DNA from: Thiohalobacter sp. IOR34
Lineage (GTDB): Bacteria > Pseudomonadota > Gammaproteobacteria > Thiohalobacterales > Thiohalobacteraceae
Assembly: GCF_030406045.1 (NCBI RefSeq)
Contig: NZ_CP128988.1
Coordinates: 593,438-657,437 of the forward strand
DNA length: 64,000 nt
Reading direction: 5' to 3'
Shown: positions 1-64,000 of the stretch, piece after piece
Position numbering within the stretch: position 1 is the first letter of the stretch
Layout: each line of letters opens with the position of its first letter
Position numbers and translations under genes: made by a program
The notes under the pieces: generated by a model
Databases searched by the model: none
The model's input: only the letters and a program-made list of their open reading frames with translations
Told to the model about the DNA's origin: nothing

Positions 1-1
1 G

Positions 2-1549
2 TACCTCGGTGAGCTGAAGGCCTTGATCGAGCAGCCGGAGAGCTGGATGGGACCGACCGGCCCGGCCATTCCCGAGGGCGACTGGGACTACGACGTGGTG
101 GTGGTCGGCGGTGGCCCCGGCGGTGAGGACTGTGCGCGCGACCTGGCCAGTCACGGCCTCAAGGTGGCGCTGGTCAACGACGCGCCCTTCCCCGGCGGCG
201 AATGCCTGTGGCGCGGTTGTATCCCGTCCAAGGCCTGGCGCGCGGCCGCCGACCGGATCCGCGACCGGCTCACCGATGCCCATCTCGGTATCAGTACCGG
301 CAAGCCGAAGCTGGACTGGGCGGCCCTGGAGGCGACCCGTCGCAAGGTGCTGGAGACGCGCGGCGACATGGCGCTGAAGACCGACAAGGGTGTGAAGATC
401 CACTACATCCAGGGCTTCGGCCGCTTTGTCGACGAGCACAGCCTGCTGATCGACACCTCCGGCAACAGCGACGACCCGCACCGCCGCGCCGTGCCCGGCG
501 AGACGCCTGCGGGTGAGACGGTGCGCTTCGGCTGCGCCGTCGTCGCCACCGGCGCGCCGCCCTTCGTGCCGCCCATCCCGGGGGCACGCGAGGGCCTGGC
601 CGAGGGCGGCGGCGTGCTGACATCCGATACCGTCTGGAACCTGCCGGAGCAGCCGAAGAAGCTGGTGGTCATCGGTGGTGGCGCCATCGGTCTGGAGATG
701 GCGCAGATCTTCCAGGATTTCGGTACCCAGGTCACGCTGCTGGAGGCGCAGGAGCGCATCCTTGCCGAGGTCGAGCCGGAGATCGCCAGACAGCTCACGG
801 CGGTGCTCAACGACGATCCGCGCCTGACCGTGCACACCTCGGCCAGCGTCGAGAAGATCAGTGGCAAGGCCGGCGCGGTGACCGTGAAGTACAAGGATGC
901 CGAGGGCAAGGCTCGCCAGATCAAGGTGGACTACGTGATCATGGCCACCGGCAAGCGCCCGGTGCTGGACGGCCTGGGCCTGGACAAGGCCGGCGTGGCG
1001 GTGGACAAGGGTGTCATCAAGGCCGATGCGCGCTGCCGTACCAGCGTGCCGCACATCTTCGCCATCGGCGACGTCATCGGCGGCCTGATGCTGGCCCACA
1101 CCGCGGCCCAGCAGGGCCGGGTGGCAGCCGCCACCATCCTTGGCGAGGACCTGCGCTACGACCAGGACAAGGACTGCGGCGTCATCTTCACCCGCCCCGA
1201 GGCGGCCTTCGTCGGCCTGTCCCTGGAGCAGGCCAAGGCGAAGGGCATCGACGCGGTGGAGGCCAAGGTGCCGATCAGCATCGACGCCAAGGCCATGATC
1301 AACGACGAGCAGCACGGCATGATCAAGCTGGTGGCGGACAAGGCCAGCGGCCGCGTCGTCGGCGTGCACCTGTTGGCCGATCACGCCGACACCCTGATCG
1401 GTGAGGCGGTGATGATGGTGTCGGGCGACATGACCCTGGAACAGGTCGGCAACGCCATCCACCCGCACCCGACCCAGACCGAGCTGTTCGGCGAACTGGC
1501 CCGCCGCCTCGCCTCCCGGCTGCGCCGTTCGGCGAAGATGAAAAAATGA
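2..1549 (+). CDS. Dihydrolipoamide dehydrogenase/mercuric reductase-like FAD disulfide oxidoreductase (5' end uncertain)
   Basis: Class I pyridine nucleotide-disulfide oxidoreductase, which moves electrons between NAD(P)H, FAD and a redox-active Cys pair. Counting from the TTG at 23, an FAD dinucleotide motif (VVVVGGGPGG) lies near residues 25-34. The active-site cysteines in GGECLWRGCIPSK are about residues 61 and 66, spaced C-x4-C as in lipoamide dehydrogenase. A second Rossmann motif (VVIGGGAIGLEMA) lies near 217, and the C-terminal HPHPTQTE holds the His/Glu dyad. The frame is open to the window edge, so the true start may lie upstream. An ATG at 47 after CCGGAGA and the TTG at 23 are alternatives. 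The substrate is not deducible; it is not adjacent to 2-oxoacid dehydrogenase E1/E2 genes here. Confidence 0.85.
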   Translation, partial: YLGELKALIEQPESWMGPTGPAIPEGDWDYDVVVVGGGPGGEDCARDLASHGLKVALVNDAPFPGGECLWRGCIPSKAWRAAADRIRDRLTDAHLGISTGKPKLDWAALEATRRKVLETRGDMALKTDKGVKIHYIQGFGRFVDEHSLLIDTSGNSDDPHRRAVPGETPAGETVRFGCAVVATGAPPFVPPIPGAREGLAEGGGVLTSDTVWNLPEQPKKLVVIGGGAIGLEMAQIFQDFGTQVTLLEAQERILAEVEPEIARQLTAVLNDDPRLTVHTSASVEKISGKAGAVTVKYKDAEGKARQIKVDYVIMATGKRPVLDGLGLDKAGVAVDKGVIKADARCRTSVPHIFAIGDVIGGLMLAHTAAQQGRVAAATILGEDLRYDQDKDCGVIFTRPEAAFVGLSLEQAKAKGIDAVEAKVPISIDAKAMINDEQHGMIKLVADKASGRVVGVHLLADHADTLIGEAVMMVSGDMTLEQVGNAIHPHPTQTELFGELARRLASRLRRSAKMKK

Positions 1550-1556
1550 TAGATCG

Positions 1557-1662
1557 CCACGAAATCCACGAAACCCACGAAAAAGGGATTATTGCGGCGC
1601 GCGCGCTTCGCGCGGCGCCGTGAACACAAAGGCGATTTTCGTGGGTTTCGTGGATTTCGTGG
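1557..1662. repeat. CGTGG-type inverted repeat upstream of argG
   Basis: A perfect 27-bp inverted repeat: left arm 1557-1583, right arm 1636-1662, built of 9-bp units (TTTCGTGGG/TTTCGTGGA). The loop holds a second hairpin of GC-rich CGCG sequence at about 1594-1620. The right arm ends 22 bp before the argG ATG. The same arm recurs upstream of gloA, dcd and purN. Confidence 0.85.
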
Positions 1663-1684
1663 CTATGAACAAAGGCGATCAGAC

Positions 1685-2896
1685 ATGAGTGAAGTCAAGA
1701 AGGTGGTGCTCGCCTATTCGGGTGGGCTGGATACCTCCATCATCCTCAAGTGGCTGCAGGAGACCTACGGCTGCGAGGTGGTGACCTTCACCGCCGATAT
1801 CGGCCAGGGTGAAGAGGTCGAGCCGGCGCGTGCCAAGGCCGAGGCCATGGGCGTGAAGGAGATCTACATCGAGGATCTGCGCGAGGAATTCGCGCGCGAC
1901 TACGTGTTCCCGATGTTCCGCGCCAACACCATCTACGAGGGCGAATACCTGCTTGGCACGTCCATCGCCCGGCCGTTGATCGCCAAGCGCCTGGTAGAGA
2001 TCGCCAACGAGACCGGCGCCGACGCCATTTCACATGGCGCCACCGGCAAGGGTAACGACCAGGTGCGTTTCGAACTCGGCGCCTACGCGCTCAAGCCGGA
2101 CGTGAAGATCATTGCCCCCTGGCGTGAATGGGACCTGCTGTCGCGCGAGAAGCTGATGGCCTATGCCGAGACGCACGGCATCCCGGTGGATTTCAGGAAG
2201 GGCAAGAAGTCGCCCTATTCCATGGATGCCAACTCGCTGCACATCTCCTACGAGGGCGGCATCCTGGAAGACCCCTGGGCCGAGCCGGAAGAGGACATGT
2301 GGCGCTGGACGGTGTCGCCGGAGAAGGCGCCGGACAGCCCGACCTATATTGAACTCACCTACGAGAAGGGCGACATCGTCGCCATCGACGGCGAGGCGGT
2401 GACCCCCGGCCAGGTGATGGAGCGGCTCAACAGGCTGGGCGGCGAAAACGGCATTGGCCGCGACGACATCGTCGAGAACCGCTATGTCGGCATGAAGTCG
2501 CGTGGCTGCTATGAAACCCCGGCCGGCACCATCATGCTCAGGGCGCACCGCGCCATGGAATCCCTGACCCTGGACCGCGAAGTGGCCCATCTCAAGGACG
2601 AGCTGATGCCGCGCTATGCGACGCTGATCTACAACGGCTACTGGTGGAGCCCCGAGCGGCAGATGCTGCAGGAGATGATCGACGCCTCCCAGCAGACCGT
2701 CAACGGCACCGTGCGCCTCAAGCTCTACAAGGGCAACGTGATGGTGGTGGGCCGCAGGTCGGAGAGCGACTCGCTGTTCGACGAACGCATCGCCACCTTC
2801 GAGGACGATGCCGGCGCCTACGACCAGAAGGACGCCGAGGGTTTCATCAAACTGAATGCCCTGCGCCTGCGCATCGCCGCCCGCAAGAAAAAATAG
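1685..2896 (+). CDS. argG: Argininosuccinate synthase
   Basis: Condenses citrulline and aspartate with ATP to argininosuccinate, the penultimate step of arginine synthesis, in the cytosol. The 403-residue protein matches the usual bacterial length. The N-type ATP pyrophosphatase P-loop AYSGGLDTS is at residues 10-18. Other family hallmarks are [12 protein letters not shown] near 120 and [11 protein letters not shown] near 180. The ATG at 1685 is chosen because the family starts just before the beta strand that leads into the P-loop; the longer frame from 1592 would translate the upstream inverted repeat. Followed by REP-like repeats, then gloA. It probably has its own transcript. Confidence 0.96.
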
Positions 2897-3177
2897 CCAC
2901 GGAAAACACGGACGATCGTTGGGGAGCCGGAAGACAGGGGGTAGGAGCGGCCCCCAGGCCGCGATGCGGCGCAAAGCGTTGGCATAGAATTCAGAATCCA
3001 GAATTCAGGAGCCAAGAGTAGGAGCGGCCTTCAGGCCGCGATGCGGCGCAAAGCGCCGCCATAGAATCCAGAAGTCAGGAGGAATTGGGGCAGCCTGATT
3101 CGTCAGGCTTCACGATTCTGGCCCGCGTAGCGGGCCATTCCCCAGAGAGATTTTCGTGGGTTTCGTGGATTTCGTGG
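2897..3177. repeat. Repeat-filled gap: two REP-like 25-mers and a CGTGG arm
   Basis: The argG-gloA spacer has no credible gene. A weak left arm (CCACGGAAAACACGGA) follows argG. Two direct copies of the REP-like unit GTAGGAGCGGCCTNCAGGCC lie at 2941-2965 and 3018-3042, each followed by GATGCGGCGCAAAGCG. A CGTGG arm identical to the one before argG lies at 3151-3177, 36 bp before the gloA start. Confidence 0.75.
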
Positions 3178-3213
3178 CTATACTCCCGTAAGGGCGTCTA
3201 CGGAGGGAAGGGG

Positions 3214-3597
3214 ATGCGCATCCTGCACACCATGATTCGGGTCGGGGACCTCGACCGCTCCATCAGGTTCTACACCGAAGTGCTGGGCATGAAGCTGCTG
3301 CGGCAGAAGGACTACCCGGGCGGCAAGTTCACCCTGGCCTTCGTCGGCTATGGCGACGAGTCGGAGAACACGGTACTGGAGCTGACCTACAACTGGGGCG
3401 TCGATCACTACGAGCTCGGCACCGGCTTCGGGCACATCGCCATCGAGGTGGACGATGTCCACCAGGCCACCGAGGAGATCCGACGGCGCGGTGGCAAGAT
3501 CATCCGTGACGCCGGGCCGATGAACGCCGGTACCACCATCATCGCCTTCGTCGAGGATCCAGACGGCTATCCCATCGAACTGATCGGCCGGCACTGA
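3214..3597 (+). CDS. gloA: Lactoylglutathione lyase (glyoxalase I)
   Basis: Isomerises the hemithioacetal of methylglyoxal and glutathione to S-lactoylglutathione. The 127 residues form two VOC-fold beta-alpha-beta-beta-beta modules. It opens [16 protein letters not shown], with the metal-ligand His at residue 5. [10 protein letters not shown] near 73-82 supplies the second His. [13 protein letters not shown] near the end carries the conserved acidic ligand. The ATG at 3214 is preceded by GGAGGGAAGGGG, a strong ribosome binding site, which settles the start over the longer frame from 3085. No partner glyoxalase II is visible. Confidence 0.93.
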
Positions 3598-3656
3598 GCC
3601 CCAGGCTGCATTGCCGGATTCGCACCGAGAATCGAATCCTTGCTGCAACAGGCAGC

Positions 3657-4256
3657 TCAGCCCCCTCCCATGAAGCGCCTCCGGATCCAGTAGTCGAGGC
3701 TCAGGTAGCGGCCGCCGCCGATGAAGAACAGCGTCAGCAGCATGATGAAGTAGGTGGCGGCGAATTCGATGCCGTTGTTGAGCATCACCAGGCTGCCGTT
3801 CTCGGTCAGCCACTCGTAGTTGCCGTATTCCTGGAGGATCTCCCTGGCCCGTTGCAGCCGCTCGACGGCGCCGATGGTACGCTCGGTGGCGAAGGGGCCC
3901 GTGGCCTCGGCGATGGCCAGCCAGCCGTTCGGCCAGTGGACGGTGACGGCGGCGACGATCATGGTGACCATCAGCGGAATGGAGATCCAGCGTACCGCCA
4001 GCCCCAGCAGCAGGAGCACGGCACCCAGGGTTTCGCTGGAGGCGGCGAGAAAGGCCAGCAGCTCGGGGAAAGGCAGGCCGAGACCCCAGTCCGGATTGCC
4101 GAACCAGGCCACCGTACTGTCCCAGTCCTGGAATTTCCGGGTGCCGGCCATCCAGAAGATCGGCACCAGGTAGAGGCGCAACGCCAAGGGCGCGAGGAAG
4201 TCTGCCGCGCGGGTGGTATCGAGTGCCGATTGCAAGGCGCGCAGCAGTCTGAGCAT
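3657..4256 (-). CDS. DoxX family membrane protein
   Basis: A 199-residue DoxX-family protein with about four hydrophobic helices: near 22-40, 60-85, 88-108 and 155-178. The family hallmark AGTRKFQDW follows the first helix, and the protein ends GRYLSLDYWIRRR. Between the third and fourth helices lies a long, mostly polar insert (about residues 108-150). DoxX proteins are inner-membrane proteins that often accompany DUF692 (MNIO) operons, where the fourth gene (HvfD-type) is a DoxX protein. Here it lies downstream of hvfABC on the same strand, separated by the glutamate-synthase-like gene and 740 bp of repeats. A link to the peptide system is inference only. Confidence 0.82.
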   Translation of the reverse strand: MLRLLRALQSALDTTRAADFLAPLALRLYLVPIFWMAGTRKFQDWDSTVAWFGNPDWGLGLPFPELLAFLAASSETLGAVLLLLGLAVRWISIPLMVTMIVAAVTVHWPNGWLAIAEATGPFATERTIGAVERLQRAREILQEYGNYEWLTENGSLVMLNNGIEFAATYFIMLLTLFFIGGGRYLSLDYWIRRRFMGGG

Positions 4257-4995
4257 GAAAGTCTCCCCGGATTTGTTCTTCGCCTATGGAGAAGACCCTG
4301 GGGCCTGGTTTTGGTTCCCGCTGCCTGGCGATCGGCCAACCTGCTTTCCTGAAACTCGAATCCTTGGTGCAATATGCGGTCTGCTAGCTGCATGTTGCAT
4401 CAGGACCCCGGATGATGGCGTGCCTGGACCCGCCGGGGATCGCGGCCTGGAGGCCGCTCCTACGGGGGCATGGCGGCACCCTGGTAGGAGCGGCCTCCAG
4501 GCCGCGATTGCCTGAATCCGACAGGCTGCTAGCCCGGATATTGCACCAAGGCGGCCCCTGTGATCGGAGTGCAGGCTGGTATACAAGGCCAGGAGGCTCG
4601 CAAATAGGCCCTCGTGGCGGGGTACACTTTGTGCCTATTCGATTGACTCCGGGCATCCTGCCCTCCGCCCTTCGGGCCAGCCTTGCGGCTGTTCAAAATC
4701 GCTCCCGGCGATTTTGTCAGGACGCATCTGGCTGCGCATCCTGGTCGATCCCCCTTGAACCATAGCTACGGCTATGCTTCTGCGGGTGATCGACCAACCT
4801 GCTTTGCCAGCTTCGCCCTGGGAATCGAATCCTTGGTGCAATATGCGGTCTGCTAGCTGCATGTTGCATCAGGACCCCGGATGATGGTGTGCCTGGACCC
4901 GCCGGGATCGCGGCCTGGAGGCCGCTCCTACGGGGCATGGCGGCACCCTGGTAGGAGCGGCCTCCAGGCCGCGATTGCCTGAATCCGACAGACTG
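4257..4995. repeat. Repeat cluster: MITE-1, REP pairs and a 175-bp direct duplication
   Basis: No gene is credible here. A MITE-1 right end reaches CTAG at 4384-4387. Then comes an inverted pair of REP-like 25-mers (4439-4463 and 4483-4507), then a MITE-2 end sharing CTAG 4529-4532 with a full MITE-1 copy (4529-4856). The block 4357-4532 is repeated almost exactly at 4826-4999, with two substitutions and two single-base deletions. REP units of the second block are at 4907-4931 and 4951-4975. Confidence 0.85.
4529..4856 (+). mobile_element. MITE-1 copy (longest, 328 bp)
   Basis: Non-autonomous element bounded by CTAG at 4529-4532 and 4853-4856. The left end reads CTAGCCCGGATATTGCACC. The right end reads CCTTGGTGCAATATGCGG, imperfectly complementary to the left. 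It has no transposase gene. The interior matches the reverse-oriented copy ending at 46561 over most of its length. Confidence 0.8.
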
Positions 4996-6513
4996 CTAGG
5001 CGCTGCGGCTCTGTCTGTGGTGGAGGGGTGTGGGTTCCGGGTAGAGGGTGCTGAGCAGTTCCGAGCGGCCGGCGTCGATCACCATGCGGGCATGATGGCG
5101 GCGCAGACCGCGTGGCGATGCTACGCCGCAGGAATGGGCGATGACACCCACCTCGTGCACCATGTTGCGCACATAGTTGCTGACCCGCTGCGCCTTGAGC
5201 TCGGGATCCAATCCCCGCTGCAGGCGTGGATTGTGGGTGGTGATGCCGGTGGGGCAGGTATCGCGGTTGCACTGCATGGCCTGGATGCAGCCCAGCGAGA
5301 ACATGAAGCCGCGGGCCGAGACGGCGAAATCGGCGCCCATGCACAATGCCCAGGCGACCCGTGCCGGGGTGATCAGCTTGCCGGAGGCAATGACCCGGAT
5401 GCGCTGCCGCAGGCCGTGCTCGATCAGGGTGTCGACCAGCAGCGGCAGGGCCTCCCTGAGCGGCAGTCCCATGTTGTCCAGCAGGCTCATCGGGGCGGCG
5501 CCGGTGCCACCCTCCGCGCCATCGATGGTTATGAAGTCCGGGGCGCTCTCGATGCCGCGGCGATGGATCTCCTCGCACAGCTTATCCAGCCACTCAGTCA
5601 TGCCCAGTGCGGTCTTGAAGCCGACCGGTTTGCCGGTGCTCAGTCGCACCTGCTCGATCATGTCCAGCAGTTCGCCGACGTGATTGATCTCCGGGTGGCG
5701 GTTGGGGCTGGCCGAGTCGGTGAAGGCCGGGATGCCGCGGATGCGGGCGATCTCTTCCGTCACCTTGGCTGCCGGCAGGATGCCGCCCTTGCCGGGCTTG
5801 GCCCCCTGGCTGAGCTTGATCTCGAACATGCGCACCTGCTCATGCGCGGCCACCTCGCGCAGGCGGCTTTCGCTGAGCCGGCCATCGGCATCGCGCACGC
5901 CGTACTTGGCGGTGCCGATCTGCACCACCAGGTCGCAGCCGCCTTCCAGGTGATAGGGCGACAGGCCGCCTTCCCCGGTGTTCATCCAGCAACCGGCCAG
6001 TCGTGCCCCATGCGACAGGGCGCGTACCGCCGGGCGCGACAGGGCACCGTAGCTCATGCCGGAAATGTTGAGGATGGCGCTGGTCGTGTAGGGCTGCCGG
6101 CAATGGGGTCCGATGGTGAGGCTGCGCGCCGGCGTGGCGTCCTCGCCCAGGGTGGGGAAGGCGCAGTTGACGAAGAAGATGCTGCCTCGTGTCTTCAGAT
6201 CGCGGGTCGAGCCGAAGGGTACCGTGCTGTCGATATCCTTTGCCGCCCGGTAGACCCAGGACCGTTCGGCCCGGTTGAAGGGCAGTTCCTCACGGTCCAT
6301 GGCGAAGAAATACTGGCGGAAGAAGGTGCCGATGTGCTCGAACAGGTAGCGGAAGCGGCCGATGACCGGGTAGTTGTGGCGGATGGCGTGGCGGGTCTGG
6401 CTGATGTCGATGACATAGAGGACCACGACCGCCAGCAGCAGCAGACCGAGCAGGAGGATGAACAGGGTGGCGATGAATTCCAGTGCAGGGATGATGAAGT
6501 CGTTTTCGAACAT
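4996..6513 (-). CDS. FMN-binding glutamate synthase family protein
   Basis: A stand-alone homologue of the GltB FMN/synthase domain, 505 residues, with one or two N-terminal membrane segments (about 10-35) that glutamate synthase lacks. The FMN barrel motifs GMSYGALSRPAVRALSHG (near 190) and DGAEGGTGAAP (near 330) are present. A 3Fe-4S type cysteine cluster, CIQAMQCNRDTCPTGI, lies near 418-433. There is no amidotransferase domain, so true glutamate synthase activity is doubtful; the family role is unsettled. The last codons run to a TAG stop (4996-4998) that is part of the CTAG of an adjoining repeat end. Same strand as, and downstream of, hvfC. Confidence 0.88.
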   Translation of the reverse strand: MFENDFIIPALEFIATLFILLLGLLLLAVVVLYVIDISQTRHAIRHNYPVIGRFRYLFEHIGTFFRQYFFAMDREELPFNRAERSWVYRAAKDIDSTVPFGSTRDLKTRGSIFFVNCAFPTLGEDATPARSLTIGPHCRQPYTTSAILNISGMSYGALSRPAVRALSHGARLAGCWMNTGEGGLSPYHLEGGCDLVVQIGTAKYGVRDADGRLSESRLREVAAHEQVRMFEIKLSQGAKPGKGGILPAAKVTEEIARIRGIPAFTDSASPNRHPEINHVGELLDMIEQVRLSTGKPVGFKTALGMTEWLDKLCEEIHRRGIESAPDFITIDGAEGGTGAAPMSLLDNMGLPLREALPLLVDTLIEHGLRQRIRVIASGKLITPARVAWALCMGADFAVSARGFMFSLGCIQAMQCNRDTCPTGITTHNPRLQRGLDPELKAQRVSNYVRNMVHEVGVIAHSCGVASPRGLRRHHARMVIDAGRSELLSTLYPEPTPLHHRQSRSA

Positions 6514-6567
6514 GTGCCCGGATGCCCCCAGTGGCGGTCTATTGCCACTATAGCGGTCCGCCTGGGC

Positions 6568-7338
6568 TCAGCCTTGAACGGCGGCTCGGGTGCTGCCTGT
6601 CAGGATGCCGCGTTGCCGCCAGTCCTCGAGCAGTTGCCGGCCGAATTCCACGAGCCGGGTAGGCCGTTCATGCCGTAGCTCTGTGGCGATGCGCAGCAGC
6701 AGTTGCCGGCCGCTGGCATTCTCCGCGTTCGCGGCGAGCAGGTCGCGGAGCCGGGCGCTGACCGGGTTCAGCTCCAGGAAACGCACCTCGTCGTCGGCAT
6801 CGCGGTAGGCCAGCAGCCGGGTTGCCTCGGGGGGCGCTGTCCGTGGCTGGAAGTCGGGGCCGATGCGATGCACGGGGAAGCGGTAGTCGAGGGGCCAGGC
6901 CAGTGGCGAGAGCCGGGGGCGGCCCTCGAGCAGGTCGCCCGACGGGTCCTCCCCCGGAAGCTGGCTGGCCTCCGCCACCGACAGGGCGAGTTCGACCCAC
7001 TCGTAGTGGACCAGCTCACGGAGAAAGGGCGGATCCCGCGGGTCGGCTGGTCGTTGCTGATCGAGAAAGTGCAGGAACTCGCGGGGGATGTCGAGGAAAT
7101 AGGGGGAGCTGGCACGGTGCCGGACGAGAAAGTCGCGGATCAGTGCCTCCCAGGCCGCGTCGTCGAGCAGGCTGCGCAGCACCGGCAGGGTGCCGGCCAG
7201 AAAGTCCTGCAGATTGTTGAAGAACAGCGCTTCATAGATGCGCATGCGGCGGGCCTCGACGCCGGCCGGCAGGGGGTTGTGCCGGGGGTCACGGATGCGG
7301 GCCGCAAAGGCCTTTTGCAGGGCCAGGGTGTCAGCCAT
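6568..7338 (-). CDS. hvfC: HvfC-like RiPP maturation partner (former DUF2063)
   Basis: 256-residue protein of the HvfC/BufC family. The N-terminal domain (about 1-95) is the DUF2063 fold, with [12 protein letters not shown] and [20 protein letters not shown]. The C-terminal part (about 130-250) is a variable beta-rich region. In characterised systems this protein partners the DUF692 oxidase and probably presents the peptide; it has no catalytic residues of its own. The start at 7338 overlaps the hvfB stop by 8 nt, so the two are translationally coupled. Role assigned from family plus operon order A-B-C. Confidence 0.85.
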
Positions 7339-8230
7339 GGCCCCGTCGTCCCTGTGTTACAGCTCGAACCCCATTCATGCGAGCCGCCTTGGTGCTAGGC
7401 AACGTGGCCTGTTGCAGGGCGCGGATCCGCGCCAGTTCCTCGAGCAGATCCTCCAGCGGGGGTATGTCGAAGTCGCGTTCCAGCAGGGTCGGGAGGTTGC
7501 CAAAGCGGGCATAGGCCTGCTCCAACAGCCGCCATACCGGATCGACCACGGCGGCGCCATGGGTGTCGATCAGCAGATCCTCGTCCTCCCGGTAATGCCC
7601 GGCGATGTGCAGATAGCTGATGCGATCCCCGGGAATCCGCTCGAGGAAGGCCCCGGCATCGTAACCGTGGTTGATGCTGTTGACATAGACGTTGTTGATA
7701 TCGAGCAACAGCTGGCAGTCGGCCTCTTCGAGTACGGCGAGCAGGAAATCGATCTCTTCCATCTCCTTGCCAGGCGTGGCGTAGTAGGAGACGTTCTCGA
7801 TGGCGATGACCTGTTCCAGGATCTCCTGGGTGCGGCGGATACGGGCCGCGACATGCCTGATCGCCTCTTCGGTGAAGGGCAGGGGCATCAGGTCGTAGAG
7901 ATGGCCGTCGTCGCTGCAGTAGCTCAGGTGTTCACTGTAGTGTCGGATCCGGTGTTCGGCGATAAAGCCCTTGAGCCGGCCGAGGAATTCCTCGTCGAGC
8001 GGGGCCGGCCCGCCGAGCGAGAGCGACAGCCCGTGGGCCAGAAACGGATAACGTTCGGTGAAGCCGCGCAGGGCCTTGCCGAATCGGCCACCAACGCCCA
8101 TCCAGTTTTCCGGTGCGATCTCGAAGAAGTCGATGGCCGGGGCAGGGTGGTCGGCGAGCGGACCCAGCAGGGTCCGCCGCAGACCGAGCCCGGCGCCCTC
8201 TGGCAGACAGGTATCAGGGATCACGGGCAA
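7331..8230 (-). CDS. hvfB: HvfB-like DUF692 multinuclear non-heme iron oxidase (MNIO)
   Basis: A 299-residue TIM-barrel iron enzyme that, in characterised relatives, oxidises cysteines of a peptide precursor. Candidate metal ligands are visible in the family motifs: FFEIAPENW near 36, HGLSLSLGG near 67, HYSEHLSY near 96, AIENVSYY near 143, DINNVYVNS near 175, HIAGH near 208, DTHG near 222 and ERDFD near 250. All are intact, so the enzyme should be active. The last ~23 residues (from [10 protein letters not shown]) are encoded by a degraded MITE-1 end at 7339-7398 and so are probably a recent non-family tail. Confidence 0.92.
7339..7398 (-). repeat. MITE-1 end remnant inside the 3' end of hvfB
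   Basis: This stretch matches the MITE-1 end at about 20674-20733 over some 55 bases with a handful of differences, but lacks the outermost ATATCCGGGC before CTAG. It codes the C-terminal tail of HvfB in frame and abuts the hvfC start. Confidence 0.7.
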
Positions 8231-8240
8231 GTGCCGGCAT

Positions 8241-8666
8241 TCACTTCGTCATGCCGGTGCCGCACTTGCCTTCCTTCATCTTGGACTCGGACTTCATCTT
8301 CATGCCGGCACCGCACTTGCCTTCCTTCATCTTGGACTCGGATTTCATCTTCATGCCGGCACCGCACTTGCCTTCCTTCATCTTGGACTCGGACTTCATC
8401 TTCATGCCGGCACCACACTTGCCTTCTTTCATCCTGGATTCGGCCTTCTCCTCCGCATGTTCCGATTTCTTCTTCATCATGCTGGCGCCGCATTTGCCTT
8501 GGCCGCAGCGGCCTTCCATGCTGTCGTTCGAGGCCAGGTACCCGCTGGTCAATTCCTCGACCTGGAAGGGATTCTCGCTGGCCGCGGCCGGGCCTGCCGC
8601 CAGGGAGCCGGCAAGGGTGGCGCCGAGGGCCAGGGCGAGGGACTTGGGTAGGGGACGATTGGACAT
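8241..8666 (-). CDS. hvfA: HvfA-like repeat-rich Cys precursor peptide (RiPP metallophore/bufferin type)
   Basis: Secreted precursor of 141 residues from the ATG at 8666, chosen because TGGAGG lies about 10 nt upstream; the longer frame starts at 8681. The N-terminal signal peptide is [20 protein letters not shown], about residues 9-28. The mature part carries six Cys, each in an (E/Q)G(K/R)CG motif: [10 protein letters not shown], then four EGKCG. The last four are spaced exactly 17 residues apart by a Lys/Glu/Met-rich linker ([10 protein letters not shown]). In the known HvfA and bufferin peptides, EGKCG cysteines are converted to copper-binding heterocycles. Methionines in the linkers could add copper ligands. 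Eleven bp upstream of hvfB. It looks intact and is unusually repetitive. Confidence 0.9.
8260..8440 (-). repeat. 51-nt tandem repeats within hvfA
   Basis: Three complete 51-bp units at 8260-8310, 8311-8361 and 8362-8412, plus a diverging partial unit from 8413. They differ at only a few bases, implying recent slippage or recombination. Each encodes one EGKCG motif and a 12-residue linker. Confidence 0.9.
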
Positions 8667-8780
8667 GATGTTTGCCTCCATTTCTCTGCTTTGTTGTTAC
8701 CCGGTGTTCTGCTGTGGCCGGGCGTCGGTTGCCGCTTGCGCGGGCTGATCCGGGATCGGACCGGTGCTGCTGTCCGTTTC

Positions 8781-8809
8781 TATGACCCCCCGCCTCTGTC
8801 GATGGTTCC
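8781..8809 (-). promoter_or_regulatory. Possible ECF-sigma promoter of hvfABC
   Basis: Reading the minus strand, GGAACC (8809-8804) is followed after 17 nt by GTCATA (8786-8781), 115 nt before the hvfA start. GGAAC with a downstream GTC resembles ECF sigma-factor promoters, which control some MNIO operons. No ECF sigma gene is in the window, so this is inference from a short motif. Confidence 0.35.
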
Positions 8810-8845
8810 ACAGGTGCCGGGTGGGGCGGTAATTTCCAAGATGCT

Positions 8846-9280
8846 TCAGCCGCGGGGCAGCCTGTCCAGACAGCGCAGGTAGCGGCTGTCATCGGGTGCC
8901 CTGCCGCTGCGCTGGGCCTCCCAGAGGATCTGGCCCAGACATTCCATCATGGCATGTTCCAGGCGGTGTGGGTCAGCGAAGTCCGGCAGCAGTTCCCGGT
9001 AACGCCGGCCGATACCCGCTGGCCGGTCGGTGGCGAGCTGTTCACGGATGGCGAGGTGCATTCCCATGTGCAGGAAGGGGTTGCTCTGGCCATCCTCCGG
9101 GCGGAAGTCGCGGCCCAGCGCCTGTTCCGGATCGTCCAGCAGGGCATGGTATTCGGGGTGCTGGAGGATGACCTCGAGGATCTGGGCATCGAGTGCGGCC
9201 AGTGGCTGGCCCTCGCGGTGCCGTCGCCATACCTCGCAGTAGACCTGGCGCAGCTGATCGCGATTGGTGCCGAACACCAT
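8846..9280 (-). CDS. DUF1841 family protein
   Basis: 144-residue cytosolic protein of the proteobacterial DUF1841 family. It opens MVFGTNRDQLRQVYCEVWRR and has the family signature SNPFLHMGMHLAIREQ near 66-81, then a helical C-terminus with a conserved HRLEHAMMECLG. Its function is unknown. It starts 4 bp after the nth stop, so it is probably the last gene of the rsxABCDGE-nth transcript, an arrangement seen in other gammaproteobacteria. Confidence 0.88.
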   Translation of the reverse strand: MVFGTNRDQLRQVYCEVWRRHREGQPLAALDAQILEVILQHPEYHALLDDPEQALGRDFRPEDGQSNPFLHMGMHLAIREQLATDRPAGIGRRYRELLPDFADPHRLEHAMMECLGQILWEAQRSGRAPDDSRYLRCLDRLPRG

Positions 9281-9284
9281 GGGG

Positions 9285-9923
<639 letters not shown>

Positions 9924-9972
9924 GAAGGGACGAAGCTGTTTCGGGGAACGCCCCGGCTCGGTGCTGCGGGTC

Positions 9973-10662
9973 TCAGGCCGTGCTCTCCAGGGCGGCGCTG
10001 CTCGCTGCCGGGGAACGCCGCTGTTCCAGGCGCCGGTCGATGATGTTCTTCACGGCGATGATCAGTCCCAGGCCGAGGAAGGCGCCAGGCGGCAGGATCG
10101 CCAGCAGGAAACCGCGGTAGTCCTCGATCACGGTCACTGCCCAGCCGCGAGCCAGCTCGCCGAACATCAGATGGGCGTGCGACAGCAGGGTGCCCTGGCC
10201 GATCAGCTCGCGCAGGCTGCCGAGCAGGACCAGCACGGCGGTGAAGCCGAGCCCCATGGCCAGGCCGTCGACGAAGGCGCGGCCGACATCATGCTTGGAG
10301 GCAAAGGCCTCGGCGCGACCGATGATCGAGCAGTTGGTGACGATCAGCGGGATGAAGATGCCGAGGATGTTGTACAGATCATGAAAGAAGGCGTTCATCG
10401 CCAGTTCTATGGTGGTCACGGCGGAGGCGATGACCAGCACGAAGACCGGGATGCGGACCTCGGGGCGCACGATCTTGCGGATCAGGGAGACGATGACGTT
10501 GGAGAGAATCAGGGTCAGGGTGGTGGCCAGCCCCAGCCCCAGGCCGTTGATGGTGGTCGAAGTGACAGCCAGCAGCGGGCACAGGCCAAGCAGCTGGACC
10601 AGGGCCGGGTTGTTGTTCCAGAGCCCGTCGATGGTGATGGCGCGGCCGGAAGGTTCAGCCAT
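9973..10662 (-). CDS. rsxE: Electron transport complex subunit RsxE/RnfE
   Basis: Integral membrane subunit of the Rnf/Rsx ion-translocating ferredoxin:NAD oxidoreductase; 229 residues with about six helices. The family core [16 protein letters not shown] (near 18-33) is present; its Cys takes part in the membrane iron site paired with RsxA. The start overlaps the rsxG stop by 8 nt. The Ala/Ser-rich tail after about 205 is variable. Confidence 0.95.
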
Positions 10663-11314
10663 CCTCGTCTGCCTCCTCGTCGTCTCCGACCGTCCGCGGC
10701 GGACGGGCGAACAGTTCCTCGCGGTGTTCGCGGAAGTATAGCAGACAGCGTTTCACCGCCCGCACCACGGCGCGTGGGGTAATGGTGGCGCCAGTGAACT
10801 GATCGAAGACGCCGCCGTCACGCTTGACCGCCCATTTCGACTCGGGCGGATCGTTCAGCGACCTGCCGGTGAAGCCGAGGATCCAGTCGGATCGCTCTGT
10901 CTCGATGCGGTCGCCCAGCCCCGGTGTCTCGTGGTGCGACAGGACCCGCACGCCCATCAGCCGGCCGTTGACGTCGATGCCGACCAGCAGCTTGATGGCG
11001 CCGCCATAGCCGTCGGGGGCGATCGGGGTCATCACCACCGCCACCGGCTGTTCGCCCATGAAGGCGCGGTACACGGTGACCTCCTCATGGGTGCCGAGGA
11101 AGGCCGGGTCGCGCACCTCGACGGTGTCCTTCAGCAGGTCGTTGTCGTGGCGCTCGGGGCTGATGATCTGGTGCAGGTTGCGCAGCAGCACGGCCTGTTC
11201 ATTGGCGGCGATGCGCGCCTTGGTCGACTGGTAGGTGAAGGCCACCAGTCCCGCACCAATGGCGGCGAACAGGAACAGGAACAGGCCGGTGAAGGCGATC
11301 TGCCGGGCGTTCAC
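10655..11314 (-). CDS. rsxG: Electron transport complex subunit RsxG/RnfG
   Basis: Single-span periplasmic flavoprotein subunit, 219 residues. The N-terminal anchor (about 5-27) precedes an FMN-binding domain. The flavinylation motif TGATIT (near 172), with the acceptor Thr at the end of S/T-G-A-T, is intact, so covalent FMN attachment is expected. The C-terminal acidic tail DDEEADEDG is variable. It overlaps both rsxD and rsxE by a few bases. Confidence 0.95.
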
Positions 11315-12351
11315 GGCTTGCGGCCCTGTTCACCGAAGACCCGGGGGCGGGTGTAGTGATCGATGGTCGGCGCTGCCATGTTCATCAGCAGCACGGCGAA
11401 GGCCATGCCGTCCGGGTAGCCGCCCCAGGTGCGGATGACGTAAACGATGATGCCGATGCCGGCGCCATAGATCAGCCGGCCGCGCGCCGTGGTGCTGGCG
11501 GTCACCGGGTCGGTGGCGATGAAGAAGGCGCCGAGCATGGCCGCGCCGCTGAAAAGGTGCAGCAGCGGCGAGGGGAAGGCGTCCGGGTCGAACAGGTAGA
11601 ACAGCAGGGCGATGCCGAACAGGCCGCCCAGCACGCCGGCCGGAATCTGCCAGTGGATCGCGCGTCGCCGCAGCAGCCACAGGCCGCCGGCCAGATAGCC
11701 GAGATTGATCCATTCCCAGCCACGGCCGCCGAGATTGCTGAAGATCGGTGCCGCGGTGATCTCACTCATGGTGTAGTCCAGCCCCAGGCGGGTCTTGATG
11801 GTATCGAGGGGCGTGGCGCTGGTCAGCGCATCGAGCTGGAGGTTCGCCGGCAGCTGGCCGGCGAACACCCAGCGTCCGGCCTCGCTGAACGACAGCCCCT
11901 GGCCGTCGAGGCCGGCCGGTATCGGCCACAGGGTCATCTCCCGCGGGAAGGAGATGATCAGCACCACATAGCCGACCATGGCCGGGTTGAAGGGGTTGTA
12001 GCCGAGGCCGCCGAACAGTTGCTTGGCAACCACGATGGCGAACAGGCTGCCGATGACCGGGATCCACCAGGGGGCCAGTGGAGGCAACGCCAGTCCCAGC
12101 AGCACGCCGGTCAGCAGGGCGCTGCCATCGCCCAGCACCGATCCTGCCGGGCGCTGGCGCAGACGCAGCATCAGGGCTTCGGCCGCGATGCAACTGACCC
12201 CGGCCATGGCCAGGTTGAACACCAGGCCCCAGCCGAAGAACCACCAGGCACAGAGCGAGCCCGGCAGCAGGGCCAGCAGTACCTGGCGCATCAGCCGGTC
12301 GACCCGGTTGGGGCCGATGATGTGGGGTGAGCTGTAGGTGTGGAACTGCAT
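11311..12351 (-). CDS. rsxD: Electron transport complex subunit RsxD/RnfD
   Basis: Membrane flavoprotein of the Rsx/Rnf pump; 346 residues, about ten helices. The start [11 protein letters not shown] at 12351 overlaps the rsxC stop as ATGA; a much longer open frame upstream is the shadow of rsxC. The covalent-FMN site lies in TSATPLDTIKT near 180. RsxD forms the cation path across the inner membrane. Confidence 0.95.
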   Translation of the reverse strand: MQFHTYSSPHIIGPNRVDRLMRQVLLALLPGSLCAWWFFGWGLVFNLAMAGVSCIAAEALMLRLRQRPAGSVLGDGSALLTGVLLGLALPPLAPWWIPVIGSLFAIVVAKQLFGGLGYNPFNPAMVGYVVLIISFPREMTLWPIPAGLDGQGLSFSEAGRWVFAGQLPANLQLDALTSATPLDTIKTRLGLDYTMSEITAAPIFSNLGGRGWEWINLGYLAGGLWLLRRRAIHWQIPAGVLGGLFGIALLFYLFDPDAFPSPLLHLFSGAAMLGAFFIATDPVTASTTARGRLIYGAGIGIIVYVIRTWGGYPDGMAFAVLLMNMAAPTIDHYTRPRVFGEQGRKP

Positions 12352-13946
12352 CAGTGGTCGTCGTCCCGTTGCTGGCCGTTGCGGTGCCCTTCCCCGGCGT
12401 TGCCGCTGCCGGTCCCGGCTGTGCCGCCGGCGGCGGCCTTGCGGGCACGGGCCCGCTCCAGCGCTGCCTGGATGGCCGCCTTCTTGTCCGCCTCGCCGGC
12501 CTTGGCCTGCACCGCCTTCTTCTTCTTGCGCAGGCGTTCGGCGCGCTCGCGCTTCTCGCGTTCCAGCCGCGCCTGGCGGAACTCGTGCCGCTGGCGGGCC
12601 AGGTCCGCCTTGCGCCGTTCGCGTTCCTGGTTCCAGATCTCGGTCTTGGCGAAGCGGTAGTACTGCACCAGCGGCAGGTGGCTGGGGCAGACGTAGGCGC
12701 AGCAGCCGCATTCGATGCAGTCGAACAGGTTGTAGTCCTGTACCCGTTCGAAATCCCGGGTATGGCTGTACCAGTACAGCTGCTGGGGCAGCAGCTGGGC
12801 CGGGCAGACGCTGGCACACTCGGCGCAGCGGATACAGGGTTGGGGCTCGGGCGGTGGCGGCATCTCCTCGCGCGTCGCGGCGAGGAGACAGTTGCAGGTC
12901 TTGATCACCGGCAGATCGTCGTGCGGCAGGGCGAAGCCCATCATCGGGCCGCCCATCAGCAGGCGGTGCACCTCCTCGGCATAGCCGCCACAATGCTCGA
13001 CCAGGGCGTGCATCGGCGTGCCGATGCGCACCCGCAGGTTCTGCGGCTGGCGTATCCCCTGGCCGGTGACGGTGACGATGCGCGACACCAGGGGGCGGCC
13101 GCGGTGCACGGCGTCGTGGATGGCGGTGACGGTGCCGGGGTTGTGGCAGACCACGCCGATGTCGGCCGGCAGACCCTGCGAGGGCACCTCGAGGCCGGTG
13201 AGGATCTTGATCAGCTGCCGTTCGCCACCCGTCGGGTAGAGGGTCGGCACCTCCACCACTTCGATCCGCTCGCTGCCGGCGCTGGCCTCGCGCAGCGCGG
13301 CAATGGCCTGCGGCTTGTTGTCCTCGATGCCGATCAGGCAGCGTGGGGCCTGCAGGGCGTGCAGCAGGATCTCGATGCCGGCGACGATCTCCTGCGGCTG
13401 TTCGCGCATCAGCATGTCGTCGCAGGTGATGTAGGGCTCGCACTCGGCGCCGTTGATGACCAGCAGTTCGATGCGCCGGTCGGGGCCGGGGTTCATCTTG
13501 ATGAAACTGGGGAAGCCGGCACCGCCGAGGCCGACGATGCCGGCGTCGCGGATGCGGTTGCGCAGCTCGCTGGGATCGAGCGAGCGGTAGTCCGGGATCG
13601 GCTGGGGGTCGACCCACTGGTCCCGGCCGTCGGTGTCGATGACGATGCAGGGTGCGCTGAGGCCGGAGGGATGGGGGACCGGGTAGTCGGCGATCTCGAC
13701 CACGGTGCCGGAGCTGGAGGCATGGACCGGCACGCTGACATAGCCGTGGGCGCGGGCGATCATCTGCCCGGCCAGCACCCGTTCGCCAGGCTGCACCAGG
13801 GGCTCGGCCGGTTCGCCGATGTGCTGCTGGAGGGGAAACAGCAGCCGCTGCGGCGGCGGCAGCTCGACGACCGGATGACGGGTCGAGATCGCCTTGTGCG
13901 CCTCCAGATGGAGACCGCCATGGATGCGGTGCAGGACGTGGTTCAT
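12351..13946 (-). CDS. rsxC: Electron transport complex subunit RsxC/RnfC
   Basis: Soluble NADH/FMN-binding subunit, 531 residues. The start [15 protein letters not shown] at 13946 overlaps the rsxB stop by ATGA. The RnfC N-terminal barrel is followed by the nucleotide-binding Gly-rich segment [14 protein letters not shown] near 148. Two 4Fe-4S motifs follow: [12 protein letters not shown] near 372 and [12 protein letters not shown] near 411. The C-terminal 100 residues are Lys/Arg/Ala-rich coiled coil, shorter than the long repeat tail of the E. coli protein. Confidence 0.95.
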
Positions 13947-14524
13947 GCGCCCGTCTCCCCGGCCGCGGCGATGTCGATGCGCCGTTCCTCCGGCGAGGGC
14001 CACAGCCATTCGCTGATGTCGCGTTTCACCGGCACCATGTGGATGCAGTCCACCGGACAGGGCTCGACGCACAGGGTGCAGCCGGTGCATTCCTCGGCGA
14101 TCACCGTGTGCATGTGCTTGGCGGCGCCGAGGATGGCGTCCACCGGGCAGGCCTGGATGCACAGGGTGCAGCCGATGCACTGGCTCTCGTCGATGACCGC
14201 CACCTCCTTGGCCTTGTGTTCACCGTGTTCCTCGTCCAGCGGCTTGACGTCACGGCCGAGCAGGTCGGCCAGGGCCCGGATCACCGTCTCGCCGCCCGGC
14301 GGGCAGCGGTTGATGTCGGCCTCGCCGGCGGCGATCGCCTCGGCATAGGGGCGGCAGCCGGGAAAACCGCATTGCCCGCACTGGGTCTGCGGCAGGATGG
14401 CGTCGATCTGGTCGACGATGGGGTCGGACTCGACATGGAAGCGGATCGCTGAATAACCGAGCAGCAGGCCGAACAGCCCGGCCAGGATGCCGAGGGCGAG
14501 GATGGCGGTCAGGACCTCAGCCAT
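13943..14524 (-). CDS. rsxB: Electron transport complex subunit RsxB/RnfB
   Basis: Ferredoxin-like iron-sulfur subunit, 193 residues. The N-terminal anchor helix is about 5-25. An Fe-S motif follows at [16 protein letters not shown] near 54-69. Two bacterial ferredoxin motifs, [16 protein letters not shown] near 117 and [16 protein letters not shown] near 147, carry 4Fe-4S clusters. It hands electrons between RsxC and the membrane subunits. Confidence 0.96.
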
Positions 14525-14563
14525 GGACCACCCCGGGCAGCGGCTCGCGCGGCAGACCCATGC

Positions 14564-15145
14564 TCAGCCCTTCACCAGGCCGGAGAAGCCCATGAAGGCC
14601 AGGGACATCAGTCCGGCGGTGATCAGCGCGATGGAGGCGCCCTGGAAGGGCAGCGGCACGTCGGCCGCGGTGACCCGCTCGCGCACCGCAGCGAACAGGG
14701 CCAGCACCAGCGAGAAGCCGACCGCGGCGCCGAAGCCGTACACCGCCGACTGCAGGAAGCCATGCTGTTCCTGGGTGTTGAGCAGGGCCACGCCGAGTAC
14801 CGCGCAGTTGGTGGTGATCAGCGGCAGGAAGATGCCCAGCACCTGGTAGAGCACCGGGCTGGTCTTGTGCACCACCATCTCGGTGAACTGCACCACCACG
14901 GCGATCACCAGGATGAAGGTGATGGTGCGCAGGTACTCCAGGCCCAGCGGGGCGAGCAGGTATTCGTTGGCCAGATAGCTGCACACCGAGGACAGGGTCA
15001 GCACGAAGGTGGTGGCCAGCCCCATGCCCATGGCCGTCTCCAGCTTGCGCGACACGCCCATGAAAGGGCACAGGCCGAGAAACTTCACCAGCACGAAGTT
15101 GTTGACCAGGATGGTGCTGATCAGGATGAGCGCGTATTCAGCCAT
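14564..15145 (-). CDS. rsxA: Electron transport complex subunit RsxA/RnfA
   Basis: First gene of rsxABCDGE-nth: a 193-residue six-helix membrane subunit homologous to Rsx[19 protein letters not shown] near 14-31 carries the conserved Cys of the intramembrane iron site. Forty bp separate it from rsxB. No clear promoter was identified in the 75 bp between metG and rsxA. Confidence 0.96.
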
Positions 15146-15220
15146 GTAGCGAGGTTACAGCCAACCGTTGTCCAATAACAGGTCATGGAATCTGATGTTA
15201 TTCACCTGCTGCAGCGATCC

Positions 15221-17245
15221 CTACTTGACGCGCATGCCAGGTTCGGCGCCGGCATCCGGGCTGAGGATGAACAGCTCGCTGCCACCCGGGCCGGCGGCCA
15301 GCACCATGCCCTCGGAGACACCGAAGCGCATCTTGCGCGGCGCCAGGTTGGCGACCATCACCGTCAGCCGGCCCTCGAGAGCCTCGGGGTCATAGGCAGA
15401 CTTGATGCCGGCGAAGACGTTGCGTGTCTCCCCGCCCAGGTCCAGGGTCAGGCGCAGCAGCTTGTCGGCGCCCTCCACCTGCTCGGCACGGACGATCCGC
15501 GCCACCCGCAGGTCGATCCTGGCGAAGTCCTCGAAGCCGATCTCGGGGGCGATGGGTTCGGGCGCCGGCGCAGAGGCCGGGGCCGGTGTCGCCTCCAGGC
15601 TCTCGCGGGAGGCCGCCAGCATGGCCTCGATGGCCGATTCCTCGACCCGGGTCATCAGCGGCCGGAACGGGGCGATAGTATGGCCGTTCAGCGGTTCGCC
15701 GATATTGACCCAGGTCATCGGTGGGATATTCAGGAAATCCTTGACGTTTTCTGCCATCGCCGGGAGCACCGGCGCCAGGTAGGTCATGAGCACGCGGAAC
15801 AGGTTCAGTCCCTGGCTGTAGACCGCCTGGGCCTCGGCCTCGCGCCCCTCCTGCTTGGCCAGCACCCAGGGCTTCTGCTCGTCGATGTACTGGTTGGCGC
15901 GGTCGGCGAGGGTCATGATCTCGCGCATGGCATGGCCGAACTCGCGGGCCTCGTAGAGGCGGGCGATCTCCTCGCCGGCGCGCACGAAGGTGTCGTACAG
16001 TTCCTGGTCGGGCAGGGAATCGCTGAGCCGTCCCTTGCAGCGCTTGTTGATGAAACCGGCGCAGCGGCTGGCGATGTTGACCACCTTGCCGACCAGGTCG
16101 CTGTTCACGCGCTGGACGAAGTCCTCGAGGTTGAGGTCGATGTCGTCGATGCCGGAGCCGAGCTTGGCGGCGAAGTAGTAACGCAGGTATTCGGGATTCA
16201 GGTGGTCGAGGTAGGTGCGGGCCTTGATGAAGGTGCCGCGCGACTTGGACATCTTCTTGCCGTCCACGGTGAGGAAGCCGTGGGCGAAGATGGCGCTGGG
16301 GGTACGGAAACCGGCGCCGTGCAGCATGGCCGGCCAGAACAGGGCGTGGAAGTAGATGATGTCCTTGCCGATGAAGTGATACAGCTCGGCCTCGCTGCCG
16401 GGTTTCCAGTATTCGTCGAAGTCGATCCCCTCGCGCTCGCAGAGGTTCTTGAAGCTGGCCATGTAGCCGATCGGGGCGTCCAGCCAGACGTAGAAGTACT
16501 TGTCCTCGGTGCCGGGGATGCGGAAGCCGAAATAGGGGGCATCGCGCGAGATGTCCCATTCGCGCAGGCCCTCCTCGAACCATTCGCCGAGCTTGTTGCG
16601 GACCTCTTCCTGCAGGTGGCCGGCGCGGGTCCATTCGCGCAGCATGTCGTGGAAGTCCTGCAGGCGGAAGAAGTAGTGCAGCGATTCCTTTTCCACCGGG
16701 GTGGCGCCGGAGATGGCCGACACCGGGTTCTTCAGCTCGGTCGGCGAGTAGGTCGCGCCGCAGGCCTCGCAGGAGTCGCCGTACTGGTCGGCGGCGCCGC
16801 AGCGCGGGCATTCGCCCTTGATGAAACGGTCCGGCAGGAACATGCCCTTCTCCGGATCGTAGAGCTGGGTGATGGTGCGGGTGCTGATGTGGCCGCCCTC
16901 GCGCAGCCGCTCGAAGATGGTCTCGGCCAGCTCGCGGTTCTCCGCGGAATGGGTGCTGTGGTAGTTGTCGAAGCCGATGTGGAAATCGGCGAAGTCCGCG
17001 CGGTGTTCGCGGCCGACCCGCTCGATCAGCGCTTCCGGGGTGATGCCCTCGGCCTGGGCGCGGAGCATGATCGGCGTGCCGTGGGCGTCGTCGGCGCAGA
17101 CGTAGTGGCAGCGGTGGCCGCGCAGCTTCTGGAAGCGCACCCAGATATCGGTCTGGATGTATTCCACCAGGTGGCCGATGTGGATCGGCCCGTTGGCATA
17201 GGGCAGGGCGCTGGTGACGAGGAGGGTACGGCTCGAATCGCTCAT
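15221..17245 (-). CDS. metG: Methionyl-tRNA synthetase
   Basis: Charges tRNA-Met; 674 residues, dimeric type. HIGH-like motif PIHIGH near 19-24. The zinc knuckle has paired cysteines CPRC...CEAC near 143-162. KMSKS near 330 ([12 protein letters not shown]). The C-terminal tRNA-binding OB domain (about 570-674) is [12 protein letters not shown] onwards. The ATG at 17245 follows AAGGAT at a proper distance, favoured over the TTG at 17260. Divergent from apbC across a 229-bp spacer. Confidence 0.96.
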
Positions 17246-17387
17246 GGGTATCCTTGGCAAGCGTCTGATCTGTCGTGAAAACCGTGTAGTTTCTGGGTTA
17301 TAGCGCGGAAAGAACGCGATTATGCCATATTAGCCCGCCTCATGGCCCCGCCGGGGCCGCCTGCGGGCAGCGCAACGGGAATTTGTG

Positions 17388-17393
17388 TACAAT
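17388..17393 (+). promoter_or_regulatory. Possible -10 element of apbC
   Basis: TACAAT at 17388-17393 preceded by TGTG, an extended -10 like context, 82 bp before the apbC start. No convincing -35 is seen, so confidence is low. Confidence 0.3.
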
Positions 17394-17474
17394 GCGCGGT
17401 CAGTTTTGCCGCCGGCCGGGTGCCATCCATCGCGCACCGCCGGCGCTCTCAAAGTCTTTCGGAGGTTCAGAATC

Positions 17475-18560
17475 ATGGCAGAAGTATCCCAGGTTGAGTC
17501 CGCACTCAAGGCGTACATCGATCCCTACCTGGACAAGGATCTGGTCAGCGCCAAGTGCATCAAGGACATCAAGGTCGATGGCGGCAAGGTCAGCGTCGAC
17601 GTGGTGTTGGGCTTCCCTGCCGAGGGCTATCGGGACGAGCTGGCCGCCAAGCTGAAGGAGCAGGTCGCCGCCCTGGAGGGCGTCGACGAGGTGCAGGTCG
17701 AGGTCAGCAGCAACATCGTCGCCCACGCCGTGCAGAAGGGCGTGGAGCCGATCAAGGGCATCAAGAACATCATCGCCGTGGCCTCCGGCAAGGGCGGCGT
17801 CGGCAAGTCCACCACCGCCGTCAACCTGGCCCTGGCGCTGTCCGCCGAGGGCGCCAAGGTCGGCCTGCTGGACGCCGACATCTACGGTCCCAGCCAGCCG
17901 CGGATGCTCGGTATCTCCGGCAAGCCGGAATCCAGGGATGGCAAGACCCTGGAACCGCTGGTCAGCTACCACATCCAGGCCATGTCCATCGGTTTCCTGG
18001 TCGACGAGGAGACGCCGATGATCTGGCGCGGGCCCATGGTGACCCAGGCCCTGCAGCAGCTGCTGGGCGACACCAACTGGGACGATCTCGACTACCTGGT
18101 CATCGACCTGCCGCCGGGTACCGGCGACACCCAGCTGACCCTGGCCCAGCAGGTGCCGGTCTCGGGCGCGGTGATCGTCACCACGCCCCAGGACATCGCC
18201 CTGCTCGACGCACGCAAGGGCCTGAAGATGTTCGAGAAGGTCGAGGTGCCGGTGCTGGGCATCGTGGAGAACATGAGCATCCACATCTGCTCCAACTGCG
18301 GTCACGAGGAACACATCTTCGGCGAGGGCGGTGGCGAGCGCATGGCCGAGCAGTACGACGTCGACTTCCTCGGCGCCCTGCCGCTGGACATCCGCATCCG
18401 CGAGGAGACCGATTCCGGCAAGCCGACCGTGGTCGCCGAGCCGGACAGCCGTATCGCCCAGATCTACCGGGACATCGCCCGCCGCACCGCGGCCAAGCTG
18501 TCGCAGCAGGCCAAGAACTACGCGGCCAAGTTCCCCAAGATCGTGATCCAGAACAACTGA
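17475..18560 (+). CDS. apbC: Iron-sulfur cluster carrier protein ApbC/Mrp
   Basis: P-loop ATPase of the Mrp/NBP35 family that carries and delivers Fe-S clusters. 361 residues. An N-terminal MIP18/DUF59-type domain (about 1-90) precedes the deviant Walker [15 protein letters not shown] near 108-121. The cluster-bridging CSNC motif is near 276. The ATG at 17475 follows TTTCGGAGGTTCAG, an excellent ribosome binding site. Next gene dcd follows after a CGTGG inverted repeat. Confidence 0.95.
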
Positions 18561-18572
18561 TTGGGATGCTGG

Positions 18573-18630
18573 CCACGAAACCCGCGAAAAGACTGAACAT
18601 GTTTTCGTGTTCTTTCGTGGGTTTCGTGGC
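18573..18630. repeat. CGTGG-type inverted repeat upstream of dcd
   Basis: Left arm 18573-18590 (CCACGAAACCCGCGAAAA), right arm 18613-18630 (TTTCGTGGGTTTCGTGG). The right arm ends 18 bp before the dcd ATG. A two-unit version of the family before argG. Confidence 0.8.
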
Positions 18631-18648
18631 TATATCGACCACCAACTG

Positions 18649-19215
18649 ATGTCCATCAAGTCCGACAAATGGATCCGCCGCATGGCGGAGCAGGAGGGGA
18701 TGATCGAGCCCTTCGAGCCGAATCAGGTGCGCGAGCTGCACGGCGAGCGGGTGATCTCCTTCGGTACCTCCAGCTACGGCTACGACATCCGCTGCGCGGA
18801 CGAATTCAAGATCTTCACCAACATCAACTCGGCCGTCGTCGATCCCAAGAACTTCTCCGAGGACAGCTTCGTCGACGTCAAGTCCGACGTCTGCATCATC
18901 CCCCCCAACTCCTTCGCCCTGGCGCGCACCGTGGAGTATTTCCGCATCCCGCGCAGCGTGCTCACCGTCTGTCTCGGCAAGTCGACCTATGCCCGCTGCG
19001 GCATCATCGTCAATGTCACCCCGCTGGAGCCTGAGTGGGAGGGGCACGTCACCCTGGAGTTCTCCAACACCACCCCCCTGCCGGCCAAGGTCTACGCCAA
19101 CGAGGGTGTGGCCCAGGTGCTGTTCTTCGAGTCCGACGAGGTCTGCGACACCTCCTACGGTGACCGTTCCGGCAAGTACCAGGGACAGACCGGGGTCACC
19201 CTGCCCAAGGCCTGA
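18649..19215 (+). CDS. dcd: dCTP deaminase
   Basis: Deaminates dCTP to dUTP, the main source of dTMP precursors in proteobacteria. 188 residues, the usual size. Substrate-site residues lie in [18 protein letters not shown] near 107-124 and the catalytic Glu in GHVTLEFSN near 133. The start [13 protein letters not shown] at 18649 is the conserved family start; the longer frame from 18607 runs through the repeat. Confidence 0.95.
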
Positions 19216-19319
19216 GCCCCGGCGTTGATTTGTCCGCCACTGCCCCCATCTCCCTGAACACGGAGGGACGGATGGCCGTCCCGTGCATGGTCATTGTGCA
19301 GTCAGAGGGAGTCAGGCTC

Positions 19320-19652
19320 ATGAGAAAACTGGAACAGAACGAGTGGAAGGCCTATTTCGACCGCATCGCCCGGGGGCTGGGCACGGAACAGGCCGAGATC
19401 GAGGTGGCCGGGCTGGACATCGGTGATCAGCTCGAGGCGGACCGGGCGCTGTTCATCGGCATCGACTATGACCCCAAGGACGATGTCGTCGAGGTGGCGG
19501 TCTCCGGCCTGGATCATCTGATCCGCCAGCCGCGGGAGATCTACGTCGATGAGGATCCGGCCGAGGGGCTGCGCTCTCTGGAGGTGGTCGACGCCGACGG
19601 CCACAAGCACATCGTTCAGCTCAAGGCCCCGCTGCGGCTGCCGGCCCCCTGA
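19320..19652 (+). CDS. DUF5335 family protein
   Basis: 110-residue acidic cytosolic protein, MRKLEQNEWKAYFDRIARGL, matching the DUF5335 pattern of a short alpha/beta fold with GLDHLIRQPREIYVDE near 66-81. Function unknown. The ATG at 19320 follows AGAGGGAG; earlier in-frame starts lack a site. Not obviously co-transcribed with dcd (104 bp gap). Confidence 0.8.
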   Translation: MRKLEQNEWKAYFDRIARGLGTEQAEIEVAGLDIGDQLEADRALFIGIDYDPKDDVVEVAVSGLDHLIRQPREIYVDEDPAEGLRSLEVVDADGHKHIVQLKAPLRLPAP

Positions 19653-19679
19653 ACGGGCAGCGCACCCTCCCGCCGGCCT

Positions 19680-20429
19680 TCATTCGCCATCCGTGAAGCG
19701 GAAGGCCGTGAGCTGGCTGAGGTAGACCAGCCCGTCCTCGTGCTCGATCTGCTCCAGCTGGACCGGCAGGTAGCCGAGCGCCGGGGCGCACCACAGATAG
19801 GTGGTGCGGTCCTGGTCCTTGCGCAGCCGCTGCAGCTTGATTGCGGGGTAGTCGCCGCCCGGTAGCCGGACACTCTCCTCCCCGATAATGCGGAACTCGA
19901 AGGTCTTGAGTCGGCCGCCGTCGGCGATGGCGTAACGCAGCTCGCGCCGTTCCTGCTGCAGATCGAGCATCAGCGCCAGCTGGACCGACAGCTTGTCCAG
20001 GGTTCCGGGGGGAATGTCCATCCTCCAGGCATGGCCGGCGACGTCGTTGGTGACCTGGCCCTGTGCCCAGTCGAAGCTGAGCCGGGCATGGCGTTCCTTG
20101 CGACCGCCGCTGCGGTCGAAGCGATACTCGATCGGTCGCAGCCGGCCGTCCAGCAGTTCGAATTCACTGCTCTCGCTCAGCCGGTCGCTGCGGAACAGGA
20201 TGCCGATGCCGATCGGGCGGGTGTGCGAGCTGAGGCGATAGCGCCCATCGCCGAGCCGCTCCAGCTGCAGCCGCTGTTCGCCGATCGTCAGCCGGTTGAC
20301 CTTCAGTCGGTAGACCGCCTCGAAGGGGCGCAGCTCGCTCTCCGCGCGGACCGCCTGAAGGGGGGCGAGCAGGGCCAGCAGGACACCGGCCAGCAGGTTG
20401 AAGAGGGCGGGAAGTCGGTTGTCTCGCAT
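19680..20429 (-). CDS. DUF3108 domain-containing exported protein
   Basis: 249 residues with a signal peptide (LLAGVLLALLAPLQAVRA, about 11-28). The mature beta-rich domain has the DUF3108 pattern: FEAVYRLKVNRLTIGEQ near 35, then a mid-region YLWCAPALGYLPVQLEQ near 213-229. Predicted periplasmic. In many proteobacteria the gene sits by purN/purM, as here. Function not established. Confidence 0.88.
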   Translation of the reverse strand: MRDNRLPALFNLLAGVLLALLAPLQAVRAESELRPFEAVYRLKVNRLTIGEQRLQLERLGDGRYRLSSHTRPIGIGILFRSDRLSESSEFELLDGRLRPIEYRFDRSGGRKERHARLSFDWAQGQVTNDVAGHAWRMDIPPGTLDKLSVQLALMLDLQQERRELRYAIADGGRLKTFEFRIIGEESVRLPGGDYPAIKLQRLRKDQDRTTYLWCAPALGYLPVQLEQIEHEDGLVYLSQLTAFRFTDGE

Positions 20430-20735
20430 GTCGTCCCCAGAGGTGACCCGTGGATGCTGCCATACTGCCGCAGCCGGGCTGAATCCGGGCTGAACGCTCC
20501 AACCCTTGGTGCAATATGCGGGCTAGGGCTTTAACACCACACCAATCGCGGCCTGGAGGCCGCTCCTACAACATATTGTGCCGCCACGCCCCGTAGGAGC
20601 GGCCTCCAGGCCGCGATGCTCGGAGTCAATCGTACAGGTACATGTAACCCGCCCAAGGGGCCTTTCATGGCCATATCGTCCCTGTATTACAGCACGAACC
20701 CCCTTCATGCGCGCCGCCCTGGTGCAATATCCGGG
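20430..20735. repeat. Split MITE-1 around a REP pair
   Basis: A MITE-1 right end (about 20504-20526, ending CTAG), an inverted pair of REP-like 25-mers (20545-20569 and 20593-20617), then the other MITE-1 end running to CTAG at 20736-20739. The same order occurs at 61011-61312. No gene is seen. Confidence 0.75.
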
Positions 20736-20904
20736 CTAGCAGCCTGTCGGACTTAGGCGATCGTAGCGAGCAGGGTGGGAGAACGAGAACGAATCTTCAC
20801 GATTTCGAGGCGCATAGTGGGCACTACGCAACGAGAAATCGGGGAGATTCGGGCCGCTCTCCCACCCGCGCAGTAGATCAGTCCTGAGTCCGACAGGCTG
20901 CTAG
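20736..20904 (+). mobile_element. MITE-2 copy A
   Basis: 169-bp element with terminal inverted repeats CTAGCAGCCTGTCGGACT, 22 bp with one mismatch, CTAG at each end and no gene. It shares its left CTAG with a MITE-1 end, and its right CTAG (20901-20904) contains the TAG stop of purN. An inverted-orientation copy is at 53598-53765. Confidence 0.82.
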
Positions 20905-21584
20905 CTCCTAGCCCCCAGCTCCTGCTCTGCGGCAAGCCGTGCCGCCTCGTGCAGCGGTTTCCCGTCCAGCAGCAGGCGCTCGCCGTCATCCAGGCGGATG
21001 CGTCCCTCGGCGAACCAGCGGATGGCCTCCGGGTAGAGACGGTGTTCCTGTTCCAGCACCCGCGCCGCCAGCCGCTCGGGGTCGTCGCCCGGCCGGACCG
21101 GCACCACCACCTGCAGGAACACCGGCCCGCCGTCCAGCTCCTCGGTGACGAAGTGCACGCTGGCACCGTGCTCGGTCTCGCCGGCCTCCAGGGCGCGGCG
21201 GTGGGTGTCGAGGCCGCGGAAGCGCGGCAGCAGTGAGGGATGGATGTTCAGCAGCCGCCCGCGGTAGTGGCGCACGAAGGCGGGGGAGAGGATACGCATG
21301 AAGCCGGCCAGCACCACCAGAGCAGGATGGTAGCTGTCGATCAGCTCGGCCAGCGCCCGGTCATAGGCCTCCCGGTCGGCAAAGCCCCCATGTTCCAGGA
21401 CCCGGGTCTCGATGCCGGCGGCGCGGGCCCGCTCCAGACCGGCGGCGTCCGCCCGGTTGCTGATCACGGCGCGGATCTCCACCGGCAGCCTGCCGCTGGC
21501 GGCTTCATCGATGATCGACTGCAGGTTGCTGCCGCGCCCCGAGATCAGGATCACGATGGGACACTTTTCTTTGTCGTCGCTCAT
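20901..21584 (-). CDS. purN: Phosphoribosylglycinamide formyltransferase (GART 1)
   Basis: Transfers formyl from 10-formyl-THF to GAR in purine synthesis. 227 residues. The phosphate loop SGRGSNLQSIID is near 15. The catalytic Asn-His-Asp triad is visible in NIHPSLLP (near 113), ASVHFV (near 140) and LDGGPVF (near 150). The start MSDDKEKCPIVIL at 21584 avoids translating the upstream repeat. Downstream of purM on the same strand, so probably a purM-purN operon with a CGTGG repeat in the spacer. Confidence 0.95.
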   Translation of the reverse strand: MSDDKEKCPIVILISGRGSNLQSIIDEAASGRLPVEIRAVISNRADAAGLERARAAGIETRVLEHGGFADREAYDRALAELIDSYHPALVVLAGFMRILSPAFVRHYRGRLLNIHPSLLPRFRGLDTHRRALEAGETEHGASVHFVTEELDGGPVFLQVVVPVRPGDDPERLAARVLEQEHRLYPEAIRWFAEGRIRLDDGERLLLDGKPLHEAARLAAEQELGARS

Positions 21585-21594
21585 GTTCGAATAG

Positions 21595-21690
21595 CCACGG
21601 AACCCACGGAATCCACGGAAAAGTGTTTTGTATTCACGGCGCCGCGCGTAGCGCGTGCGCCGCAATAAACATTTCCGTGGATTCCGTGGC
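21595..21690. repeat. CGTGG-type inverted repeat between purM and purN
   Basis: Left arm 21595-21620 (three CCACGGAA(C/T) units), right arm 21672-21690, with an inner GC-rich hairpin around 21638-21660 like that of the argG copy. On the purN strand the arm ends 10 bp before the purN ATG. Confidence 0.8.
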
Positions 21691-21700
21691 CAATTCTCCT

Positions 21701-22741
21701 TTACAGAATCTGGACTTCGCCGTCGCCGGGAACGATCTCGCCGATCCGCCAGGCCGTCTCGCCTGCAGCGTTGAGCTGGTCGATGGCCGTCTCGGCGTCG
21801 GCCGCGGCGACGGCGAGCACCATGCCGACCCCGCAGTTGAAGGTACGGTACATCTCGGCGGCCGCCACCTTGCCCTGCGTCTGCAGCCAGTCGAACACCG
21901 CCGGCCGCTGCCAGCTCGATGCCTCGATCCGCGCCCGGCAGCCCTTGGGCAGCACCCGCGGCAGGTTCTCCGGCAGGCCGCCACCGGTGATGTGGGCCAG
22001 GGCGTGCACCTCGATGCTCTCGAACAGTTCGAGCAGGGGCTTGACGTAGATGCGGGTCGGTGCCAGCAGGGCCGCGCCCAGGGTACTGTCGCCCAGCGGC
22101 AGGTCGAGGCCGGCGCCGCTGACCTCGAGGATCTTGCGGATCAGCGAATAGCCGTTGGAATGCGGGCCACTGGAGGCCAGACCGATGAGGGTATCTCCGG
22201 GCGCCACCCGGCTGCCGTCGATCAGCCGCTCCTTTTCCACCACGCCCACCGAGAAGCCGGCCAGGTCGTAGTCACCCTCGCCGTACATGCCCGGCATCTC
22301 GGCGGTCTCGCCGCCGATCAGCGCCGCGCCGGCCCGGCGGCAGCCCTCGGCGATGCCCTGGATGACGCGGCTGGCGACCTCCAGTTCCAGCCGGCCGGTG
22401 GCATAGTAGTCGAGAAAGAACAGCGGTTCGGCACCGGTGACCACGATGTCGTTGACGCACATGGCGACCAGATCGATGCCGATACCATCGTGCTGGCCGC
22501 TGTCGATGGCCAGTTTCAGCTTGGTGCCGACGCCGTCGGTGCCCGAGACCAGCACCGGCTGGCGGTAGCGGTCGAGGGGTAGCTCGAACAGGCCGCCGAA
22601 GCCGCCGAGGCCGCCCAGCACGCCGGGACGGTGGGTGGCTTTCACAGCCGGCTTGATGCGTTCGACCAGCTCGTTGCCGGCATCGATGTCGACGCCGGCG
22701 TCCCGGTAGCTGAGGGAGGGACCTGATTGTTCGGAAGTCAC
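21701..22741 (-). CDS. purM: Phosphoribosylformylglycinamidine cyclo-ligase
   Basis: AIR synthetase, the fifth step of purine synthesis. 346 residues from a GTG at 22741 preceded by TGGAG; the upstream frame is low-complexity Arg/Pro. Family landmarks: [18 protein letters not shown] near 11-28, [12 protein letters not shown] near 70, [19 protein letters not shown] near 93, [13 protein letters not shown] near 247. First gene of the likely purM-purN unit and divergent from the DUF2066 gene, the arrangement also found in other gammaproteobacteria. Confidence 0.95.
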
Positions 22742-22895
22742 TGACGGCTCCAGTTCTGTTGGCGGTGGACGGCGCGGCCGTCGCCGGGGAATCTGTGCTA
22801 TTTTAGCGCGGGTGCGCGGCCCCGGGACCGGCCTGGCGGTCCGTGCATGATAATCCAAGCGAGCGGTCGAGGTCCGCCTTTTGGGAAGCTTTTTC

Positions 22896-23984
22896 ATGTC
22901 GCCTGCGTTTTCCGTGTTCCCGGCCCCGCTCCGGCGTGGTGCCGTCCTGCTGCTGCTGGCCTGTCTCCTGGCCGGCCTGCTGCCGGCCGCCCGCGCGGTC
23001 ACCCTGGAGCGGCTGTTCGATGTCGCTTTGCCGGTGGCGGACCGCAGCCCGGAGGCGCGCCAGACGGCCCTCGGCGAAGCCATGCGCCAGTTGCTGGTGC
23101 GCCTGACTGGCGAGCGCCGCCCCGAGCTGCTGGGTGGCACCGAGGCCCTGCTGCGCGAACCCGGCCGCTATGTGCAGCAGTTCCGCTATCGGCTGCAGCC
23201 GCCGGCCGGCGAGGAGCTGCCCCCCGAGCTGCGTCTGGAGGTCCATTTCGACGGTGCCGCGCTGGAGGAGCAGCTGCGCCGGCGTGGCATCCCGCTGTGG
23301 GGCCGGGAGCGGCCCGCGGTGCTGCTCTGGCTGGCGGTGGAAGAGCCCGGCCGGCGTTATCTGGCGGCTGCCGACAGTTCTCCGGAGATAGGCGTGGCGG
23401 TCGAGACCCTGGCCGAGCAGCGCGGTCTGCCCCTGCTCTTCCCGTTGCTCGATCTCGAGGACCAGGCCCGGGTGCGTTTCACCGACGTCTGGGGCGGTTT
23501 CCTCGATCAGGTGGTCGCGGCCTCAGCGCGCTATGCCGCGCCGGTGATCCTCATCGGGCGGGTGCGGCAGCTGGCACCCGCCAGCTGGACGGGGCGCTGG
23601 ACGCTGCGTTTCCAGGGTGGGGTGCAGCAATGGCAGAGCGACGGCATCAGCCTCGGCGAGGCGGTTGCGGGGGGGCTGTCGACGTTGGCCGACCAGCTGG
23701 CCCTGCGCCTGGCGGTGCGTTCCCTGGCCACCGGCAGCGGGCGACTGTCGCTGCGCGTGGAGGGGGTCGACAGCCTGCAGGGCTATGCCCGGGTGCGACG
23801 CTACCTGGAGGGCCTGGCCCCGGTGCGCGGCCTGCGTCTGCTGCGGGTCGAGGCGGACCGTCTCGAACTCCGGCTCGAGTTGGACGGCGACCCCGGCCAG
23901 CTGACTCGGCTGGTGGCGGCGGGTGAGGTGCTGGCACCCGTGCCCGGCGAGGGGAGCGTCGCGGCCTATCGGCTGCTGCCCTGA
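22896..23984 (+). CDS. DUF2066 domain-containing exported protein
   Basis: 362 residues with a clear signal peptide ([20 protein letters not shown], ending near 34). The mature part begins [17 protein letters not shown] and has the DUF2066 pattern [15 protein letters not shown] near 60. Function unknown, probably periplasmic. The ATG at 22896 is preferred to the TTG at 22881. First of a run with the phosphotransferase, PerM-like and hda genes, a conserved neighbourhood. Confidence 0.85.
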
Positions 23985-24025
23985 GGGCAGGGGCCGGGGT
24001 ACTGCCGGGCGGAGGGGGAACTGCG

Positions 24026-24592
24026 ATGCGGGCACGCGACATCCCGAACATGATCACCGTCATGCGCTTCCTGCTGGTGCCGCCTGTGGTCTGGCTGCTC
24101 CTCGAGGGGCGTTTTGCGGCGGCGCTGTTGCTGTTTCTGGTGGCGGGGGTCTCCGATGGGGTGGATGGTTTCCTCGCCAAGCACTACGGCTGGACCAGCC
24201 GCATCGGGGGGCTGCTCGATCCGCTGGCCGACAAGTTCCTGCTGGTCTCCTGTTTCGTCACCCTCGGCTGGCTGGGGGTCATTCCCCTCTGGCTGGTGAT
24301 CGTGGTGGTGTTGCGCGACCTGATCATTCTCGCGGGTGCCCTGGCCTACCACTTCCGGGTCGAGCGGCTCATCGCCGAGCCGAGCATCATCAGCAAGCTC
24401 AACACCCTGAGTCAGATCCTGCTGGTGCTGGCGGTGCTCTATGACCGGGGGATCGCCGCCCTGCCGGAAAGCTGGCTGGCGGTGCTGGTCTATTCCGTGC
24501 TGGCGACCACCCTGCTGAGCGGCATCGACTACGTCTGGACCTGGGGCTGGCGGGCCTGGAACAAGAGGCATGGCACGGGGGGGGCTCAATGA
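24026..24592 (+). CDS. CDP-alcohol phosphatidyltransferase (PgsA-like)
   Basis: 188-residue inner-membrane enzyme with about five helices. The catalytic CDP-alcohol motif is present as DGVDGFLAKHYGWTSRIGG near 46-64, then LLDPLADK; it carries Ala-Lys where most members have Ala-Arg. Likely makes phosphatidylglycerol phosphate or a related lipid; the exact acceptor is not deducible. Overlaps the next gene by ATGA, indicating one transcript. Confidence 0.85.
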   Translation: MRARDIPNMITVMRFLLVPPVVWLLLEGRFAAALLLFLVAGVSDGVDGFLAKHYGWTSRIGGLLDPLADKFLLVSCFVTLGWLGVIPLWLVIVVVLRDLIILAGALAYHFRVERLIAEPSIISKLNTLSQILLVLAVLYDRGIAALPESWLAVLVYSVLATTLLSGIDYVWTWGWRAWNKRHGTGGAQ

Positions 24593-25659
24593 CCACCTCG
24601 CAGCAATGGCTGTGGCTGGCCGGTCTGCTGCTCGCTGGCTGGCTGGTCTATCTGCTGGCGCCGGTGCTGGCACCCTTTCTCACCGCGGCCCTGTTCGCCT
24701 ATCTCGGTGATCCGGTGGCCGACCGCCTGGAGCGGTACATGCCGCGTGCCCTGGCGGTAAGCCTGGTGTTCATTTCCATGCTGCTGGTGGTGCTGGGGCT
24801 GCTGCTGTTCCTGATCCCGGCGCTGGAGAACCAGGTGACGACCTTCGTGCACCGTCTGCCGGATTACATCGACTGGCTGCAGCAGCGTCTGTTGCCGGGG
24901 CTCGGTGCCTGGCTGGGTCTGGAGCCCGACCAGCTGCTGGACACCGTCCGCCTGAAGCAGGCGCTGGCCGCCTACTGGACCCAGGCCGGCGGCCTGGCCG
25001 CGACCCTGATGCGGGCGGTGTCCACCTCCGGCATGGCGCTGGCCGGCTGGCTGGCCAACCTGGTGCTGATCCCGGTGGTCAGCTTCTATCTGCTGCGTGA
25101 CTGGGACCGGATGCTGGAGCACATCCGGGCGATGCTGCCGCGCCACCTGGAGCCGCAACTGGTGCGGCTGGCACGGGAGGTGGACGAGGTGCTGGGCGCC
25201 TTTCTGCGAGGCCAGTTCATGGTCATGCTGGCCCTGGGCTGTGTCTATGCGACCGGGCTCTGGCTGGTCGGGCTCGATCTGGCGCTGTTCTTCGGCATGC
25301 TGGCCGGCATGGTCAGCTTCGTGCCCTACCTGGGCTTCATCATCGGCATCCTCGCGGCCGGTGGCGCGGCCCTGGTGCAGTTCCACGAGTTCGCGCCGGT
25401 GCTCGGGGTGCTGGCGGTGTTCGGTGTCGGCCAGTTGCTGGAATCCTTTCTGCTCACCCCCTGGCTGGTCGGCGACCGCATCGGCCTGCACCCGGTGGCG
25501 GTGATCTTCGCCGTGCTCGCCGGTGGCCAGCTGTTCGGTTTCGTCGGCGTGCTGCTCGGGCTGCCGGTGGCGGCGGCGATCATGGTGCTGCTGCGCCATC
25601 TCCACCGCCACTACCTGGCCAGCGATCTCTATGCCCCCCGGGGTGACGGCACACCATGA
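24589..25659 (+). CDS. AI-2E family transporter (PerM-like)
   Basis: 356 residues with seven to eight hydrophobic helices in the DUF20/AI-2E exporter pattern. Landmarks are LIPVVSFYLLRDWDRM near 160-175, and PYLGFIIGILAAGGAALV and GDRIGLHPVAVIFAVLAGG in the C-terminal third. Members are exporters or Na+/H+ antiporters; the substrate cannot be told from sequence. Coupled by 4-nt overlaps to the genes on either side, as perM near hda in E. coli. Confidence 0.88.
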   Translation: MTTSQQWLWLAGLLLAGWLVYLLAPVLAPFLTAALFAYLGDPVADRLERYMPRALAVSLVFISMLLVVLGLLLFLIPALENQVTTFVHRLPDYIDWLQQRLLPGLGAWLGLEPDQLLDTVRLKQALAAYWTQAGGLAATLMRAVSTSGMALAGWLANLVLIPVVSFYLLRDWDRMLEHIRAMLPRHLEPQLVRLAREVDEVLGAFLRGQFMVMLALGCVYATGLWLVGLDLALFFGMLAGMVSFVPYLGFIIGILAAGGAALVQFHEFAPVLGVLAVFGVGQLLESFLLTPWLVGDRIGLHPVAVIFAVLAGGQLFGFVGVLLGLPVAAAIMVLLRHLHRHYLASDLYAPRGDGTP

Positions 25660-26354
25660 GCCGGCAACTGCCGCTGGGCATCCGCCTCTCAGGCCAGGCC
25701 CGTTTCGAGACCTTCCATCCCGGTCCGAACGCCGAGGCCGTGGCAGCCGTGCGCCGCCTGGCGAGCGGCGAGGAGGGCGGCGGCCTCTATCTCTGGGGGG
25801 CGCCCGGCAGCGGTCGCAGCCATCTGCTGCAGGCCGCCTGCCGGGCGGCCGGCGAGGCCGTCTACCTGCCACTGGCCAGCCTGTGCCCGTTGGGCGTCGG
25901 GGCCTTGGACGGCGTGGAGCACAGCGGTCTGGTGTGTCTCGACGAGCTGGAGGCGGTGGCCGGCGAGGCGGACTGGGAGCGTGCCCTGTTCGATCTCTTC
26001 AACCGCGTCCGGGAAGGTGGCGGCCGACTGCTGGCTGCCGCCGGCGACCGCCCCGAGCGTATCGGCCTGGGCTTGCCGGATCTGGTGTCACGCCTCGGCT
26101 GGGGGCTGGTCTACGGCCTCAAGCCGTTGGACGATGCCGGGCGCATCGAGGCCCTGCGCCTGCACGCCGCGGCCCGCGGGCTGGAGCTGCCGGAGGAGGT
26201 CGGCCGCTATCTGATCCGCCGCTGGCCGCGCGATCTGACGGTGCTGGGGGCACTGCTGGAGGAGCTGGACCGGGCCTCGCTGGTCGCCCAGCGGCGGCTG
26301 ACGGTGCCCTTCGTCAAGGCGGTGCTGGAGCCTCCGCGAGCGGAGGGCGACTGA
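25656..26354 (+). CDS. hda: DnaA regulatory inactivator Hda
   Basis: AAA+ DnaA homologue that, with the sliding clamp, triggers DnaA-ATP hydrolysis. 232 residues. The N-terminal clamp-binding motif is RQLPLGI. P-loop LWGAPGSGRSHLLQA near 46-60 has Gly-Arg-Ser in place of GKT/S, as in several Hda proteins. Walker B is LVCLDELEA near 91. The C-terminal lid is intact and there is no DNA-binding domain IV, which separates it from DnaA. Last gene of the run; the facing operon is arsC-wrbA-DUF2069. Confidence 0.9.
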   Translation: MSRQLPLGIRLSGQARFETFHPGPNAEAVAAVRRLASGEEGGGLYLWGAPGSGRSHLLQAACRAAGEAVYLPLASLCPLGVGALDGVEHSGLVCLDELEAVAGEADWERALFDLFNRVREGGGRLLAAAGDRPERIGLGLPDLVSRLGWGLVYGLKPLDDAGRIEALRLHAAARGLELPEEVGRYLIRRWPRDLTVLGALLEELDRASLVAQRRLTVPFVKAVLEPPRAEGD

Positions 26355-26377
26355 GGGCCGCCGGACGGCGCTGCCGC

Positions 26378-27671
<1,294 letters not shown>

Positions 27672-27741
27672 GTGACGGTTCTCCGCGGGTTGGCGAGGCC
27701 CTGGCCCGGCAGTTGCCATCGGGGCAGAGCGGTGAGGGATT

Positions 27742-27812
27742 ATAGCCGCATATTGCGCCAAGGCGGTTCCTGTGGATGAGCTTCGATGCGCAATACAGGG
27801 TGGCGAGGCCAT
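27742..27812. repeat. MITE-1 left-end remnant
   Basis: Begins TAGCCGCATATTGCGCCAAGG, close to the MITE-1 left terminus, and decays rightward. It lies between arsC and the next lipoprotein gene. Confidence 0.55.
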
Positions 27813-27958
27813 GCACGACCGGCATCGGCGGGGCATGGCCATGCCGGCCGGGTCGGTGGCGGGGGATGCCTTGACCCCCGGCGGCGGCAGGTGCTAGTTT
27901 CCGCCGATGCCGACCACTTCTTCCTTTTCAGCATGAAATGGCTGTCCGTTTCCCTGCC

Positions 27959-28252
27959 ATGCCGTCCCCTCTGCGTCTTCTGATAGCCACCCTGCTGCTG
28001 GTTCTGGCCGGCTGTGTCTCTGCGCCGGTGCAGGAGATGAGCGACGCCCGTCAGGCCATCGAGGCGGCCGAGCAGGCCGGCGCGATGCAGCGCGCGCCCG
28101 CTTCGCTGGCGCGGGCCCGCCGGCTGCTGGAGCAGGCCGAGCTGGCCCTGCAGCACGGGGACTACCGGGCGGCGCGGCGGGATGCCGATCAGGCACGCCA
28201 GGCGGCCATCGAGGCGCGGCTCGATGCGCTCGGTCGGCAGGCGACGGAATAA
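27959..28252 (+). CDS. DUF4398-like small lipoprotein
   Basis: 97 residues. A signal peptide ending in lipobox LAGC (Cys near 19) is followed by a helical repeat-like domain (SLARARRLLEQAELALQHGDY) typical of DUF4398 envelope proteins. Thought to be an outer- or inner-membrane-anchored helical hairpin. It precedes a LysM lipoprotein with a related helical region. Start ATG 27959 chosen for the signal peptide; a longer frame starts at 27938. Confidence 0.78.
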   Translation: MPSPLRLLIATLLLVLAGCVSAPVQEMSDARQAIEAAEQAGAMQRAPASLARARRLLEQAELALQHGDYRAARRDADQARQAAIEARLDALGRQATE

Positions 28253-28555
28253 TCGCCAGACCGCCGGCGTCCTATATTAACCCGGCAACCGAATATGCCG
28301 TGTTCAGGGCTTCGGGCCTGTTCCGGGACAAGGCGCGGCCCGCCAGCAAGGGTCGGTCTCCTTGCCAAGGGCTAATAGAAAGTGTGACCGGTTGTGCACT
28401 CTCCGAGGGGGATGCCGGCTAAGTCAATGACCCAGATTGACATTCTGCCGGGCCGGGGGTACGGTCGGCACAGCTCTCGCCCATAGACAAGTTACAACTG
28501 TTTCGCGGCCTGTTCGCGGGATCAATAACAGAACCATCACGTGGAGATGATCAGC
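28253..28555. other. Intergenic region before the LysM lipoprotein
   Basis: No gene is visible. It contains one good sigma-70 like promoter (annotated separately) and otherwise no recognised repeat. Confidence 0.5.
28437..28465 (+). promoter_or_regulatory. Sigma-70 like promoter
   Basis: TTGACA at 28437-28442, 17-bp spacer, TACGGT at 28460-28465. The -35 is perfect, the -10 partial. It would give a leader of about 85 nt for the LysM lipoprotein gene. Confidence 0.5.
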
Positions 28556-29320
28556 ATGAAATATGCACGCCCCGCCAAGTATCTTTCCATTTCCGTTCTG
28601 GCGCTTGGCCTGGTCGTCGGTTGTGCCGGCCAACCCAAGCAGGAGGCTGCCGAGGCGGTACAGCCAGCCGGTCCCAGCGCCGCTGTGACCCAGGCGCTGG
28701 ACAGTGCGCGTGCCGCCATCAAGGATGCCAAGGCGCTGGACTGGATCTGGCGCGATACCGGCAAGTTCCTCAAGCAGGCCGAGGCGGCTGCCAAGGCGGG
28801 TGACGAGGCCAAGGCCATCAAGCTGGCCAACAAGGCACGTGACCAGGCGCGGCTGGCCGTCAACCAGTACTATCTGGAGCAGGCCAAGACCCTGCTGGGC
28901 AAGCTGCGCAACATGAGCGGCCTGAGCGCCGAGCAGAAGCAGGCCCTGGAGGCAGGCACGGCTGCAGTACTGGCTGCCGAAGGCAAGCGTGCCTATGACA
29001 TCCTCAGCAAGCTGGAGGCCGAGCTGGCAGCGGCCAGCATCCAGTACACGGTGGTCAAGGGTGACAGCCTGTGGGCCATCTCCGGCAAGCCCGACATCTA
29101 CAACAACCCCTATCAGTGGCCGCTGATCTACAAGGCCAACAGCGACAAGATCAAGGATGCCGACCTGATCTATCCCGGTCAGAACTTCTCCATCGACCGC
29201 AACCCCTCTGCCGCCGAGGTGGATGCCGCGATCAACCACGCCAAGACCCGTGGTGCCTGGTCGCTGGGTGTGGTCGAGGAATCGGATCGCGCCTATCTGG
29301 GCGGCCTGCGGGTGCGTTGA
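28556..29320 (+). CDS. LysM domain lipoprotein with DUF4398-like helical region
   Basis: 254 residues. Lipoprotein signal ending LVVGC (Cys near 23). A helical region (about 40-155) with repeated Ala-rich heptads resembles DUF4398. The LysM-like domain near 163-215 begins YTVVKGDSLWAISG and contains NPYQWPLIYKAN and IYPGQNFSI. It probably tethers an envelope component to peptidoglycan. The ATG at 28556 follows GTGGAG. Shares architecture with the small lipoprotein just upstream, so the two may act together (inference). Confidence 0.85.
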   Translation: MKYARPAKYLSISVLALGLVVGCAGQPKQEAAEAVQPAGPSAAVTQALDSARAAIKDAKALDWIWRDTGKFLKQAEAAAKAGDEAKAIKLANKARDQARLAVNQYYLEQAKTLLGKLRNMSGLSAEQKQALEAGTAAVLAAEGKRAYDILSKLEAELAAASIQYTVVKGDSLWAISGKPDIYNNPYQWPLIYKANSDKIKDADLIYPGQNFSIDRNPSAAEVDAAINHAKTRGAWSLGVVEESDRAYLGGLRVR

Positions 29321-29338
29321 GGCCCGGTCTTCCTCTTC

Positions 29339-29391
29339 CAGCCCGGATATTGCACCAAGGCGGCCCGTCCCTGGCGCAATATCCGGGCTAG
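29339..29391. mobile_element. Minimal MITE-1 derivative (two ends only)
   Basis: Two MITE-1 termini face each other with almost nothing between: AGCCCGGATATTGCACCAAG ... TGGCGCAATATCCGGGCTAG. About 53 bp that would form a strong hairpin after the LysM gene. A REP pair follows at 29399-29423 and 29443-29467. Confidence 0.75.
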
Positions 29392-29398
29392 CTAGGCC

Positions 29399-29467
29399 AT
29401 CGCGGCCTGGAGGCCGCTCCTACAGGACACGCCGGCGCAATGGCAGGAGCGGCCTCCAGGCCGCGAT
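29399..29467. repeat. REP-like inverted pair (BIME)
   Basis: ATCGCGGCCTGGAGGCCGCT at the left and its complement at the right, 19 bp apart. Same unit as in six other gaps of this window. 29468-29653 shows nothing else recognisable. Confidence 0.8.
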
Positions 29468-29653
29468 CGGGCGGGATCCCCGGCGGGCGTGATGCCCCCC
29501 ACATTTGCCGCGGCCGGCTGACCGCGACCCCTTCACCCCGCTGTGCTCAGGATGCCGCCTCCCGGCAGCGGGCCCGTGCCAGGCCGATGGCGCGGTTACC
29601 CGATCCCCGTTCTGTGTCAGAATGAAGGGCACTCCAGGCTGGCCGGGACCCTG

Positions 29654-31996
29654 ATGGCGTCACCTCTTCACAGTCCACCCCCCTTCCCCGTGTCGCTTCG
29701 CTGGCTGGTGACCGGACCCCTGTTGCTGATCCTGGCCCTGCTCGCGGCCGCTCCGCTGCGTGCCGACACGACGCCGCTCAAGGACTATGCCGCCCAGCTG
29801 AAGACGATCGAGCGTGGCCTGCGCGCGCGCAGCCTGGAGGAGGCGCAGTTGCGCGACTGGCTGGCGCAGATCAGCGTCGGTGCCCCCCTGGCCGAGGCCT
29901 GCGTCAGCGAGGGCGAGCAGGCCCGCCAACAGATGAGCGAGGACCTGGCCAGTCTCGGCGAGCCGGTCAAGGGCGAGGCTGCGGAGGTGGCGCGCAAGCG
30001 CCGGGAGCTGAAGCAGCGCATCCAGGCCCTGGATCAGCGGCTGGCCACCTGTCGTCTGCTGGTGCTGCGCAGTGCCGAGCTGAAGCAGCTGGTGTCGCAG
30101 CGGCTCAAGGCCTTGCTGGCGCGCCACCTGTTCGCCAAGGGGCCGAACGTGCTGGTGCTGCTGCTCGACAACTGGAAGCAGCCGGCCGCCTGGCTGGCCG
30201 CCACCCTCGACTTCCTGCGTGAACACAGCGGTGTCCGCCAGTTCGATCGCGGCGACTGGGGGCTGTTGCTGGGCGCGCTGTTGCTGGCGACGGCCGTCGG
30301 CGCCCTGTTGCGCCATCAGACGCGGCGGCTGTTGCAGCATGCCGGCTGGGACAGCGGCCTCTCCAGCGAGGCGCTGCGTGCCCTGCTCGGCAGCCTGGGC
30401 CACTATGCGCCCCAGCTGCTCGCCGGGCTGGCGGCCGCCGGTCTGGCCCTGGCCGTCACCGGTGGCCAGAGGCCGATCCCCTTCGTCAGCCTGCTCGGCT
30501 ACGCCATGCCCGTGTATTTTCTCGGCATCGTGCTGATCCGCTTCTTCCTTGCCCCGCCGCCGCCGGCGCGGCTGTTCCTGCCGCTCGATGCGGCCCTGGC
30601 GCGAGCTCTGGCACGACGCCTCAAGGTGTTGCTGGCCCTGGCCTTCGTCGGCTATCTGCTGTTCGCGACCCTGTTTGCCCAGAGCCTGCCGGAACCGGCG
30701 ATCCTGCTGGCGCGGGCGCTGTTCGCCGCCGTGCTGGTGCTCAATCTCATGTGGGCGCTGTGGCTGGTGCTGCGCCTGCCGCGGCTGGCGGACATGCGCT
30801 GGTTCAGCCTGCTGATCTATCTGGTGCTGCTCGGTGCGCTGGCCGCCGAGTGGCTGGGCTATCGCAACCTGTCGGTGGCGGCGCTGCGGGTGCTGCTTGG
30901 CAGTCTGCTGGCGTTCGGCTTGCTTGTCTTTCTGGCCTATCTGCTGCGTGATCTCTACGACAATCTCGATGAGGGCCACAGCCCCTGGGCCCGACGCCTG
31001 CGCCACGCCCTGGGTCTGGTGCCCGAGGCACCCTTTCCCGGCCTGGTCTGGCTGCGGCTGATCACCACCCTGCTGCTGTGGGGGCTCGGGGCCTATGCGG
31101 TGCTCGGCCTGTGGGGGGTGTCGGACACCACCCTGCAGCAGCTGCGCGTACTGCTGGTCCAGGGTTTCGAGATCGGCTCCCTGGAGATCGTGCCGCTGCG
31201 TATCCTTGCCGCCCTGCTTTCCTTTGCCGTGCTGTTCGCCCTGAGCGGCTGGGTGCGCAACCGCATGGAACACCGCTGGTTGCAGAAGGCACGCATGGAC
31301 CGCGGTGCGCGCGAGGCGCTGGTCACCATCAGTGGCTATGTGATGATCGCACTGGCCCTGGTGGTCGGACTCGGCGTGGCCGGCTTCGAGTTCAAGAATC
31401 TGGCGATCATCGCCGGCGCCCTCTCGGTGGGTATCGGCTTCGGCCTGCAGAACATCGTCAACAACTTCGTCTCCGGCCTGATCCTGCTCTTCGAGCGGCC
31501 GGTGAAGACCGGTGACTGGATCGTGGTCGGCAATACCGAGGGCTACGTCAAGCGCATCCGCATCCGTTCCACCCAGATCCAGACCTTCGACCGGGCCGAC
31601 GTCATCGTTCCCAACTCGGAGTTGATCTCCAACCAGGTGACCAACTGGATGCTGTACGACGCACGCGGCCGGGCGCGGATCCCGGTCGGGGTCGCCTACG
31701 GCAGCGACACCCAGCAGGTGAAGGCCATCCTGGAACGGGTCGCCGCGGAACACCCGGGGGTGATCACCGATGGCAGTTCGCCGGAGCCGCGGGTGCTGTT
31801 CCGGGCCTTCGGCGACAGCTCCCTGGACTTCGAGCTGCGCTGCTTCATCTACGATATCGACAAGCGATTGCGGGTGATCAGTGACCTGAATTTCGCCATC
31901 GATGCCGCCTTCCGCGAGGCGGGCATCGAGATCCCCTTCCCGCAGCGCGATGTGCATGTGCGCGACTGGCCGTCTCCGCCAGAAGCCGGAAGCTAG
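29654..31996 (+). CDS. Large MscS-family mechanosensitive channel with DUF3772 domain
   Basis: 780 residues: signal peptide to about 38 (ALLAAAPLRA), a periplasmic helical DUF3772-like domain (about 40-185), then about ten membrane helices, then the MscS pore and cytosolic domain. The pore helix and following segment are VGLGVAGFEFKNLAIIAGAL and GFGLQNIVNNFVSGLILLFE near 580-615. The beta domain follows (DWIVVGNTEGYVKRI, VPNSELISNQVTNW). Likely an osmotic release valve of the YjeP/MscK-like size class. Stop TAG lies in a CTAG followed 4 bp later by a REP unit. Confidence 0.9.
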   Translation: MASPLHSPPPFPVSLRWLVTGPLLLILALLAAAPLRADTTPLKDYAAQLKTIERGLRARSLEEAQLRDWLAQISVGAPLAEACVSEGEQARQQMSEDLASLGEPVKGEAAEVARKRRELKQRIQALDQRLATCRLLVLRSAELKQLVSQRLKALLARHLFAKGPNVLVLLLDNWKQPAAWLAATLDFLREHSGVRQFDRGDWGLLLGALLLATAVGALLRHQTRRLLQHAGWDSGLSSEALRALLGSLGHYAPQLLAGLAAAGLALAVTGGQRPIPFVSLLGYAMPVYFLGIVLIRFFLAPPPPARLFLPLDAALARALARRLKVLLALAFVGYLLFATLFAQSLPEPAILLARALFAAVLVLNLMWALWLVLRLPRLADMRWFSLLIYLVLLGALAAEWLGYRNLSVAALRVLLGSLLAFGLLVFLAYLLRDLYDNLDEGHSPWARRLRHALGLVPEAPFPGLVWLRLITTLLLWGLGAYAVLGLWGVSDTTLQQLRVLLVQGFEIGSLEIVPLRILAALLSFAVLFALSGWVRNRMEHRWLQKARMDRGAREALVTISGYVMIALALVVGLGVAGFEFKNLAIIAGALSVGIGFGLQNIVNNFVSGLILLFERPVKTGDWIVVGNTEGYVKRIRIRSTQIQTFDRADVIVPNSELISNQVTNWMLYDARGRARIPVGVAYGSDTQQVKAILERVAAEHPGVITDGSSPEPRVLFRAFGDSSLDFELRCFIYDIDKRLRVISDLNFAIDAAFREAGIEIPFPQRDVHVRDWPSPPEAGS

Positions 31997-32160
31997 AGGG
32001 TAGGAGCGGCCTCCGGGCCGCGATGCGGCGCAAAGCGCCGGTATGGAAGCCAGAATCCGGAATTCAGAATCCAGAAGGTAGGAGCGGCCTCCAGGCCGCG
32101 ATCTCCCCGCGCGGCCGCCGCTCAGGTGCCCATTTGCGTGCCGCCCTGGTGCTAAAGCCC
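31997..32160. repeat. Two direct REP units and a MITE-1 remnant
   Basis: Direct REP-like 25-mers at 32000-32024 and 32078-32102, the first followed by GATGCGGCGCAAAGCGCCG as after argG. A degraded MITE-1 end (CGTGCCGCCCTGGTGCTA) lies near 32136-32153. Confidence 0.7.
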
Positions 32161-32246
32161 GAGCCCCGGCCGGACGCTATCCCTGACAAGGTCATGGAGA
32201 CCCTCGCCTGACAAGGCCGTTTCCACCGCAGACCGGGGGAATGCCA

Positions 32247-32423
32247 ATGAGCCCAGTCAAACGCAGTTCCATTTCCGTGTCGGCCACGGCGCCGGCCAAG
32301 AAGCACAAGACCAAGTCCTCGGCCAATGCCATCCGCCGCGCGGTGGCGCGCCGGCGTATCGAGGAGCGGCGCGAGGCCGAATGGTTGCGCGCCCAGTTGC
32401 ACGAGGTCTTCGACGAGGACTGA
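32247..32423 (+). CDS. Small basic protein, PA3496-like
   Basis: 58 residues from the ATG at 32247, preceded by CCGGGGGA; a second ATG lies 6 nt earlier. Highly basic (KKHKTKSS) with a helical C-terminus RRRIEERREAEWLRAQLHEV, resembling the short PA3496-type proteins of gammaproteobacteria named putative envelope integrity proteins. Family match is by eye; function unknown. Convergent with the MATE gene 12 bp downstream. Confidence 0.65.
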   Translation: MSPVKRSSISVSATAPAKKHKTKSSANAIRRAVARRRIEERREAEWLRAQLHEVFDED

Positions 32424-32435
32424 CCCGTCTTCCCT

Positions 32436-33755
32436 TCACCCTGGCAGCGGCCGCCGCCAGAGAAAGCCGCCCAGGCTCAGGCCGCGCGCCGCCATGAACA
32501 GCAGCAGCGCGGCCCAGAGCCCGTGGTTGCCCAGGGGTTGCAGCAGGTACCAGGCCGGCAGATAGACGGCGAACACCGCGAGCAGCATGCCGCGGCGCAG
32601 GTCGGCGCTGCGCGTGGCGCCGATGAACACCCCGTCCAGCCAGAACGCCCAGACCGAGACCAGCGGCAGGGCGATCACCCAGGGCAGGTAGCGCAGCGCC
32701 TCGCTGCGCACCGCCTCGATGTCGGTGAGCAGGCCGATCAGCGGCTGGCCGGCGAGCGCGAACAGCAGGCTGAAGAGCAGGGCGCTGAGCGCCGACCACA
32801 GGGCTGTGTCCCGCAGATCGCGGCGCAAGGCTTGCCGGTCACCGGCCCCCAGGGCGCGGCCGACCAGGGCCTCGGCGGTGTGGGCGAAGCCGTCCAGCCC
32901 GTAGGCCATGAAGGTCTGGAAGTTGAACAGCACGGCGTTGGCGGCCAGGATCAGCTCGCCGAAACGCGCCCCCTGGATGGTGAAGAAGGCCAGGGCGCCG
33001 AGCAGGCCGAGGGTACGAAGGAACAGGTCGTGATTGACCCGCAGCAACTGGCGCAGCGCCGCGGGCTCGCGCAGCGCCGGCCAGGACCAGCGGCCGGGGA
33101 AGGTGCGCAGGGTCCGCCGGGCGAAGCCCAGCGCCAGCAGCAGGCCGAGGTATTCGGCGATCAGCGAGGCCAGGGCCACGCCCTCCGCCGCCATCCCCAG
33201 GTGCATCACGAAGACATAGTCCAGCAGGGCGTTGCAGCCGTTGATCAGCAGCATGACGATCAGCGGAATGCGCGAATTCTGCAGGCCGAGGAACCAGCCC
33301 CAGAAGACGTAATTGGCCAGCGTCGCCGGCGCCGCCCAGATGCGAACCCCATAGTAGCCGCGGGCCGCCTCGGTGACCGCCGGTTCGGCGTCGATCAGCC
33401 GGAAGGCGAGAGCCGCGAGCGGTGCCTGCAACAGCAGCAGGACGAGCGCCAGGGCGATGGCCAGCAGCAGGCCGCGGCCGAGCACGAGGCGCAGCGCATC
33501 GCCGTCCTCCGCGCCGCAGGCCTGGGCGGTCAGGCCGGTGGTGCTCATGCGCAGGAAGCCGAAGGCCCAGAACAGGAAGTGGATGATCATGGCGCCGAGC
33601 GCCACGGCGCCGATATGACGCGCCTCCGGCAGGTGACCGACCACCGCGGTGTCGATCATTCCCAACAGGGGCACCGAAAGATTGGATAGAATGATCGGGC
33701 CGGCCAGTGCCCAGATGCGGCGCTGCCGGTGTCCTGTCGCGGTGACGGGATTCAT
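32436..33755 (-). CDS. MATE family efflux transporter (DinF-like)
   Basis: 439 residues with twelve predicted helices in two bundles. N-terminal MATE signature PIILSNLSVPLLGMIDTAVV near 15-34 and GFLRMSTTGLTAQACGAEDG near 65-84. Exports cationic or organic compounds in exchange for Na+ or H+; DinF-type by overall pattern. Divergent from the DUF748 gene with 71 bp between. Confidence 0.9.
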   Translation of the reverse strand: MNPVTATGHRQRRIWALAGPIILSNLSVPLLGMIDTAVVGHLPEARHIGAVALGAMIIHFLFWAFGFLRMSTTGLTAQACGAEDGDALRLVLGRGLLLAIALALVLLLLQAPLAALAFRLIDAEPAVTEAARGYYGVRIWAAPATLANYVFWGWFLGLQNSRIPLIVMLLINGCNALLDYVFVMHLGMAAEGVALASLIAEYLGLLLALGFARRTLRTFPGRWSWPALREPAALRQLLRVNHDLFLRTLGLLGALAFFTIQGARFGELILAANAVLFNFQTFMAYGLDGFAHTAEALVGRALGAGDRQALRRDLRDTALWSALSALLFSLLFALAGQPLIGLLTDIEAVRSEALRYLPWVIALPLVSVWAFWLDGVFIGATRSADLRRGMLLAVFAVYLPAWYLLQPLGNHGLWAALLLFMAARGLSLGGFLWRRPLPG

Positions 33756-33826
33756 GGGCTGCGCAGTGTGCCGCCTTTACCCTCCAATATCCAGCGGCCG
33801 GCCGCGGGAACCGGAAAGGAAGCGCG

Positions 33827-36223
33827 ATGCGGAGACTGGTGATCTTGCTGCTCGGTGCGGCGCTGCTGGGCATGGTGCTGCTGCTGGCCCTGCCCCATGC
33901 CATCGACTATGGCCTGCGCCAGGCGCTGCGCGCCGGCGGCGCCGTCGAGGTCGAGCTGCAGCGGGTCCACGTCAATCCCTTCACCGGCACCCTGCGTCTG
34001 TCCGGCCTGCGCCTTGGCGATGGCAAGGGATGGCTGGAGCTGGACAGCCTGGATCTCGGCTTCGAGTGGCGGCCGTTGTTGCAACGGCGGCTGCACATCC
34101 GTCGACTGTCCCTCAGCGGACTGCGCGTCGAACTGAGCCGCAGCGGAAGGCACTGGCGGATGGCTGGTCTGGCGAGGCCGCTGCCGATCCCCGCGGCGCC
34201 GCCCGTGGCGGACACGGGCTGGGCCCTGCAGCTCGATCGGCTGACGCTGGCCGCGGCGCGTCTCGACCTGCGCCTGCCGCAATGGCACAGCCGCCTGCAC
34301 GTGCGTTCGTTCGAGATCGGGGACCTGGACAGCGCCCGGCCGCAGCAGCCGCTGCACCTGGCCCTGACGGGTGCGCTCAACGGCCGTCCACTGACGCTCT
34401 CCGGAGAAATCCATGCCTTCGCGCCGCGGCTGCATGGCCGGCTGCGGTTGCGCGCCGAGGGGCAGTCGATCGCGCCTTACGCCGGTCTGCTGCCGGCTGA
34501 CTGGCGGGGGATCGGCGGCCTGCTCGATGCCCGTCTGCGGCTCGACTTCGAACGCCGTCCGGCGGGTCTGCAGCTCCGGCACGAGGGCCGGCTGACGCTG
34601 CGCGAGGCGGCGCTGGAGACGAACAGGCTGCGGTTCTCCGGCGAGCGCCTGGCCTGGCAGGGCAAGGGGCGGTTCGAACTGGGCGCGGTCATCGGCCTGT
34701 TCCTGCAGGGGCGGCTGGAGGGGCGGGGCCTGGCGCTGGCCCAGGATCAGCCGCGGCTGCGCCATGCCGCCCGGCGGCTGGCCTGGGGTGGACGCCTGGA
34801 CTGGCCGGCGCTGGATGCGCCGGGCGGCCTGAGACTGCAGGGTACGCTGGATGGCGTGAGCCTGCGCACCGAGGAGACAGAACGGGCAGTGACCCTGCTG
34901 GCGCTGCAGTGGCTCAAACTGGACGGCGTCGAGGTCGAGGGGCCGGCGCTGGTCCGCCTGGCCGGGGTGGATTTCCAGGGGGGCGAGGGACTGGTCGCGG
35001 CGCCGCTCCCCGGCCAGCGGCGGATCCCGCTGCTCGGCGTGGGGGCGGGCACGTTGCGGCCGGTGACGATTCGCGGCCGGGAGATCGATATCGGCCAGGT
35101 CCGCCTGCAGGGGCTGCGCTTGCGACTGCGGCGGGATGCCACCGGCCGCTGGCTGGTGCCGCCGCTGCCGGCGGGCGGTGGCGGCATGGCGGTCCGCCTG
35201 CGTCTGACCAGTCTGGAACTGGCTGAGGGCGGTTATGTCGAACTGCTCGATGCGGCCGTCACGCCCGCTGTGAAGAGTCGCCTGGCGATCGAGGGGTTCC
35301 GTCTCGCCGGGCTCGATACGGGGGACGCCGGGCAGCCGGTACGGCTGTATCTGGCCGCCCGCCCCGGGGAGTATGCGCGGCTGCAGGCCGAAGGCTGGCT
35401 GAAACCCTTCGGCGAGGCGCTGTCGAGCGAGCTGCAGCTCAAGCTCGAGCGCCTCGACCTGCCGCCGCTGTCGCCCTACGCCGAGGCCCAGTTCGGCTAC
35501 CGGCTGGAGAGTGGCACCCTCGACCTCGACAGCGAGCTGAAGATCGAGGCCGGGCGTCTGCAGGCGGAAAACGACGTCCGCCTGCACCGCCTGGCAGTGC
35601 AGCGGGTCAGCGAAGAGAAGGCGGCCGAGGTGGAGAAGACCCTGGCCATGCCGCTGGAAACGGCGCTCGACATGCTGCGCGACAAGCAAGGCGACATCCA
35701 CCTGCAGTTGCCGGTCGCCGGCCTGCTCACGGACCCCGCCTTCGACCCCTCCGATGCCATCCGCCAGGCGCTGGCCAAGACCCTGAAGACGGCGGCAGTC
35801 GGCTATCTGAAGTATGCCCTGCAGCCCTACAGCACGCTGTTCGTGGTGGGCAAGTTCCTGGTCGACAAGGCCGGTCGCCTGCGGCTGGAGCCGCTGCGCT
35901 TTGCGCCGGGTGCGAGCGAACCCGATGCCGCAGCCGGTGACTACCTGGCCAGGATCGCCCGGCTGCTCGACGAACGGCCGGCGCTGCAGCTCAGGATATG
36001 CGCCTTTGCCGTGGCCCGGGACCGGGCTATGATGCAGGTGCAGCGGCGGCCGGCCAGGGTGGATCTGGAAACGGCCTTGCTGAACCTGGCCGATGCCCGG
36101 GCCGCGGCCGTCCGCCGGCTGCTGGTCGAGACGCACGGCATCGATCCGGCGCGGCTGCTGGTCTGCCGTTCGCAGATCGATGCGGTGGAGAATGCCGAGC
36201 CGCGTGTCGAACTGGCGCTTTGA
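33827..36223 (+). CDS. DUF748 (AsmA/TamB-like) envelope protein
   Basis: 798 residues. One N-terminal membrane anchor (about 3-22), then long stretches of amphipathic beta strands like the AsmA clan. EEKAAEVEKTLAMPLETALDMLRDK near 590-615 and the DUF748 block LQLPVAGLLTDPAFDP follow. The last ~90 residues (LLDERPALQLRICAFAVARDR ... DARAAAVRRLLVE) resemble an OmpA-like peptidoglycan-binding region. Family members probably help move lipids between membranes. Start supported by GGAAAGGAAGCG upstream. DUF2333 follows after 37 bp. Confidence 0.87.
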   Translation: MRRLVILLLGAALLGMVLLLALPHAIDYGLRQALRAGGAVEVELQRVHVNPFTGTLRLSGLRLGDGKGWLELDSLDLGFEWRPLLQRRLHIRRLSLSGLRVELSRSGRHWRMAGLARPLPIPAAPPVADTGWALQLDRLTLAAARLDLRLPQWHSRLHVRSFEIGDLDSARPQQPLHLALTGALNGRPLTLSGEIHAFAPRLHGRLRLRAEGQSIAPYAGLLPADWRGIGGLLDARLRLDFERRPAGLQLRHEGRLTLREAALETNRLRFSGERLAWQGKGRFELGAVIGLFLQGRLEGRGLALAQDQPRLRHAARRLAWGGRLDWPALDAPGGLRLQGTLDGVSLRTEETERAVTLLALQWLKLDGVEVEGPALVRLAGVDFQGGEGLVAAPLPGQRRIPLLGVGAGTLRPVTIRGREIDIGQVRLQGLRLRLRRDATGRWLVPPLPAGGGGMAVRLRLTSLELAEGGYVELLDAAVTPAVKSRLAIEGFRLAGLDTGDAGQPVRLYLAARPGEYARLQAEGWLKPFGEALSSELQLKLERLDLPPLSPYAEAQFGYRLESGTLDLDSELKIEAGRLQAENDVRLHRLAVQRVSEEKAAEVEKTLAMPLETALDMLRDKQGDIHLQLPVAGLLTDPAFDPSDAIRQALAKTLKTAAVGYLKYALQPYSTLFVVGKFLVDKAGRLRLEPLRFAPGASEPDAAAGDYLARIARLLDERPALQLRICAFAVARDRAMMQVQRRPARVDLETALLNLADARAAAVRRLLVETHGIDPARLLVCRSQIDAVENAEPRVELAL

Positions 36224-36260
36224 ACCAGAGCCGTTTTCCCCATACAAAGGACCTGCGCAG

Positions 36261-37346
36261 GTGATAGATAGATTGACCGACTGGATCAGCCGCTTCCTGG
36301 AGTGGGGCGCCCGCGGCGCCGACACCCTGCGTCGCCTCTACCATCCGCGCACCCTGAAGGAGAAGGGGCTGCTGTGGAGCCTTGGCCTGCTGCTGCTGAC
36401 CTATCTGCTGGTCTGCGGGCTGCTCGGTGTCTACTGGAGCCGCCAGCCGGAGCCCTTCGATGTGCGCCAGGTGGCGCTGGAACGCGCCGCCGGCGATAGC
36501 GAGCGGCTGGTGGTGGGTTATGTCTACACCAGCACCCTGATGCGCATCGGTGAGACCCTGCTCGACAAGCCCGGCGGCTATCTGTCCAACGATCTGTTTC
36601 CGCCTGGGCTGTGGCTGGACAACATGCCCAACTGGGAATTCGGCAGCCTGGTAATGCTGCGCGACGGCGCCGCGGCGCTGCGCAATCACTTCTCCCGTTC
36701 CCAGTCGCAGTCGGTGGAGGACAAGGACCTGGCCCAGGCCGAGCCGCAGTTCAATTTCCAGAACGATTCCTGGATCCTGCCCGCCACCGAAGGGGAATAC
36801 CGCAAGGGCCTGCGCGCCCTGGGTCGCTATCTCCAACGGCTTGCCGACCCGGCCGCTTCCGACGCCCAGTTCTATGCCCGTGCCGACAACCTGCGCCAGT
36901 ACCTGGAGATCGTCTCCAAGCGGCTCGGCAGCCTTTCGCAGCGGCTCAGCGCCAGCGTCGGCCAGTTGCGCATCAACACCGACCTGGCCGGGGAGACGGC
37001 GGCACGCCAGGCGACCCGCAGCCCGGAGGCGGTGGAGGTGAAGACCCCCTGGCGTGAGCTGGACGATGTCTTCTACGAGGCGCGTGGCACGGCCTGGGCG
37101 CTGCTGCACATCCTGCGCGCGGTGGAGCTGGACTTCAGCGAGATCCTGCGCAAGAAGAACGCCCTGGTCTCGCTGCGCCAGATCATCCGCGAACTGGAGG
37201 CCACTCAGGAGCCGACCCTGAGTCCTTTCGTCCTCAATGGCAGCGGCTTCGGCCTGTTCGCCAACTACTCGCTGACCATGGCCAACTACCTGGCCCGCGC
37301 CAATGCCGCGGTGATCGACCTGCGCGATCTGCTGCAGCAGGGCTGA
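36261..37346 (+). CDS. DUF2333 family protein
   Basis: 361 residues, GTG start at 36261 with AAAGGA upstream. One N-terminal membrane helix (about 38-60, LLWSLGLLLLTYLLVCGLLG), then a periplasmic domain with the family signatures LSNDLFPPGLWLDNMPNWEFG near 98-118 and NDSWILPATEGEYRKGLRAL near 168-187. Function unknown. Likely co-transcribed with the DUF748 gene. Confidence 0.85.
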   Translation: MIDRLTDWISRFLEWGARGADTLRRLYHPRTLKEKGLLWSLGLLLLTYLLVCGLLGVYWSRQPEPFDVRQVALERAAGDSERLVVGYVYTSTLMRIGETLLDKPGGYLSNDLFPPGLWLDNMPNWEFGSLVMLRDGAAALRNHFSRSQSQSVEDKDLAQAEPQFNFQNDSWILPATEGEYRKGLRALGRYLQRLADPAASDAQFYARADNLRQYLEIVSKRLGSLSQRLSASVGQLRINTDLAGETAARQATRSPEAVEVKTPWRELDDVFYEARGTAWALLHILRAVELDFSEILRKKNALVSLRQIIRELEATQEPTLSPFVLNGSGFGLFANYSLTMANYLARANAAVIDLRDLLQQG

Positions 37347-37347
37347 G

Positions 37348-37536
37348 TCAACTGCTCTTGCAGGTCTTGACGCCGAGCAGGGTATACAGCGGGCAGAAGC
37401 CGATCAGGCCGGTGATCAGGGGGATCAGGCCGAGCCAGCCCCAGGGCGTCTGCGGGCCGACGAAGACGATGGCCACCAGGGCAAGGCCGATGATGATGCG
37501 AAGGGCGCGGTCGATGCCGCCGACGTTGCAGGACAT
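37348..37536 (-). CDS. DUF2892 (YgaP-like) small membrane protein
   Basis: 62 residues, MSCNVGGIDRALRIIIGLAL, two membrane helices ending GFCPLYTLLGVKTCKSS. Typical of the DUF2892 inner-membrane domain often fused to or encoded beside rhodaneses. Start at 37536 follows AGGAGAACC. Encoded 92 bp downstream of a Crp/Fnr regulator, which may control it. Confidence 0.85.
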   Translation of the reverse strand: MSCNVGGIDRALRIIIGLALVAIVFVGPQTPWGWLGLIPLITGLIGFCPLYTLLGVKTCKSS

Positions 37537-37628
37537 GATGCGGTTCTCCTCTTGCTGTTGAAGGGTATCGAGAGTGCGCCCATCTTCCCCTTCGCCCGCC
37601 GTCCTGTCAGTGACTGAGTCACACAGCT

Positions 37629-38306
37629 TTACGGGCCGCCTTGCTGCAATAGGCGGGCCAGGGCAGCGGCATCGCAAATGCGGATGCTGCCGCGGCCGAG
37701 CTCCAGCCAGCCGCGTTCCTCGAATTGCTTGAGATGTCGTGACACCACCTCGCGGGCCGTGCCCAGTTCGGCGGCCAGGGCCTGATGGGTGATCCGCGCC
37801 CTGTCGCCGGCATCGCGCAGGCCGAGCAGGGTGTGGGCCAGCCGGCTGTCGATGCTGCAGGCCGTGAGCTGCTCGATACGGGCGATGATCTCGGCCAGGC
37901 GGGCGCCGAGGCGGGCGAACACGAAGCGGCGGAAACGGCCCGACTCCTGCAGCGCCGCATCGAAGTCCCGCCCGGCGACCAGGAAGGCCTGTACCTCGGT
38001 CTCGGTGACGCCTTCCGCCGGGTAGTGGTCGCCACCCAACAGACAGGACGTGGTGAGGACGCAGGAGTCGCCGGCACGGACATGGTAGAGCACCACCTCC
38101 CGGCCACTCTCGGTGAGAAGCTGGACGCGCACGCTGCCGCTGGCGACCAGCAGATAGCTTTCGCAGCGGCCGCCCGGCTGGAACACCCGCTGGCCGGCGG
38201 GCAGCGTCACCAGCCGCGCCTGCTCAGCCAGGGCGGCGAGCACCGGATCGTCGTCGGCAACCAGTGCCGGAAATTGCCGTTGCCAGAGTGCCTGTTTGTC
38301 ACTCAT
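37629..38306 (-). CDS. Crp/Fnr family transcriptional regulator
   Basis: 225 residues. Cyclic-nucleotide-like beta-roll (about 20-130), dimer helix, then winged helix with recognition segment TAREVVSRHLKQFEERGWLE near 183-202. No Fnr-type N-terminal Cys cluster; internal Cys in GDSCVLTTSCLLGG near 79-92 and ACSI near 149 are noteworthy and could sense redox or ligand, but this is unproven. The adjacent DUF2892 gene is a plausible target. Confidence 0.9.
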   Translation of the reverse strand: MSDKQALWQRQFPALVADDDPVLAALAEQARLVTLPAGQRVFQPGGRCESYLLVASGSVRVQLLTESGREVVLYHVRAGDSCVLTTSCLLGGDHYPAEGVTETEVQAFLVAGRDFDAALQESGRFRRFVFARLGARLAEIIARIEQLTACSIDSRLAHTLLGLRDAGDRARITHQALAAELGTAREVVSRHLKQFEERGWLELGRGSIRICDAAALARLLQQGGP

Positions 38307-38434
38307 ATATGCTGTATGCTCCCGCGGCCCGGCAATTGTGGCTCATGATAGACTTGGCCATCTCTGCCATTGCTTCAGCAAAACGCTTTTCTCTTTGCCC
38401 GGTTTTTTTCATCACTCATGAGACGCACCCCATG
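38307..38434. other. Boundary between core genome and cassette island
   Basis: No gene seen. Base composition turns AT-rich here and the first attC follows. Confidence 0.4.
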
Positions 38435-38530
38435 GTTTCTAACGATTTGTGTAACCGGCTGGCTAACCCAGAGCGACGAGGAACGAGAAACGTCGGGGTA
38501 GCCAGTCTGGATTGACGCGATTGTTATGCC
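38435..38530 (-). other. attC site 1
   Basis: Integron recombination site, about 96 bp, oriented on the minus strand: R'' GGCATAACAATC at 38530 and R' TCGTTAGAAACC at 38435, with an imperfect palindrome between (GCCAG/CTGGC and TACCCCGACG arms). It closes the parDE cassette. Confidence 0.8.
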
Positions 38531-38572
38531 TCATCACAATACAGGTTATTGATATTCCTGGGGGGTTGTGAG

Positions 38573-38812
38573 ATGAGCAAAAACACCAGTATTACTCTTG
38601 GCCCTCACTTTGAGCGCTTTATAAATAAACAACTGAAAACCGGGCGATTCTCTTCCACTAGCGAAGTGATTCGTGCTGCTCTGCGGTTGTTGGAGGAGGA
38701 AGAAACCAAGCTTTCTACCCTTCGAAAATTACTTGAAGAAGGCGAGCAAAGCGGGATCTCCAACTACACGCTTACAGGGCTTATCGACGAACTGAACAAT
38801 GACGTCCACTAA
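38573..38812 (+). CDS. parD: ParD-type antitoxin (cassette gene)
   Basis: 79 residues with a ribbon-helix-helix N-terminus (MSKNTSITLGPHFERFINKQ) and the ParD signature FSSTSEVIRAALRLLEEEE near 27-45. It binds its own operator and neutralises ParE. The gene runs opposite to the attC orientation, which is common for toxin-antitoxin cassettes that carry their own promoter. AT-rich compared with the flanking core. The ATG at 38573 follows GGGGGGTTGTGAG. Confidence 0.88.
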   Translation: MSKNTSITLGPHFERFINKQLKTGRFSSTSEVIRAALRLLEEEETKLSTLRKLLEEGEQSGISNYTLTGLIDELNNDVH

Positions 38813-38815
38813 ATA

Positions 38816-39115
38816 GTGCCTCATTTTCTACTCACCAATGCAGCCAAAAACGACCTGGTAGGTATTGCCAAGTTTACGCAATAACGCCGGGGAGTCGATC
38901 AGCACAATAAATACTTGGCCCAACTTGATGATACGTTTCATCAGTTAGCCGACAACCCAGAGCTTGGCAAAATCTGTAATTACATTAAGCGTGGCTATAG
39001 AAAATTTCCTATCGCCAACCACGTAATCTATTACCGAGCCTACTCCAACCGAATTGAAATTGTTCGTGTGCTTCATAAGCGCATGGATGTTTCCGAATCC
39101 ATTTTTCAGACATAA
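38816..39115 (+). pseudogene. parE: ParE-type toxin with in-frame stop
   Basis: Starts GTG at 38816, 3 bp after parD, reading VPHFLLTNAAKNDLVGIAKFTQ. It meets TAA at 38882-38884, then continues in the same frame as RRGVDQHNKYL ... LADNPELGK ... NHVIYYRAYSNRIEIVRVLHKRMDV to 39115. ParE homologues usually have a Lys where the stop lies, so one A-to-T change would explain it. A TTG at 38915 could start a 66-residue remnant. Toxin probably inactive. Confidence 0.78.
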
Positions 39116-39305
39116 CGTATAGGATTCTGGGGACAGTAGACATATTTCGCCTGCAACAGCGTTCTATCCGAATCCCCTCTCAGGCCTGGATTCTTCTACT
39201 CCGAGTGTGCAGCCAAACCATAGGAATATTTGAGTATACTGTCCCCGGAATTCCAATCATGCTACTGCAATATTCAACAGCAACGTGATAATGCTTGCAT
39301 AGTGG
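39113..39305. repeat. attC remnant followed by a GGGGACAGTA palindrome
   Basis: ACATAACGT at 39113-39121 matches an attC R' end, but no R'' is found. Instead an element at 39122-39254 is bounded by GGATTCTGGGGACAGTA and, inverted, GGAATTCCGGGGACAGTATA. It looks like a REP/IS200-type palindromic repeat that interrupted the attC (inference). Confidence 0.55.
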
Positions 39306-39401
39306 CTACTTCACATCACCCCGAGTCAACTTCTGATACACACCAAGACCGACAACCACCAAAACAGATGCAATTAACAAGAAAGTCGGGTAGATCAACA
39401 T
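39306..39401 (-). CDS. Possible 31-residue membrane protein
   Basis: Short frame on the cassette strand: MLIYPTFLLIASVLVVVGLG, then VYQKLTRGDVK. One hydrophobic helix with a basic tail, and a ribosome binding site AAAAGGATATTGCT before the ATG at 39401. No family recognised. Position within the cassette island and a good start signal support it, but the frame is short. Confidence 0.45.
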   Translation of the reverse strand: MLIYPTFLLIASVLVVVGLGVYQKLTRGDVK

Positions 39402-39561
39402 AGCAATATCCTTTTTCCCGGCATCAAAAATGAAAATCAGAGCAGGGATTATCCCTTAACTGGGGTGTCCGGTGGAATTGGGCCACGTCACATTTAGCCC
39501 AATTCGATAATTGAACCGCCCCGGGTTTACCGGAGACTCTATTTCTTGAGAGGATAGAGTC

Positions 39562-40484
<923 letters not shown>

Positions 40485-40535
40485 TGAAGCTGTTTTCTGC
40501 AAGCTCCGCCATTTCAAACATGGCGGAGCAAGAAG

Positions 40536-40871
40536 ATGGATCGAGTTGAAGAGAACGAGCTGACGGAGCGTCAGCGCTACTGGCTGGAACAGGTCCGTGC
40601 CTGTGAGGCCTCGGGAAAGACGGTTGCCGAGTATGCGGCGGAACAGGGTTTCTCCGCCTCGGCGATGTACGCCGGGAAGCAGACGCTGATTCGCAAGGGG
40701 GTTCTGCCGCGCACACCGCCAAGCCGGTTCCAGCGGGTGCAGATAGCCCCGATCCCGGCCGGTGACGACTGGCGTATCCAGTTACCGAACGGTGTGTCGG
40801 TGGCGTTCTCTGGCGAGGTGGACAGCGCTGCCCTGGCGATCGTCCTGAACACGGCGGCCACGCTCAGATGA
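40536..40871 (+). CDS. tnpA: IS66 accessory protein TnpA
   Basis: 111 residues with a helix-turn-helix-like core (RYWLEQVRACEASGKTVAEYAAEQGFSASAMY region, about 10-42). First of the three IS66 genes. Its role in transposition is required but not defined. It overlaps tnpB by ATGA. Confidence 0.88.
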   Translation: MDRVEENELTERQRYWLEQVRACEASGKTVAEYAAEQGFSASAMYAGKQTLIRKGVLPRTPPSRFQRVQIAPIPAGDDWRIQLPNGVSVAFSGEVDSAALAIVLNTAATLR

Positions 40872-41227
40872 TGCGGCCCTCGAACGACCTGCCCGTTGTG
40901 TACCTGTGCCGGGACGTGGTCGACTTCCGCAAGGGGATCAACGGTCTGGCGGTGCTGGTAGAAGAGGTCCTGGCGCTGGATCCGTTCTCCGAGCAGCTGT
41001 TCGTGTTCTGCAACCGGCGGCGGGACAAGGTCAAGATCCTGTACTGGGAACGCAACGGCTTCTGCCTGTGGCACAAGCGCCTGGAGCGGGACCGCTTCAA
41101 GTGGCCGCGCAAGGTGGATGCGGAGGTCATCACGCTGACCGGCCAGCAACTGAACTGGCTGCTGGACGGTTACGATGTCATGCGCCTCCAGCCGCATGAA
41201 CGGTTGCACTATCGCAGTGTTTTGTAG
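40868..41227 (+). CDS. tnpB: IS66 accessory protein TnpB
   Basis: 119 residues, IS66 Orf2 family, with VYLCRDVVDFRKGINGLAVL near 11-30 and the diagnostic KILYWERNGFCLWHKRLE near 57-74. Second gene of the IS66 operon; intact. Confidence 0.93.
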   Translation: MMRPSNDLPVVYLCRDVVDFRKGINGLAVLVEEVLALDPFSEQLFVFCNRRRDKVKILYWERNGFCLWHKRLERDRFKWPRKVDAEVITLTGQQLNWLLDGYDVMRLQPHERLHYRSVL

Positions 41228-41253
41228 CGTATTTTACCGGTCATTGTCGTATA

Positions 41254-42807
41254 ATGGAGTGCATGCCGATTGCACTGGATCAGCTGCCGGATGACGTCGA
41301 AGCCCTCAAGGCACTGGTCGCCGACCAGCTCAGCCGCAACGAACAACTCACCACGGAGAACCAGCGCTACAAGGCGCAGGTACTCACCCTCACCGAACAA
41401 CTGAACCTCGCACTGGCCCGGCGCTATGCGGCCAGCAGCGAAAAACTCTCGCCCGACCAGATCCGGCTGTTCGACGAAGCCGAGGTTGAGGCCGAGGCTG
41501 CGGAGTCTGATGAAGACGCCGTCGTCGCGGTCCCCGCACACACCCGCAGGAAGCGCGGTCGCAAGCCATTACCCGACACACTGCCTCGTATCGAGGTGGT
41601 CCACGAGTTACCGGAGCCGGACCGGTTCTGCCCGCGCGATGGTGCCCGGCTGGCCGAGATCGGCGAGGTGAGTTCCGAACAGCTGGATATCGTCCCGGCG
41701 AAGATCCGTGTGATCCGGCACATCCGCAAGCAGTACGCCTGCACCTGCGGCCAGTGCATCAAGACCGCACCGCTGCCGCCCCAGCCGATCCCCAAAAGCC
41801 TGGCCTCACCGGGCCTGCTGGCGCACATCACGGTCTCGAAGTACCAGGATGCGCTGCCGCTGTACCGGCAGGCGACGATCCTGAACCGGATCGGGGTGGA
41901 TCTGCCCCGGGCGACGCTGGCAAACTGGATGATCCAGGCCGGAGCGCTCGTCCAGCCGGTGATCAACCTGCTGCGAGACCGGTTGCTGGCCTATGACATC
42001 GTGCAGATGGACGAGACGCCGGTGCAGGTGCTGAAGGCACCGGGCAAGACCGCCCGGTCGAAGTCCTACCTGTGGGTGCAGCGTGGCGGGCCACCGGAGC
42101 AACGGGTGGTGCTGTACGACTACGACCCGAGCCGGAGCCAGACGGTGCCGAAGCGCCTGCTGGAGGGCTTTACGGGCTATCTGCAAACGGATGGCTATGA
42201 TGGATACAATGCTGTTGTGGCGGCCCATGGCCTGACGCACGTGGGCTGCATGGCGCATGCACGGCGCAAGTTCCACGAGGCGGTGCAGGCGCAGGGCAAG
42301 GGCAAGCACAAAAACCGCAAAGGCGGCCATGCCCATCGGGGTCTGGCGCTGATCCAGAAGCTGTACCGGGTAGAAAAGCAGGCGCGCACGCTCGAACCGA
42401 AAGACCGCCATGCGCATCGGCAGCGCCACGCCAAACCCCTGCTCGAAACCCTGCGGACCTGGCTGGACGAGGTCCTGCCACAGGTACCGCCGGCCACGGC
42501 CACCGGAAAGGCGCTGAACTACCTGAACAACGAATGGCCCAAGCTAGTTCGCTACCTGGAGGACGGCCGCCTGGAGATCGACAACAACGGGGCGGAGAAT
42601 GCCATCCGGCCATTCGTGGTTGGACGCAAGAACTGGCTGTTCAGCACATCCGTAAAAGGCGTGAAAGCCAGCGCCAACCTGTACTCGTTGATCGAGACGG
42701 CCAAAGCGAACGGGCTGGAGCCTTATGCCTACTTGCGGCGGGTGTTCAGCGAACTGCCCCGGGCCAATACCATTGAAGCCATCGAGGCGCTGCTGCCCGG
42801 CGCCTGA
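41254..42807 (+). CDS. tnpC: IS66 transposase TnpC
   Basis: 517 residues, the DDE transposase. N-terminal coiled coil (about 25-60), a zinc-finger-like region with CTCGQC near 167, then the catalytic domain with MDETPVQVL near 251, TDGYDGYN near 310 and NNGAENAIRPFVVGRKN near 445. Full length, so the element appears competent. Confidence 0.95.
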   Translation: MECMPIALDQLPDDVEALKALVADQLSRNEQLTTENQRYKAQVLTLTEQLNLALARRYAASSEKLSPDQIRLFDEAEVEAEAAESDEDAVVAVPAHTRRKRGRKPLPDTLPRIEVVHELPEPDRFCPRDGARLAEIGEVSSEQLDIVPAKIRVIRHIRKQYACTCGQCIKTAPLPPQPIPKSLASPGLLAHITVSKYQDALPLYRQATILNRIGVDLPRATLANWMIQAGALVQPVINLLRDRLLAYDIVQMDETPVQVLKAPGKTARSKSYLWVQRGGPPEQRVVLYDYDPSRSQTVPKRLLEGFTGYLQTDGYDGYNAVVAAHGLTHVGCMAHARRKFHEAVQAQGKGKHKNRKGGHAHRGLALIQKLYRVEKQARTLEPKDRHAHRQRHAKPLLETLRTWLDEVLPQVPPATATGKALNYLNNEWPKLVRYLEDGRLEIDNNGAENAIRPFVVGRKNWLFSTSVKGVKASANLYSLIETAKANGLEPYAYLRRVFSELPRANTIEAIEALLPGA

Positions 42808-43025
42808 GACGGCAGGACCGTGGCCGCCTCCCTGCAGCCACGGCCATTGGATACCTCGGGCGCCTACAGCACCTTCACATCGACGCTCCCTGTCGCGATC
42901 CCGGCATCCCTGCCGAGGCTCAATGTAACACGCCCGTCTCGTCCTGCAAGCCCTGGACCCCACCCCCAAATGTCACTTGGCACCACAGCGCAAGGGCGTC
43001 GGTCATTTTGCGCTTACCACGGAGG

Positions 43026-43354
43026 GTCTAGTGCATCACAGCGACCGGGGTTGCCAGTACCTGTCGGTGCGCTATACGGAGCGATTGGCCGAGGCAGGTA
43101 TTGAAGCCTCTGTCGGCAGCCGGGGTGACTCATACGACAACGCTTTGGCGGAAACGATCAATGGCCTGTACAAGGCCGAGGTTATCTACCGGCGGGGTCC
43201 CTGGAAGAACATGGAGGCGGTCGAGTACGCGACCCTGGAGTGGGTGGACTGGTTCAACCACCGGCGGCTGCTGGAGCCGATCGGCAATGTGCCACCGGCG
43301 GAGTTGGAAGCGGCGTATTATCGCCACCAGCAAGAGTCGGCCAAGGCGGCCTGA
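43026..43354 (+). pseudogene. IS3-family transposase OrfB, 3' part
   Basis: Joining 40452 to 43026 restores the frame as RRDTEG|LVHHSDRGCQY, the conserved second-Asp region. GSRGDSYDNALAETINGLYK then gives the catalytic Glu. It ends with the usual WFNHRRLLEPIGNVPPAE. Complete apart from the IS66 insertion. Confidence 0.9.
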
Positions 43355-43358
43355 CTCA

Positions 43359-43421
43359 AACAAAACAGTCTCCGGAATATCCGGGGCGGTTCACATAGGG
43401 ATGCGGTGTCGTTTTTGCCAT
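43359..43421 (-). pseudogene. Cassette gene 5' end truncated by IS3
   Basis: An ATG at 43421 with CAGGAG eight bases upstream starts MAKTTPHPY directly after attC 2 on the cassette strand. After nine codons it runs into the IS3 right end and stops within it. The rest of the gene is not recognisable across the IS. Confidence 0.6.
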
Positions 43422-43455
43422 TATTTACTCTCCTGTTGCAAATAAATTACTTGAA

Positions 43456-43544
43456 GGCCTAACGTTTCACATCACCGGCAGCAAAAAGCAGAGCGAGGAA
43501 CGAGCGGCGCTTTTTGCTGTCCGAGTGAATGTGATTGTTAGGGC
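43456..43544 (-). other. attC site 2
   Basis: 89-bp site, minus orientation: R'' GCCCTAACAATC at 43544, R' ACGTTAGGCC at 43456. Long arms GACAGCAAAAAGCGCCGC / GCAGCAAAAAGCAG-type palindrome with the CGTTCCTCG loop shared with attC 5. It belongs to the DUF3825 cassette. Confidence 0.9.
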
Positions 43545-43559
43545 ATCGACTTACATATA

Positions 43560-44345
43560 TCATGGGGCTAACCAATCTCTATCAGGGCGCGCCAATTGCC
43601 TTGCATTGTTGTACGCCATATCCAGCGTTAAACATGTTGAAGCCCTGTAAAAATCAGAGAACCTCTCTACAACTAAAGCCAAGTCGGCCTTTGATGGGTT
43701 CGTCAGACTCAAAGGCAATAGAAGCTGTATACTTCCCTGGTAATACTGCGGGATAGCTGTTTTATAATTTCTCTTGACTCTTTCTATAGCAGAATCAATT
43801 GCACCTTTTACAATATTCTGCAACCCATACGGATTCATTGTCTGCAGATCGGAAGGAAACCTATCAATGTTATCCGCAACAACATGCTCTACATTTATTC
43901 TCAGTTCTTTACGAGTATCGAATACTAAGACCGATGGGTCATCAAAATAATGGGGCATTTCTGGCAATGAAGAAAACCTGTTCAATTCCCATTCACCTTT
44001 CCGGGCGAATTTTTTGAAATGCCAGTAAGGATCAGAATCCTCCAGCTTATTCCTTTCAAACACTAGGAAGATTGGCTCTTGGCTGGAGGTAATTAGCCCG
44101 CAATTCCAACAACAAAACTCTTCATCTGGAGTGACAGCTATCTTTTTCTCTTCAGCCACTCTTCTATAGGTGTATGTTACATAGTTACGCAGCACCGGAT
44201 GATCATGGGAAGATGTCATATTCTTATAATCCCAGTCTTCCGGCTCAGCCATCTTGGCAAGAAACTCGATATTCTCATCAAATTTTGGCATCAACGCGAA
44301 ATCACGGAAAAGTTCTGGGAAGTCATACGGCTTTCTCTTTGTCAT
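43560..44345 (-). CDS. DUF3825 domain-containing protein (cassette gene)
   Basis: 261 residues, soluble. Matches DUF3825 by LAKMAEPEDWDYKN near 29-42, HPVLRNYVTYTYRRVAEEKKI near 48-68, FCCWNCGLITSSQEPIFLVFE near 77-97 and WHFKKFARKG near 107. The C-terminal part contains RVKRNYKTAIPQYYQGSIQL. DUF3825 occurs alone or with OST-HTH RNA-binding domains; its function is unknown, with nucleic-acid or defence links suspected. AT-rich, same orientation as its attC. Confidence 0.82.
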   Translation of the reverse strand: MTKRKPYDFPELFRDFALMPKFDENIEFLAKMAEPEDWDYKNMTSSHDHPVLRNYVTYTYRRVAEEKKIAVTPDEEFCCWNCGLITSSQEPIFLVFERNKLEDSDPYWHFKKFARKGEWELNRFSSLPEMPHYFDDPSVLVFDTRKELRINVEHVVADNIDRFPSDLQTMNPYGLQNIVKGAIDSAIERVKRNYKTAIPQYYQGSIQLLLPLSLTNPSKADLALVVERFSDFYRASTCLTLDMAYNNARQLARPDRDWLAP

Positions 44346-44369
44346 ATATTGCCTCTTTTTGCTCTTCTT

Positions 44370-44447
44370 GCCCTAACGATAAGGGTAACTGGCTGGCAAT
44401 GAAGCGCAGCGGAATTGCCAGTCCATGTTGACCCGCTTGTTAGATGC
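44370..44447 (-). other. attC site 3
   Basis: 78-bp site, minus orientation: R'' GCATCTAACAAGC at 44447, R' CGTTAGGGC at 44370. Central palindrome GGACTGGCAATTCC / GGCTGGCAAT region. It belongs to the nuclease-like cassette. Confidence 0.88.
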
Positions 44448-44895
44448 ATAGCTTCTCAGCACGTAAATTTGTTTCATTATATTCCCAGAATTCAACATCA
44501 CATGGAACTAAATGCTTGTATGTTCGTAAATAATACTGCGCCAATGTTTCTTTTCTTTTTTCGCTAAAGTCGTACAAAACAAACATGATTTTTCGGAAGC
44601 CCTTTGGTGCGGCCACGAAATAATACATAGCCTCATTCCAAACTGTTAGCTTTGCACTTGGCACATTGGCTCCGGATGTCCATTTGTGCGACTTGCACTC
44701 AACTATTATTTTTTGTTCGATACTTCCCAAGTCAAATGCATGTTCCTTTTTTATGCCTTCTATCCCAACTTGCACTTTAACATTGCGTTCCAGCGTTAAT
44801 CCTTCACTCTTAAAGAACTCCAATGCTGTTAATTCAAAATCATTGCCGACATGTGCATTTGATCTTGATCCTATTCTTTGGAACGGCTTACTCAT
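44440..44895 (-). CDS. PD-(D/E)XK nuclease-like protein (cassette gene)
   Basis: 151 residues. HAFDLGSIEQKIIVECKSHKW near 53-73 carries the D...E-x-K (ECK) pattern of restriction-endonuclease-like folds, and NDFELTALEFFKSEGL near 18-33 resembles the conserved N-terminal Glu helix. No DNA-recognition domain or methylase is nearby. The ATG at 44895 follows AAAGGGAAAT. The 3' end overlaps its attC by 8 bp, usual for cassettes. A defence role is inference. Confidence 0.68.
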   Translation of the reverse strand: MSKPFQRIGSRSNAHVGNDFELTALEFFKSEGLTLERNVKVQVGIEGIKKEHAFDLGSIEQKIIVECKSHKWTSGANVPSAKLTVWNEAMYYFVAAPKGFRKIMFVLYDFSEKRKETLAQYYLRTYKHLVPCDVEFWEYNETNLRAEKLCI

Positions 44896-44908
44896 ATTTC
44901 CCTTTTGC

Positions 44909-44973
44909 ATCTAACGCCGAGCTAAGGGGACGCGCGTTTTTTGCGCGTTCCCGCTTTAGCGCCTTGTTGGGCG
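44909..44973 (-). other. attC site 4
   Basis: 65-bp site, minus orientation: R'' GCCCAACAAGGCGC at 44973, R' GGCGTTAGA at 44909. Nearly perfect hairpin of CTAAAGCGGGAACGCGC and its complement. Confidence 0.88.
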
Positions 44974-45221
44974 GCAGCCATTACTTTATGGTTGCCGCCT
45001 GATTTAATGTGCGTGCTGAGCCAGGAACTCTCAGCGCATACTGGTTATTGTGTTTGCAGAAAGCACTGGCAGAAACATAGAAATAAATGCTTTTTGCTTT
45101 TAATCAGCTTTTGCCTTTTATTCGTGTTTCTCCTTTGCAGCATGCAAATAAACCATTTTTTTAGTTTTTTTGATCTTGCCGCTATTATTTTCGAGTTGGC
45201 AATATCCTTTTGTTTTTTGTT
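44974..45221. other. Cassette with no confident gene
   Basis: A 248-bp cassette body, very AT-rich. Frames exist on both strands: plus 45007-45306 (99 residues, hydrophobic) and minus 45045-45257 (70 residues, Lys-rich). Neither has a family match, and both run into attC 5. It may be a non-coding or regulatory cassette. Confidence 0.45.
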
Positions 45222-45309
45222 GCGCCCAACGCTATGCTCACTGGTAGAAAAAAGCAAAGCGAGGAACGAGCGACGCTTTTTTCTGTCCAGTGGAGCTATT
45301 TGTTAGGGC
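45222..45309 (-). other. attC site 5
   Basis: 88-bp site, minus orientation: R'' GCCCTAACAAATAG at 45309, R' GCGTTGGGCGC at 45222. Same CGTTCCTCG loop and AAAAAAGCG arms as attC 2, so the two sites are close relatives. Confidence 0.88.
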
Positions 45310-45841
45310 TGCTTGATTCTATAATTTTCATGATTTCGCGGTATTGTTTTCGGCTTTCTTCCAATTTTTCGCTGTCAAAGTCGGCAATCAGCTTAATACA
45401 CAAAGAACGAAGTTGGTCATCAGCGCCAGCGCGAAGCCAATGATCTGGATACAAATAGAGACCCTTGGTTAAATTTGTACCCAATTCTTTGTATTTTTCT
45501 TGCAGCATTCCTGAAACCATTTGATTGTTAAATGTAGAAAGAATGACGACTGAAAGTATTACGCCGCTTGTGTATCCGCCTTTAGTTGAAACCTCCATGG
45601 CAAGAATGCTTAGCTCCCAATCTGCCCCTTCGTCTACAAGAGTGACATCTTGTAGAGACCGCAACTCTCTCTTAATGTAACTTTCAACTTGCCCCTTTAT
45701 GTTGTCATCAGCCGAAACGGTTACTTTCACTTTTGCAGAAAATTGATTCGCACTACCCTGTGCTGCTCTTGCCACATTTCCAAAAAGGATAATTAGAATA
45801 ATCGCCGGTAATAGAAAACCGACATGTTTGATATTTCGCAC
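45296..45841 (-). CDS. Secreted hypothetical protein (cassette gene)
   Basis: 181 residues, GTG start at 45841 with AGGAGAAG upstream. Signal peptide (GFLLPAIILIILFGNVARA, about 8-26). The mature domain has alternating strands (KVKVTVSADD, WELSILAMEV) and a glycine/serine-rich hydrophobic patch GYTSGVILSVVILST, then a charged helical end. No family recognised; presumably periplasmic. It overlaps its attC by 14 bp. Confidence 0.7.
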   Translation of the reverse strand: MRNIKHVGFLLPAIILIILFGNVARAAQGSANQFSAKVKVTVSADDNIKGQVESYIKRELRSLQDVTLVDEGADWELSILAMEVSTKGGYTSGVILSVVILSTFNNQMVSGMLQEKYKELGTNLTKGLYLYPDHWLRAGADDQLRSLCIKLIADFDSEKLEESRKQYREIMKIIESSSPNK

Positions 45842-45856
45842 CGTTCTTCTCCTATT

Positions 45857-45868
45857 GCGCCCTAACAG
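45857..45868 (-). other. Half attC/attI core site at the array edge
   Basis: CTGTTAGGGCGC on the minus strand forms an R' core just before the first cassette gene. No matching R'' is found to its right, so this is the insertion point of an attI or a degraded attC. No integrase frame follows in 45869-46560. Confidence 0.55.
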
Positions 45869-46064
45869 TGTGTATCTGGAAAACTTCCATGTTTAAACAC
45901 GGAAACTTTCCATATAGTCCCTCAGGACAATTTCCGTACGAGTCAATCTATTTCCACGAAGCTAGCGCGTCTTTTGGGTTATATCAATAGAATATCGCAG
46001 ATTTTCCTGTTGGGTTTCTTCCGGAGGCCTGTAGTCAGGATTCGTAAATTACGGGAGTTTCCAT
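45869..46064. other. Intergenic region beyond the cassette array
   Basis: No gene. It contains short GGAAA/TTTCC palindromes near 45876-45945. Where an integrase gene would be expected there is none. Confidence 0.4.
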
Positions 46065-46312
46065 CTAGCCCGCATATTGCACGAAGACGGCCCGCATGAT
46101 CGGCATGCAGGCTGGTAAATGGGGCGGGAACTCGTAACCCGGCTTTGTGCCTGTTCGATCGACTCCGGGCATTGCCCGCCGTGGATCCCCCGATCGCGGC
46201 CTGGAGGCCGCTCCTACGGGGCATGGCGGCACAATGTGTTGGCGTAGGAGCGGTCTTCAGGCCGCGATCGAGGCGCAAGGGGTACCACACCCTGCTCGCC
46301 ACGATTGCCTAA
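46065..46312. repeat. MITE-1 left-half fragment with a REP pair
   Basis: Starts CTAGCCCGCATATTGCAC at 46065 and matches the MITE-1 left half to about 46170. REP-like 25-mers are at 46193-46217 (inverted) and 46243-46268. Confidence 0.7.
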
Positions 46313-46561
46313 TCCGGATATTGCACCAAGGATTCGATGCTCAGGGCGAGGCTGGCAAGGCAGCTTGGCCGATCGCCCGCAGAAGCATAGCCATAGCTAT
46401 GGTTCAATGGGGATCGGCCAGGATGCGCAGCCAGATGCGTCCTGACATCGAATAGGCACAAAGTGTACCCCGCCACGAGGGCCTATTTGCGAGCCTCCTG
46501 GCCTTGTATACCAGCCTGCACTCCGATCATGCGCGCCGCTTTGGTGCAATAGCCGGGCTAG
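46313..46561 (-). mobile_element. MITE-1 copy, reverse orientation
   Basis: Runs from CCGGATATTGCACCAAGG to GGTGCAATAGCCGGGCTAG. The interior matches the copy at 4529-4856 reversed, minus about 70 bp. CTAG at 46558-46561 is followed at once by a second CTAG holding the stop of the HDOD gene. Confidence 0.78.
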
Positions 46562-47971
46562 CTAGGCCGCGAGCTGGCGGGCCATGGCGTCCAGGGCGTC
46601 GCGGCCGTCCAGCACTCCGGCGGTGAGCGTGCGGGCCTCGGACGGGGTCAGGCCGAGGGCATTGAGCAGCATGACCGGGGGTTCGCCTTCGGCGCCTTCG
46701 CCGATGCCGTGGCCGCGGAGCAGTGTATCGACCAGCAGGGTGAGGTTGGCGTACAGGGCGTGATCGCCGGCGTAGGCCTCGTTGTGGTGCTCGCGGCAGG
46801 CGACCGCAACCGCCTCGGGCATGTCCCAGGCCTGCATCAGCCAGCTTCCGGTCTCGGTGTGTGGCGCGCCCGTCAGACGCTTCTCGATCAGGGTCACGGG
46901 GACATGGGGGTTGGCGGCGACCAGCCGGTTGAGGAGGAAGAATTCGCTGCGGAACAGGTGGCCGCAGAGCAGGAAGCCGAAGTTGTGCAACAGGCCGCAG
47001 AGATAGGCGACGCCGGGATTGATGGCCAGTTGGCCGCGCACCGCGCTGGCCAGGGTCTGGGCCAGGGCCGCGCTGTAGGTGGCGTGTTGCCAGAAGGCCT
47101 GCAGGCCGAGCGGGCCGTCGGCCGGGTTGCGGAAGGTGCGGCTGGCGGCCAGTCCCAGGGCCATGTTGAGCACCGTCTCGAAGCCGAGCACCCGTGCGGT
47201 GGCTTGCTCCAGGGTGTCGACCTTGCCCTGAAAGTTGAACAGGGCGGAGCGTGCATAGCGGATGATCTGCGCTGTCAGGCTGGGATCGGCCTGGATGACA
47301 TCGGTCAGGTCACGCACCGTGGCGTTGGGGTCGTTGCGGACCCGCAGCAGTCGGCGGGCCATCTCCGGCATGGCCGGCAGACGCTCGATGGATTCGATCT
47401 GGCGGCGCAGTTCGGCGGCCGGACGCAGGGCTTCCAGCGGATGGTTGCGCTCGAACTGGCCGGGCAGCAGGAAGTCGCGTGGATCGCGGCTCTCCAGCAC
47501 GGCCAGGGAGCGGGAGATGGCCAGGGTCGCGCTGGCGGCATGCAGGGTCTGGAACTGGTCTCCCGGCATGCAGGCCAGGCAGTTGTGGTAGCCCGGCTCG
47601 AAGCAGACCTCGCCCGCCTGCAGCAGGGTCTCGTCCACCACGGTCTCGACGCCGTAGGGTTCGCCGAGCGGGGGCACGGAGCCGGTCTCGCAATCGCTGA
47701 AGGTGGCATTCACCACCGGGGGCGGCGCCGGCTGCAGGCTGCGCCCGAAGTGCTGTTGCAGGGCATGGAAGTCGATCAGCCGTTCGGCCGGCAACACGGC
47801 CAGCAGCAGGCCGCGCCCGTCCTGCAGCAGCACACCCCGCACCAACTGCTGTTGCTGCAGGCCGCTGGCGGCGGCTGCCTCGTACAGGGTCCGGGTCGGG
47901 GTGTGTGGACGCAGTTCGAAGCGGGTCCTGTGTCGTTCCAGGAAGGTCTGGAGCCTGTTGGCCAGCTGCAT
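46562..47971 (-). CDS. YbaK-type deacylase domain fused to HDOD
   Basis: 469 residues. The N-terminal half (about 1-160) resembles YbaK/ProX aminoacyl-tRNA deacylases (ELRPHTPTRTLYEAAAASGL, PPLGEPYGVETVVDETL). The HDOD domain (about 195-395) has IERLPAMPEMARRLLRVRND near 198-217, PSLTAQIIRYARSALF near 232 and GLLHNFGFLLCGHLF near 315. HDOD proteins act in signalling without HD phosphodiesterase residues. The stop TAG (46562-46564) lies in a CTAG at a MITE-1 end. Downstream of xthA. Confidence 0.85.
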   Translation of the reverse strand: MQLANRLQTFLERHRTRFELRPHTPTRTLYEAAAASGLQQQQLVRGVLLQDGRGLLLAVLPAERLIDFHALQQHFGRSLQPAPPPVVNATFSDCETGSVPPLGEPYGVETVVDETLLQAGEVCFEPGYHNCLACMPGDQFQTLHAASATLAISRSLAVLESRDPRDFLLPGQFERNHPLEALRPAAELRRQIESIERLPAMPEMARRLLRVRNDPNATVRDLTDVIQADPSLTAQIIRYARSALFNFQGKVDTLEQATARVLGFETVLNMALGLAASRTFRNPADGPLGLQAFWQHATYSAALAQTLASAVRGQLAINPGVAYLCGLLHNFGFLLCGHLFRSEFFLLNRLVAANPHVPVTLIEKRLTGAPHTETGSWLMQAWDMPEAVAVACREHHNEAYAGDHALYANLTLLVDTLLRGHGIGEGAEGEPPVMLLNALGLTPSEARTLTAGVLDGRDALDAMARQLAA

Positions 47972-48046
47972 GTGGGGCTTCCTGTCGTTGACGTCCGTTC
48001 AGATTAGGCGGCACCGGCGTGGTGAAATGCGCAGCGGATCACATTT

Positions 48047-48880
48047 TCACGACCGGGCGGCGGGTTTGATGTCGAAATCGGCCCATACCGGGCAGTGGTC
48101 CGAGGGCTTCTCCATGGCGCGGATGTCGTAGGCGATACCGGCGTCGAGACAGCGCTTCGCCAGCGGAGGGGTGGTGAGGATCAGGTCGATGCGCAGGCCG
48201 CGCTTGGGGTCGCGCTCGAAGCCGCGGCTGCGGTAGTCGAACCAGCTGAAGCGGTCGTCGACCTCCGGGTGGCACTGGCGGAAGCTGTCGACCAGGCCCC
48301 AGTCGAGCAGGCGCTGGTACCATTCGCGTTCCTCCGGCAGGAAGCTGCACTTGCCGGTGCGCAGCCAGCGCTTCCTGTTGTCCTCGCCGATGCCGATGTC
48401 GATGTCCAGCGGGGCGACGTTGAGATCGCCCATCACCACCAGATAGTCCTTGGGCGAAAACTCGGTCTCCAGGTATTTCAGCAGGTCGGCGTAGAACCTG
48501 CGCTTGGCCGGGAACTTGGTCTCGTGACTGCGGTTCTCGCCCTGCGGGAAGTAGCCGTTGATGACGGTGAGGCGCTTGCCGCCCGCCAGGGCGAAGGTGC
48601 CGCGGATCAACCGGCGCTGTGCCTCCTCGCCATCGAAGGGGAAGCCACGGCTGACCTCCAGCGGCATTTGCCTGGACAGCAGGGCCACCCCGTAATGGCC
48701 CTTCTGGCCGTGATAGTGGGCATGGTAGCCGAGGGCCTGGATGTCCTGTTCCGGAAATTCCTCGTCGCGTACCTTGGTCTCCTGGATGCCGATGATGTCC
48801 GGGTCGTAGTTTTCGGCCAGGGCCTGCAACTGGTGGCGGCGGGCGCGAATGCCGTTGGTGTTGAAGGAGACGAGGCGCAT
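48047..48880 (-). CDS. xthA: Exodeoxyribonuclease III
   Basis: AP endonuclease and 3'-5' exonuclease of the EEP fold, 277 residues. [14 protein letters not shown] at the N-terminus holds the Asn. IIGIQETKV has the metal-binding Glu near 34. [10 protein letters not shown] is near 110, [15 protein letters not shown] near 147 has catalytic Asp and Asn, and [11 protein letters not shown] near the end gives the Asp-His pair. The ATG at 48880 is the family start; a longer frame begins at 48919. Confidence 0.94.
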
Positions 48881-49009
48881 AGGGGGGAAGAGCTCCGGGG
48901 GTTCTGCGGAAGCCCCCATTCTAACCGAGTGCCGCGGTCCGCCATAGCTCGCGGTGCCCGGAGCGTTCGGGTACCATCGGTCCTCCCCCCGGCATGGCGG
49001 TGAACGGCG

Positions 49010-49327
49010 ATGAACCAGCCTCTTGCTTCACGGCAGAAAGCCCTCCTGGAGCGACTGATTGCGCTTGCCCGGCGCCTCTATGCCGAGACGGCGGATTTCC
49101 GCGAACGGCCCGATCAGCTCCAGTTGTGGTACAACCGTGGCTATGCCAACGGCATGCTCGACGCGCTGCAGGCGCTCGGACACGGGGCGGCCCTGGATGC
49201 CGGACTCGAGCCCGATGGCGATGATCCCACCGAGGGCCAGGCGCTGCTCGGCTGGGGACAGGCCTACCGCCACGGCTGGGAGACCGGCCGGCGGGAGGCG
49301 CTGGAGGTGATGGAGTCGGCCCCCTGA
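49010..49327 (+). CDS. Conserved small protein of unknown function
   Basis: 105 residues, not recognised. Helical N-terminus ([14 protein letters not shown]), then [22 protein letters not shown] near 38-59 and a Gly-rich [18 protein letters not shown] near 82-99, hinting at two related helical halves. Start ATG 49010. It heads a run with DUF502 and zapE, though a 25-bp gap intervenes. Confidence 0.7.
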
Positions 49328-49352
49328 GGGGCGCCGCCCGGGAGTGACCATC

Positions 49353-50033
49353 ATGGGACAACAGACGAGCGGACGTTTCATCGGCCGGCTGAACCGTTAT
49401 CTGCTGGCCGGCATCTTCACCGCCATCCCGATCTGGGTCACCTGGCTGATCATCGAGTTCTTCGTCCGCCAGCTGTCCAGTCTCGGCCGTCCCTGGGTCC
49501 AGGGGGTGGCCCGGGTGGTCGAGCCCCTCTGGCCGACGCTGGCGCGCTGGTTGCTGGAGCCCTGGTTCCAGTCGACCCTGGCCGTGTTCTTCACCCTGCT
49601 CAGCCTCTCTCTCCTCGGCTGGGTGGCGACCCGGGTGATCGGTCGCAAGCTGATCGGCCTGTTCGATGCCGTCATCGAGCGCATCCCCTTCGTGCACAAG
49701 GTCTACGGCGCCACCAAGCAGCTGATCTCGGTGATCCAGCAGAAGCCGGAGGGGACCCACCGGGTGGTGTTGATCGAGTTCCCCTCGGCGGAGATGAAGG
49801 CTGTCGGTTTCGTGATGCGCACCCTCACCGACGAGGTGACGGGTGAGGAGCTGGCCGCCGTCTATGTGCCGACCACGCCGAATCCGACCTCCGGCTACCT
49901 GGAGATCGTGCCCATGGAGCGGCTGGTGGCCACCGACTGGAGCATGGACGAGGCGATGACCTTCATCATCTCCGGCGGCGCCGTTGCCCCGAGCCACTTC
50001 CGTTACCGGCAGTCCGACAGCGGGGGTGAATGA
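49353..50033 (+). CDS. DUF502 family membrane protein
   Basis: 226 residues, two membrane helices (about 15-40 and 68-92) in the DUF502 pattern: FTAIPIWVTWLIIEFFV near 20-36, then RIPFVHKVYGATKQLI near 111 and VPTTPNPTSGYLEIVP near 170-185. Function unknown. Overlaps the zapE start by ATGA. ATG 49353 preferred to the GTG at 49344. Confidence 0.88.
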   Translation: MGQQTSGRFIGRLNRYLLAGIFTAIPIWVTWLIIEFFVRQLSSLGRPWVQGVARVVEPLWPTLARWLLEPWFQSTLAVFFTLLSLSLLGWVATRVIGRKLIGLFDAVIERIPFVHKVYGATKQLISVIQQKPEGTHRVVLIEFPSAEMKAVGFVMRTLTDEVTGEELAAVYVPTTPNPTSGYLEIVPMERLVATDWSMDEAMTFIISGGAVAPSHFRYRQSDSGGE

Positions 50034-51154
50034 AGGCGCGTGGCCCGAGAATGACAGCGCCTGCCGGGCCCCGCGAGCGCTATGCGCTGGACCTGCGGCG
50101 CGGTGATTTCCTCCCCGACCCGGCGCAGGCCGAGGCGGTGGAACAGCTCCAGCAGTTGTACGAGGCGCTGCTGACGGCAGCCCCCGGCCGCTGGTGGCAG
50201 CGGCTCCTCGGCCGCCGGCCGCCGCCCTTGCCCGGCCTCTATCTGTGGGGCGGGACGGGCCGTGGCAAGACCTACCTGATGGACAGTTTCCACGACTGTC
50301 TGCCCTTCACCGAAAAGCGGCGGGTCCATTTCCACCGTTTCATGCAGGACATCCATGCCGAGCTGCGCCGGCTGCCGAAGACCCCGAATCCCCTGGCCCT
50401 GATCGCCCGCCGCCTGGCCGCCGAGGTGCGGGTGCTCTGCGTGGACGAGTTCCACGTTCACGACATCGCGGACGCCATGCTGCTCGGCGGCCTGCTGCAG
50501 GCGATGTTCGAGCGGGGCATCGTCCTGGTTGCGACCTCCAACGTGGCCATCGACGACCTCTATCTGGACGGGCTGCAGCGCGACCGCTTCCTGTTCGCCA
50601 TCGAGCTGCTGCAGCGGCATACCCGGAGCGTCCGCCTGGCCGGCGAACAGGACTTCCGTTTCCGCCGGGACCAGGCCGGCAGCGCCTATCGCTGCCTGCA
50701 GGGGGCGGCGGCGGAGGCCTTTCTGGAACAGCTCCTGGCCGAGGCTGGGGTCAGCCCGGGCGGCGGCGTCTTTCCGGGGCGGCATCGGCGCATCCCGGTG
50801 CGAGCCATGGGTGAGGGTATCGCCTGGTTCGATTTTGCCGCGCTGTGCGAGGCGCCGCTCTGGGCGGCGGACTATCTGGACCTTGCCCAGTCCCTGGACA
50901 CCCTGCTGCTAGGCGGCGTGCCCCAGATGGGCGAGGAGAAGGACGATGCGGCCAAGCGTTTCATGCACCTGGTGGATGCGCTCTACGACCAGCGGGTCAG
51001 GCTGGTGTTGACCGCCGAGGTGCCGGCGGAGCAGCTCTATACCGGCCGCTATCTGCGTTTCGCCTTTCGGCGCACCGTCAGCCGGTTGGCCGAGATGGAC
51101 AGTCGAAACTATCAGCCTGTCGGACAGGAAAAAGGGGCCTCACCCGCCGGGTGA
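50030..51154 (+). CDS. zapE: Cell division protein ZapE (AFG1-like ATPase)
   Basis: 374 residues. AAA+ P-loop LWGGTGRGKTYLMD near 74-87; Walker B VLCVDEFHVHD near 139-149; ATSNVAIDDLYLDGLQRDRF near 169-188 is the family signature. Acts with FtsZ under low oxygen. The last ~14 residues (YQPVGQEKGASPAG) are not family sequence: they are read from a MITE-2 end fragment and the terminator stem, and the stop is inside the terminator. Confidence 0.92.
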   Translation: MKARGPRMTAPAGPRERYALDLRRGDFLPDPAQAEAVEQLQQLYEALLTAAPGRWWQRLLGRRPPPLPGLYLWGGTGRGKTYLMDSFHDCLPFTEKRRVHFHRFMQDIHAELRRLPKTPNPLALIARRLAAEVRVLCVDEFHVHDIADAMLLGGLLQAMFERGIVLVATSNVAIDDLYLDGLQRDRFLFAIELLQRHTRSVRLAGEQDFRFRRDQAGSAYRCLQGAAAEAFLEQLLAEAGVSPGGGVFPGRHRRIPVRAMGEGIAWFDFAALCEAPLWAADYLDLAQSLDTLLLGGVPQMGEEKDDAAKRFMHLVDALYDQRVRLVLTAEVPAEQLYTGRYLRFAFRRTVSRLAEMDSRNYQPVGQEKGASPAG

Positions 51155-51164
51155 GGCCCCTTTG
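51131..51164. terminator. Bidirectional intrinsic terminator
   Basis: Perfect 15-bp stem AAAGGGGCCTCACCC with loop GCCG and T/A flanks on both sides, between convergent zapE and dsrC. The zapE stop codon lies in the right arm. Confidence 0.88.
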
Positions 51165-51179
51165 TCGTCAGCCGCGGGT

Positions 51180-51488
51180 TCAGACGCAACCGGTGGGCTT
51201 GGGCAGTGCCCCCCACTTGCAGATCAGCTTCATCGGCCCCTTCTTGAAGGTGTCGTAGAGATCCTTGGAACTCACGTTGAGGGCCTTGGCGAACTTGCGG
51301 ATCGGCGGCACCACGCCGTCTTCCTCGTACATGCGGCGGGCCTCGCGGATGTAGTTCAGCATCTCGTCGGTCAGCTCGTAGCCGTCCATGCGGGCCAGTT
51401 CGCGGGCGACGTCCTCGTTCCAGTCGTCACGGTTGACGAGAAAGCCTTCGCCGTCGAGTTCGAGCTTGAGTTCAGCAGTTGCGTTCAT
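51180..51488 (-). CDS. dsrC: DsrC/TusE family sulfur carrier with both conserved cysteines
   Basis: 102 residues. C-terminal arm LICKWGALPKPTGCV has the penultimate Cys (CysA) and a second Cys separated by exactly ten residues (CysB), the DsrC arrangement; TusE proteins keep only CysA. DsrC carries persulfide or trisulfide for dissimilatory sulfite reductase and sHdr-type sulfur oxidation. Mid-region DEMLNYIREARRMYEEDGVVPPIRKFAKAL is canonical. No dsrAB, dsrEFH or tus genes are in the window. Encoded alone between terminator and divergent DUF2914 gene. Confidence 0.9.
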   Translation of the reverse strand: MNATAELKLELDGEGFLVNRDDWNEDVARELARMDGYELTDEMLNYIREARRMYEEDGVVPPIRKFAKALNVSSKDLYDTFKKGPMKLICKWGALPKPTGCV

Positions 51489-51769
51489 CAGGGTATTTCC
51501 TCATTGCATTTGGGATGGTGGATGGGTGGCAGGCGCGGGTCCTGCGTTCGGGATCCTTTTGGCCTGCCGCGCCGGGAGTCGTGTCTGTAAAGTTGAGTAA
51601 TTTTATCAAGTATTGGGTGGCCACGTCCAGAAAAATCTTTTCCGGGCCTCCCGGCGGGCGGAACTGTGAGCCAGGGCCGGGCGCCGCCGCGGGCCAGGGA
51701 CTACACTGGGGATCCTGGGTAATGCGGCTGACCGCCCGGTGGCCCTGTCTGGAGAGGAGGACGACGCTC

Positions 51770-52450
51770 ATGATTGCAATCAGGGGATGTTCCCGGCGCC
51801 TGCTGCTGGCAGCAGGACTCGGTCTTGCCACCCTGGTCCAGGCCGGGGAAGGGGTGGGTGAGAAACCGGAGGGCTGGGTCGCCCGGGCCCAGTTCACCCG
51901 CGGCATCGAGAACCGCGAACCGGTCGATGAGGTGGTGATCCTCGGCAACGACGAGACCGAGATCTATTTCTTTACCGAGCTGCGCCGGCTTGCGGGCCAC
52001 ACCGTGACCCACCGCTGGGAATACCGCGGGCAGGTGATGGCCGAGGTGCCGTTCAAGGTCGGCGGGCCGCGCTGGCGGGTGTATTCGCGCAAGACGCTGC
52101 GGCCCGGGCAGACCGGTACCTGGACGGTGGTGGTGGTGGACGAATCGGGCTGGCCGCTGCAGGCCAGTGTCTTCAAGTATCAGGATGCGGCGCGGCCGGT
52201 GGAGGGCGAGGGGCGGGTTGGCCTGCCGCCTGCGCCGCCGGTCGAGGAGCAGCAGGCGCCGGCCGAGACGCCCCGGGAACCCTCCATGTCTCCGAACTTG
52301 CCCGCGTCCCGGGAGAGTTCCCAGGAGAGTCAAGGGACTCAGGACACTCAGAACACTCAGGAGACTCAGGAGACTCAGGAGACTCAGGAGACTCAGGAGA
52401 CTCAGGAGACTCAGGAGACTCAGGGGGCGGGCGAGGCTCCCGGGGACTGA
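51770..52450 (+). CDS. DUF2914 exported protein with TQE repeat tail
   Basis: 226 residues. Signal peptide (RRLLLAAGLGLATLVQAG, about 9-26). DUF2914 domain: ARAQFTRGIENREPVDEV near 38, HTVTHRWEYRGQVMAEV near 76 and GTWTVVVVDESGWPL near 118. The C-terminal ~85 residues are disordered, Pro/Glu/Gln-rich, ending in ten TQ(E/D/N/G) triplets from a 9-bp tandem repeat. Start at 51770 follows GGAGAGGAGG. The tail overlaps the convergent neighbour by 31 bp. Confidence 0.83.
   Translation: MIAIRGCSRRLLLAAGLGLATLVQAGEGVGEKPEGWVARAQFTRGIENREPVDEVVILGNDETEIYFFTELRRLAGHTVTHRWEYRGQVMAEVPFKVGGPRWRVYSRKTLRPGQTGTWTVVVVDESGWPLQASVFKYQDAARPVEGEGRVGLPPAPPVEEQQAPAETPREPSMSPNLPASRESSQESQGTQDTQNTQETQETQETQETQETQETQETQGAGEAPGD
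52337..52426 (+). repeat. 9-bp tandem repeat (VNTR) in the DUF2914 gene
   Basis: Ten units of ACTCAGGAG, the middle seven identical, encoding Thr-Gln-Glu. Copy number should vary by slippage without frameshift, because the unit is a multiple of three. Confidence 0.9.
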
Positions 52451-53418
52451 GGCGCATTCCCTGGCACGGGGCCGGGGGCTGAGGGCGGCCGGGTGGTGGC
52501 GGTCGGCGTTTCGGGCAGGGCCGCTGGCGGGGCGCTGCGCTCCAGAGCGGTGAGACGTTGCTCCAGGCGGCGGATGGCCGCTGCCTTCAGGCGCTGTTCC
52601 TCGGCCGCAATGGCCCTCCGCCAGGCCTGCAGCTCGGCCGGGTCCGGCGCCGGGGCGGCCGTCTGCCGGGGTGCCGGCTGCAGGGGTGTGGCGGGCGCGG
52701 TGGCCGACGCCGTCTCTGTCGCCGTGGTGGTGACAGCGCTCATCCGCTGCAGCCAGCCGCGGCCCCAGTCGCCGGCCTGGACCGGCAGTTCGGTGAGGCG
52801 CTGGCGGATCTCCGGCGACTTGGCCGTGAAATAGGTGGTGGCGGCCCCCAGGCCGGCGCCGGTGGCCACGATCAGTGCAATCAGCAGGCTGCGCCCGCGC
52901 CCACTGTGCCGGGGGGCGGCGGGTTTCGGCCGGTTCGGGGCCGATCGCTGGTCAGCCGCGGCAGTCGAGGGCGCGGGATCGGCGGAGGCCAGTTCGAAAT
53001 CGGCGCGGCCGGTGCCGATGCGAGGTCGCGGGCTGCCGGTGAGCAGGGCGATCTCGAAATCGGTGGCCGTCCCCTGGGGGCGGCCGGCCGGCGGGGGCGG
53101 CAGGGGGTCGCCCGGTGACCAGCAGCGACGTTCCCGCAGTTCCCGGCGGGTGAGTTCCAGGCGCAGGCGCTCGAGTTCCTGTGCGGCCTTGCGCTCCATG
53201 CGTTCGGCCGCGGCGATGCGCTGCTGGGCGGCCTGGTGGGTGGAAGAGGAGAGCTGGATCTCCTGCGCGGCCTGTTCCCGTACCTGACGGGCGGTCTCTA
53301 GCAGGTGTTCCAGTTCCCGCAGCCGCGCCTCGCCCCGGGCGGTCCCTTCTGCCAGAGGGGCATCCTCGCCGCTGAGGCGGTTGCCCAGGCTGTAGATCTT
53401 GGCACTGCGTGGCTGCAT
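52420..53418 (-). CDS. Hypothetical membrane protein with coiled coil
   Basis: 332 residues, no family recognised. A coiled coil (about 28-100: ELEHLLETARQVREQAAQEI) precedes a Pro-rich linker, one membrane helix (SLLIALIVATGAGLGAATTYF, near 177-197), then an Ala/Thr/Pro-rich stretch and a short second coiled coil (RRAIAAEEQRLKAAAIRRLE). Start taken as MQPRSAKIYSLG at 53418; the frame extends to 53481 inside a palindrome. Possibly an envelope-spanning structural protein; no stronger claim is possible. Confidence 0.65.
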   Translation of the reverse strand: MQPRSAKIYSLGNRLSGEDAPLAEGTARGEARLRELEHLLETARQVREQAAQEIQLSSSTHQAAQQRIAAAERMERKAAQELERLRLELTRRELRERRCWSPGDPLPPPPAGRPQGTATDFEIALLTGSPRPRIGTGRADFELASADPAPSTAAADQRSAPNRPKPAAPRHSGRGRSLLIALIVATGAGLGAATTYFTAKSPEIRQRLTELPVQAGDWGRGWLQRMSAVTTTATETASATAPATPLQPAPRQTAAPAPDPAELQAWRRAIAAEEQRLKAAAIRRLEQRLTALERSAPPAALPETPTATTRPPSAPGPVPGNAPQSPGASPAP

Positions 53419-53461
53419 GTCGGCTTGTCTTTGCTCCGGCGATTCGGTCGCGGGTTGCCTG

Positions 53462-53509
53462 CTAGGGCCTGTGAACACCACCCAATGGGGTAGTGTTCAC
53501 AGGCCCTAG
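53462..53509. repeat. 48-bp palindrome ending in CTAG
   Basis: CTAGGGCCTGTGAACAC followed by a short ACCC/GGGT stem and its complement, nearly perfect, with CTAG at both ends. It sits 44 bp upstream of the coiled-coil gene start and could be a third, minimal CTAG-ended element or a transcription stop for leftward reading. Confidence 0.75.
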
Positions 53510-53597
53510 TCTAACGGTGGCCGGCGGCGGGTCCGAGGACACAGGTCGCAGTGGCGTTGCCAACCGGCCCACAGTTCGGGATGCTGCCGCCCCAGTC

Positions 53598-53765
53598 CTA
53601 GCAGCCTGTCGGACTCAGGACTGATCTACTGTGCTGGTGGTAGAGCGGCCCAAATATCCCCGATTTCTCGTTGCGTAGGTCCACTATGCGCCTCGAAATC
53701 GTGAACATTTGTGCTCGCTCTACCACCATGCTCGCTACGATCGCCTAAGTCCGACAGGCTGCTAG
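53598..53765 (-). mobile_element. MITE-2 copy B
   Basis: 168 bp. Ends CTAGCAGCCTGTCGGACT and its complement, inverted in orientation relative to the copy at 20736-20904, with about 80 percent identity by eye. CTAG at both ends, no gene. 53510-53597 holds nothing recognisable. Confidence 0.82.
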
Positions 53766-53897
53766 GCTCCCTCATGGTGTATCGGTGGCCGGCGCCCCTG
53801 CCTTGAGCGCCGCTGTCCGTCCTGTGACCGATTTGACGAAGCGGACGGCAGGCCGCAGAGTATGTTTCAACCGTAATGGCAAGAAGGAAAAGTACCC

Positions 53898-54185
53898 ATG
53901 GCATCCACTGTGGACGAATTGAGCATCGAGTATGAGGAAGACGGGCAGGTCCTGGTCAAGCAGCTGGACAAGGTGGTCCTGAGCAAGGGGGCCTGGTCGA
54001 CGGTGATCTTCCGGTACCAGGACTGGGATCGCCGCAAGGAGGCCTATGGGCCGGACCGCTACACCATCCGCCGCTACCAGAAGCGCAACGGCGAGTACAT
54101 CCAGAAGTCCAAGTTCAATATCTCCAGCCGGGATCAGGCCCGGGGTCTGATCGAGGCCCTGCAGAAGTGGGTCGACGCGGATTGA
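53898..54185 (+). CDS. Conserved hypothetical protein
   Basis: 95 residues, acidic/basic mixed, no signal or membrane helix. GAWSTVIFRYQDWDRRKEAYG near 32-52 and a strand-rich RYTIRRYQKRNGEYIQKSKF near 54-73, then a C-terminal helix. The strand-helix end loosely resembles PC4/YdbC-type single-strand binding proteins, but this is weak. ATG 53898 follows AAGAAGGAAAAG. Confidence 0.72.
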   Translation: MASTVDELSIEYEEDGQVLVKQLDKVVLSKGAWSTVIFRYQDWDRRKEAYGPDRYTIRRYQKRNGEYIQKSKFNISSRDQARGLIEALQKWVDAD

Positions 54186-54280
54186 GAGCGGCCTCGAGCG
54201 GATGACATGGCGCGGATCGTGCAAGATCCACCTCGGGGCCGGTCGCCTGCCGGCCCGTGCCGCCAGCGAGGTCGGTCGTC

Positions 54281-54718
54281 ATGCGCAGTTACATCCGTCA
54301 TCCTTCCGAGATTCCCATCGAATTCCGTCCCGAGCAGGGCCGGACGCTGCAGCGCGAGGTGCTGAACAACGTCAGTTGCGGCGGGCTCTCCTTTCAGACA
54401 CATAGCGCCGTCGAGCCCGGCAGTCTGCTGTGGCTCTGCATCCGCTGCGTCCGGCCGGTGTTCGAGGCCCGGGGGCGGGTCAGCTGGTGTCGCTGGCGCC
54501 GCGATCACTACGAGGTGGGTGTCGAGTTCATGGCGCCGGAGGACCGTTACCGGGCGCGGATGGTGGAGCAGCTCTGCTACATCGAACGCTACCGGCGCGA
54601 TGTCCTGCGGCGCGAGGGCCGCCGCCTCACCCCCGAACAGGCGGCGCACGAATGGATCGACAAGTACGCCCGCGACTTTCCTCCCATTCCCGCCACCCTG
54701 CCGGGGCACCCGGCCTGA
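54281..54718 (+). CDS. PilZ domain protein
   Basis: 145 residues. PilZ fold with an Arg-rich N-terminal switch (YIRHPSEIPIEF, single R-H-P in place of RxxxR) and NNVSCGGLSF near 28, the N-x-S-x-x-G motif that contacts c-di-GMP. VSWCRWRRDHYEVGVEFM near 66-83 completes the domain, followed by a helical tail. Binding of c-di-GMP is uncertain because the RxxxR is incomplete. Confidence 0.82.
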   Translation: MRSYIRHPSEIPIEFRPEQGRTLQREVLNNVSCGGLSFQTHSAVEPGSLLWLCIRCVRPVFEARGRVSWCRWRRDHYEVGVEFMAPEDRYRARMVEQLCYIERYRRDVLRREGRRLTPEQAAHEWIDKYARDFPPIPATLPGHPA

Positions 54719-54756
54719 ACGGCAATACCGCCCCGGTCGGCAGGGGGTGACGGCCA

Positions 54757-54785
54757 TTGACACGGGCCATAAATCTAAATGATAA
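54757..54785 (+). promoter_or_regulatory. Promoter of fbpABC
   Basis: TTGACA at 54757-54762, 17-bp spacer, TGATAA at 54780-54785. The Fur box overlaps the -10. Confidence 0.55.
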
Positions 54786-54798
54786 TATTTATCGTTTA
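54776..54798. promoter_or_regulatory. Fur box
   Basis: TAAATGATAATATTTATCGT closely follows the Fur consensus of repeated GATAAT hexamers and lies 25 bp before the fbpA ATG, overlapping the -10. Expected to repress the transporter when iron is replete. Confidence 0.75.
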
Positions 54799-54823
54799 GA
54801 TTGATTATGGAGGTCGATGGCTC

Positions 54824-55849
54824 ATGGCATACAAACTGGGAATCCGCGCACTGCTGGCCGCTGTGCTGGTGGCGCTGGCGGGGGCCGCCTCGGCGGCCGA
54901 GATCGTCAACCTCTATTCGGCGCGCAAGGAGGCCCTGATCCGGCCCCTGCTCGACCGCTTCAGCGCCGAAACCGGTATCCAGGTGAATCTGGTCACCGGC
55001 AAGGCCGATGCCCTGCTGCAGCGGCTGCGCAGCGAGGGCCGCAACAGTCCCGCCGATCTGCTGTTGACCACCGACGCCGGCCGTCTCTACCGGGCCAAGA
55101 AGGCCGGGGTGCTGGCCGCGGTGCAGTCGGAGATCCTCGACAGCCGGGTGCCCGCCAATTACCGCGATCCGGAAGGTTACTGGTACGGGCTCTCGGTACG
55201 CGCGCGGCCGATCGTCTATGTGCGGGACCGGGTCGATCCGGCAGAGCTGTCGACCTACGAGGCGCTGGCCGAGCCCAAGTGGAAGGGCCGCATCTGCATC
55301 CGTTCCTCGAACAACATCTACAACCAGTCGCTGGTCGCCTCGATGATCGCCTCGCGCGGCGTCGAGGCCACCGAGGCCTGGGCTCGCGGGCTGGTGCGCA
55401 ATCTGGCCCGGCCGCCGCGCGGTGGCGATCGTGACCAGATCCGCGCCGCGGCCGCTGGCCAGTGCGACCTGGCCGTGGTCAACACCTATTACCTGGCCAT
55501 CATGCTGCACGACCCGGATCCCGCCCAGCAGGCGGCCGCCCGCCGGGTGGCGGTCTTCTGGCCCAACCAGGACGACCGTGGCACCCACGTCAACGTCAGC
55601 GGCATCGCCCTCACCAAGGCGGCCAGTCACCGCGAAGCGGCCGTCCGCCTGATGGAATACCTGAGTGGCGACGAGGCCCAGGCCTGGTATGCCAGCACCA
55701 ACCACGAGTATCCCATCCGCCGGGGCATCGAGATCAGCGAGACCTTGAAGGCCTGGGGGACGTTCCGGGCCGACACCCTCAACCTCGACATGCTCGGCCG
55801 CTACAACGCCGAGGCGGTCCGGCTGATGGACCGCGCCGGCTGGAAGTGA
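54824..55849 (+). CDS. fbpA: Ferric iron ABC transporter, periplasmic binding protein
   Basis: 341 residues. Signal peptide ends near 25 (AGAASAAEI). Family signatures: VNLYSARKEALIRPLLDRF near 27 and NTYYLAIMLHD near 221-231, containing the paired Tyr that bind Fe3+. TWGTFRADTLNL occurs near the C-terminus. It delivers iron to the FbpB permease. The Fur box upstream agrees with an iron role. Confidence 0.93.
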   Translation: MAYKLGIRALLAAVLVALAGAASAAEIVNLYSARKEALIRPLLDRFSAETGIQVNLVTGKADALLQRLRSEGRNSPADLLLTTDAGRLYRAKKAGVLAAVQSEILDSRVPANYRDPEGYWYGLSVRARPIVYVRDRVDPAELSTYEALAEPKWKGRICIRSSNNIYNQSLVASMIASRGVEATEAWARGLVRNLARPPRGGDRDQIRAAAAGQCDLAVVNTYYLAIMLHDPDPAQQAAARRVAVFWPNQDDRGTHVNVSGIALTKAASHREAAVRLMEYLSGDEAQAWYASTNHEYPIRRGIEISETLKAWGTFRADTLNLDMLGRYNAEAVRLMDRAGWK

Positions 55850-55880
55850 GCGCCGGCCGCAGCGGCGGGGAGCGGCCCGC

Positions 55881-57557
55881 TTGAACGGGACAGTCGCCAG
55901 CCTGCCCTGGCCCCGCGCGATGCGCTGGCTGCCGGGCGGCTGGCGTGCCGCCCTGCTGCTGATCGCCCTGCTGGTGTCGTTGCCGGTGCTGGTGGTGGTC
56001 GGTTTCGTCTTCCAGCCGGCAGGGGAGGTGTGGCGCCATCTGGCGGATACCGTGCTCCGCGACTATGTGCTCAATTCCCTGCTGCTCATGGTCGGCGTCG
56101 GGATCGGCACCTTCCTGCTCGGCGTCTCCACGGCCTGGGTCTGCACCACCTGTGACTTCCCCGGCCGGCGCCTGTTCGAATGGGCCCTGTTGCTGCCGAT
56201 GGCCATGCCGGCCTACATCATCGCCTATACCTACACCGGGATGCTGGATTTCGCCGGCCCGGTGCAGAGCGCCCTGCGCGCGCTGTTCGGCTGGGGCTAC
56301 GGCGACTACTGGTTCCCGGAGGTCCGCTCCCTGGGGGGCGCTGTCGCCATGCTCTCGCTGGTGCTCTATCCCTATGTCTACCTGCTGGCCCGCGCCGCCT
56401 TCCTCGAACAGTCGGTCTGCGTGCTGGAGGTGAGCCGGACTCTCGGCGCCGGTCCCTGGCGTACCTTCTTGCGGGTGGCCCTGCCGCTGGCCCGCCCGGC
56501 GCTGATCACTGGCCTGTCGCTGGCGCTGATGGAGACCCTGGCCGACTACGGGACGGTGCAGTACTTCGGCGTCAGCACCTTCACCACCGGCATCTTCCGG
56601 ACCTGGTTCGGTCTCGGCGATCCGGCCGCCGCCGCCCAGCTTTCCTCACTGCTGCTGCTGTTCGTCTTTGCCCTGGTGCTGATCGAGCGTGGCTCCCGGC
56701 GCCGGCTGCGCTATCACCATACCAGCAGCCGCCACCGCGCCCTGCCCCGCCACCGCCTGGAGGGCTGGCGGCTGGCCGTTGCCCTGCTGGTCTGCCTGAT
56801 CCCCCTGGGACTGGGGTTTCTGCTGCCTGCCGGCCAGCTGCTGGCCTGGGCGATGCGCACCGCCTCGCGGGTGGTCGACGGGCGTTTCCTGGAGCTGGCC
56901 CTGAACAGCCTGCTGCTGGCCGCCGCCGCGGCCCTCATCGCCCTGCTGCTGGGGTTGATCATGGCCTATGGCCGGCGCCTGCACGGCAACTGGCTGAGCG
57001 CCGCTGCGGTGCGTGTCGCCGGACTGGGCTATGCGGTGCCGGGGACGGTGATCGCGGTCGGCGTGCTGATTCCCTTCGCCTGGCTGGACAATGCGCTCGA
57101 TGGCTGGATGCGGGCCCGCTTCGGTATCTCCACCGGGCTGCTGCTGTCCGGTACCCTGACGGCCCTGCTGTTCGCCTACACGGTGCGCTTTCTTGCCGTG
57201 TCCCTGCAGACGGTGGAGGCCGGCCTGGGCAAGATCCGTCCGAGCATGGACGAGGCGGCGCGTTCCCTGGGGCTGGGGCCGGGGCGGGTGCTGAAACGGG
57301 TGCATCTGCCGCTGCTGCGCGGCAGCCTGCTGACCGCGCTGCTGCTGGTGTTCGTCGACGTGCTCAAGGAGCTGCCGGCCACCCTGATCCTGCGGCCGTT
57401 CAACTTCAACACCCTGGCGGTGCGCGCCTACGAGCTGGCCTCGGACGAGCGGCTGGCCGATGCGGCCAGCGCCTCGCTGGCCATCGTGCTGGCCGGCATC
57501 GTTCCGGTTATCCTTCTCAGTCAGAGCATCAAGCGCGGGCGCCCCGGTCATGGCTAG
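55881..57557 (+). CDS. fbpB: Ferric iron ABC transporter, permease
   Basis: 558 residues with about twelve helices, a fused double permease as in FbpB/AfuB. Two EAA loops that dock the ATPase: EVSRTLGAGPWRTFLRVALP near 183-202 and DEAARSLGLGPGRVLKRVHLP near 457-477. Start is a TTG at 55881 after GGGGAGC, or an ATG at 55920. The TAG stop lies in the CTAG (57554-57557) that forms the left end of a MITE-1. Confidence 0.92.
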   Translation: MNGTVASLPWPRAMRWLPGGWRAALLLIALLVSLPVLVVVGFVFQPAGEVWRHLADTVLRDYVLNSLLLMVGVGIGTFLLGVSTAWVCTTCDFPGRRLFEWALLLPMAMPAYIIAYTYTGMLDFAGPVQSALRALFGWGYGDYWFPEVRSLGGAVAMLSLVLYPYVYLLARAAFLEQSVCVLEVSRTLGAGPWRTFLRVALPLARPALITGLSLALMETLADYGTVQYFGVSTFTTGIFRTWFGLGDPAAAAQLSSLLLLFVFALVLIERGSRRRLRYHHTSSRHRALPRHRLEGWRLAVALLVCLIPLGLGFLLPAGQLLAWAMRTASRVVDGRFLELALNSLLLAAAAALIALLLGLIMAYGRRLHGNWLSAAAVRVAGLGYAVPGTVIAVGVLIPFAWLDNALDGWMRARFGISTGLLLSGTLTALLFAYTVRFLAVSLQTVEAGLGKIRPSMDEAARSLGLGPGRVLKRVHLPLLRGSLLTALLLVFVDVLKELPATLILRPFNFNTLAVRAYELASDERLADAASASLAIVLAGIVPVILLSQSIKRGRPGHG

Positions 57558-57780
57558 CGTGAACGAACTTCGAGTTGAAATACAAGGGCGAGATGGCCAT
57601 GAAAGGCACGCCTGGGCGGGTTACGGTTTGTGCCTGTCCGATTTCAGGCCGAATCGGGCCTCGCATCCTGGGCGATCCCCCTCAAACCATGACGACGGCC
57701 ATGCTTTTTCGGCCGATCACCCAGGCTGCTTTGCTGGCTTTGTCCTGAGAACCGAATCCTGGGTGCACTATGCGGGCTAG
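57554..57780 (+). mobile_element. MITE-1 copy inside the fbpBC junction
   Basis: 227 bp between CTAG 57554-57557 and CTAG 57777-57780. Right end GGGTGCACTATGCGGGCTAG. Removing the element with one CTAG rebuilds ATGGCTAG, in which the fbpB stop overlaps a start for fbpC in the correct frame. The new ATG of fbpC (57770) lies within the element end. Confidence 0.87.
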
Positions 57781-58816
57781 ACTCCTGGAGGTCGACAACT
57801 GCGTCCTCGGCTACGGGGACACCCTGGTCGTGAAGGGCGTCTCCTTCCAGCTGGAGGCCGGTCGCATCGGCTGTCTGCTCGGCCCCAGCGGCTGTGGCAA
57901 GACCACCCTGCTGCGGGCCATCGCCGGCTTCGAACAGCCGCGGGAAGGCGAGATCCGCATGCGCGGTCAGGTGGTCAGCCATGCCGGCTGGGCACTGCCG
58001 CCGGAACAGCGCCGGGTGGGCATGGTGTTTCAGGACTTTGCGCTCTTTCCCCACCTCAGCGTGCGCGACAACGTCGGCTTCGGTCTGCACCACCTGTCGG
58101 AACGCGAACGCCGGGCGCGGGTCGCCGGCCTGCTGGAACTGATCGGTCTGGAGGCGCATGCCGGCGCCTACCCGCACCAGCTGTCCGGCGGCCAGCAGCA
58201 GCGGGTCGCCGTGGCCCGGGCCATTGCGCCGCGCCCGGAACTGCTGCTGCTCGACGAGCCCTTCTCCAGCCTCGACGTCGAGCTGCGTGAGCAGATGGCG
58301 CGTGAGGTGGGCGAGATCCTCCGCCAGGAGGAGATCACCGCCATCCTGGTCACCCATGACCAGTACGAGGCCTTTGCCATGGCCGACGAGATCGGCGTGG
58401 TCAGCGACGGCCGGCTGATGCAGTGGGACAGCGGCTACAATCTCTATCACCGGCCGGCCAACCGCTTCGTCGCCGATTTCATCGGCGAGGGCGAGATCAT
58501 TCCGGGCACGGTGATCGACGAGGGGCAGGTGAGCTGCGAGCTGGGACGCATCGCCGGGCGGGTGCCGGCGGGCTGCGGGGCCGGCTGCGAGGTCGACCTG
58601 CTGGTCCGGCCCGACGACATCCAGCACGACGACGCCAGCGAGCTGCGTGCCGAGATCCTGGCCAAGGCCTTCCGCGGTTCGGAGTTTCTCTATACCCTGC
58701 GCCTGGAGAGTGGCACCCGGCTCCTCTGTCTGGCGCCCAGTCACCACGATCACGCCATCGGCGAATCGATCGGCATCCGTCCGGAGATCGATCACCTGGT
58801 GATGTTCCGCCGCTGA
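57770..58816 (+). CDS. fbpC: Ferric iron ABC transporter, ATP-binding protein
   Basis: 348 residues, of which the first three codons come from MITE-1. Walker A GPSGCGKTTLLRA near 38-50; Q-loop FQDFALFPHL near 87; signature LSGGQQQRVAVARA near 139; Walker B LLLLDEPFSSLD near 159; H-loop VTHDQ near 196. A C-terminal TOBE-like regulatory domain follows. Drives FbpAB uptake. The element supplies an ATG but no good ribosome binding site, so expression may be lowered or depend on reinitiation. Confidence 0.92.
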   Translation: MRARLLEVDNCVLGYGDTLVVKGVSFQLEAGRIGCLLGPSGCGKTTLLRAIAGFEQPREGEIRMRGQVVSHAGWALPPEQRRVGMVFQDFALFPHLSVRDNVGFGLHHLSERERRARVAGLLELIGLEAHAGAYPHQLSGGQQQRVAVARAIAPRPELLLLDEPFSSLDVELREQMAREVGEILRQEEITAILVTHDQYEAFAMADEIGVVSDGRLMQWDSGYNLYHRPANRFVADFIGEGEIIPGTVIDEGQVSCELGRIAGRVPAGCGAGCEVDLLVRPDDIQHDDASELRAEILAKAFRGSEFLYTLRLESGTRLLCLAPSHHDHAIGESIGIRPEIDHLVMFRR

Positions 58817-58841
58817 GCGCCGTCTTGTCCGGGAGAGGCCG

Positions 58842-59372
58842 ATGACCGAATTTCCCCTGCACTTCGTTGGCAACATCAGCACCCAGAGCGTGGTCCGGGA
58901 CAAGGTGGTGCGCCTGAAATACGCCCTCTTCGAGCAGGGCTCGGAGCGGGTGCTGGCCTACCGCGACGATCTCTGGTATCTGCACGGCGGCTATGGCGGC
59001 GCCTTCCCCAAGATCGAGCAGGCGCTGGAGGGCTACGGCGTGGGGGCGCGGCTGGAGGTCACCCTGAGTCCGGAGGAGGGCTATGGAGAGCAGGATCCGG
59101 CGCTGGTGATCAGCCTGCCGCTGGAGGCCGTCCCGCCCGAGGCGCGGCATGTCGGGGCCCGGCTGGACGGCGAGGCGCCCGATGGCCGGGTGCTGTCCTT
59201 CACCGTCACCGCCGTGGAGGGCGAGCGGCTGACCGTCGACGGCAACCATCCGCTGGCCGGCAAGTCGCTGCGCTTCGTGCTGGAGATCCTGGCCATCCGC
59301 GACGCCACGGCCGAGGAGCTGGCCGCCGGCTACGCCTTCCCGGACGAGCCCCCGGCATCGCCCGCCGACTGA
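58842..59372 (+). CDS. slyD: FKBP-type peptidyl-prolyl isomerase, SlyD-like
   Basis: 176 residues. FKBP core split by an IF-domain insert: [16 protein letters not shown] near 22, [21 protein letters not shown] near 48-68 and [14 protein letters not shown] near 77. C-terminal strand [18 protein letters not shown]. No His/Cys-rich nickel tail. Cytosolic chaperone/isomerase. Its 3' end overlaps convergent msrB by 43 bp. Confidence 0.88.
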
Positions 59373-59752
59373 CGGGGCCGGAATGCCAGGGCGGCGGAGT
59401 TGATGCAGTAGCGCAGGCCGTCCGGCGGCGGGCCATCCGGGAACAGATGGCCGAGATGGGCATCGCAGCGCGCACAGCGGACCTCGGTACGGCACATGCC
59501 ATGGGATCTGTCCTGCCGCTGCCGGAGGGCACCATCCGCGGCGCGGCTGAAGCTGGGCCAGCCGCTGCCGGAATCGTATTTGTGGCGGGAATCGAACAGC
59601 AGGGCGTCGCAGCAGACGCAGTGATAGCAGCCGTCGCCCTTGAAGTCGTGGTAGCGGCCGGAGAAGGGCGGCTCGGTGCCGCCGCAGCGGGTGACGCGGT
59701 ACTGTTCCGGATCGAGTTCGCGCCGTCTGCGCCAGCTGTGTCCCTCGCCCAT
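59330..59752 (-). CDS. msrB: Peptide-methionine (R)-S-oxide reductase
   Basis: 140 residues. Two zinc CxxC pairs (CVCC near 45 and CARC near 92), GSGWPSF near 62, and YCINSAAL near 116 with the catalytic Cys (Tyr-Cys in place of the common His-Cys). Reduces the R epimer of methionine sulfoxide. The start at 59752 gives the family N-terminus; the preceding Rieske gene ends 5 bp upstream, so the pair is co-transcribed. Confidence 0.9.
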
Positions 59753-59756
59753 GGGA

Positions 59757-60071
59757 TCAGTCGACGCAGACCAGCACGTCGTCACCCTCGATGCGTACCG
59801 GGTAGGTGCGCAGGGGTTCGGTGGCCGGTGCCTCCCGGGGTTCGCCGGTGCGCACGTTGAAGCGGCTGCCGTGCAGGGTGCAGGAGACGCAGTCGCCGTG
59901 CAGCGCGCCGAGGTAGAGCGAGGAATCCTCGTGGGTGCACAGCTCGTCGGTGGCGAAGATCTCGCCGTCGACGTTGGCCAGCAGGATGCGCCGCCCGCCG
60001 ATCCGGGCCCGGGCCAGCTGGCCGGGCGGGATCTCGGCGAGGCTGGCCGCGCGGACGAAGTGGTCTGCCAT
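59757..60071 (-). CDS. Rieske 2Fe-2S ferredoxin-type protein
   Basis: 104 residues, NirD/dioxygenase-ferredoxin class. Cluster ligands in CTHEDSSL near 45 (C-x-H) and CTLHGSRF near 64 (C-x2-H). Soluble, no signal. Electron partner unknown. Co-transcription with msrB suggests use as a reductant supplier, which is inference. Confidence 0.88.
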
Positions 60072-60204
60072 CAGGAAACTCCTCTTGCTGCGGTCAGGCG
60101 CGCAGTGTGCACCGCTCGCCGGGTGCCGTCCAGACACCCCGGTTTTCAGGATCGGGGCGGGCGGTCGATGCAGTGCCCAGGACAGCCGGGGATTTGTGGA
60201 GATC

Positions 60205-60996
60205 ATGGCAGAGCGTCATTCCAACCTGCGTCGCCTGCGCGTCGCCTTCCTGTTGCTGGTGCTGGTGGCGGTCGGGGGGCAGCAGTGGCTGGGGCGGCTG
60301 CGCGTCACCGCCTGGGACAGCCCGCTGTGGGTGGCGGTCTATCCGATCAACGGCGACGGCAGCGCTGCCGCGGCGCGCTACATCGCCGCCCTGAGCGACG
60401 CCAGTTTTGCCCCCATCGAGGTCTGGCTTGCCCGGCAGGCGAGGCGCTACGGCCTGGCGCTGGAGCAGCCGGTGACGGTGCGCCTGGCGCCGGAGGTGCA
60501 TGCCCAGCCACCGCGGCCGCCTGCCGACGGCAATCCCTTCAGGGTGATGCTGTGGAGTCTGCAGATGCGTTTCTGGGCCTGGCGGACGGAGCAGCTCAGC
60601 GACGGGCCGCCGGCCAATATCAGCATGTTCGTCAAATACTTCGATCCGGCACGCCACCCGCGCCTGGAGCATTCGGTGGGCCTGCAGAAGGGGCTGCTGG
60701 GGGTGGTCAATGCCTATGCCTCGGGACGCATGGCGGGCCAGAACCAGGTGGTGATCACCCATGAGCTGCTGCACACCCTGGGGGCCAGCGACAAGTACGA
60801 CATGCGCACGCTGCAGCCGATCTACCCCGACGGCTTTGCCGAGCCCGAGCGGCGGCCACGCTATCCGCAGCGGCTGGCCGAGATCATGGGCGGCCGTATC
60901 CCCCTTTCCCCCCGCGAGGCGCGCCAGCCGGGCCGGCTGGGGCGGACCCTGCTGGGGACGGCGACGGCGCGCGAGATCCGCTGGCCGGCGCCATAG
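60205..60996 (+). CDS. Metzincin-like zinc protease of unknown family
   Basis: 263 residues. N-terminal signal or anchor (VAFLLLVLVAVGGQQWLG, about 12-29). A zinc site VITHELLHTLGASDKYD near 185-201 fits HExxHxxGxxD, the long metzincin-type motif with Asp as third ligand. The rest (WVAVYPINGDGS, MLWSLQMRFWAW) is not from a family I know. Probably periplasmic or membrane-tethered. Nothing in the sequence names a substrate. Divergent from the Rieske gene. Confidence 0.72.
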   Translation: MAERHSNLRRLRVAFLLLVLVAVGGQQWLGRLRVTAWDSPLWVAVYPINGDGSAAAARYIAALSDASFAPIEVWLARQARRYGLALEQPVTVRLAPEVHAQPPRPPADGNPFRVMLWSLQMRFWAWRTEQLSDGPPANISMFVKYFDPARHPRLEHSVGLQKGLLGVVNAYASGRMAGQNQVVITHELLHTLGASDKYDMRTLQPIYPDGFAEPERRPRYPQRLAEIMGGRIPLSPREARQPGRLGRTLLGTATAREIRWPAP

Positions 60997-61010
60997 CCAC
61001 GGCCAGGAGT

Positions 61011-61312
61011 TTTCAGTCGATCACCCCACCCGCCTTGCCGGATTTGCCCTGGAAATCGAATCCTTGGCGCAATACCCGCTAGCAACCTGTTAACCCCACG
61101 CCAATCGCGGCCTGGAGGCCGCTCCTACCAGGGTGCCGCCAGGCCCCGTAGGAGCGGCCTCCAGGCCGCGGTCCCCGGCGGGTCCAGCCTCGCCCTGACA
61201 TCGCAGGTACACAGTGTAACCAGCCCAAACGGCGCTCTCATGGTCTTCTCGGCCTTGTATAACAGCCTCAATGCCGATCATGCAGGCCGCCTTGGTGCAA
61301 TATCCGGGTTAG
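61011..61312. repeat. Split MITE-1 around a REP pair
   Basis: MITE-1 right end to CTAG 61079-61082, REP-like 25-mers at 61104-61128 (inverted) and 61147-61171, then the other MITE-1 end to 61312, terminating GGGTTAG. Same plan as at 20504-20739. No gene is seen. Confidence 0.75.
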
Positions 61313-61324
61313 AATGCGTTCCCC

Positions 61325-61720
61325 ATGGACCGTCCGAAACTGCTGTCGATCATCGAACTGGGGGGCTATCCCGACTTCTCGCCCCTCTACCGGGAGCTGG
61401 GCTGCGAGGTGCTGGTGGAGACTTCGATGCGCAAGGCCCTGGCCGCCGTTCGTCGCCATCGGCCGCAGCTGGTGGTGGCGGAATTCAACTTCCAGTCCGA
61501 CTTCCGTGACCGGACCAGCAGCCTCGAATCCCTGCAGGGTGCCGTGCAGCGGCTGCCGCAGACGCGGGTCATCGTCTTCTACGAGCAGGAGTTCGCGCAC
61601 CAGCTGCAGCGCCTGCAGGCCCGCTTCGAGCTGTTCCGCACCCTGACCTATCCCATCGATCCGGAGCGGCTGGCGGCCGCCGTGCGGGATGCGCTGGCGG
61701 GGAGCGGCGCCGCTCAGTGA
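61325..61720 (+). CDS. Receiver-like hypothetical protein
   Basis: 131 residues with alternating strands and helices like a CheY fold: LLSIIELGG, ALAAVRRHRPQLVVAEFNF, TRVIVFYEQE, LFRTLTYPID. The usual phosphate-accepting Asp position holds Glu or Phe (VVAEFNF), and the N-terminal acidic pair is missing, so it would be a pseudo-receiver. Family not identified. Starts 12 bp after a MITE-1 end. Confidence 0.65.
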   Translation: MDRPKLLSIIELGGYPDFSPLYRELGCEVLVETSMRKALAAVRRHRPQLVVAEFNFQSDFRDRTSSLESLQGAVQRLPQTRVIVFYEQEFAHQLQRLQARFELFRTLTYPIDPERLAAAVRDALAGSGAAQ

Positions 61721-62169
61721 CCGCGCCGCGGGCGACGTCGCTGCCGGCCGCGGAAGCGGGCGACGTCCTTGACGAGCTCGCTGTAGGGGAGATCGGCCAG
61801 ACGGCCGTAACGCTCGATGGCCCCGCTCAGGGTGGCGGCCACGTCCCGCACGCTGTCGCCCGCCGCCCCGACCAGGGCCTGCAGCCCGAGCAGGCCGCCG
61901 AGCTGCACGCGAATCTCCCTGTTGTGTGGCAGCGGGCCGCCGACCTGGGTCAGCTGCAGGGCGAAACGGGCGCTGTCGCGCATTCGTTCCAGGAATTCCG
62001 TGCACCGTTGCCGCCCCTCGCCGGCTTCGCAGCCGACCCCTTCCCGATCGGCCAGGCAGAAGCGGCGCATCCGGCTGCAGCTGGCGCGGCGGCTGTTGAT
62101 CGCTTTCTCGAAGATGCAGCGGTTGGCATTGACGGCCCGGTAGGCGGCGCGGTATTCGTCCTCGTCCAT
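61714..62169 (-). CDS. Hypothetical Cys-rich helical protein
   Basis: 151 residues, not recognised. Six Cys in the first 70 residues (NRCIFEKAI, RASCSRMRRFC, GCEAGEGRQRC) and a basic C-terminus RGRQRRRPRRGH. No signal peptide. Overlaps the convergent receiver-like gene by 7 bp. Confidence 0.6.
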   Translation of the reverse strand: MDEDEYRAAYRAVNANRCIFEKAINSRRASCSRMRRFCLADREGVGCEAGEGRQRCTEFLERMRDSARFALQLTQVGGPLPHNREIRVQLGGLLGLQALVGAAGDSVRDVAATLSGAIERYGRLADLPYSELVKDVARFRGRQRRRPRRGH

Positions 62170-62182
62170 GGGCGCCGCGCGG

Positions 62183-62422
62183 CTATTTCTCCCATTCCAT
62201 GAGAATGGGTTTCTCGCGCTTCTCCATCAGCAGCTCCTCGGCGGCCAGCCGGCTGGCGGCGAAGACCACCTTGACGATGATCTCCGTGTCCCGGCCCAGC
62301 TCGGCACGCTGGCCACGGGCGAAGTTGCGGGCCTCCTTGTAGCTCTCGAAGCTCTGCTGGAAGTCGAGGTTCTTGACCAGGCCAGTGGGGTCGCCGGTGA
62401 TGTGGAAGACGTAGTACGGCAT
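62183..62422 (-). CDS. Conserved small protein
   Basis: 79 residues, MPYYVFHITGDPTGLVKNLD, alpha/beta with a helix (SYKEARNFARGQRAEL) and a C-terminal EKREKPILMEWEK. A conserved proteobacterial hypothetical type. No function known. The longer frame from 62791 upstream is low-complexity and rejected. Confidence 0.72.
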   Translation of the reverse strand: MPYYVFHITGDPTGLVKNLDFQQSFESYKEARNFARGQRAELGRDTEIIVKVVFAASRLAAEELLMEKREKPILMEWEK

Positions 62423-62558
62423 GACGGGTGATACCTCGTGCTGGGTCGATGGAGGCCGCCGGCGGCTCTGCTGCCGGCGGGAGTCGAATGGGCGAAGTGT
62501 ACCTTCTGCCGTCGACTGCCGCATTATTCCGCTCGGTGGCGGGGGTTTGCGGGTGTGT

Positions 62559-62870
62559 TCAACCGGCCTCCTCGGCCGCCAGGCCGACCGCCTCCAGGCG
62601 GCGGCCGAGCAGTACCACGAACCCCTGCCGGCGGCTGGCGCCGTCGCTGCTGTAGTCGAAACGGAAGCTGCGCTGCAGGGTGACGCGCCCGGCCGGGTTG
62701 CGCCGCAGCCGCAGGGCGCTGAGGCTGACGGTGCCGTCCAGCAACTGGACGCCGCTGCGCTCACAGGTGTCGCGGGCCAGGGCCACGGCACGGTCGCGGG
62801 CTGCCAGGCCGTCGAGCCAGAACCAGCCGCCGGCGGCGAGCAGCAGGAGCAGCCACAGGGTGTTGTCCAT
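62559..62870 (-). CDS. DUF3301 domain-containing protein
   Basis: 103 residues: an N-terminal membrane helix (TLWLLLLLAAGGWFWLDGL) then ARDRAVALARDTCERSGVQLLDGTVSL, the DUF3301 signature, and RSFRFDYSSDGASRRQGFVVL. Function unknown. Encoded 5 bp after the DUF465 gene. Confidence 0.85.
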   Translation of the reverse strand: MDNTLWLLLLLAAGGWFWLDGLAARDRAVALARDTCERSGVQLLDGTVSLSALRLRRNPAGRVTLQRSFRFDYSSDGASRRQGFVVLLGRRLEAVGLAAEEAG

Positions 62871-62875
62871 CGGGA

Positions 62876-63082
62876 TCAGGCGTCGAGGTCGGGGATGAGG
62901 CGGCTTTCCAGGCGGCTGATCATGTCCTTGAGCAGCAGCTTGCGTTTCTTCATGCGGTTCAGCGCCAGTTGGTCCATCTGTGGGTCGAGAGCCAGACGGG
63001 TGATGGCCTGGTCGAGATCCTGATGCTCGAGCCTGAGCTGTTCCAGGCGCTGCCGGATCGCGGTGGCTTCGCTATCTTGCAT
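62876..63082 (-). CDS. DUF465 (YdcH-like) protein
   Basis: 68 residues, two-helix coiled-coil hairpin with the family core LRLEHQDLDQAITRL near 16 and LNRMKKRKLLLKDMISRLE near 41. Cytosolic, unknown role. First gene of a pair with DUF3301; a MITE-1 lies 15 bp upstream of its start. Confidence 0.88.
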   Translation of the reverse strand: MQDSEATAIRQRLEQLRLEHQDLDQAITRLALDPQMDQLALNRMKKRKLLLKDMISRLESRLIPDLDA

Positions 63083-63096
63083 GACGGTTTCCGCTG

Positions 63097-63349
63097 CTAG
63101 CCCGCATATTGCACGAAGGCGGCCTTGAATGCGTAATTTTTCCGGTATTCATCAAGGCAGTGATCACCTATGCGAGCATTTGTGCCCTGTTACGGTTTGT
63201 GCCTGTTCGAGTTCAGACCAAATCTGGCGTCGCATTTTGCCCGATCGCCCTTGAACCATAGCTACGGCTATGCTTCGGCGGGCGATCGAACAAACTGCTT
63301 GGCCAGATTCGCCCTGAAACTCGAATCCTTCGCGCAATATGCGGGCTAG
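63097..63349 (+). mobile_element. MITE-1 copy with CTAG target duplication
   Basis: 253 bp, CTAGCCCGCATATTGCAC at the left, GCGCAATATGCGGGCTAG at the right: near-perfect 18-bp terminal inverted repeats, CTAG at both ends, no gene. The clearest full-length copy for defining the family. Confidence 0.87.
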
Positions 63350-63504
63350 GGGTCGGCTCCCGGCCGAATCGGCGGCTCGGCTCCTGGGATACGGCGGGCC
63401 GGCGGGCGGGGATGCCATGGGGTGCTATAATGCCTCGGCGGGTCCCGTCTGCGGCTTCGCACCCATTCTCCACGGCTGATCCCCCAATCTCAAGCATCAC
63501 CACC

Positions 63505-64000
63505 ATGCGCAGCGAGCCCGGCCTCTTCTCCCGCCGTCCCTTCTGGGCCCGGCGTTTCGGCACCGCCCCGGTGTTGCCCATGTCGCGTGCCGAGATGGAG
63601 GCGCTGGGGTGGGACAGCTGCGACATCATCCTGGTGACCGGCGACGCCTATGTCGACCACCCCAGTTTCGGCATGGCGGTGATCGGCCGGGTGCTGGAGG
63701 CACAGGGTTTCCGGGTCGGCATCATCGCCCAGCCGGACTGGTCGAGCGCCGAACCCTTCCGCCGCCTGGGCCGGCCCAACCTGTTCTTCGGCGTCACTGG
63801 CGGCAACATGGATTCCATGGTCAACCGCTACACGGCGGACCGCAAACCCCGTTCCAACGATGCCTACACCCCGGACGGTGCCGGCGGCCGCCGCCCCGAT
63901 CGCTCGGTGCTGGTCTATGCCCAGCGCTGTCGCGAGGCCTTCCGCGGGGTGCCGATCGTGCTCGGCGGCATCGAGGCCAGCCTGCGCCGCATCGCCCACT
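63505..64000 (+). CDS. YgiQ family radical SAM protein (3' truncated by window end)
   Basis: First 165 residues of a protein normally above 600. [31 protein letters not shown] near 27-57 and [21 protein letters not shown] near 60-80 are the YgiQ N-terminal signature, with [22 protein letters not shown] near 98-119. The radical SAM CxxxCxxC would lie beyond the window. Unknown reaction. Confidence 0.88.

Follow-up and report, generated by a model that had tools for sequence, protein, structure and literature searches.

An EGKCG-type HvfABC-X operon with a single-motif repeat array in its precursor in Thiohalobacter sp. IOR34

We found that a 64,000-nucleotide stretch of the Thiohalobacter sp. 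IOR34 genome (hereafter the window) carries a locus that is very probably an HvfABC-X operon of the EGKCG type (captophorin/oxazolin), which would make a periplasmic Cu(I)-sequestering peptide to which a tandem repeat array adds sites. The operon belongs to a known family, within which it differs by having a single motif in each 17-residue unit. Counts in public genomes already run to thousands of EGKCG captophorin clusters (PMC12452194, PMC12668002), and taken by itself this operon is one more among them.

Maturation genes

The hvf genes lie on the minus strand. hvfB (7331..8230; TTG start at 8230, with GTG at 8224 possible) encodes an MNIO (DUF692/PF05114) maturase (352 bits; NF003818, 426.9 bits against a cut-off of 360), and hvfC (6568..7338), which shares 8 nt with the 3' end of hvfB, encodes a DUF2063 plus RRE-type partner protein with PF09836 and PF22106 (NF050145, 311 bits; cut-off 142). 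The operon extends past 6568 on the same strand, with a glutamate-synthase-like gene followed by hvfX (3657..4256), which encodes a DoxX-like membrane protein (NF050144, 244.5 bits; cut-off 80). HvfB, HvfC and HvfX all passed their NCBIfam equivalog cut-offs and hvfB and hvfC are both intact, in agreement with an earlier note that had recognized an HvfABC-type operon with an intact DUF692 oxidase and an HvfC partner.

Residues H66, H101, E145, D177, N179, H208, H212, D222, H224, E251 and D253 were invariant in all 125 HvfB homologues, and we take these His, Asp, Glu and Asn positions to be the expected metal site. HvfB aligned with 3bww (E = 3.5e-77) and HvfC with 3dee, the structures that the captophorin paper gives as the two solved members (PMC12668002). 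The specificity determinants of FonB are Arg15-Arg16 and Asp249-Phe250 (PMC12668002); the window HvfB carries LGLRR and RDF, a match by motif, and so shares with fontiphorin (FonABC, Fontimonas thermophila) and the captophorin class a Lys-Cys group MNIO with Arg-Arg and Asp-Phe. Two other assignments were rejected: bufferin (Buf1/DUF2282; BufB), for which there was no PF10048 match and NF050167 scored 275.8 bits against a cut-off of 310, and methanobactin (MbnABC), for which the MbnB-family model TIGR04159 scored only 45.8 bits against a cut-off of 325. A simple scan for promoters and terminators detected no promoter-like site; its one terminator-like site was weak and fell inside a gene. An Rfam search gave no match.

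The precursor and its repeat array

The precursor gene, hvfA, was first read as an open reading frame of 146 residues (8241-8681, minus strand). Its start is probably the ATG at 8666, 15 nt inside that frame, because GGAGG lies just upstream and aligned relatives begin with MS- or MT- at this point, so that the hvfA-like gene would span 8241..8666 and encode 141 amino acids. The product consists of an N-terminal signal-like segment, a conserved NPFxxxELxSGY segment, one motif doublet and four isolated EGKCG motifs. By eye, the leader has a basic start, an Ala/Leu-rich stretch and an AAAS-like cleavage region, all conserved in relatives; a simple hydropathy window (mean above 1.6) did not flag it. 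The product passed the HvfA-family domain model NF050137 over four stretches (31.5 bits; cut-off 19.5) and failed the strict equivalog NF050188, which describes H. influenzae-like HvfA (37.7 bits; cut-off 95). Judged by these models, it belongs to the same broad family as HvfA and lies outside the strict equivalog.

Six (E/Q)G(K/R)CG motifs occur in the frame, and measured from start to start they lie 5, 25, 17, 17 and 17 residues apart. A 51-nt (17-residue) tandem array occupies 8249..8448 on the minus strand and comprises three full units that are identical in protein and a shorter, partial fourth unit that ends the protein (Tandem Repeats Finder: period 51, 3.9 copies, 93% match, score 344). 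The top 51-mer self-match within hvfA was 51/51, compared with 27-32/51 in 15 codon shuffles, so the array is not a product of chance. Between pairs of full units, 3, 2 and 1 of the 51 nucleotides differ, and every difference is synonymous. The spacings, the period and these differences confirm the six motifs, four of them exactly 17 residues apart in near-identical 51-nt repeats, that the earlier note had described, and its reading of a multivalent precursor is likewise supported; the signal peptide that it saw would be a Sec-type leader. An AlphaFold2 prediction of HvfA with 12 relatives had a mean pLDDT of 48 and no beta-helix; it is uninformative beyond a hint of disorder. Elsewhere in the window, the repeat scan found a tandem array of the 9-nt unit CAGGAGACT (52322-52424; 11.4 copies, 90% match).

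Repeat arrays in related precursors

We surveyed 126 hvfB loci, which yielded 108 precursors, 102 of them distinct. These homologues share the NPF..ELxSGY segment and EGKCG motifs; they carry between 2 and 16 motifs (median 6) at spacings of 5 to 60 residues. Motifs spaced 17 or more residues apart occurred at least once in 39 of the 102 distinct precursors, and 26 had three or more isolated motifs. The Met fraction of the window precursor, 0.21, ranked 6th of 108, and Met-poor precursors were common. On these counts we rejected the proposal that the long or Met-rich linkers are unusual for the family. A precursor from the relative G093 (L119/L164) has much the same plan: after a single doublet, its EGKCG motifs stand alone, in near-identical units rich in Met, Lys and Asp. 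The period is 18, against 17 in the window precursor; the HvfB of its locus shares 58% identity with that of the window and sits elsewhere on the HvfB tree, and for these reasons the two arrays are probably independent.

Three or more equal spacings above 5 in succession were found in 8 of the 102 distinct precursors including that of the window; the seven other single-motif arrays have periods of 10, 11, 12, 13, 14, 15 and 18. The arrays are scattered over separate places of the HvfB tree, and closely related species differ in motif number (10, 12 and 14 in Neptuniibacter; 5 and 2 in Nitrosomonas), which indicates that single-motif arrays probably arose repeatedly. The 17-residue period itself was already published for the family, in precursors with a variable number of repeats and two EGKCG per unit (PMC12452194), and up to 58 Cys have been described in published precursors. 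The run of identical 17-residue repeats is a recent, species-level version of a feature known in the family. A recent expansion of the repeats is supported, and so is variation of their number between species, as seen on the HvfB tree. The genome set included no congener, and a scan of genome contigs found no near-identical locus.

It is conceivable, although we would not favour it, that slippage in low-complexity DNA left the array as a neutral side effect with no gain in copper capacity. Repeat number changes fast and many species have their own array, each with its own period and sequence, as such a process would produce, but the three full units of the window are identical in protein and differ only by synonymous changes, as do the units of L070, L071 and L119. 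This pattern suggests either selection or recent homogenization, which are inseparable with so few changes.

Two further kinds of precursor were noticed. HvfA-type precursors with EF-hand-like DxDGDG segments occur at L161:5485-5883, L160:4829-5740, L162:794-1207 and L163:1417-1833 and in L036, L083 and L121, some of these carriers being relatives from the same family as the window's genome; the segments are mostly embedded between EGKCG motifs. In the published case, the EF-hand-like part is fused at the C-terminus (PMC12452194). The window's own genome also encodes a second HvfA-like precursor (L157:1928-2338, minus strand; G000:C1, about 1475930-1476340), an orphan in that no maturase gene lies next to it; it carries two EGKCG motifs, and a similar small protein is present in G001 (L158:1447-1746). 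It is possible that the orphan is modified in trans by the HvfBC of the window.

Proposed function

The closest characterized systems share most of this gene content. Like the window, the oxazolin (HvfABCX) cluster of nontypeable Haemophilus influenzae has an MNIO HvfB, a DUF2063-RRE HvfC and a DoxX-like HvfX; its precursor is of the Sec type, as the window precursor may be, and its HvfA also has EGKCG motifs with six motif Cys (PMC13419390). However, these form three AEGKCGEGKCG doublets, whereas the window precursor has one doublet and four single motifs in 17-residue units, and only the window has a flavoenzyme-like gene between C and X. Fontiphorin and the captophorin class share the EGKCG motifs and multi-site modification, but the seven sites of FonA fall in LysC peptides of two to three motifs each and the fon cluster has only a precursor, an MNIO and a partner protein (PMC12668002). 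Buf_EGKCG/oxazolin type-1 clusters encode a precursor with a signal peptide and 17-residue repeats, an MNIO, a DUF2063 protein and a DoxX protein, as does the window, where the signal peptide is putative; their units contain two EGKCG each (as in L070, EGKCGEGKCGGDKASKS) rather than one, and the model of a mid-size member is a beta-helix (PMC12452194), unlike the low-confidence model obtained here.

Fontiphorin, oxazolin and gonophorin contain 5-thiooxazole (PMC12668002), an earlier oxazolone-thioamide assignment having been revised (PMC12668002, PMC13419390), and Cu binding has been demonstrated for fontiphorin and gonophorin (PMC12668002). By analogy with these relatives, from which we infer the chemistry, export and copper role of the window operon, HvfA would be synthesized with a Sec signal peptide and presented by HvfC to HvfB, which would turn the (E/Q)G(K/R)CG cysteines into 5-thiooxazoles with a mass change of about -4 Da each, or about -24 Da for all six. 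After export, the modified peptide would sequester periplasmic Cu(I). Recent in-frame tandem duplication would have produced the 17-residue array, which would add binding sites, and the linkers would act chiefly as flexible, basic spacers.

Related clusters respond to metal excess (PMC12668002) or to HOCl (PMC7907618), and the main role of the peptide might instead be to counter oxidative or hypochlorite stress at the envelope, copper being of lesser importance and the Met-rich linkers oxidizable. We think this unlikely. The homologous cluster of H. influenzae is induced by HOCl under RpoE2 (PMC7907618), and the HvfX and FMN oxidoreductase-like neighbour in the window operon would suit such a role, but purified EGKCG products bind Cu (PMC12668002) and precursors poor in Met are widespread in the family.

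Returning to the copper-sequestering peptide, the precursor's score below the strict HvfA equivalog cut-off and the absence of a promoter-like site in the simple scan weigh against this reading. In addition, FonBC modified a two-repeat peptide and left a one-repeat peptide unmodified (PMC12668002), and for this reason isolated EGKCG motifs 17 residues apart may be modified less well than adjacent ones. Taken to its limit, this result and the Met/Lys-rich linkers would fit modification of the N-terminal doublet only, with the isolated motifs remaining as free thiols (together with Met) in a tail resembling a metallothionein or a redox buffer, but this is improbable, given that precursors of mostly isolated motifs are common (26/102 with at least three) and keep the HvfB/HvfC pair, and that the whole EGKCG is unchanged across the repeat units, as expected if it is read by the enzyme. 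The need for adjacent motifs is suggested by a single published in vitro result (FonBC, PMC12668002). With a doublet and identical isolated motifs in one protein, the window precursor is a natural test substrate that can show whether HvfBC has this need.

A flavoprotein beside hvfX

The gene between hvfC and hvfX (4996-6513, minus strand) encodes a membrane-anchored FMN glutamate-synthase-like protein of 505 amino acids; its N-terminal part has two hydrophobic stretches, and the protein matches the glutamate-synthase FMN domain PF01645 (290 bits). In the set of relatives, 13 of the 23 orthologues of this flavoprotein in hvfB-bearing genomes lie within 7 kb of hvfB, where 0.14 would be expected; among 369 genomes of the class, which partly overlap that set, the count within 8 kb of hvfB is 25 of 62 (0.4 expected). 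The binomial P values for this neighbourhood assume independent genomes. Kinship among the genomes violates that assumption, but it falls far short of explaining an excess of this size. The identical A-B-C-G-X order, contiguous, occurs in G001, a genome of the same family. In 22 genomes no more than 300 bp separate the flavoprotein gene from hvfX, and four of these have no hvfB nearby, which argues that its primary link is probably to HvfX. A conserved neighbourhood of this kind is evidence for, not proof of, a shared function.

The MNIO papers searched, including the text of PMC12452194, make no mention of this link, although supplementary tables outside that search, such as Table S1 of PMC12668002, may list it. 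We tentatively raise the possibility, which we hold to be less likely than not, that the flavoprotein is an undescribed extra part of EGKCG captophorin operons, paired with HvfX and acting, for example, as a reductase for the HvfB iron or in membrane copper or thiol handling. On the same reading, the isolated-motif array would show that HvfBC is able to act distributively on isolated sites. If the flavoprotein is truly in the pathway, it could bear on the function of HvfX and on the electron source of MNIO enzymes; the flavoprotein-HvfX pair is a modest side lead. Between the flavoprotein gene and hvfX lie two near-identical blocks, about 467 nt apart, that consist of REP-like palindromes (GTAGGAGCGGCCTCCAGGCCGCGAT and its complement; window 4348-4999); the palindrome also occurs at 3018-3042, and similar sequence is found elsewhere in the same genome (L157).
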